Shown: in pieces, positions 1-23,809 of the stretch | Numbering within the stretch: position 1 is the stretch's first letter | How the letters are laid out: each line of letters begins with the position of its first letter | Source: a virus | IMG/VR virus record: IMGVR_UViG_3300017719_000200 | Span: 1-23,809 of that record | Strand: one strand, 5' to 3' | DNA: 23,809 nt | Program-made: the position numbers and the translations under genes | Notes under the pieces: generated by a model | The model's input: only the letters and a program-made list of their open reading frames with translations | Told to the model about the DNA's origin: nothing | The model's database searches: none

Positions 1-2
1 CA

Positions 3-161
3 CGAAGTCTTATAGGTGCAGGTATAATTGTCCTTGTATTACCTTTGATGCTTATGTTGATATGGAATGCTGTCATACCAAGTATTTTTGGATTACCAAC
101 TTTGGGATACTGGTCTGCAATGGGATTGTATCTGGTTTGTAGTTTATTATTTAAATCATGA
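3..161 (+). CDS. Small membrane protein, 3' end only
   Basis: The reading frame is open from the window edge to a TGA at 159-161, giving the last 52 residues of a protein whose start lies outside the window. The visible part is strongly hydrophobic: a first segment (about residues 4-25, GAGIIVLVLPLMLMLIW) and a second (about 36-50, GYWSAMGLYLVCSLLF) look like two membrane-spanning helices joined by a short loop with Pro and Gly. The stop overlaps the ATG of the next gene (ATGA), which supports this being a real, translationally coupled gene. I do not recognise a specific family. Tiny two-helix membrane proteins are common in marine T4-like phages and might act in the host envelope, but nothing here shows a function. 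Confidence 0.6.
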   Translation, partial: RSLIGAGIIVLVLPLMLMLIWNAVIPSIFGLPTLGYWSAMGLYLVCSLLFKS

Positions 162-427
162 AGCACGAAATCCCTGACATCATTAGGAAGAATTCTTTTG
201 ATTGCTTCAAGAGTTTGAATGCTGCTGAGAGATCAGTTGTTTTACTTGGCGAAGATGAGTATCGTAAGTCATTAGATCTTGAGAATGATGATGCTCCCTG
301 TTGGAAGATACCAAGTGGAGAATCAACAACCTTTGTTGGTTGGAACCCCATGTGTATTCCTACAATGGATTACATCGTATGGAAACTAAAACGTCGTGAA
401 CAAATTGCTAAAGGAGAAATTTATTAA
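158..427 (+). CDS. Hypothetical protein, 89 aa
   Basis: An 89-residue soluble protein starting at an ATG that overlaps the preceding stop (ATGA). It is acidic in the middle (ELGEDEYRKSLDLENDDA-like stretch around residues 30-46) and basic near the end (KLKRREQIAK). A central segment has the aromatic/proline run FVGWNPMCIPTMDYIVW, probably a small beta-hairpin or hydrophobic core. No catalytic motif, signal peptide or membrane segment is visible and I do not recognise the family. Only 15 nt separate it from the next ATG, so it is probably co-transcribed with the genes that follow. Confidence 0.65.
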   Translation: MKHEIPDIIRKNSFDCFKSLNAAERSVVLLGEDEYRKSLDLENDDAPCWKIPSGESTTFVGWNPMCIPTMDYIVWKLKRREQIAKGEIY

Positions 428-442
428 TGGACTACATATTCA

Positions 443-781
443 ATGAATGATTTTCTAGACAACTTAGGTGCTAATCAGTACCAAAAGATGCACCAACCAA
501 AGAAGATTAAGATTACTCCTCAAACATATATCGATATGAATGAGGAATTTATTAAAGACGATATTCCTTTTAGAATTGCTGTGCCTACACAAGAAGCAAT
601 TGATAAATGGCAATCACAACCATCACCACCCTATCATGCACCAGAACCTGTAGATATGGTTGCTGAGATGTGGAAGAAACATAATGAACAGGAGCAGGAA
701 CAATCTGACCAAGATGCTGAAGCAATATCATCCTATATGAATAAGTATATACCAATTGATGATCCAAAACAGTGTTGTTAA
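443..781 (+). CDS. Hypothetical protein, 112 aa
   Basis: A 112-residue hydrophilic protein. The first half holds Lys-rich text (PKKIKITPQTYIDMNEEF) that could form a short beta-alpha unit. The middle is Pro/Gln-rich (QSQPSPPYHAPEP), and residues about 79-95 are Glu/Gln-rich (EQEQEQSDQDAE), suggesting a disordered linker or a short helix. It ends in Cys-Cys. No known enzyme motif is visible and I cannot name the family. Its TAA stop overlaps by one base the next ATG at 782, so the oxygenase gene behind it is likely translated by coupling. The polar, low-complexity make-up suggests an adaptor or accessory role, which is only a guess. Confidence 0.65.
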   Translation: MNDFLDNLGANQYQKMHQPKKIKITPQTYIDMNEEFIKDDIPFRIAVPTQEAIDKWQSQPSPPYHAPEPVDMVAEMWKKHNEQEQEQSDQDAEAISSYMNKYIPIDDPKQCC

Positions 782-1471
782 ATGCAAGAATCTTTAGTGA
801 GAACGGTTGACAATTTCTTAACAAATTCTCAAGTTAATTTTATTAAGAATGAAGTTCATTCCCTACGCAAGTATTGGAAAAACTTTACCGAATATGATAG
901 GTGGAAAAATTTTACTCCAAATGATACCCAAAAAATTCAACATATATTGGGAGATGCCATCTATCTGATTCACACTAAAGATACTGGACCAGTAACACAC
1001 GAGATAGATAGAGTCTTGCAAGGAAAACTCAGGGCAAGATTTGACTGGTTATATCGACATCTTTTTTATATAATAAACAGAGAATTCGGACTTGTAGTTG
1101 AGTTTGACTACAATCTAACTCTTCCAGCATTTCATGTATTTGGTGGAAAAGAACTGAATATGCCTGAATGGAATGTTCATACAGACATGGGCATCTTAGA
1201 TTATTATCCAGATCTGAGTCCAGGAAAGATAGTTTCATTTGTTTCTGTTATAGAGTCTCCAAAGACTCCTGCTTTTCTTGACATCTGTATTGATGATAAT
1301 CTTTGGAAACATAGTGAGAAGGTTAAATATGATCCTGGATCTATCTATTTTTGGAATGGAATACTTCCGCATAGGATAGGAAAATTTTCTCTGGGCAAAA
1401 ATGAATATAGAATAACTTTCCAAGGTCACTTCTATGTTCCATATGACGGACTTGCTAGACTCTACTTTTAG
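782..1471 (+). CDS. 2OG-Fe(II) oxygenase-like protein
   Basis: A 229-residue protein with the signature layout of a 2-oxoglutarate/Fe(II)-dependent dioxygenase. The HxD iron motif lies in NVHTDMG (H133, D135), the distal iron histidine in GILPHRIG (H197), and a candidate 2-oxoglutarate-binding arginine 13 residues later (YRITFQGHF, R210). Between them are alternating hydrophobic segments expected for the double-stranded beta-helix. The N-terminal ~100 residues are helical and may cover the active site. Known members hydroxylate protein side chains, lipids or nucleobases; the substrate here cannot be inferred. It follows the 112-aa gene with a one-base overlap and precedes the gap at 1472-1500. 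It differs in sequence from the three other oxygenases in this window, so it is not a recent duplicate. Confidence 0.75.
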   Translation: MQESLVRTVDNFLTNSQVNFIKNEVHSLRKYWKNFTEYDRWKNFTPNDTQKIQHILGDAIYLIHTKDTGPVTHEIDRVLQGKLRARFDWLYRHLFYIINREFGLVVEFDYNLTLPAFHVFGGKELNMPEWNVHTDMGILDYYPDLSPGKIVSFVSVIESPKTPAFLDICIDDNLWKHSEKVKYDPGSIYFWNGILPHRIGKFSLGKNEYRITFQGHFYVPYDGLARLYF

Positions 1472-1480
1472 TGGTAGAAT
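1452..1480 (+). promoter_or_regulatory. Candidate sigma70-type promoter
   Basis: TTGCTA at 1452-1457 and TAGAAT at 1475-1480 are separated by 17 bases, resembling -35 and -10 boxes read by the host housekeeping sigma factor. It sits at the end of the oxygenase gene and just before the only clear gap between genes in the first 9 kb, 20 nt upstream of the ATG at 1501. It could drive the early/middle transcript carrying the two small paralogs and gp43. The match is by eye and AT-rich DNA produces such matches by chance. Confidence 0.35.
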
Positions 1481-1500
1481 GTAATTGATTTTTAAATAAT

Positions 1501-1851
1501 ATGGCTGTAAAACTCGTATTGATGCAATCTGGCGAAACTGTTATCGCAGATGTAAAACAGGCGGTTGAAGGAGACAAAGTAATCTTCACTGTTCTTGACC
1601 ATCCTTTCTTTGTTGAGTTGGTTGAACGTATTGAAGAACCAGTACTTCTTACCGAAGAATCCACAATAGATATGGATGACGATGATTCACCTAGATACAA
1701 TGTCGCTTTTAGTGAGTGGCAACCCCTGTCTTCTGATAGAAAAATTTCTATAGAACCAGGATTTGCTGTGTCCATCATGGAACCTAAAAAAGAAGTACTA
1801 GAGTCCTACGAAGATAGAATTGAGAAGATTTATGGAATCAATGGAAAGTGA
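1501..1851 (+). CDS. Conserved small beta-rich protein preceding gp43 (paralog A)
   Basis: A 116-residue protein, mostly predicted beta strand, opening with KLVLMQSGETVIADVKQAVEG-type text that resembles the start of small Sm-like barrels (strand, SGE turn, strand). An acidic insert (DMDDDD, about residues 57-62) follows, then a second half ending SDRKISIEPGFAVSIMEPKKEVLESYEDRI and a C-terminal helix. The next gene has the same plan (shared ...LSSDKILTLVEPHKKL...-type ending), so the two look like diverged tandem duplicates. Genes of this type sit beside the DNA polymerase in marine T4-like phages as far as I recall, but no function is known to me. An Sm-like RNA-binding role would be speculation. 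The start is the ATG after a 29-nt gap. Confidence 0.7.
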   Translation: MAVKLVLMQSGETVIADVKQAVEGDKVIFTVLDHPFFVELVERIEEPVLLTEESTIDMDDDDSPRYNVAFSEWQPLSSDRKISIEPGFAVSIMEPKKEVLESYEDRIEKIYGINGK

Positions 1852-2131
1852 AATTCAGTGCATCATTTTGACTAATGATATAGTTCTTATCAGTCAAATT
1901 GAAGCCTTAGGCGCAGTTAATGTTGGTGAACCAGATTGTAAATTGGTATCTCCATACCAAATTCTGGGACGACATGAAACGGATAGTCCTCCTGAGGAAC
2001 GTCTGATCCCATGGTTAGGAGATATTACAGATGATAACACTGTGATGCTTTCATCTGATAAAATTCTAACACTGGTCGAACCACATAAAAAACTTATCGA
2101 CTTTTATTTAAAACTTGCTACGAAGGAATGA
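1832..2131 (+). CDS. Conserved small beta-rich protein preceding gp43 (paralog B)
   Basis: A 99-residue protein overlapping the end of paralog A by 20 nt. I chose the ATG at 1832, which has GAGAAG four bases upstream; an ATG at 1841 and a TTG at 1820 are alternatives. It shares architecture with the preceding gene: an opening strand pair (CIILTNDIVLISQIEAL), a loop with PYQILG, then SDKILTLVEPHKKLIDFYLKLA, which aligns with SIMEPKKEVLESYEDRI of paralog A. No catalytic residues are apparent. Its TGA overlaps the gp43 ATG (ATGA), so polymerase translation is probably coupled to it. A part in replication, or in setting gp43 synthesis through coupling, is an inference from position. Confidence 0.65.
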   Translation: MESMESEIQCIILTNDIVLISQIEALGAVNVGEPDCKLVSPYQILGRHETDSPPEERLIPWLGDITDDNTVMLSSDKILTLVEPHKKLIDFYLKLATKE

Positions 2132-4629
2132 GGTTCTACACTAACGTTTTCCAAATTGGTAATGACATCTTGATTCGTGGATATGAGAATGGAAAACATT
2201 TTAGTGATCGACAAAAGTTTCAACCAACTTTATTTGTCCCCACAAAAAGAAAATCAAAGTGGCGGACTCTAGATAATCTTCCTGTGGAGCCAGTTAAACC
2301 TGGAACAATTAAAGATTGTAGAGAATTTATTGATAAGTATAGTTCTGTCAATGGATTTTCTGTATATGGAAATGAACGATATGTTCATCAATACATTTCC
2401 GAGATGTATCCTGAGGATGAAATCAAATTTGACATTGGTAAAATTAAACTGATCACAATTGATATTGAGGTTGCTGCTGAGAGTGGATTCCCTGATCCAT
2501 TTAATTGTGCAGAAGAACTTCTTCTCATTACGATGCAGGATTATGATACTAAGAAAGTCATTACGTTTGGGTCAAAACCTTATGCTAATCAAGATCGACC
2601 CAACTTTACATATATCCAATGTCATGACGAATACGATCTGATTAATAGATTTTTGGATTGGTGGCAAACTAATACTCCAGAAGTTATCACTGGATGGAAT
2701 TGTGAATTTTATGACATTCCATATTTGACTGGTCGCATCGAAAGACTCATGGGAGAGAAGACCATGAAAAAGATGTCTCCTTGGAATATTTTACGCCGTA
2801 ATGAAATCTTTATTGCTGGTCGTAAGAATATCTCTTGTGATGTTGCAGGTATCTCAGTAATTGATTACTTAGATCTTTATAAGAAGTCTCCTGCCACTCC
2901 TAACCAGGAGAGCTATAGATTGGATCACATTGCCTCACAAGAACTGGGACAGAAGAAATTAGACCACTCTGAGTTTGATACTTTCCGAGAGTTCTATACT
3001 AAAGATTGGGATAAATTTGTTGACTATAATATCGTTGACGTGGAACTGGTTGATAAACTTGAGGATAAGTTGAAACTTATTGACCTATGTCTAACCCGTG
3101 CTTATGATGCTAAGGTCAATTTCAGTGACATTGCATATCAAGTTCGTACTTGGGATGCAATCATTTACAACTATCTTAAAAAACAGAATATTGCCATTCC
3201 ACAAAAGGAAAGAAATCAAAAGGATGAGAAGTATGCTGGTGCGTATGTTAAAGAACCTAAGCCTGGAGTTTATGAATGGGTTGTCAATTTTGACCTCAAC
3301 TCCCTATACCCTCACCTCATTATGCAGTACAACATTTCGCCAGAGACGTTACTGGATCAGAAACACCCATCAGCAACAGTAGATAAACTTCTCAATCAAG
3401 ATATTACATTTGAACTATATTCTGACTATGCGGTGTGTGCCAATGGTGCAATGTATAGGAAAGATAAGAAGGGGTTTCTCCCCGAACTTATGCAGAAAAT
3501 GTATAACGAACGTGTCATTTTCAAAAAGAAAATGATTCAAGCCAAGAAAGATTATGAGAAGAATCCTACCAAAGACCTGGAAAAGGAGATTGCACGATGC
3601 AACAATATCCAGATGGCTAAGAAGATTGCTCTCAACTCTGCTTATGGTGCTATCGGTAATCAGTATTTTAGGTACTATAAACTGGCCAATGCGGAGGCGA
3701 TTACGCTTTCTGGTCAAGTCTCTATCCGTTGGATTGAGAATAAGGTAAACTCATATATGAATCGTGTATTAAAAACAAAGGATATTGACTATGTTATTGC
3801 TTCTGATACTGATTCCATCTATCTCAATATGGGTCCTTTGGTCGAAACTGTATACGAGGGAAGAGAAAAAACTACTGAAGGCATTGTCACGTTCCTTGAT
3901 AAGGTGTGTGAGGTGGAACTTGAGCCGTATATTGACAGTGCTTATCAAGAGCTCGCGGACTACGTAAACGCATACGATCAGAAGATGCAAATGAAGCGAG
4001 AGAATATCGCTGACCGTGGTATCTGGACTGCAAAGAAACGATATATTCTCAACGTATGGGATAGTGAGGGGGTCCGTTATAAAGAACCTAAACTAAAGAT
4101 CATGGGGATTGAAGCTATCAAAACTTCCACTCCTGCTCCTTGTCGTAAGATGATTAAGGATGGTCTTAAGTTAATGATGAGTGCAACTGAAGATGAGATG
4201 ATTGATTTTATTGAAACATCTCGTAAGGAGTTTTATGATCTCCCTGTTTCAGCTATTGCTTTTCCTAGAAGCGTCTCTAACATCAATAAGTGGAAATCTT
4301 CATCAGACTTATATGCTAAAGGAACACCAATACATGTTCGTGGATCTATTCTTTATAATCATTATGTCAAACAGAAAAAACTTTCTGGTAAGTATCAAGA
4401 CATTCAAAGTGGTGAGAAGATTAAGTTTGTTTATCTAAAGACGCCTAATCCTATGCATGAGAATGTTATATCTTTTATTCAGGAATTCCCTCCTGAATTT
4501 GACCTAGATAAGTATGTCAATTATGAATTGCAATTCAGCAAATCTTTCATTGAACCGATCAAAGTAATTCTTGATTGTATTGGTTGGGAAGTTGAAAGAA
4601 GAAATACTTTGGAGACATTTTTTACATGA
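2128..4629 (+). CDS. 43: Family B DNA polymerase, T4 gp43-like
   Basis: The phage replicative DNA polymerase with 3'-5' proofreading. The 833-residue protein shows exonuclease motifs in order: Exo I (ITIDIE, D112/E114), Exo II (NCEFYDIPYL, D197) and Exo III (YNIVDVELV, Y300/D304). Polymerase motifs follow: A (NFDLNSLYP, D389), B (KKIALNSAYGAIGN, about 498-511) and C (ASDTDSIYL, D560/D562). All catalytic acids are present, so it should be active. It is somewhat shorter than T4 gp43 (about 900 aa), as I recall is usual for cyanophage versions. The start overlaps the previous TGA, and the final codons overlap the ATG of the cytidylyltransferase-like gene (ATGA at 4626). In T4 it works with a sliding clamp and loader (gp45, gp44/62), which are not in this window. 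No intein or homing-endonuclease insertion is seen. Confidence 0.97.
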   Translation: MRFYTNVFQIGNDILIRGYENGKHFSDRQKFQPTLFVPTKRKSKWRTLDNLPVEPVKPGTIKDCREFIDKYSSVNGFSVYGNERYVHQYISEMYPEDEIKFDIGKIKLITIDIEVAAESGFPDPFNCAEELLLITMQDYDTKKVITFGSKPYANQDRPNFTYIQCHDEYDLINRFLDWWQTNTPEVITGWNCEFYDIPYLTGRIERLMGEKTMKKMSPWNILRRNEIFIAGRKNISCDVAGISVIDYLDLYKKSPATPNQESYRLDHIASQELGQKKLDHSEFDTFREFYTKDWDKFVDYNIVDVELVDKLEDKLKLIDLCLTRAYDAKVNFSDIAYQVRTWDAIIYNYLKKQNIAIPQKERNQKDEKYAGAYVKEPKPGVYEWVVNFDLNSLYPHLIMQYNISPETLLDQKHPSATVDKLLNQDITFELYSDYAVCANGAMYRKDKKGFLPELMQKMYNERVIFKKKMIQAKKDYEKNPTKDLEKEIARCNNIQMAKKIALNSAYGAIGNQYFRYYKLANAEAITLSGQVSIRWIENKVNSYMNRVLKTKDIDYVIASDTDSIYLNMGPLVETVYEGREKTTEGIVTFLDKVCEVELEPYIDSAYQELADYVNAYDQKMQMKRENIADRGIWTAKKRYILNVWDSEGVRYKEPKLKIMGIEAIKTSTPAPCRKMIKDGLKLMMSATEDEMIDFIETSRKEFYDLPVSAIAFPRSVSNINKWKSSSDLYAKGTPIHVRGSILYNHYVKQKKLSGKYQDIQSGEKIKFVYLKTPNPMHENVISFIQEFPPEFDLDKYVNYELQFSKSFIEPIKVILDCIGWEVERRNTLETFFT

Positions 4630-5084
4630 AGAGAATAGTTACTCTTGTGACGGGAGGATTTGATCCTATCCACAGTGGACACATCGCATATTTTAAAAAA
4701 GCTAGAGAACTTACCAACTATTTGGTAGTAGGATTGAACACAAACGAGTGGTTGAAGGATAAGAAAGGTCAGTACTTCCAAGACTGGAAAGAACGTGCAG
4801 AGATTATTCGACACCTAGAGATGGTCGATGCCGTTATTACTGTTCCGTATGATGAGAAGGGATCTGCATGTGGAGCGATTGAGAGTTGTTTGGAAATTGC
4901 ACAGACAATAGTCTTTGCTAATGGTGGTGATCGTGGTAAGGATAATACTCCAGAAGTTGATATGTATGGAGATAATTCTAGGGTTGAGTTTGAATATGGT
5001 ATTGGTGGAAGTGACAAACTGAATAGTAGTTCTTGGTTACTTCATGACTACTTTAATAGGCAAAGAAAAATTCTTGGTATATGA
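4626..5084 (+). CDS. Cytidylyltransferase-like protein
   Basis: A 152-residue protein with the nucleotidyltransferase fold of the HxGH superfamily (glycerol-3-phosphate cytidylyltransferase TagD, RfaE C-terminal domain). The nucleotide-binding start is TGGFDPIHSGH with HSGH at residues 16-19. Residues 36-43 (GLNTNEWL) match the family's GLNSDE-type loop, and FANGGDRG (about 93-100) matches the GGDY-type loop. The Ser-rich NSSSWLLHDYF near the end is where the ISSTxIR-like motif usually lies, though in altered form. Relatives join CTP or ATP to a phospho-sugar or polyol, releasing pyrophosphate; the substrate is unknown here. Its length is near that of stand-alone TagD (~130 aa). It overlaps gp43 at its start and the next gene at its end, so it belongs to the replication transcript although its chemistry points to sugar or envelope metabolism. 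Confidence 0.8.
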   Translation: MKRIVTLVTGGFDPIHSGHIAYFKKARELTNYLVVGLNTNEWLKDKKGQYFQDWKERAEIIRHLEMVDAVITVPYDEKGSACGAIESCLEIAQTIVFANGGDRGKDNTPEVDMYGDNSRVEFEYGIGGSDKLNSSSWLLHDYFNRQRKILGI

Positions 5085-5716
5085 ATGATATTGAATGGAG
5101 TGTTTTAGAATTACCTAATCTCCCAATCTATAGAACTAAACTCACAAAGAAAATTACCAAACTTCTTTGGAAAAAGATAGACATTGCCAAAGTGCAAAGA
5201 AGAAATATGTCTGATGCTCTTGCAGGAAATATTTCCTCAAGTCTTGCTCTTGAAGAAGATGTAACTTTCTCATCAACTGTTTTGTATCCTATATGCAAAC
5301 ACATTATAGATTCTAATATAGATACGCTTGGACCAGAGTTACATCCTAGCGCTCCTGATGTATCACTTGATATTGAGTGGTGGGTTAATTTTCAGAAACA
5401 ACTGGAGTTTAATCCACAACATAATCATGCAGGAATTTTATCCTTCGTAATTTGGATGCAGATTCCCACTGACTGGAGAGAACAACATACTATTCCTAGT
5501 GCGAAGGTAAGTAATTCCCCCGCAGCATCGGACTTTCAGTTTACATATACTGATATTGTTGGTAATATTAAAGCACATCCTATCTACATGGATAAATCTA
5601 TGGAAGGAACAATGGTAGTTTTTCCAGCACATCTCAGTCACTCTGTCTATCCTTTTTATGACTGCGATGAAGAAAGAATTTCTATCGCTGGTAATGTTCA
5701 TTGGAATATATCATGA
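5081..5716 (+). CDS. Putative 2OG-Fe(II) oxygenase (first of tandem pair)
   Basis: A 211-residue protein whose core reads WWVNFQKQLEFNPQHNHAG followed by a hydrophobic strand and IP. This is the pattern (WxN...G..xxxHxHxxxLSxVxYxxxP) of the phage/bacterial putative 2OG-Fe(II) oxygenase family I know as PF13759. H114 and H116 are the HxH iron ligands, with His replacing the usual Asp. The distal histidine is in FPAHLSHSVYPF (H187, preceded by the typical VVFPA strand) and the 2OG-binding Arg is R199 (EERISIAGN). The first ~95 residues are the family's variable N-terminus. It starts inside the preceding stop (ATGA) and its TGA overlaps the next ATG, which encodes a second member of the same family, so the pair probably arose by duplication. 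The substrate is unknown. Confidence 0.75.
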   Translation: MNDIEWSVLELPNLPIYRTKLTKKITKLLWKKIDIAKVQRRNMSDALAGNISSSLALEEDVTFSSTVLYPICKHIIDSNIDTLGPELHPSAPDVSLDIEWWVNFQKQLEFNPQHNHAGILSFVIWMQIPTDWREQHTIPSAKVSNSPAASDFQFTYTDIVGNIKAHPIYMDKSMEGTMVVFPAHLSHSVYPFYDCDEERISIAGNVHWNIS

Positions 5717-6348
5717 CGGATTTTCAATATAGGATGTTTAATCCTTTTGGACCTAACATTCTAGTAGCCAAATGTCCAAACTTTATACTGGATGAAGTTA
5801 ATAAGTTCATTGAAAGTTCTAAAGCTGAACCAGTATCAGAAGATCTCTTGGACAGGGACATTGATGTGGTGTACCTTACAGAACAATTCTGTGAGTGTAC
5901 TCAACTCAAAAATTTTTTAGAATCTTTGGGTGAATTATACAAGGAGATGAACCCATCTGAAATCAAAAAGCTTTCTCTTTCGATTGTTCCGCAGAACGAC
6001 AATCGTTTTGATGGAAAGACTGTTATGGCAGATGCCTGGGTAAATAGGTACAGATCAGGTGATTTTACTCCAGTACATATACATGCAGCGGACTTATCTG
6101 GTATAATACTACTAGAAGTACCTAAGGATCCCTCGGAGCTTTGTTTCATTCACGGAAACTATCAACCTTGGGCTTCCTCTGAGTGGGTTCCAGACCAACA
6201 AACAGGAGAAGTAATTGTCTTCCCTAGTTGGCTTCAACATATGGTGTTCCCACAAAAACATGATAATGAGAGGAGAACTTTAAGTTTTAATCTTATTGAT
6301 GAACAAACTTATTCTGAACGTAAATGGATTTTCTCAAAGACATTGTAA
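5713..6348 (+). CDS. Putative 2OG-Fe(II) oxygenase (second of tandem pair)
   Basis: A 211-residue protein; the ATG at 5713 overlaps the preceding TGA and is preferred over a TTG at 5701. It is a clearer PF13759-type member than its neighbour: DAWVNRYRSGDFTPVHIHAADLSG gives the WVN signature and HxH iron ligands H122/H124. A GEVIVFPSWLQHMVFP strand supplies the distal H176, and ERRTLSFN supplies R187/R188 for 2-oxoglutarate. As in its twin, the usual HxD is HxH. Both proteins are 211 aa, but identity is low outside the core, so any duplication is old. It overlaps the uvsX start by 25 nt, an unusually long overlap. Substrate unknown; modification of a phage or host protein, or of a nucleotide, are open possibilities. 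Confidence 0.8.
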   Translation: MTDFQYRMFNPFGPNILVAKCPNFILDEVNKFIESSKAEPVSEDLLDRDIDVVYLTEQFCECTQLKNFLESLGELYKEMNPSEIKKLSLSIVPQNDNRFDGKTVMADAWVNRYRSGDFTPVHIHAADLSGIILLEVPKDPSELCFIHGNYQPWASSEWVPDQQTGEVIVFPSWLQHMVFPQKHDNERRTLSFNLIDEQTYSERKWIFSKTL

Positions 6349-7325
6349 AAGAGATCGGGGATGACTATACCAAACTGGCATCAGACATCGACGACACAGA
6401 AACTTTCGTGGACACGGGTTCGTACATCTTTAACGGACTTTGTTCAGGTAGTATATTTGGTGGCGTATCTGGGAATAAGATTACTGCCATTGCTGGGGAG
6501 TCTTCTACTGGAAAGACTTTCTTTAGTCTCGCTGTGGTTAAGAATTTTCTGGATAGTAATCCTGGTGGTTACTGTCTGTACTTTGACACTGAAGCAGCAG
6601 TTAATAGAACTCTTCTTGAAAGTCGTGGCATTGACTTAAGTCGATTAGTTGTTGTCAATGTTGTTACTATTGAAGAGTTTAGAACTAAGGCCCTGAAGGC
6701 AGTTGACATATACTTAAAAAAACCTGAAGGAGAACGAGCACCTTGCATGTTTGTGTTAGACTCTCTTGGAATGCTTTCTACAGAGAAGGAGATTCGTGAC
6801 GCATTAGATGACAAACAAGTTCGGGACATGACCAAATCCCAACTTGTTAAAGGAGCATTCCGTATGCTTACACTGAAACTTGGTCAAGCAAACATTCCAA
6901 TGATTGTAACCAATCACACCTATGATGTCATCGGATCTTATGTACCAACTAAGGAAATGGGAGGAGGCAGTGGTCTCAAGTATGCTGCTTCTACAATCAT
7001 CTATCTGTCCAAGAAAAAAGAAAAAGATGGCACCGATGTCGTTGGAAACCTTATCAAGGCAAAGACTGCTAAGTCGCGTTTAAGTAAAGAGAATCAGGAT
7101 GTTACCGTTCGTTTGTATTATGATGAACGTGGACTTGATCGTTATTATGGTCTTCTCGAACTGGGAGAACTGGGGGGTCTCTGGAAAAATGTAGCAGGTC
7201 GTTATGAGATCAATGGAAAAAAAATCTACGGAAAGCAAATCTTGGCAACGCCCGAGGAATACTTTACCGATGATGTTATGGAAAAACTTGATGCAATTGC
7301 AAGAGAAACCTTTGCATATGGATGA
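6324..7325 (+). CDS. uvsX: UvsX RecA-like recombinase
   Basis: The phage strand-exchange protein used in recombination-dependent replication and repair. The 333-residue protein has Walker A at residues 58-65 (GESSTGKT), a Walker B-type strand (CMFVLDSLGML, D146), and the RecA-family region around MGGGSGLKYAASTIIYLSKK (about 213-232). The order and spacing fit T4 UvsX, which is longer (about 390 aa); cyanophage versions are typically shorter. In T4 it loads on ssDNA with help from UvsY and gp32, neither of which is in this window. The start codon lies 25 nt inside the upstream oxygenase gene and no strong ribosome-binding site is seen, so translational coupling is likely. Its end overlaps the next ATG (7318) by 8 nt. 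Confidence 0.93.
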   Translation: MDFLKDIVKEIGDDYTKLASDIDDTETFVDTGSYIFNGLCSGSIFGGVSGNKITAIAGESSTGKTFFSLAVVKNFLDSNPGGYCLYFDTEAAVNRTLLESRGIDLSRLVVVNVVTIEEFRTKALKAVDIYLKKPEGERAPCMFVLDSLGMLSTEKEIRDALDDKQVRDMTKSQLVKGAFRMLTLKLGQANIPMIVTNHTYDVIGSYVPTKEMGGGSGLKYAASTIIYLSKKKEKDGTDVVGNLIKAKTAKSRLSKENQDVTVRLYYDERGLDRYYGLLELGELGGLWKNVAGRYEINGKKIYGKQILATPEEYFTDDVMEKLDAIARETFAYG

Positions 7326-7863
7326 ATTCATAAAGCAATGTGAGGCTTTTGATTCTGTAACTTGCCAGTCCTTAATTGATATTTTTGAAGAATCTGATAA
7401 CAAAGAACGTGTTGACAATTTTGGACGCCCTAATTTCACACAAGTAAATCTCAATCAAGAAAAAAAATATCGTAAGTTTGTTCAGATTCTTTCTTACAAA
7501 TTTATTGAAGTGTTTAGATCTTACAAAGAAGGTTTGGAGAGTTATTCTGAATGGTTTCCTCATAAGATCTTTCTGGAAGAACTTAGGATTAAAAAGTACG
7601 AACCTGATTCTGATGATATGTTTGATTTGCATGTCGATGTTCAGGATCATGATACGGCAAAAAGATATCTTGCTTTTTTGTGTTATCTAAATGATGACTT
7701 CTTTGGAGGCGAGACTGATTTCCCATATCATAAATTGACAGTGAGACCAAATACTGGTACAGTACTGGTGTTCCCACCCACATGGCAGTATCCACATAGA
7801 GGTTTACCTGTAAAAGAAGGTAAACCAAAATATATTCTGAGCACATACTTACACTATCATTGA
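7318..7863 (+). CDS. 2OG-Fe(II) oxygenase, prolyl 4-hydroxylase type
   Basis: A 181-residue protein; the ATG at 7318 (MDEFIKQCEA) is preferred over the upstream in-frame ATG at 7204, which would run ~120 nt inside uvsX. It matches the P4H-like fold: HxD in MFDLHVDVQD (H105, D107), then RYLAFLCYLNDDFFGGETDFP, the classic strand with a GGET turn. TGTVLVFPPTWQYPHRG gives the distal H160, and PKYILSTYL supplies a basic residue (K171) where 2-oxoglutarate is bound. Family members hydroxylate prolyl or other protein side chains, so a proteinaceous substrate is more plausible here than for the other three oxygenases; this is inference. The stop overlaps the next ATG by one base (TGATG). Confidence 0.87.
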   Translation: MDEFIKQCEAFDSVTCQSLIDIFEESDNKERVDNFGRPNFTQVNLNQEKKYRKFVQILSYKFIEVFRSYKEGLESYSEWFPHKIFLEELRIKKYEPDSDDMFDLHVDVQDHDTAKRYLAFLCYLNDDFFGGETDFPYHKLTVRPNTGTVLVFPPTWQYPHRGLPVKEGKPKYILSTYLHYH

Positions 7864-9242
7864 TGGAAACGATTGAAAAGACAATACTTAAGAATCTAAT
7901 TCTTAATGAGGACTACACTAGAAAGGTTCTTCCTTTTCTTAAGAAGGATTATTTTGATAGTGTTCATGAAAAGGTAATTTTTGAAGAGTCTGAGAGATTT
8001 ATTGGTGAGTACAATAAGTGCCCTACTGTAGAGATTCTGAATATTGAGTGCGAGAAACGGTCTGATATCAATCAGGAAACATTCCAGTCCGTGGTCGATT
8101 CTCTTTCTGAGTTTGATACGGACTCCTCTAATGAAGAATGGTTAACTGACGTTACTGAGAAATGGTGTAGAGATAGAGCGATTTACCTTGCTCTTGTGGA
8201 GAGTATAGGTATTGCGGATGGTAACAATGAAAAGAAAGGTATAGATGCTATCCCCTCTATACTCTCTGATGCGTTATCCGTAAGTTTTGATAATCATGTT
8301 GGACATGACTATCTGCAAGATGCTTCTGAACGATTTGATTTCTATCATCAGAAAGAAGAAAGAATTCCATTTGACTTAGAATTCTTTAATAAGATTACAA
8401 AGGGTGGTCTTTGTAATAAAAGTCTAAACATTGCACTTGCTGGCACTGGGGTGGGTAAGTCTTTGTTTATGTGTCACGTTGCTGCTTCAGTTCTTCTAAG
8501 AGGAAAGAATGTTCTATACATTACGATGGAAATGGCTGAAGAAAAAATTGCAGAAAGAATTGACGCAAATCTCTTGAACATTCCTATTCAACAGTTGACT
8601 GATTTGCCTCGGTCAATGTTTGAAAACAAAGTAAGTAAACTTGCGGAAAAAACTCAGGGGTCTCTTATAATTAAAGAGTATCCAACTGCAAGCGCACACA
8701 GTGGACATTTTAGATCACTCCTTAATGAACTTGCACTTAAGAAGTCATTTAGACCTGATATTATTTTTGTTGATTACCTTAATATATGTGCTTCCGAAAG
8801 GTATCGCGGAAATAGCACTGTCAATTCATATTCATATATTAAAGCTATTGCAGAAGAACTTAGAGGATTGGCTGTTGAAACAAGAGTCCCTATCGTTTCT
8901 GCCACGCAGACCACTCGTTCTGGTTATGGTAGCTCTGACGTTGAGCTTACTGACACTTCTGAGTCCTTTGGTCTCCCTGCTACTGCTGATCTTATGTTTG
9001 CCCTTATTTCTACAGATGAGCTTGAGGACTTGGGACAAATTATGGTGAAACAATTGAAGAACCGTTACAACGATCCAACCGTCAACAAAAGATTTGTTGT
9101 GGGTATTGATCGTGCCAAGATGAGACTTTATGATTGTGAACAATCTGCTCAGGACGATATCCTTGACAGTGGTCAAGACGAGGAGTATAATTACGAAGAG
9201 TCTAAAAAATCCAAAGACAAATTTTCCTCACTTAACTTTTGA
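7863..9242 (+). CDS. 41: DnaB-type replicative helicase, T4 gp41-like
   Basis: The replicative 5'-3' DNA helicase that travels on the lagging strand and partners with primase gp61 (encoded at 22032). The ATG at 7863 is preferred to the TTG at 7860, giving 459 aa, close to T4 gp41 (~475). The N-terminal ~150 residues are the helical DnaB N-domain. The RecA-like motor follows, with Walker A AGTGVGKS (193-200), the catalytic-Glu strand YITMEMAEEKI (E223), Walker B IIFVDYLN (D304), and the sensor segment VSATQTTRSG (about 346-354). An acidic/polar tail (about 425-459) is probably flexible. It is coupled to both neighbours by one-base overlaps (TGATG). Confidence 0.95.
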   Translation: METIEKTILKNLILNEDYTRKVLPFLKKDYFDSVHEKVIFEESERFIGEYNKCPTVEILNIECEKRSDINQETFQSVVDSLSEFDTDSSNEEWLTDVTEKWCRDRAIYLALVESIGIADGNNEKKGIDAIPSILSDALSVSFDNHVGHDYLQDASERFDFYHQKEERIPFDLEFFNKITKGGLCNKSLNIALAGTGVGKSLFMCHVAASVLLRGKNVLYITMEMAEEKIAERIDANLLNIPIQQLTDLPRSMFENKVSKLAEKTQGSLIIKEYPTASAHSGHFRSLLNELALKKSFRPDIIFVDYLNICASERYRGNSTVNSYSYIKAIAEELRGLAVETRVPIVSATQTTRSGYGSSDVELTDTSESFGLPATADLMFALISTDELEDLGQIMVKQLKNRYNDPTVNKRFVVGIDRAKMRLYDCEQSAQDDILDSGQDEEYNYEESKKSKDKFSSLNF

Positions 9243-9745
9243 TGAATAAGACTGAACTGCAAATTCAAGCTAACTCACCTTATAATGATGGGTGGACTCG
9301 TGAAATGTATCAACAGGAATTGGATAAAATGGAAGAAAAAGTAAACGTAAACACCGATGCATATCTGGAATTTGTGGATGCCGTTACTTCGGAACAAAGC
9401 AAAGACTTTGAGGCATTCGTCTATCGTCTTCAAGAACTAGAAGGACAGGAGTTTCCTAGTGAGAGATTACTTACTGCTGCTGTAGGAATGTCTGCTGAGG
9501 CAGGTGAGTTTACTGAGATTGTCAAGAAGATTATCTTCCAGGGTAAACCCGTCAATGATGAAAATCTATTCCATCTCAAACGTGAACTTGGAGACATCAT
9601 GTGGTATGTCGCTCAGGCATGTATTGGTCTCAATGTTTCTATCGATGAAGTCATTGAGATGAATGTTCACAAACTGATGGCTCGTTACCCTGGTGGTGAG
9701 TTTGACATTCATCAGTCAGAGAACCGTAGACAAGGAGATGTATGA
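9242..9745 (+). CDS. mazG: MazG-like nucleoside triphosphate pyrophosphohydrolase
   Basis: A 167-residue protein; the ATG at 9242 shares its A with the gp41 stop and is preferred over the TTG at 9239. It carries the all-alpha NTP pyrophosphatase (MazG) metal-binding signature: MSAEAGEFTEIVKK with E86 and E89, then LKRELGDIMWYVAQ with E115 and D118, the EExxE...ExxD arrangement that binds Mg2+. The N-terminal ~70 residues are an extension before the catalytic core. Cyanophage MazG is thought to hydrolyse (d)NTPs or alarmones such as (p)ppGpp and so alter host starvation signalling, though reports on its true substrate differ. Placement right behind the helicase fits a role in nucleotide pools during replication. 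Its stop overlaps the next ATG (ATGA). Confidence 0.92.
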   Translation: MNKTELQIQANSPYNDGWTREMYQQELDKMEEKVNVNTDAYLEFVDAVTSEQSKDFEAFVYRLQELEGQEFPSERLLTAAVGMSAEAGEFTEIVKKIIFQGKPVNDENLFHLKRELGDIMWYVAQACIGLNVSIDEVIEMNVHKLMARYPGGEFDIHQSENRRQGDV

Positions 9746-10038
9746 ACGGATCATTAGACCCAGAAGAAAGAGTCATGGAACCACCTACTATAAATGAGCA
9801 GGTTGTTTTTCTTGCCCAAAAATATGGGTGGGAAGAAGGTGATAACATCGTAGTTGAAATGGCAGGAACTCAAGTTTCTGGTATCGATGTCGGTGAAGAG
9901 TATAACAAGAAATGGCAATCCCCTATTGGTACTCGTAAGTATAATAAAGATGCATTCATCGTAATTAAAAATCTCTCAAGAGATTCCTTTGAGTCCTCTA
10001 AACCTATGGATAGGGAACATAAACCCCATCATGCTTAG
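9742..10038 (+). CDS. Hypothetical protein, 98 aa
   Basis: A 98-residue soluble protein coupled to mazG by an ATGA overlap. Residues 17-45 (INEQVVFLAQKYGWEEGDNIVVEMAGTQVSG-type text) suggest a helix followed by two strands, the remainder is polar, and the end is His-rich (HKPHHA). No catalytic motif, membrane segment or signal peptide is seen and I cannot assign a family. Position suggests it belongs to the end of the replication transcript. It overlaps the start of the putative lipoprotein gene by 8 nt. Confidence 0.6.
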   Translation: MNGSLDPEERVMEPPTINEQVVFLAQKYGWEEGDNIVVEMAGTQVSGIDVGEEYNKKWQSPIGTRKYNKDAFIVIKNLSRDSFESSKPMDREHKPHHA

Positions 10039-10231
10039 TCTCTGGATCCACCTACGAGCATTCTTTTCTGTTGTAGTGGTGAGTTGTGCTCACCCTGTCA
10101 ACTGGGAGCATTGTGTTCGTGTGGACCAGTGGCTTTTGCCAGAAGTTAAAGAGGGGTATAGATTATGGACAGGAGAGATAACTCCTTATGAAAGAGAGAG
10201 AATCTATCTAAATAGGGGTGTAGAACCATGA
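10031..10231 (+). CDS. Small putative lipoprotein, 66 aa
   Basis: The ATG at 10031 (MLSLWIHLRA) overlaps the preceding gene by 8 nt. The first 19 residues form a short basic/hydrophobic leader ending VVVVSC, which fits a relaxed lipobox with C19 as the possible lipidated cysteine. The mature part (47 residues) contains WEHCVRVDQWLLPEVKEGYRLW and a basic end. If exported it would be anchored in the host envelope, as some phage superinfection-exclusion or lysis-accessory proteins are; this is inference only. A TTG-initiated longer form from 9989 is possible but would run 50 nt inside its neighbour. Confidence 0.5.
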   Translation: MLSLWIHLRAFFSVVVVSCAHPVNWEHCVRVDQWLLPEVKEGYRLWTGEITPYERERIYLNRGVEP

Positions 10232-10237
10232 CCCCAT

Positions 10238-10954
10238 ATGGCAGGAACTCTATCAGAAAGACAAGAAACTGGTCTTGTTGATGCAATTAATTCCTTCGCT
10301 GAGACTAAAGGAGGTAAACCCTTCACTCTGCAGGCGGGTTCAACTAGACTGACTAATGTTCTTTCTGCCAATAAAGTAATGGGTAGATCTGCATCTGGTG
10401 ATGAACCTTACACCGATGTTGAGATTAGATCTACAAATAGTCTTTTTAAGTTATCTATGAAAGGTCCAAGTGCTCCTAGTATGGCTGGTGGAGGACTAAA
10501 TGGACTAGAAAAAATTGTTCCAGGATTTAGTGGAAGATTTATTCAAGCCGCTTATAATAAGTATTTGCAACTAGGATTTACTCAAGGCCAACAGGTTCCA
10601 GATATATACGGACAAATTAGTCCCGAATTAAAAGAGACTATTGTCCTTGGAACGCAACCTATGGGAGGACCAATTACTCACATGTATATTGGTCCTATGG
10701 ATGTTCACTCTACATCTAGTGGCAATGTTTTAACCGTTAATGGTAGACTTCATGATGCTAAGAAATATGCGAAAGAACACGATCTTTATTTGAGACTTAG
10801 GAAGAGAAGAAAAGATCAACCTTTTGAAACAATGGAAAGGGATAATAAAGGGTATCCATTGATTCTTGGAAAATCCCCTAGTGCTGGTGATAAGGGTAGG
10901 AGAATTGTGATTGTGGCTAAACCACCATCAAATGCCATAGTGGTAACCTTTTAA
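10238..10954 (+). CDS. Hypothetical protein, possible nuclease-like core
   Basis: A 238-residue protein from the ATG at 10238. A conserved-looking block spans residues 54-100: GDEPYTDVEIRS, then FKLSMKGPSAPSMAGGGLNGL. The acidic D60/E62 followed 11-13 residues later by a strand ending in S-x-K (S73, K75) resembles a PD-(D/E)xK nuclease core in which the second acid is replaced by Ser. This is weak evidence and I would not call it a nuclease without a structure comparison. The C-terminal half contains GPITHMYIGPMDVHSTSSGNVLTVNG and a very basic stretch (LRLRKRRK, about 184-192) that could bind nucleic acid. It precedes the late gene cluster. Its stop codon overlaps the late promoter box at 10953, so it probably ends the preceding transcription unit. 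Confidence 0.65.
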   Translation: MAGTLSERQETGLVDAINSFAETKGGKPFTLQAGSTRLTNVLSANKVMGRSASGDEPYTDVEIRSTNSLFKLSMKGPSAPSMAGGGLNGLEKIVPGFSGRFIQAAYNKYLQLGFTQGQQVPDIYGQISPELKETIVLGTQPMGGPITHMYIGPMDVHSTSSGNVLTVNGRLHDAKKYAKEHDLYLRLRKRRKDQPFETMERDNKGYPLILGKSPSAGDKGRRIVIVAKPPSNAIVVTF

Positions 10955-10960
10955 TAAATA
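10953..10960 (+). promoter_or_regulatory. T4-like late promoter box
   Basis: AATAAATA lies 23 nt before the GTG start at 10984 and overlaps the preceding TAA stop. T4-like late promoters carry TATAAATA-type boxes read by the phage sigma factor gp55; the distance agrees with the other boxes in this window. Confidence 0.5.
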
Positions 10961-10983
10961 TTAGAAAAGGCAGTAATTTTTTC

Positions 10984-12279
10984 GTGAAAAGTTTTCTAGA
11001 ATTTATATCCGAAGCCGTCAAAACTACTGCTTCCACTCAAGCCAAACAAAAAGGTTTGACTGGAGATGGACATGGTGGATGGTACGATAAAGGCGGAAAA
11101 TTTGTAGCAAAAACAGTTAATGGTAAGTTAAAATTTACTAGTTCTGGCGGAGACTCTAAAAGTGAGGCACCAAAACAAGGAAGTCCTTCTAAACCTAATC
11201 TTCCAGGCAATACTAAGTCTCCAGATAATTCTTCCTCGACACCTACTTCTAAACCCAGTAAAGATTCTAATCCCGATCAGAAAAATAGTGAATCGGAAAA
11301 AGTAGAACCCGAACTCCAATCACTAGAGACGATGGGAGAACCATCTTCTGATGGTGCTGTGATTGTATTTGGTAGGTTCAATCCACCAACTGTTGGACAT
11401 GAAAAACTTCTTAAGGCCGCAGGCAGTGAGGCTAAAAGATCTAAGTTTGATTTAAGAATTTATCCAAGTCGTACCCAAGATCCTAAGAAAAATCCTTTAG
11501 AACCTTCAAGTAAAATTGAATACATGAGGATTATGTTCCCTGACTTTGAAGATGACATCAGGGATGATCCAGAAGCAAAGACTATCTTCAATGTTCTGCA
11601 ATCATGTTATGGCCTTGGGTATAAGTCTGTAACAATTATAGTTGGACAGGATAGACTTGCTGAGTTTCAAAGTCTTGCTCAAAAATATAATGGAGATCTC
11701 TATGATTTTGAGGAGATAAAAGTAATCTCTGCTGGAGCTAGAGATGCTGATTCCGAAGGTGTTGAGGGTATGTCGGCATCCAAAATGAGAAAGGCTGCAA
11801 AGGATGGGGACTTTAAGATGTTTACTACGGGTATTCCAAACACTCTCGGAAACGTAGATAAGAAACAATTGTTTAATACCCTACAGAAGAGTATGGGAGT
11901 ATCCGTATCCGAAGATTGGCAAATTGCTCCTAAGTTAGATCCCGAAGGTCTTCGGGTTGCTTATATGAGTAATACTATTTTTTCCATGGGAACATTAGTT
12001 GAAAATACTAATACTGGAGAGGTGGGGAGAATTTCTAGACGTGGCACTAACTATGTTATTTGTATGACTCCAGAAGGAACAATCTTTAAGTCATGGTTGA
12101 GAGATATCATGGAAGCATATGAAGTTGGTACTGATGACTATAGAAAGTATGTTCAGTCTATGACACCAGGACAAAGTAAAAAAAAGTTTGGTTTTCCAAA
12201 GGATAGGATTAAAGCAACAGTGCTTCCAATGAAACCTAATGATCCTGCCTCAGGTCCAGGAACCAAATACAATAAATAA
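10984..12279 (+). CDS. Head-interior protein candidate: capsid-targeting peptide plus nucleotidyltransferase domain
   Basis: A 431-residue protein with a GTG start. Residues 1-11 (MKSFLEFISEA) closely resemble the capsid-targeting peptide of T4 internal head proteins (MKTYQEFIAEA); ISE|A at residues 8-11 fits the T4 gp21 protease rule (L/I)xE|A. Residues 24-52 (LTGDGHGGWYD...GKFVAK...LKF) form a small module, then about 54-118 is a Ser/Pro/Lys linker. Residues 125-290 are an HxGH nucleotidyltransferase domain: VFGRFNPPTVGH (TVGH 136-139), IIVGQDR (about 218-224) and a GMSASKMRKAA end motif (262-272), similar to NMN adenylyl- or phosphopantetheine adenylyltransferases. A C-terminal beta module follows (GTLVENTNTGEVGRI...). 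The upstream late box fits a virion gene. I infer an enzyme packaged inside the head; the substrate is unknown. Confidence 0.75.
   Translation: MKSFLEFISEAVKTTASTQAKQKGLTGDGHGGWYDKGGKFVAKTVNGKLKFTSSGGDSKSEAPKQGSPSKPNLPGNTKSPDNSSSTPTSKPSKDSNPDQKNSESEKVEPELQSLETMGEPSSDGAVIVFGRFNPPTVGHEKLLKAAGSEAKRSKFDLRIYPSRTQDPKKNPLEPSSKIEYMRIMFPDFEDDIRDDPEAKTIFNVLQSCYGLGYKSVTIIVGQDRLAEFQSLAQKYNGDLYDFEEIKVISAGARDADSEGVEGMSASKMRKAAKDGDFKMFTTGIPNTLGNVDKKQLFNTLQKSMGVSVSEDWQIAPKLDPEGLRVAYMSNTIFSMGTLVENTNTGEVGRISRRGTNYVICMTPEGTIFKSWLRDIMEAYEVGTDDYRKYVQSMTPGQSKKKFGFPKDRIKATVLPMKPNDPASGPGTKYNK
12271..12278 (+). promoter_or_regulatory. T4-like late promoter box
   Basis: AATAAATA overlaps the TAA stop (12277-12279) of the preceding gene and lies 28 nt before the ATG at 12307, the same geometry as the box before 10984. 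Confidence 0.5.
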
Positions 12280-12306
12280 CTCTGATAAGGTCTTTCTTTC
12301 AGAGCT

Positions 12307-13506
12307 ATGTTTGATAAAAAGTATGATGCGGAAGAGTTAGCATCTGTTTACAGGTCGGTACATGAAAAGAATCTTGATCCCGTAGGTCAGGAAGATGATG
12401 ATATTGATAATGATGGCAAGAAAAATACCAAGTCCGATAAGTATCTGAAGAATAGACGTAAGGTAGTTGGTAATGCAATTGCAAAGGAAGAATTAGAATT
12501 AGACGAGAACCGTCGTGCTGCTCGATCTGCTGGTGGTTACAAGGATGACTCTAAGAAACAGACAGATCCTTCTAAGGATGGTTTCACTGGCATCTCTGGT
12601 TCTATCAAGGACATCATGCGCCAGAACAAAGAGATTGAAGCTGCTAACAAAAAGAAGACTAAGAAAGAAGACGTTGAGGCAGTTGATGAAGGTATGAAGA
12701 AAGCCCGCGAGAACGTTGGTGCTGACACTTGCTGGGATGGTTATAAGGCGAAGGGAACCAAGAAAAAGAATGGTAAGGAAGTTCCTAACTGTGTAAAGGA
12801 AGAGGAGATTCCTGAAGGTATGAATGCAATCAGAGCTGATGCAGGTCCACCTAAAAAGACTATGAAAATGTCTGCAAGTGGTCAAGAACCAGCTGGTGAT
12901 AAACTCTTGAGAAAGGCGAGTCAAGGTTTTAGTAGCTTTATGAATAGACTAAATCCTAAAGCTATGCAGTCGAAACCTGCTGGACCCCAACGTAAACCTC
13001 TTATCTCTACTCCAAAGGAAGAAGTTGAAGTAACTGGAGAAGTGGTTGAAGAGGGTAAGAAAGAACTCTCTAGGGAAAAGAGGAACAAGATGTTCCGTCG
13101 CGCTGGGAACCTCTCCAGAGACGCACTGGCGGGTGGTGAGAAGGGAACTGAAGCGCATAAGAAGTCTGGAAAGATTGTCAAGGCTCTCAACAAAGATGCT
13201 GAAGAGAAAGATAGAAACGATGTCAAGGAGGAAACTCTAGAAGAGAAGAAAGGTCTCTGGGCAAACATCCATGCAAAACGTGAACGTGGTGAATCACCTG
13301 CTAAGAAGGGCGACAAGGACTATCCAAAGACCCTAAAGATTGAATCTACCGAGCACCTCGAAGAGGCTGCTCCTGCTATCGTTGGTGTACTTGCTAAGAT
13401 GGCTGCGAAGAAAGCAGCAGTGCATGTTGCAAAGAAGGGAGTTGGTAAGGTAACAGATAAGATGGGGAAACTCCTCAAGGGAGATGAGGAAGAGGAGGAA
13501 GGTTGA
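12307..13506 (+). CDS. Lys/Glu-rich virion or prohead-core candidate
   Basis: A 399-residue, highly charged protein built from short modules joined by KKE-rich linkers. Residues 30-44 (DDDIDNDGKKNTKSD) resemble a calcium-binding DxDxDG loop and run into KYLKNRRKVVGNAI. Residues 128-163 (GMKKARENVGADTCWDGYKAKG..., then VPNC) are a Cys/Trp module I recall from marine T4-like phage proteins. The C-terminus (354-392) is an amphipathic Ala/Lys helix followed by an EEEEE end. Several positions fit a gp21-type cleavage rule, for example IPE|G (168-171) and LEE|A (351-354). Composition, late promoter and neighbours suggest a prohead-core or capsid-interior protein processed during maturation; this is not proven. 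Its TGA shares a base with the next ATG. Confidence 0.65.
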   Translation: MFDKKYDAEELASVYRSVHEKNLDPVGQEDDDIDNDGKKNTKSDKYLKNRRKVVGNAIAKEELELDENRRAARSAGGYKDDSKKQTDPSKDGFTGISGSIKDIMRQNKEIEAANKKKTKKEDVEAVDEGMKKARENVGADTCWDGYKAKGTKKKNGKEVPNCVKEEEIPEGMNAIRADAGPPKKTMKMSASGQEPAGDKLLRKASQGFSSFMNRLNPKAMQSKPAGPQRKPLISTPKEEVEVTGEVVEEGKKELSREKRNKMFRRAGNLSRDALAGGEKGTEAHKKSGKIVKALNKDAEEKDRNDVKEETLEEKKGLWANIHAKRERGESPAKKGDKDYPKTLKIESTEHLEEAAPAIVGVLAKMAAKKAAVHVAKKGVGKVTDKMGKLLKGDEEEEEG

Positions 13507-15713
13507 TGGCTAAACCAAGTCTCGATGATCTTATCGATTCAGTCAGGAAGGAGAAGGAACCAAAACCTGATCCCAAAAAAGTGGCTGCTGAAAAAAAGAA
13601 AGAAGCTAGAAAGGAAGCTTTGAAGAATGTTCCTGTTGCTAAGACAAAAACAAAGGCACAAAAAGATAAAGAGTCTGGGGAGTCATTCATTTCTCAGGCT
13701 AAGAAAAGAGTTTCTGATGGAAGAAATAAAGAGTTAGCCAGAAAAAAATCTGAAGATACTCTTGCATCTAAAACTAGAGGTAAAGAACTTTCAGATAAGA
13801 AAAGTTCTTTAGAAAAGAAAAAATCTGATGGTGAAGAAAAGAAGAAGAAGATTGCGTCTGAATTGAACTCGGTGCAAATTTCTAAAGTCTCCTCTAAGGA
13901 TTCTACTGCAGAGGCAGGCACAAAGGTTCTTGGCAATGCGTTGAGTTCAGTTGGTGCTATTGGGAAAGCAACTCTTACCGCTACTGATGCTGGTAAGAAA
14001 GCGAGTAAATTGAAGAAAAAAATGGTGCAGAAAATGAAGAAGAACCGAGGTCTTAAGACTGGGGTTTCTTCTACTCAATCTATTAAAGATAGAAAACCTG
14101 AGAAAAAGAAGGAAAAGGAAAAAGATCCATGGAAGGAATCTATGGATTGGAGAGACACGTACATACCAACGGAGATTGATTCTGTGGATATTATTAAACC
14201 TGAACCACTCAAGGCTTCTAATTGGAGAGAAGAGTTTCTTTGGGAAGTAGATGATCAACCTAAAGAACCGAAAGAAAAAGAAAAGCAAATCAAACCAATG
14301 ACAGGAAAGAATACTGTCACTATTAATCCAAAGATTACTGAAGGTATTAGGTTGAAGACCCGCCAGGAGTATATGGATGGACTTAGGAAAGCAAAAGAAA
14401 GAGCCACCAACGCCGCTGGTGCCATCGGTAACTGGTTGAATCCTCCAGCAAAAAATTCAAACGAACCTACCGTAAGATCTGGTGAGAGAACTCCAAACAC
14501 TGGTGGAATTAATCAACCACATATTCCATCCAGAGGACCAGACGGTAAACGATCTGGTAGTGAGGATGATGGAAGTGTAGCACCTCCAAAGAGTACTCAA
14601 CCAGATACCAGAACTCCAGATCAGAAGACAACTCCTGCAGATAAAAATAGGGAAAATAAACCTCCCAGATCAACTCCACCAAAATCAACAGCTCCAGCAC
14701 CATCTTCTACACCAAAGAGAACTGCTGCTGATGAGAAACTGCGTACTGCGGATAAGAAAACACGTATGGCAGCCTGGGCAAAAGCAAATCCAAAACTTGC
14801 TGCTGCAAAAAAAGAAAGGGATCGTACTAGAGGAACGAATCAGACTACGAATCCTTTGATGAAGGATATGAAGTCGAGAATGCCTGCACCCAAAACGGGA
14901 ACAGGGAGTACTCCTGCACCAAAAGCAACTACTCCACCACCAAAAGCAACTCCTCCTGCGCCAAAAGTAACACCCATTAAAGTACAACCACATACGGGTG
15001 CTCAACGACCCACTAATATTACAAATCAACAACCTCAATCTAGATTTAAGAAACCCTCACCAATGAGATTGACAAACTCTTTCTCTGATTGGAGAGGTGA
15101 TCTGCAACTAGATGAAGCAAGTTTAAGAAAACCTGCACCAATGCCTGAGTACAAACCAACAGGTACTAAAAAACCTGTACCAATGCCTGATCACAAAATA
15201 AAAGGTACTAGGAAACCTGTACCAATGCCTAACTATCCTTTAAATCAATCATATGAACCAGAAGGTGAAAATCTTGATGAAGTCATTGGCGGCAAACCTG
15301 GAGACGGATACATTGGTCATCCTAACCTAGATATCAAAAACCCACTTGCTAAGAAGCAGGTTAAGGCACCTACTGGTAATACTGGACTTGCTGGCAAAAT
15401 GGGTGATAGAAAAATGATGATGGATAGGATGAGAAATCGCCTTCGTGAAGATAACCTGACTACTGAAGGAGCAGCCTGGACAAAAAAGTCAGGAAAGAAC
15501 TCCGAAGGGGGACTTAACGAAAAAGGACGAAAGTCTTACGAAAAGGAAAATCCAGGATCTGACCTCAAAGCACCAAGCAAGAAAGTTGGAAATCCCCGCA
15601 GGGCATCCTTCTGCGCTCGAATGAAGGGCATGAAAAAGAAACTAACTAGTAAGAAAACATCTAGAGATCCTGATAGCAGAATCAATAAGTCACTAAGAGC
15701 GTGGAACTGTTGA
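13506..15713 (+). CDS. Large mosaic Lys/Pro-rich virion protein candidate
   Basis: A 735-residue protein; the ATG at 13506 shares a base with the preceding TGA. Order: a Lys/Glu coiled-coil-like region (1-200); a WRDTYIPTE...IIKPEP...NWREEFLWEVDD block (215-250); a Pro/Thr/Ser linker (310-410); an AAWAKANPKLAAAKKE...NPLMKDMKSRMPAP block (422-462); more Pro/Ala linker; DWRGDLQLDEA (528-538); three 14-residue KPxPMP repeats (542-583). A compact C-terminal domain (655-735) begins AAWTKKSGKNSEGGLN and ends SRINKSLRAWNC, with conserved-looking SFCARM; I think this is the domain named DUF6321. IxE|G (277-280) and LxE|A (535-538) fit gp21-type cleavage. No enzyme motif is seen. A role as a processed head or core protein is inferred from composition and context. 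Confidence 0.65.
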   Translation: MAKPSLDDLIDSVRKEKEPKPDPKKVAAEKKKEARKEALKNVPVAKTKTKAQKDKESGESFISQAKKRVSDGRNKELARKKSEDTLASKTRGKELSDKKSSLEKKKSDGEEKKKKIASELNSVQISKVSSKDSTAEAGTKVLGNALSSVGAIGKATLTATDAGKKASKLKKKMVQKMKKNRGLKTGVSSTQSIKDRKPEKKKEKEKDPWKESMDWRDTYIPTEIDSVDIIKPEPLKASNWREEFLWEVDDQPKEPKEKEKQIKPMTGKNTVTINPKITEGIRLKTRQEYMDGLRKAKERATNAAGAIGNWLNPPAKNSNEPTVRSGERTPNTGGINQPHIPSRGPDGKRSGSEDDGSVAPPKSTQPDTRTPDQKTTPADKNRENKPPRSTPPKSTAPAPSSTPKRTAADEKLRTADKKTRMAAWAKANPKLAAAKKERDRTRGTNQTTNPLMKDMKSRMPAPKTGTGSTPAPKATTPPPKATPPAPKVTPIKVQPHTGAQRPTNITNQQPQSRFKKPSPMRLTNSFSDWRGDLQLDEASLRKPAPMPEYKPTGTKKPVPMPDHKIKGTRKPVPMPNYPLNQSYEPEGENLDEVIGGKPGDGYIGHPNLDIKNPLAKKQVKAPTGNTGLAGKMGDRKMMMDRMRNRLREDNLTTEGAAWTKKSGKNSEGGLNEKGRKSYEKENPGSDLKAPSKKVGNPRRASFCARMKGMKKKLTSKKTSRDPDSRINKSLRAWNC
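15129..15251 (+). repeat. Three tandem 42-bp coding repeats
   Basis: Units start at 15129, 15171 and 15213, each opening AAACCTG(C/T)ACCAATGCCT and encoding KP(A/V)PMP plus eight variable residues; the third unit is degenerate after its first half. They lie inside the 735-aa virion protein candidate and look like a slippage-type expansion. The conserved KPxPMP part suggests a selected linear motif or a polyproline spacer. Confidence 0.85.
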
Positions 15714-15755
15714 CTTGGTTTGAAGATATTTTATCAGATACCTTTTAATTTAAGT

Positions 15756-15763
15756 TCTAAATA
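15756..15763 (+). promoter_or_regulatory. T4-like late promoter box
   Basis: TCTAAATA lies 27 nt before the ATG at 15791, in the 77-nt gap after the 735-aa gene. The CTAAATA form recurs before 16324 and 16827 and (as ACTAAATA) before 20248. Confidence 0.5.
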
Positions 15764-15790
15764 TTTAAGAGTATCACTCTGATACAACTT

Positions 15791-16012
15791 ATGTACCTAA
15801 CTTACATATTTGCAACTATCATTATACTTATGATAGCCTATGCAGGTACGGAAGAGACTATGCGTCTCTTCTCATACATTGATCTCGTAATTAGATATCA
15901 GTGGGTTAAATTTAGAATGTTTATGATGAGACGTAAACTAGAACAACAACTCATAAAGGATCTACCTGATTACAATAAACTCATAAAGGAATTGAAAGAT
16001 GACCAACGATAA
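15791..16012 (+). CDS. Small membrane protein, 73 aa
   Basis: A 73-residue protein with one N-terminal membrane helix (about residues 4-19, TYIFATIIILMIAYAG) followed by a basic amphipathic region (VIRYQWVKFRMFMMRRKLEQQL) and a charged tail. The topology suggests an inner-membrane anchor with a cytoplasmic basic helix. I recall similar proteins (ending YIDLxxRYQWxxFxMxxMRRKLE) in cyanophage genomes, without known function. A late box stands 27 nt upstream, and its end overlaps the next gene by 14 nt, so the two are likely co-translated. Confidence 0.7.
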   Translation: MYLTYIFATIIILMIAYAGTEETMRLFSYIDLVIRYQWVKFRMFMMRRKLEQQLIKDLPDYNKLIKELKDDQR

Positions 16013-16298
16013 GGAACTGTCGGATCTCAAACTAGAGAGAAAAGAATGTCCTAAATGTGGTGCTATTTGGATTAACGGCAAACACATGTTTAGTGGTACT
16101 GCTGCCTCTTACGACAAGAGTGAACTAGACCTAGCTGGTTTGGTTTGCAATAAACTAGGTGATGAAACATGCATCAATCCTAGGAAAGGACAAGATGGTG
16201 GAACTACCTGGGAATATAGGTCTGGATACATTGATGGTGTCTATGCTTCAAAGAAAAAATCAATGGAAGAAATGCGTGATCAATTTGGAGATCTCTAA
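15999..16298 (+). CDS. Small conserved protein with Cys motif, 99 aa
   Basis: A 99-residue soluble protein with a CPKC knuckle (C17, C20) and two later cysteines (C50, C58). The four could bind a zinc ion, but the wide spacing makes this uncertain. The rest includes GAIWINGKHMFSGT and TTWEYRSGYIDGVYASKKKS, with alternating aromatic residues typical of a small beta fold. It resembles conserved small proteins of marine T4-like phages in my memory; no function is known to me. It overlaps the preceding membrane protein by 14 nt, and its stop is embedded in the next late promoter box. Confidence 0.65.
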   Translation: MTNDKELSDLKLERKECPKCGAIWINGKHMFSGTAASYDKSELDLAGLVCNKLGDETCINPRKGQDGGTTWEYRSGYIDGVYASKKKSMEEMRDQFGDL

Positions 16299-16301
16299 AT
16301 A
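16294..16301 (+). promoter_or_regulatory. T4-like late promoter box
   Basis: TCTAAATA contains the TAA stop (16296-16298) of the preceding gene and lies 22 nt before the ATG at 16324. Confidence 0.5.
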
Positions 16302-16323
16302 CTACATAGGATACTAATTAACC

Positions 16324-16596
16324 ATGTTAACTAACATAAAAGGAACTCAGGCAGCATGTGGTACTGACGCTGCAGGCGCTTCTACATTTGGAAGTGCAAC
16401 AGTGGTACGTCTCTGTAACAACAGTGGCACTGCAAGATTAGTAAGTGTTATTGATTCAGTTGGTGGATCAACAACAGTCGGAACCTTCACGATGCCAGGA
16501 AATACTGTTGAGTTTGTAGAGAAGAAATCAACAGAGGCAATATTTGCAGCAGACGCTACTGTCGTCGGGTCAGCAGCAGGATATACAATATCATAA
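16324..16596 (+). CDS. Small probable structural protein, 90 aa
   Basis: A 90-residue protein rich in Gly, Ala, Ser, Thr and Val with few charges, predicted as nearly all beta strand (ATVVRLCNNSGTARLVSVIDS, TVGTFTMPGNTVEFVEK). The pattern looks like a small virion decoration or fibre-type domain rather than an enzyme. Its own late promoter box upstream and terminator-like hairpin downstream make it a single-gene transcription unit, as expected for an abundant structural protein. No signal peptide is evident. Family not recognised with certainty. Confidence 0.65.
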   Translation: MLTNIKGTQAACGTDAAGASTFGSATVVRLCNNSGTARLVSVIDSVGGSTTVGTFTMPGNTVEFVEKKSTEAIFAADATVVGSAAGYTIS

Positions 16597-16623
16597 TAGA
16601 TGATTAATTGTAACTATTAGTAT

Positions 16624-16656
16624 GGGTGTTCGGGGGTATCTCGAGCACCCTATTTT
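16624..16656 (+). terminator. Rho-independent terminator candidate
   Basis: GGGTGTTCG (16624-16632) pairs with CGAGCACCC (16642-16650) through nine pairs, one of them G-U, leaving a 9-nt loop; TATTTT follows. It lies 27 nt after the 90-aa structural gene. Confidence 0.65.
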
Positions 16657-16679
16657 GTATTTAATTTGGATGTTTTAAA

Positions 16680-16763
16680 ATGAGCACATTGTTTGTATTT
16701 GCATTTATTATGTTGTTAATTTCTGGTATGGAGTTAACATGGCCATGTCCCCCTAGAGGTTGA
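16680..16763 (+). CDS. Tiny membrane peptide, 27 aa
   Basis: ATG to TGA encodes 27 residues: a hydrophobic helix (TLFVFAFIMLLISGMEL) followed by TWPCPPRG. The helix is long enough to cross a membrane and the short tail has one Cys and three Pro. It fills most of the gap between the hairpin at 16624 and the late promoter at 16796. No strong ribosome-binding site is seen. I recall comparable tiny peptides in cyanophages but cannot prove it is expressed. Confidence 0.4.
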   Translation: MSTLFVFAFIMLLISGMELTWPCPPRG

Positions 16764-16795
16764 TATGAAACTGTAACCTCTTATTTGGACTGCTT

Positions 16796-16803
16796 TCTAA
16801 ATA
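16796..16803 (+). promoter_or_regulatory. T4-like late promoter box
   Basis: TCTAAATA lies 23 nt before the ATG at 16827, after the tiny peptide gene. Confidence 0.5.
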
Positions 16804-16826
16804 ATAAAAAAACAGATCAGGCATAA

Positions 16827-17036
16827 ATGAATCCTGTAATTTTAATTGGGTGTTTCACACCACTGGTTATCATTTTTTTAGTAATGAAACTTGCTGTATG
16901 GGTATCTGCAGTTAATACAGAAAACTCTTATGTTGGAAAAGAACCCTTCAGGAAAAGAGGACCCTTCGTGGCAGATGCATATGCAGACGTTGATGAAGAG
17001 GAAGAGGAATTTACAGATCGCACAGACTATCGATGA
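16827..17036 (+). CDS. Small membrane protein, 69 aa
   Basis: A 69-residue protein with one N-terminal membrane helix (about residues 4-27, VILIGCFTPLVIIFLVMKLAVWV). A polar tail carries YVGKEPFRKRGPFVADAYADV and a very acidic DEEEEEFTDRTD end. The acidic tail probably faces the cytoplasm. The gene starts after a late promoter box. Its last 44 nt are overlapped in another frame by the next small gene. I recall this basic-then-acidic tail pattern from cyanophage small proteins; function unknown. Confidence 0.65.
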   Translation: MNPVILIGCFTPLVIIFLVMKLAVWVSAVNTENSYVGKEPFRKRGPFVADAYADVDEEEEEFTDRTDYR

Positions 17037-17154
17037 TGCTCTTTATACGCATTACTCTGAGAAAGGAATGAATGTTCCTAAATGGAAACATAGTAAAATA
17101 GAGTGGTGGGAAGATTACCTAATTAGTTTGGGTATTGATCCAGATAATCCGTAA
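16993..17154 (+). CDS. Small hypothetical protein, 53 aa
   Basis: The open frame runs back to 16891, but I place the start at the ATG at 16993 (MKRKRNLQIAQ), giving 53 residues and a 44-nt overlap with the preceding gene; the start is uncertain. The distinctive part is DALYTHYSEKGMNVPKWKHS followed by KIEWWEDYLISLGIDPDNP, rich in aromatic residues and looking like a small folded helical unit. No function can be assigned. The end is followed closely by the Gnd-like gene. Confidence 0.55.
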   Translation: MKRKRNLQIAQTIDDALYTHYSEKGMNVPKWKHSKIEWWEDYLISLGIDPDNP

Positions 17155-17172
17155 TTGTTTTTTGAGGTAGTA

Positions 17173-17640
17173 ATGAAAGTTGGAATGATTGGTTTAGGTC
17201 GTACAGGTGAAGGTATGGCTCGCCGTATGATTGAAAAAGGTATCGAAGTTTGGGGTTATAGTAGTACCAACTATGAGAATGCCTGTGGACAATATGAAGC
17301 AGGACACCTTAGTGGATGTGTAACTTCAATAGAGTATCTTGTCCGAGCAGTTAAAACTGATAATAAGAAATTTACCAGTGCTGGTAAAATCCCTGGTATC
17401 TTTCAGATTACATGTCCTGAGCAAAAGGCAGAAGACACACTTGATGAATTGCTACCTCTGCTTGAGGAGGGTGATATCATTATTGACCATAGCACCAGTG
17501 ACATAACAAAATGTCAGGAACTGGAACTATACTGTTCTAAGTTAGGTATCTCATATATCTTCTCTGGGGTATATGGATCACCTTATGCCATTGATGTTTG
17601 TTCCAAAATTTTCCAATCCTTATCACCAGGTAATGTTTAA
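17173..17640 (+). CDS. 6-phosphogluconate dehydrogenase-like Rossmann protein, short form
   Basis: A 155-residue protein; the ATG at 17173 has GAGG five bases upstream and is preferred over a TTG at 17155. It matches the N-terminal NAD(P)-binding domain of 6-phosphogluconate dehydrogenase/beta-hydroxyacid dehydrogenases: GLGRTG at 7-12, an alpha helix with MARRMIEKG, WGYSST after the second strand, LLEEGDIIIDHSTSD (97-110) in place of IDGGNS, and SGVYGS (131-136) in place of the GTSGG loop. Both substrate motifs are changed and the all-alpha catalytic C-terminal domain with the active-site Lys is absent. Full-length cyanophage Gnd is an NADPH-generating auxiliary metabolic enzyme; this short form is probably not active in that reaction. 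It ends cleanly in a TAATG overlap with the next gene, so it looks like a stable short version rather than fresh decay. Confidence 0.75.
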   Translation: MKVGMIGLGRTGEGMARRMIEKGIEVWGYSSTNYENACGQYEAGHLSGCVTSIEYLVRAVKTDNKKFTSAGKIPGIFQITCPEQKAEDTLDELLPLLEEGDIIIDHSTSDITKCQELELYCSKLGISYIFSGVYGSPYAIDVCSKIFQSLSPGNV

Positions 17641-18113
17641 TGAGTTTATGTATTGGTCCAATGACTGTGATTGGTTCTGCAGTAACTGTGTTGTTGGGAA
17701 CGCAAACTCCAGATAATGTTAAAACTTATATTGGAGTTAATATTGAACCCTATGATACTGAGCAGTTTGATTTAAACGAACCTTCTGGTTCGTTTGGTAT
17801 TGAATATGATATACACAAACATATAAGATTGTTTGCTGAACATCTCTCATCACCAATGCAGTGTGATGATCATCCTGGTATCAATCATGCTGGTGTAAAA
17901 TTTTTAGCACCACTATCACAAGATCTTACGGTGTATAGTGGCATATCTGTGAATAACTCAAAGTTTGATAGTAGAGATAACTTTGAAGGTCCTTTAGGAT
18001 CTATTGGTATTGAGTATGGTAATGATTTAAAATTATTTGCTGAATACTTAAGCAGCATAAAAGAATTTGAAGGTGGTAGAACATCTCTAGGATTTAAGGT
18101 ATTTTTCAAATGA
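17640..18113 (+). CDS. Beta-barrel-like protein with internal repeat, 157 aa
   Basis: A 157-residue protein coupled to the Gnd-like gene (TAATG). The first ~20 residues are hydrophobic (CIGPMTVIGSAVTVLLG) and could be a signal or anchor. The rest alternates polar and hydrophobic residues like outer-membrane strands and holds two similar units: YIGVNIEP...GSFGIEYDIHKHIRLFAEHLSS and YSGISVNN...GSIGIEYGNDLKLFAEYLSS, ending GFKVFFK. A C-terminal aromatic residue is typical of outer-membrane barrels, but here the last residue is Lys after FF. It could be a small porin-like or OmpA-like protein, or a virion protein using the same hairpin. Its stop overlaps the next ATG (ATGA). Confidence 0.65.
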   Translation: MSLCIGPMTVIGSAVTVLLGTQTPDNVKTYIGVNIEPYDTEQFDLNEPSGSFGIEYDIHKHIRLFAEHLSSPMQCDDHPGINHAGVKFLAPLSQDLTVYSGISVNNSKFDSRDNFEGPLGSIGIEYGNDLKLFAEYLSSIKEFEGGRTSLGFKVFFK

Positions 18114-18241
18114 CTCTAGCACATGTCTTATTTTTCGGATCACTACCCTTTATATGTGCCACCGCATATTTCGGGTACAGAAAAGGTGAGAATAACTATT
18201 ATGAAACCGACGCCTACTCAGGAAATGGAACAGCGCATTAG
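18110..18241 (+). CDS. Tiny membrane protein, 43 aa
   Basis: Starts in an ATGA overlap with the preceding stop and encodes 43 residues: a membrane helix (AHVLFFGSLPFICATAYFGY, about 4-23) and a polar tail (RKGENNYYETDAYSGNGTAH). The coupled start and clear helix-plus-tail design make it credible despite its size. It overlaps the next gene by 41 nt in another frame. Function unknown. Confidence 0.55.
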   Translation: MTLAHVLFFGSLPFICATAYFGYRKGENNYYETDAYSGNGTAH

Positions 18242-18434
18242 AATGCGGTTTGCGTTTGCAATGTCCTCCTTCGGGCGAATGTTTAACCCTTCAGGTATAT
18301 CACTAGAAATGAGGCAATTATGTAATGAATGGTCTCAAAATACTGATGAAGATCCCCCTAAAGGTGATTTGTATCATGTTGATCGTTACTTCTTAGAACT
18401 TTGGAAAAATAGAAATGAATCTAAATCTAATTAA
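18201..18434 (+). CDS. Small hypothetical protein, 77 aa
   Basis: The ATG at 18201 (MKPTPTQEME) is preferred over the first in-frame start at 18123 because it shortens the overlap with the 43-aa gene and has AGGTGAG ten bases upstream. The 77-residue protein is helical, with basic and Met/Phe-rich text (RIRMRFAFAMSSFGRMF), then SLEMRQLCNEW and YHVDRYFLELWKNR. It is soluble with no recognisable motif; function unknown. Its end is overlapped by the start of a 52-aa gene. Confidence 0.55.
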   Translation: MKPTPTQEMEQRIRMRFAFAMSSFGRMFNPSGISLEMRQLCNEWSQNTDEDPPKGDLYHVDRYFLELWKNRNESKSN

Positions 18435-18573
18435 AAAATTAAGAGATGAGATTTATATGTTGAAACTCGAAAATAATCACCTGAAAATGGAGCTAGAAGA
18501 GGTAAATAGTTCTTGGGTACATCCTAATTCATGCCTTCACAATGAGGATCTATGGGAAAAACTAAAAACCTAA
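18415..18573 (+). CDS. Small coiled-coil protein, 52 aa
   Basis: A 52-residue ORF overlapping the previous gene by 20 nt. Residues 3-30 (LNLIKKLRDEIYML plus KLENNHLKMELEEV) form heptad-like repeats with Leu/Ile/Met at regular positions, as in a short coiled coil, followed by SSWVHPNSCLHNEDLWEKLK. The regular pattern argues that it is a real gene rather than a chance frame. A small dimeric accessory factor is plausible; no function is known. Confidence 0.5.
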   Translation: MNLNLIKKLRDEIYMLKLENNHLKMELEEVNSSWVHPNSCLHNEDLWEKLKT

Positions 18574-18659
18574 CAGTGTCAGGTTCATTCATTTTCAGTT
18601 TCGTTATTTGTTTAGTTGTTTGGGGATTGAATAATGCCTATCCTCATCATGGACTTTGA
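18552..18659 (+). CDS. Tiny membrane peptide, 35 aa
   Basis: ATG to TGA encodes 35 residues: a basic start (MGKTKN), a membrane helix (SGSFIFSFVICLVVWGL) and a short His-containing tail. It overlaps its neighbours on both sides (22 nt and 26 nt). The positive-inside start plus single helix is typical of phage membrane peptides, but expression is unproven. Confidence 0.4.
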   Translation: MGKTKNLTVSGSFIFSFVICLVVWGLNNAYPHHGL

Positions 18660-18846
18660 TCTAACCATGGAGGATTATACTATTATCCTCAATGCACTTC
18701 ACTATTATAAGAAAGTGGAGAAACGTGGACAGTTTCAACAGTATGATGATGCAAAGATCAATCTTCTAAGAGACAAGTTAGCCTATCAATTAGTTCCATC
18801 TAGTAAGAGCAATCCAGACGATGACACACGTACAACTGTTCGTTAG
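18634..18846 (+). CDS. Small hypothetical protein, 70 aa
   Basis: A 70-residue soluble protein. The ATG at 18634 has GGGGA eight bases upstream; ATGs at 18649 and 18667 are alternatives. Its centre, MEDYTIILNALHYYKK followed by QQYDDAKINLLRDKLAYQL, is two amphipathic helices, and the tail is polar (SKSNPDDDTRTTVR). I recall this pair of helices as a recurring small cyanophage protein, without function. It sits between tiny membrane-protein genes. Confidence 0.6.
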   Translation: MPILIMDFDLTMEDYTIILNALHYYKKVEKRGQFQQYDDAKINLLRDKLAYQLVPSSKSNPDDDTRTTVR

Positions 18847-18853
18847 GTATGTA

Positions 18854-18988
18854 ATGGAAACTCCATGGTCTTTAGGAACTATGGGATTCATTTTAGTATT
18901 TGTACCTATCATTGGTATGAATCTCGTCCATAAATATGGCTGGGAACATTGGGAACCATTCAGGTACACGCATGATTCACGAAGATGA
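18854..18988 (+). CDS. Tiny membrane protein, 44 aa
   Basis: A 44-residue ORF seven nt after the previous stop. A membrane helix (LGTMGFILVFVPIIGMNLV) is followed by a His/Trp-rich tail (HKYGWEHWEPFRYTHDSRR). The tail composition is unusual and could bind a metal or sit at the membrane surface. It overlaps the next gene by 17 nt if that one starts at 18972. Confidence 0.5.
   Translation: METPWSLGTMGFILVFVPIIGMNLVHKYGWEHWEPFRYTHDSRR
18929..18936 (+). promoter_or_regulatory. Possible T4-like late promoter box inside a gene
   Basis: CATAAATA lies inside the 44-aa gene and 35 nt before the ATG at 18972, within the 23-35 nt range of the other late boxes. It may be only codon content (His-Lys-Tyr). 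Confidence 0.25.
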
Positions 18989-19214
18989 CGGCGACAAGTG
19001 GGAGTATCAGGATAAGTTTACATATGAATTTACTAAAGACGATGTTTTTCTTCTTTACCATTCTGTATGTGAAACAATTAGATTGTGGCCAGGATCTCCC
19101 GCAAGACCTGTTGAAGAACAAGACCATCTCTATCAGTTGAGAGATTCATTTTATGTTGGCGTACTTGAATATAAGTTTAATAATATGGAATCTGATCGAG
19201 ATCAAGACAAATGA
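18972..19214 (+). CDS. Small hypothetical protein, 80 aa
   Basis: The ATG at 18972 (MIHEDDGDKWEYQDK) is preferred to 18936, which would overlap its neighbour by 53 nt. The 80-residue acidic, soluble protein has a helix (KDDVFLLYHSVCETIRLWPG), a turn (SPARPVEEQ) and a second helical half (LYQLRDSFYVGVLEYKF), resembling a small helical bundle. No known motif is seen. It is coupled to the following membrane-protein gene by ATGA. Confidence 0.6.
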   Translation: MIHEDDGDKWEYQDKFTYEFTKDDVFLLYHSVCETIRLWPGSPARPVEEQDHLYQLRDSFYVGVLEYKFNNMESDRDQDK

Positions 19215-19417
19215 ACCTTTTTCTTCGCCCACTTGATAATCCAAATGATCCTGTATGGTCAGTGATCTTTATGGTATTCCTTTCTGTTGCTATGGCTCTT
19301 TATGTCATCTACTATATACTAGGAATTGATGAAAGAGAATCTCATGGGATCATTGACACCACCAAGCAGGAAGAGCTGCTACAACTTCCGAGTGACGGAG
19401 ATCAACCGTGTCCTTGA
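19211..19417 (+). CDS. Small membrane protein, 68 aa
   Basis: A 68-residue protein starting in an ATGA overlap. One membrane helix (about residues 15-38, VWSVIFMVFLSVAMALYVIYYIL) follows a short polar start containing RPLDNPNDP; the tail is acidic and polar (DERESHGIIDTTKQEELLQL). Its 3' third overlaps the start of the nuclease gene by 74 nt in another frame. Function unknown; it closes the run of small membrane proteins. Confidence 0.6.
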   Translation: MNLFLRPLDNPNDPVWSVIFMVFLSVAMALYVIYYILGIDERESHGIIDTTKQEELLQLPSDGDQPCP

Positions 19418-19802
19418 TGGTGATACTATTGACGTTACTATCGACCTCGGGTTTGATCTATACAAGAAAGAAAGAGTTAGAGTTGCAGGCGTTGATACGC
19501 CAGAGAAGAGGACGAGAAACCTAGAGGAGAAAGCACTTGGAATCGACGCAACCAACTGGCTCAAAGAAAAACTCGAAGGTACTTTGGCTGGTGACGATGA
19601 GTTGTCTGTTAGGACTGAACTTGTTGGTGGCACTGGGAAGTATGGGCGTCTTCTTGGGTGGCTTTACATTGGGGATGCAGATGTGTCCCTCAACGAACAA
19701 ATGATTGAAGAAGGATATGCTCATGCATATGATGGTGGCACTAAGGATATGAACCTTGAGGCACTACGAGAAATTCGTAGACAGCATGGTACTTTAATTT
19801 AA
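19344..19802 (+). CDS. Thermonuclease-like (SNase family) protein
   Basis: A 152-residue protein with the staphylococcal-nuclease fold. ITEINRVLDGDTIDVTID-type text (here VTEINRVLDGDTIDV) gives the calcium-binding aspartates. RVRVAGVDTPEKRTRN gives the first catalytic Arg and the TPE loop. The EEKALG helix, GKYGRLLGWLYI with the second Arg, and SLNEQMIEEGYAHAY at the end match the family order. In S. aureus nuclease the enzyme cleaves DNA and RNA using Ca2+. Start candidates are 19344 (chosen, GAAAGAGA upstream) and 19329. No clear signal peptide is seen, so it probably acts inside the host, perhaps in host DNA breakdown for dNTP recycling; that role is inferred. Its TAA overlaps a late-type box. 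Confidence 0.87.
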   Translation: MGSLTPPSRKSCYNFRVTEINRVLDGDTIDVTIDLGFDLYKKERVRVAGVDTPEKRTRNLEEKALGIDATNWLKEKLEGTLAGDDELSVRTELVGGTGKYGRLLGWLYIGDADVSLNEQMIEEGYAHAYDGGTKDMNLEALREIRRQHGTLI

Positions 19803-19808
19803 TAAATA
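19801..19808 (+). promoter_or_regulatory. T4-like late promoter box
   Basis: AATAAATA overlaps the nuclease stop. Unlike the other boxes it is about 105 nt before the next credible ATG (19914), so a transcript from it would have a long leader holding the TTGGGT/ACCCAA hairpin at 19826-19841. Confidence 0.4.
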
Positions 19809-19825
19809 ATAAGATCCCGAATAAT

Positions 19826-19841
19826 TTGGGTAGTCACCCAA
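19826..19841 (+). repeat. Short perfect inverted repeat
   Basis: TTGGGT (19826-19831) and ACCCAA (19836-19841) form a six-pair hairpin with a 4-nt loop, with no T-run after it. It lies in the leader between the nuclease and the 64-aa gene, inside a stretch that reads like coding sequence on the - strand. Confidence 0.5.
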
Positions 19842-19913
19842 GACCAACTCTTTGATGTAATCTTCTTTGTCTTGTCATGTAAGAGTTTGTTGTTGGAAAA
19901 CAAGCATTCACAT

Positions 19914-20108
19914 ATGACACATTTAACTAGAGGTGTGTTAATCAAAGCCATTGTTGCCGATGAGTTGGCAAATTCCAGTGGAGAAGATTATCTAAAATCT
20001 CTCAAAAGTTCATATCATCGTTGGGAACATGAATCTAGTGATGTTCTCTGTAGAAAATATAATGAAATACAAAACACAAATATAACAGTAGAAATACTTG
20101 ATCCGTGA
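19914..20108 (+). CDS. Small hypothetical protein, 64 aa
   Basis: I place the start at the ATG at 19914 (MTHLTRGVLIKAIVADEL); an upstream TTG at 19872 is less likely. The 64-residue protein is helical and soluble: RGVLIKAIVADELANSSGEDYLKSL, then SSYHRWEHESSDVLCRKYNEI, with a short strand (NITVEILDP) at the end. It has no catalytic motif known to me but resembles a conserved small cyanophage protein in memory. No good ribosome-binding site is visible. Confidence 0.55.
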   Translation: MTHLTRGVLIKAIVADELANSSGEDYLKSLKSSYHRWEHESSDVLCRKYNEIQNTNITVEILDP

Positions 20109-20121
20109 GCTGAGTTTTTAT

Positions 20122-20226
20122 ATGGACGAAAGAAGATTGTGGTATAGGAGGATGAAAGTATTGATGCAGAAAATCCGTAAACTTCAATTAAAAAATTCCA
20201 TAGATACGAATTTGGATACTAAATAA
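20122..20226 (+). CDS. Tiny basic peptide, 34 aa
   Basis: ATG to TAA encodes 34 residues that are strongly basic and helical (MDERRLWYRRMKVLMQKIRKLQLK), with a polar end. It could bind nucleic acid or a membrane surface. Its stop overlaps the late promoter box at 20218. The short length makes this tentative. Confidence 0.35.
   Translation: MDERRLWYRRMKVLMQKIRKLQLKNSIDTNLDTK
20218..20225 (+). promoter_or_regulatory. T4-like late promoter box
   Basis: ACTAAATA lies 22 nt before the ATG at 20248, overlapping the TAA of the tiny peptide gene. Confidence 0.5.
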
Positions 20227-20247
20227 GATGCTCCTTGTGCTGCTGTT

Positions 20248-20460
20248 ATGTTAGCCTTTCTATTGCCACTAGCGTCTAAGATTATTTCGGATGCTGTATC
20301 TAAAATTCCAGAAAACGAAGAACTCGGTGAGAAACTAGTAGAAATTTGTCTACTAATTCTTTCCAAGGCTGTTAAACTGACAAAGACCGATATGGATGAT
20401 AAACTTCTTGAGGTTGTTACCCAAGCTATTGCTGCAAGAGAAGAAGATTCTGCAGAGTAA
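20248..20460 (+). CDS. Small helical protein, 70 aa
   Basis: A 70-residue protein with a hydrophobic first helix (LAFLLPLASKIISDAV) and two further amphipathic helices (GEKLVEICLLILSKAVKLT; DDKLLEVVTQAIAARE), ending acidic. It may be membrane-associated through its first 15 residues. With its own late box upstream and a strong terminator 17 nt downstream it forms a one-gene late unit, suggesting high late expression. Function unknown. Confidence 0.6.
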   Translation: MLAFLLPLASKIISDAVSKIPENEELGEKLVEICLLILSKAVKLTKTDMDDKLLEVVTQAIAAREEDSAE

Positions 20461-20477
20461 TTCTCCATATAAATGAT

Positions 20478-20505
20478 GAGACCCCCATCAGGGGTCTCTT
20501 TTTTT
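20478..20505 (+). terminator. Rho-independent terminator
   Basis: GAGACCCC (20478-20485) pairs perfectly with GGGGTCTC (20491-20498) around a 5-nt loop and is followed by seven T (20499-20505). It is the strongest terminator in the window and sits 17 nt after the 70-aa gene. Confidence 0.9.
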
Positions 20506-20512
20506 ATAAATA
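20505..20512 (+). promoter_or_regulatory. T4-like late promoter, perfect TATAAATA
   Basis: TATAAATA begins on the last T of the terminator tract and stands 34 nt before the structural gene at 20547. It is identical to the T4 late consensus box. Confidence 0.7.
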
Positions 20513-20546
20513 AATCTAGATATAGTTAGCATTGGAGTAAAAGCCC

Positions 20547-21038
20547 ATGTCTCTTTGGGGAAATAAAGATACAGCATACGCAACGGGTAACATCACAACG
20601 ATAACCTCAGAAGGTGTAGTTACTGGTTCGGGTACAACTTTCTCCGCATCGGGGCTTGTTGCTGTAGGTCAGGTCATTGCAATGGGTGCATATGGATCTG
20701 GAGTTATTAAGTCGATCGATTCGGATACTCAGTTGACCCTTGATAGTCCTGCTGGACTTACCGCTGGTTCAGGTCTTACTCAGGCATTCAATATTGGGGA
20801 GTCACCCAAGTTTCTTGTTAAGGATGCAGCATATGCTGGTAACCAAATCTTTGGTGCTGATCCTACTGAGGTTGGTGTAGCACGTGGCGGTATCTACGAA
20901 GTCGCACACGCTGGATGGGTCGGTATTAAGACTTACACTGATACACACGGAAATACAAGAACAAAGACTGAAGTCTTTGTTGCAGGTTCTACTATCACTA
21001 GTGATGCTGCCGACGATTCTATCCTTGCCGATAGCTGA
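20547..21038 (+). CDS. Virion structural protein candidate, 163 aa
   Basis: A 163-residue protein with almost all-beta composition and low charge: MSLWGNKDTAYATGNITTI, then GVVTGSGTTFSASGLVAVGQVI (a small repeated-strand unit), LTLDSPAGLTAGSGLTQAFNI, and a C-terminal part GVARGGIYEVAHAGWVGIKTYTDTHGNTRTKTEVFVA. The MSLWGNKD start and the AHxGWVxxxTYxDxHGNxRxKxEV block recur, as I recall, in structural proteins of marine T4-like phages. GGAG nine bases before the ATG is a good ribosome-binding site, and a perfect late box lies upstream. This fits an abundant capsid or fibre-associated protein; the exact place in the particle is unknown. Confidence 0.8.
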   Translation: MSLWGNKDTAYATGNITTITSEGVVTGSGTTFSASGLVAVGQVIAMGAYGSGVIKSIDSDTQLTLDSPAGLTAGSGLTQAFNIGESPKFLVKDAAYAGNQIFGADPTEVGVARGGIYEVAHAGWVGIKTYTDTHGNTRTKTEVFVAGSTITSDAADDSILADS

Positions 21039-21064
21039 TATATAATAAGGTTGATTAACACTTC

Positions 21065-21436
21065 ATGAAGTTTGATGAGTTAAATGAGAATAATTATGTA
21101 ATTTTTGCAATAAAAAATTATGAAAATCCACATGCAGTAACCAAAGAAGATTTTGAAGAAGATCTTAAAAGGTTTAAGTGGATTAAAAGATTGCTCAAAC
21201 GATATAAAACAACAGGGGTATTAAAAGCACACTTGTTGATTAATCACTTTATTATTTTATATAATGTATTTGGGGAGGCTGCTACTCCCCTATTGTTTTA
21301 TAAGATCGATAATGATTTGTGGCCTGTCGTAAAGACATTTGTTGTTTATTTGGGAAAGTTTCCCGAATATCCAAAGTCACATTTGCATGATATCCCACTA
21401 GATGATACTTGTTTAGATTGTCTAAAAGAATTATGA
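21065..21436 (+). CDS. Conserved hypothetical protein, 123 aa
   Basis: A 123-residue helical protein: acidic start (MKFDELNENNYVIFAIKNY), KEDFEEDLKRFKWIKRLLKRYKTTG, LKAHLLINHFIILYNVFGEAATPLLFYKI, and DLWPVVKTFVVYLGKFPEYP. The middle block with NVFGEAATPLLFYKI is very distinctive and, in my recollection, highly conserved among cyanophages and pelagiphages, but no function is known to me. It is coupled to the next gene by ATGA. A terminator-like hairpin (21272-21290) falls inside the VFGEAATPLLF codons. Confidence 0.75.
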   Translation: MKFDELNENNYVIFAIKNYENPHAVTKEDFEEDLKRFKWIKRLLKRYKTTGVLKAHLLINHFIILYNVFGEAATPLLFYKIDNDLWPVVKTFVVYLGKFPEYPKSHLHDIPLDDTCLDCLKEL

Positions 21437-21609
21437 CCAATGATAATGCTCTCAACAATATGAGAAAGATTGTTAGAGAAATGATGGCAGCTGGATCAGG
21501 TGGATTCACAAATGCCGCAAATGAAAAAGGACCCGTAGCTGGGTATGATCCCGTAATGTCTAAACCTTTGAAGAGAAAACTCAAAAAAGTAAAAGATTTA
21601 AGGAACTAA
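21433..21609 (+). CDS. Small hypothetical protein, 58 aa
   Basis: The ATG at 21433 overlaps the previous TGA. The 58-residue protein has a helix (NALNNMRKIVREMMAAG), then a flexible GSGGFTNAANEKGPVAGYDPVMSKP and a basic tail (LKRKLKKVKDL). The GPxAGxDPxM motif recurs in small and mosaic proteins of marine T4-like phages as I recall, suggesting a short interaction motif. Function unknown. Confidence 0.6.
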   Translation: MTNDNALNNMRKIVREMMAAGSGGFTNAANEKGPVAGYDPVMSKPLKRKLKKVKDLRN

Positions 21610-21610
21610 A

Positions 21611-22048
21611 ATGCCATTAGGTTTTGGTAAACTAGCTGTATTGGAATCTAAGTTATCCATCTACGAAGATCTATCCAAGGAAATGTTGGATAAGCTTGAG
21701 AGAGCCGTAGGTACTATCTCCGACAATAGTAATAAGATTGCTATTATTTTGGAACGTCATGAGAATAGATTGGACGAAAGTGAAAGAACTGATACTCTCA
21801 TTCTCAAAATGATGGAGGAGATTAAAGATACCCACACGAAAGATCGAGAGATCATTCATGATAGAATTACTATACTTACAAAGAAGGTAGATGCTAATGC
21901 CAAGTTTGTGGTAGGTTGTGGTGCTGTCGTGACGACCCTACTGACAATTTTGCAACTGGCACCTCCTATCATGAGTACGTTGACTAAAGAGGTAAACACT
22001 AGTATGATAGTGAGCCAGGTATCCCCAGTTAATGATCTTCGTAGATGA
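21611..22048 (+). CDS. Coiled-coil membrane-anchored protein, 145 aa
   Basis: A 145-residue protein. Residues 8-95 are a long heptad-patterned helix (LAVLESKLSIYEDLSKEMLDKLERA, then NKIAIILERHENRLDESER, then a second coil). Residues about 99-117 (FVVGCGAVVTTLLTILQLA) are one membrane segment, and the C-terminal 25 residues are polar. Helix-plus-C-terminal-anchor layout resembles XhlA-type holin accessory proteins, but that is only a shape similarity. It overlaps the primase start by 17 nt. Confidence 0.7.
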   Translation: MPLGFGKLAVLESKLSIYEDLSKEMLDKLERAVGTISDNSNKIAIILERHENRLDESERTDTLILKMMEEIKDTHTKDREIIHDRITILTKKVDANAKFVVGCGAVVTTLLTILQLAPPIMSTLTKEVNTSMIVSQVSPVNDLRR

Positions 22049-23030
22049 TAAGTACATTGGGATGGTTTCATCTCGACTTAACAAGTTTGCAAAGAAGAAG
22101 AACGGATTATATAACTTTAGATGCCCTTACTGTGGAGATTCCCAGAAGCATAAGAATAAAGCCAGGGGTTATCTTTATATCGTAAAAAACGATTATAACT
22201 TTAAGTGCCACAATTGTGGTACGACTAGAACATTGGCTAATTTTCTGAAGGATCATGATACAGTTCTCCATGATCAATATGTTATGGAGAGGTATAAACG
22301 TGGTGCCACAGGTAAGAGATCCAACACTGCAGCGCCTAAGTTTAAGTTTGAAAAACCTGTCTTTGAGAAGAGAAAACAGGAGCTGGATCTGAACAAAGTC
22401 TCAAACCTAAATAAAGAACATCCAGCTCGAATATACCTAGAACAGAATAGACAACTTCCCAGTCAGGCACTGGAAGATATGTACTATGTCGAAAATTTTA
22501 AAGAGTGGACAAATACCAAAAAACAGACGTTTGATAGCGTAGAAAATGATGAATCACGCATTATCATACCTCTCAGGTATAATGGAAAGATAATTGGATA
22601 TCAGGGAAGAGCTCTTCTTCCATCGTCAAAAATCAAGTACATAACGATCATGCTGGAGGAGGATGCTCCGAAGGTTTTTGGTCTTGACAAAATTAGTAAT
22701 GAGGATCCTGTATATGTCGTCGAAGGACCCATCGACAGTTATTTCATTGGAAACGCTATTGCTATGTGTGGTAGCGATGTTGACCTGCGCTCTTTGGATT
22801 ATAAGTTCATATTCGTCTACGACAATGAACCCAGAAACAGAGAGATTGTTAATAAGATCTCGTCAACAATTGAACGAGGAAACAAAGTAGTCGTCTTCCC
22901 AAAGGAGATTATGGAGAAAGATTTAAATGATATGCATTTAAATGGACTAGATGTCCAAAGGCTGGTAGAATCGAATATCTACCAAGGCTTAGAAGCCAAA
23001 CTAAAATTACAGTCCTGGAAAAGAGTATGA
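22032..23030 (+). CDS. 61: DNA primase, T4 gp61-like
   Basis: Makes RNA primers for the lagging strand together with the gp41 helicase (at 7863). The 332-residue protein opens with a CxxC...CxxC zinc-binding domain (CPYC at 31-34; CHNC at 59-62) carrying the GDSQKHKNKARGYLY text typical of phage primases. A linker follows, then a TOPRIM fold: YVVEGPIDSYFIGN with E231 and FVYDNEP with D264, plus KDLND near 297-300. Length is close to T4 gp61 (~340 aa). The ATG at 22032 lies inside the upstream gene; an ATG at 22062 would shorten it by 10 residues. Its TGA overlaps the nrdA ATG, linking primer synthesis and dNTP supply in one transcript. Confidence 0.93.
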   Translation: MIFVDDKYIGMVSSRLNKFAKKKNGLYNFRCPYCGDSQKHKNKARGYLYIVKNDYNFKCHNCGTTRTLANFLKDHDTVLHDQYVMERYKRGATGKRSNTAAPKFKFEKPVFEKRKQELDLNKVSNLNKEHPARIYLEQNRQLPSQALEDMYYVENFKEWTNTKKQTFDSVENDESRIIIPLRYNGKIIGYQGRALLPSSKIKYITIMLEEDAPKVFGLDKISNEDPVYVVEGPIDSYFIGNAIAMCGSDVDLRSLDYKFIFVYDNEPRNREIVNKISSTIERGNKVVVFPKEIMEKDLNDMHLNGLDVQRLVESNIYQGLEAKLKLQSWKRV

Positions 23031-23809
23031 GCAATGGTATTAAGGTAGTCAAGAGGAATGGTTCTATTGAACTTCTTGACTTGGAGAAGATGCATAAAAT
23101 GGTAGAGGCTGCTTGTGACGGACTCGCAGCAGTTTCTGCAAGTCAGGTTGAAATAAATTCTGGTATTCAATTTTATGATGGTATCAGTACCGCAGAGGTT
23201 CAAGAGATTCTAATTCGCAGTGCTAGTGACCTTATTGATCTTGATCATCCAAACTACCAATTTGTTGCAGCTAGACTTCTACTGTTTTCTCTGAGGAAGA
23301 GTTTGTTTGGTGGAATGCGTGACCATCCTCATCTTAATGAGCAGATCCGTAATGGTGTTGAAAAAAGAATTTACGATAAACAAATTCTAGATGACTATAC
23401 TGTTGACGAAATTGAAAAGGTAAATAGTTTTATAGATCACGATCGTGACATGCTGTTTACATATGCTGGTCTTCGCCAGGTAGTAGATAAGTATTTGGTG
23501 CAAGATCGTAGTAACGGTAACGTTTACGAAGTACCACAATTCATGTATGCATTGATTGCTATGACAATCTTTGCTAAGTATCCTCCAGAAAATAGACTCG
23601 ATTATGTCAGACGATACTACGACGCAATCAGCAGGCACAAGATCAACATCCCAACGCCAATCATGGCAGGAGTGCGAACGCCTCTCCGTCAGTTTGCGAG
23701 TTGTGTTCTCGTTGATGTTGATGACACCCTCGATTCTATCTTTAGCAGTGACATGGCTATTGGTAAATATGTTGCACAACGTGCAGGAATCGGCATCAAC
23801 GCAGGTCGA
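23027..23809 (+). CDS. nrdA: Ribonucleotide reductase large subunit, class I, 5' part
   Basis: Reduces ribonucleotides to deoxyribonucleotides for phage DNA synthesis, with a radical-storing small subunit (NrdB) expected downstream of the window. The first 261 residues are present and the frame is open at the window edge. Residues 1-90 are an ATP-cone type allosteric domain (IKVVKRNGSIELLDLEKMHKMVEAA...). The catalytic domain begins about 130 with the LFTYAGLRQVVDKYL block, reaching TPIMAGVRTPLRQFASCVLVDVDDTLDSIF; C226 there should be the first redox-active cysteine. The RNR N-terminus and the gp61-nrdA order are characteristic of T4-like cyanophages. The end of the gene is missing only because the window stops. 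Confidence 0.95.
   Translation, partial: MSNGIKVVKRNGSIELLDLEKMHKMVEAACDGLAAVSASQVEINSGIQFYDGISTAEVQEILIRSASDLIDLDHPNYQFVAARLLLFSLRKSLFGGMRDHPHLNEQIRNGVEKRIYDKQILDDYTVDEIEKVNSFIDHDRDMLFTYAGLRQVVDKYLVQDRSNGNVYEVPQFMYALIAMTIFAKYPPENRLDYVRRYYDAISRHKINIPTPIMAGVRTPLRQFASCVLVDVDDTLDSIFSSDMAIGKYVAQRAGIGINAGR

Follow-up and report, generated by a model that had tools for sequence, protein, structure and literature searches.

Is the short peptide at the start of a marine phage enzyme a T4-style address that sends the enzyme into the phage head, where it would be cut off? This question is raised by one gene of the stretch of DNA analysed here (the window), a 23,809-base virus fragment with the appearance of a T4-like cyanophage. 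The gene, an open reading frame of 431 amino acids with a GTG start, lies at 10984-12279 on the + strand, as do all features described below between 10953 and 15713.

The gene and its N-terminal peptide

The PHROGs profile matching this product is phrog_395, 'cytidyltransferase' (E 1e-98), a family of T4-like marine phages with 533 phage records. Among named phages, Synechococcus phage Sf-FS3 matches best: its homologue is 80% identical to our protein, and the two sequences have a gene order in common: DNA polymerase, small nucleotidyltransferase, UvsX-type recombinase, helicase, MazG, then the 10984-12279 gene. A stand-alone nucleotidyltransferase of 152 residues beside the DNA polymerase (4626-5084; PF01467, 2.7e-12) is untagged and serves as an internal contrast. 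The choice of 10984 as start is supported by the relatives, as the corresponding codon is again GTG in close ones and ATG in others. Neither a prohead protease nor a major capsid gene was found within the 23.8 kb window.

The protein begins MKSFLEFISEAVKTT, that is MKSFLEFISE followed by A11. In the T4 record, the internal proteins IPIII and IPII start with MKTYQEFIAEA, which is identical at 7 of 11 residues, two further positions being S/T and F/Y pairs. The T4-style start announced by the original prediction is therefore real. On the basis of conservation, profile and structural model, residues 1-10 (10984-11013) are a predicted capsid-targeting propeptide, with cleavage predicted after E10, just before the A11 codon (11014). 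The second half of the claim, a fit to the gp21 protease, stands as well: I-S-E-A at residues 8-11 matches the published rule, L/I-x-E (PMC9026906). In T4 IPIII, residues 4 and 7 are needed for targeting and residues 8 and 10 for processing (PMC9026906; further T4 background is in PMC3012670 and PMC10229621). Two hallmarks of a T4-type capsid-targeting sequence are found here, a hydrophobic residue at each of positions 4 and 7 (MKSFLEF) and, directly behind them, the L/I-x-E triplet (I8-S9-E10). Over 59 aligned sequences, position 10 is E in 58 rows and a gap in the remaining one. Column information in the family profile amounts to 2.72 bits for F4, 2.78 for F7, 2.06 for L8, 0.78 for position 9 and 2.83 for E10; after Met1, the most informative columns are 2, 4, 7, 10, 11 and 8, and position 9 is nearly free. 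Judged by alignment, the conserved columns 4, 7, 8 and 10 match those obtained from T4 genetics. AlphaFold2 predicts a helix at residues 4-12 with middling confidence (pLDDT about 64-78).

Such a start is more than chance, because the strict pattern was present in 132 of 211 family ORFs, compared to 27 of the 781 neighbouring ORFs that reach 80 aa, among the matches listed, and 44 of 11,250 shuffled N-termini (0.4%). Several of the 27 neighbours look like true tags on other proteins, for example a DUF6267 protein starting MKSFKSFLVEA and a DUF6321 protein starting MKSYSEFISEA. Plain regular expressions run on whole genomes gave shadow-frame matches, and were replaced by a position profile with permutation controls. 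This profile was derived from 104 unique marine N-termini, picked by their distance to the core without motif selection, the window being excluded; an earlier version had been trained on motif-selected N-termini, and the scans were rerun unfiltered. Even without the filter, the set leans towards proteins whose core is preceded by 60-200 residues, and the tag pattern fits 82 of the 104 sequences.

Every T4 start codon followed by at least 60 codons, in six frames (2015 starts), was then ranked with the marine profile. IPIII and IPII came joint first and IPI eighth, compared to a median rank of 717 for IPIII with column-permuted profiles, none of which (0/200) placed it in the top 3. The third rank, above IPI, was taken by T4 alt.-3 (122742-123032; MKSSLRFLGQELVVEG). 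In S-SCSM1 (2710 starts), the top two were the virion-detected homologue, whose high rank is not blind as near relatives may be among the training sequences, and SSCSM1_30. In S-SZBM1 (3218 starts), they were SSZBM1_191 and SSZBM1_192, the homologue itself starting with MRFRQFIIE-A, one residue out of the profile register. None of SSCSM1_30, SSZBM1_191 and SSZBM1_192 is annotated or listed as a virion protein.

The enzyme core and its substrate class

In the AlphaFold2 model built on 59 sequences (mean pLDDT 80.3), the tag is followed by a small helix-plus-strands module (residues 15-52, 11026-11139, pLDDT 78-95), a low-complexity linker of low confidence (residues 53-121, 11140-11346), an adenylyltransferase-fold core (residues 122-307, 11347-11904, pLDDT above 90 over most of its length), and a small beta-barrel (residues 336-377, 11989-12114) which by sequence is a separate gene in the S-CAM3-type group described below. 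Residues 2-68 also match phrog_3561, a profile of 934 positions without assigned function, at its positions 5-73. The HxGH nucleotidyltransferase domain proposed initially for residues 125-290 is thus present, with corrected limits and with TVGH as its motif. HxGH-type nucleotidylyltransferases are defined by a (H/T)xGH motif and a C-terminal (S/T)xxR-type motif. Both are found in this protein, as FGRFNPPTVGH, the nucleotide-binding TxGH motif (residues 129-139, 11368-11400), and SASKMR (residues 264-269, 11773-11790). In the 59 aligned sequences F129, G130, R131, F132, N133, P134, P135, T136, G138 and H139 are invariant, and so are S264, A265, S266 and R269; some relatives have HAGH or HMGH in place of TVGH.

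The top Foldseek matches of the model were mainly phosphopantetheine and nicotinate mononucleotide adenylyltransferases, and the best VIA-align match was the phosphopantetheine adenylyltransferase 3pxu (Z 14.2, rmsd 3.0 over 155 residues). Comparing the model with these enzymes, as had been proposed, confirmed the fold and left the two families tied. Because of this fold match and of the invariant TxGH and SASxxR motifs, the protein is likely an active nucleotidylyltransferase. Going by the model, the most likely type of reaction would place the AMP of ATP on an acceptor that bears a phosphate (NMN, NaMN, phosphopantetheine or another); the modelled fold is equally close to PPAT and to NadD/NMNAT, and NAD, CoA and cytidyl are each not established. 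Cytidylyltransferases carry an RTxGISTT-type signature. By inspection this signature is absent from the protein, where the region reads EGMSASKMRK, and at the level of these motifs no support was found for the 'cytidyl' database label.

Two other readings of the core have to be weighed. According to the first, which is the view of the S-SCSM1 and S-CREM2 papers, the protein is a virion-borne NMNAT raising NAD early in infection. NadD and NMNAT chains, archaeal NMNAT included, are indeed less than one Z unit from the best match, and phages reportedly restore NAD when host defences deplete it (PMC9503650). However, the phosphopantetheine adenylyltransferase does equally well in the fold comparison, and the three matches from a profile search against the sequences of solved structures had a best E of 0.34, none being labelled NMNAT, so that we hold this precise identity to be unlikely. 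According to the second, the protein is packaged as a structural or DNA-binding internal protein, its catalysis lost or irrelevant and its fold an inert passenger. The long disordered linker, the low-complexity neighbours, the lack of a named substrate and a Pfam CTP_transf_like match below cut-off (14.9 vs 21 bits) would agree with it, but the strict invariance of GRFNPPTxGH and SASxxR in the 59 sequences suggests selection on the active site, and makes this reading improbable.

Distribution of the peptide

Homologues were collected by IMG/VR scans, each giving the best 80 of 590-odd relatives (10 loci in the first scan). The 311 loci were reduced to 229 unique cores by removing duplicates and 19 loci without a core-pattern match; the window is counted among the 229, and among the 137 with a full tag. 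The original prediction named homologues lacking the peptide as evidence against it, and the outcome is mixed. Among the matches listed, 137/229 cores carry the full tag, 18 show looser spacing up to an E[AGST] site (chance-like in a few cases), and 22 have a tag with a different residue after E. On the other side, 37 have no tag because their core begins at most 13 residues from the start, 11 have a degenerate or missing tag, and 4 are impossible to judge. Full-length queries yielded a full tag in 76 of 76 unique cores among the matches listed, a count biased towards tagged proteins as the query contained the N-terminus; core-only queries were hence counted separately, with a full tag in 60 of 152 unique cores among the matches listed. 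In one S-CAM3-type split-gene group (loci L106-L132, 26 unique cores), 26 of the 27 loci have M(K/R)x(F/Y/L)xx(L/F/I) at the start of the next gene, which bears the full tag in only 1.

On a FastTree tree of the 229 cores among the matches listed, labelled with a looser pattern (159 tagged, 67 untagged, 3 undetermined), parsimony requires a raw minimum of 15 changes between the tag states. The start of the protein was also inspected in 14 annotated phages. Eleven are tagged (S-SCSM1, S-P4, S-RIM2, S-PRM1 with a 12-residue version, Melnitz-2, S-N03, P-RSM6, S-SZBM1, S-SM1, Sf-FS3 and S-CREM2), and HTVC008M, K64-1 and S-CAM3 are untagged. Near the HTVC008M nucleotidyltransferase (locus L020) lie a Zeta-toxin/AAA_33-type kinase starting MIPFILKEG (3291-3953) and an NT5C-type phosphatase starting MKYSAFKAET (7857-8447).

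Tag-type starts occur in other settings too. They stand 18-19 residues ahead of the core in two loci (L203, L265), ahead of an extra domain of ~400 residues in three (L200, L202, L213), and on unrelated proteins, with DUF6321 in L125 and S-SZBM1_192 and with DUF6267 in L244. DUF6321 is a basic cysteine-containing domain (L125:3061-3426, S-SZBM1_192, and the C-terminus of the window product 13503-15713); two short DUF6321 proteins start tagged (MKSYSEFISEA, MKTFKQYITEA), and from its sequence the domain may be an IP-like head protein. A further protein, L210:1419-2477, combines HEFVHHMD (HExxH-like) with the full tag MKSFVEYITEA, without Pfam support, and is a possible packaged metallopeptidase.

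DUF6267 (PF19782) is absent from the window and present in 116 of 229 family loci among the matches listed, 106 times upstream of the nucleotidyltransferase and 10 times fused to it (examples are L244:808-2028, L197:867-2114 and, in S-RIM2, L018:2869-3765). Its start is tag-like in 18 of these 116, among the matches listed, the residue after E being A/G/S/T in 8, D in 9 and K in 1. In its model (mean pLDDT 91.5), RNA ligases fill the first 15 VIA-align places at modest Z values (8.1-8.9); Foldseek alone found no convincing match (best E 0.098). K58-x-D-G (L244 numbering) and E370-G-x-V, invariant in 46 sequences, are presumably ligase motifs I and IV, and the model looks like an uncharacterised RNA-ligase-type protein. 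Besides, the MS-detected S-CREM2 ORF156 has a Pol-beta-type nucleotidyltransferase domain (PF01909, 21.4 bits vs a cut-off of 21). The tag-like DUF6267 starts, ligase-like fold, KxDG motif and S-CREM2 ORF156 lead us to a broader and doubtful proposal: that an ancient, transferable targeting peptide preloads marine T4-like heads with nucleotidyl-transfer and nucleic-acid-repair enzymes, where the adenylyltransferase and DUF6267 would form a pair, injected as a repair or end-modification kit to counter RNA- or nucleotide-targeting defences of the host during the first minutes of infection.

Predicted expression and processing, and virion evidence

The late-promoter motif reported for cyanomyoviruses (PMC2984593) was found by motif search as NATAAATA, 23 nt upstream of the start codon (10953-10960). 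The window has 5 copies of ATAAATA, below the chance expectation of 7.5, and one isolated copy therefore says little. Among the matches listed, the motif is within 60 nt upstream of 67 of 154 tagged family genes, mostly at 18-25 nt, compared to 81 of 3080 random 60-mers and to 10 of 69 untagged homologues (p 1.7e-5, uncorrected for kinship). It is not enriched over neighbouring genes (168/431 among the matches listed, p 0.34, again uncorrected for kinship). Since the neighbours are equally rich, the motif points to a late cluster around the nucleotidyltransferase gene, and to nothing special about this gene itself.

The neighbourhood resembles, in part, virion genes of relatives. The next gene (12307-13506, 399 aa) has short segments in common with S-SCSM1 and S-SZBM1 proteins, 78% identical over 36 aa to SSCSM1_92, an annotated virion protein, and 61% over 44 aa to the MS-detected SSZBM1_139. 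After it, 13503-15713 encodes 736 aa with a C-terminal DUF6321 (PF19846), its C-terminus being 87% identical over 84 aa to SSCSM1_29, which also has a virion annotation. The products of 20547-21038 and 21409-21609 are partly similar to S-SCSM1 proteins annotated in the same way, and S-SCSM1 genes 89, 90, 92, 93, 95 and 97, near ORF91, are likewise annotated virion proteins. The small protein at 21409-21609 (AGSGGFTNAANEKGPVAGYDPVMS), homologue of SSCSM1_97, is similar (31-40% over some 52-55 aa) to a portion of the N-terminal region in major capsid proteins of cyanophages. A recurrent, EF-hand-loop-like Dx(D/N)xDGxxxxxDxYL segment sits near the N-terminus of genes downstream of the nucleotidyltransferase (window 12307-12480, S-RIM2 h175, S-P4 gp185). 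Further on, 17155-17640 (161 aa) covers only the N-terminal half of the S-SCSM1 gnd (46% over 168 aa) and is therefore a truncated gnd, and 18123-18434 has a weak 43-aa match to an ORF overlapping the zwf start.

The protease has to be sought in relatives. By alignment with T4, Sf-FS3, S-SCSM1 and S-SZBM1 encode gp21 homologues, and their major capsid proteins read FLGE-A, FLAE-A and ILTE-A where T4 gp23, whose propeptide is 65 residues long (PMC9026906), reads FLTE-A. The specificity required by the tag is therefore likely conserved. SfFS3_127 (L354:15443-16834), annotated 'ATP-binding protein', aligns as a major capsid protein. The whole 10984-12279 protein has 2 [LI]xE[AGS]-type sites, not above shuffles (p 0.13); for the first E-A site it is position and conservation that carry weight, not the count. 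A C-terminal cleavage at IME-A (E377) is not claimed, E being present in 52 of 59 sequences with a variable next residue. A polyprotein organisation of the two downstream proteins was also considered and discarded, as their [LI]xE[AGS] sites are not above shuffles (p 0.21-0.26). No report of a mature N-terminus for this virion nucleotidyltransferase family was found in the literature covered.

Four relatives have been detected in virions by mass spectrometry: the putative cytidylyltransferase T4-GC190 of S-SM1 (PMC3037559), which is SSM1_190 and starts MKKFSAFLNEA; S-SCSM1 ORF91 (SSCSM1_91; PMC9602691, in agreement with the GenBank note; MKSFLQFLKEA); S-SZBM1_140, with 2 peptides (PMC9146016; MRFRQFIIEA); and S-CREM2 ORF154 (SCREM2_gp154), with 3 unique peptides (PMC10665884; MKNFSSFLTEA). 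All four are tagged, and together with the conserved tag they support the predicted packing of the enzyme in the virion. For S-PM2, the virion study did not see the homologue (Clokie 2008, as given by a citing paper), and in the accessible text on S-CREM1 the homologue is not named among the 14 virion proteins detected (PMC9964418). Virion detection of the family and the NAD idea are thus already published, and the novelty is smaller than initially thought. A link of the family to a T4-type capsid-targeting sequence was not found in the literature searched, which was mostly outside subscription journals and preprints: the accessible text of papers reporting a virion cytidylyltransferase or NMNAT describes no targeting peptide or cleavage site, and of the papers on capsid targeting, one has the word cyanophage only in its reference list and another names S-PM2 only for its gp21 homologue.

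We consider it quite probable that the 10984-12279 product belongs to the internal head proteins of a T4-like cyanophage. It would be expressed late, its first ten residues would dock it to the prohead scaffold core via F4 and F7, and a gp21-type protease would then take the tag off after E10, A11 becoming the new start. An adenylyltransferase-type enzyme of ~420 residues would stay in the mature head with the DNA, and could be released into the host for catalysis. What was obtained here is the tag, its conservation and its match to the T4 tag, intact motifs and fold, and the protease and LxE-A sites of relatives. That a late, abundant cytoplasmic enzyme merely adheres to virions, the peptide being a conserved helix capping the module behind it, is very unlikely: the few virion peptides in S-SZBM1 and S-CREM2 and the carry-over through CsCl that two virion studies raise as possible (PMC9602691, PMC10665884) speak for it, but the tag also directly precedes the core, a ~400-residue domain or unrelated proteins, so that it is not tied to one module, and position 9 is nearly free next to a fixed E10.

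T4-like cyanophages are widespread in the sea, and non-structural enzymes are found in their virions, with carry-over as a standing objection. A T4-style tag would explain the presence of the enzyme's relatives in purified cyanophage particles; as a cleavable peptide shared with T4, it would provide a mechanism for virion enzymes and make packaging predictable from sequence across environmental genomes. Its predicted site yields one decisive peptide for existing mass-spectrometry data.

Among known systems, the T4 proteins IPI, IPII and IPIII likewise have an N-terminal peptide of ~10 residues with aromatics at 4 and 7 and (L/I)xE-A at 8-11, but they are small (95-193 aa), IPI being a restriction inhibitor (PMC9026906), whereas the predicted cargo here, in Kyanoviridae-type phages, is an enzyme fold with several domains. 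T4 Alt, an ADP-ribosyltransferase, is also an enzyme in a T4-like head, cut by gp21 near its N-terminus (PMC9026906); it differs by its enzyme family and by its start, MELITELFDED, which departs from the MKxFxxF pattern. Phosphopantetheine and nicotinate/nicotinamide mononucleotide adenylyltransferases resemble our protein by the core fold (Z about 13-14) and TxGH, with 10-17% identity and without its extra modules at both ends. The cyanophage virion proteins annotated as cytidylyltransferase or NMNAT (T4-GC190, SSCSM1_91, SSZBM1_140 and SCREM2_gp154) are tagged members of the same family which, in their case, were detected by mass spectrometry.
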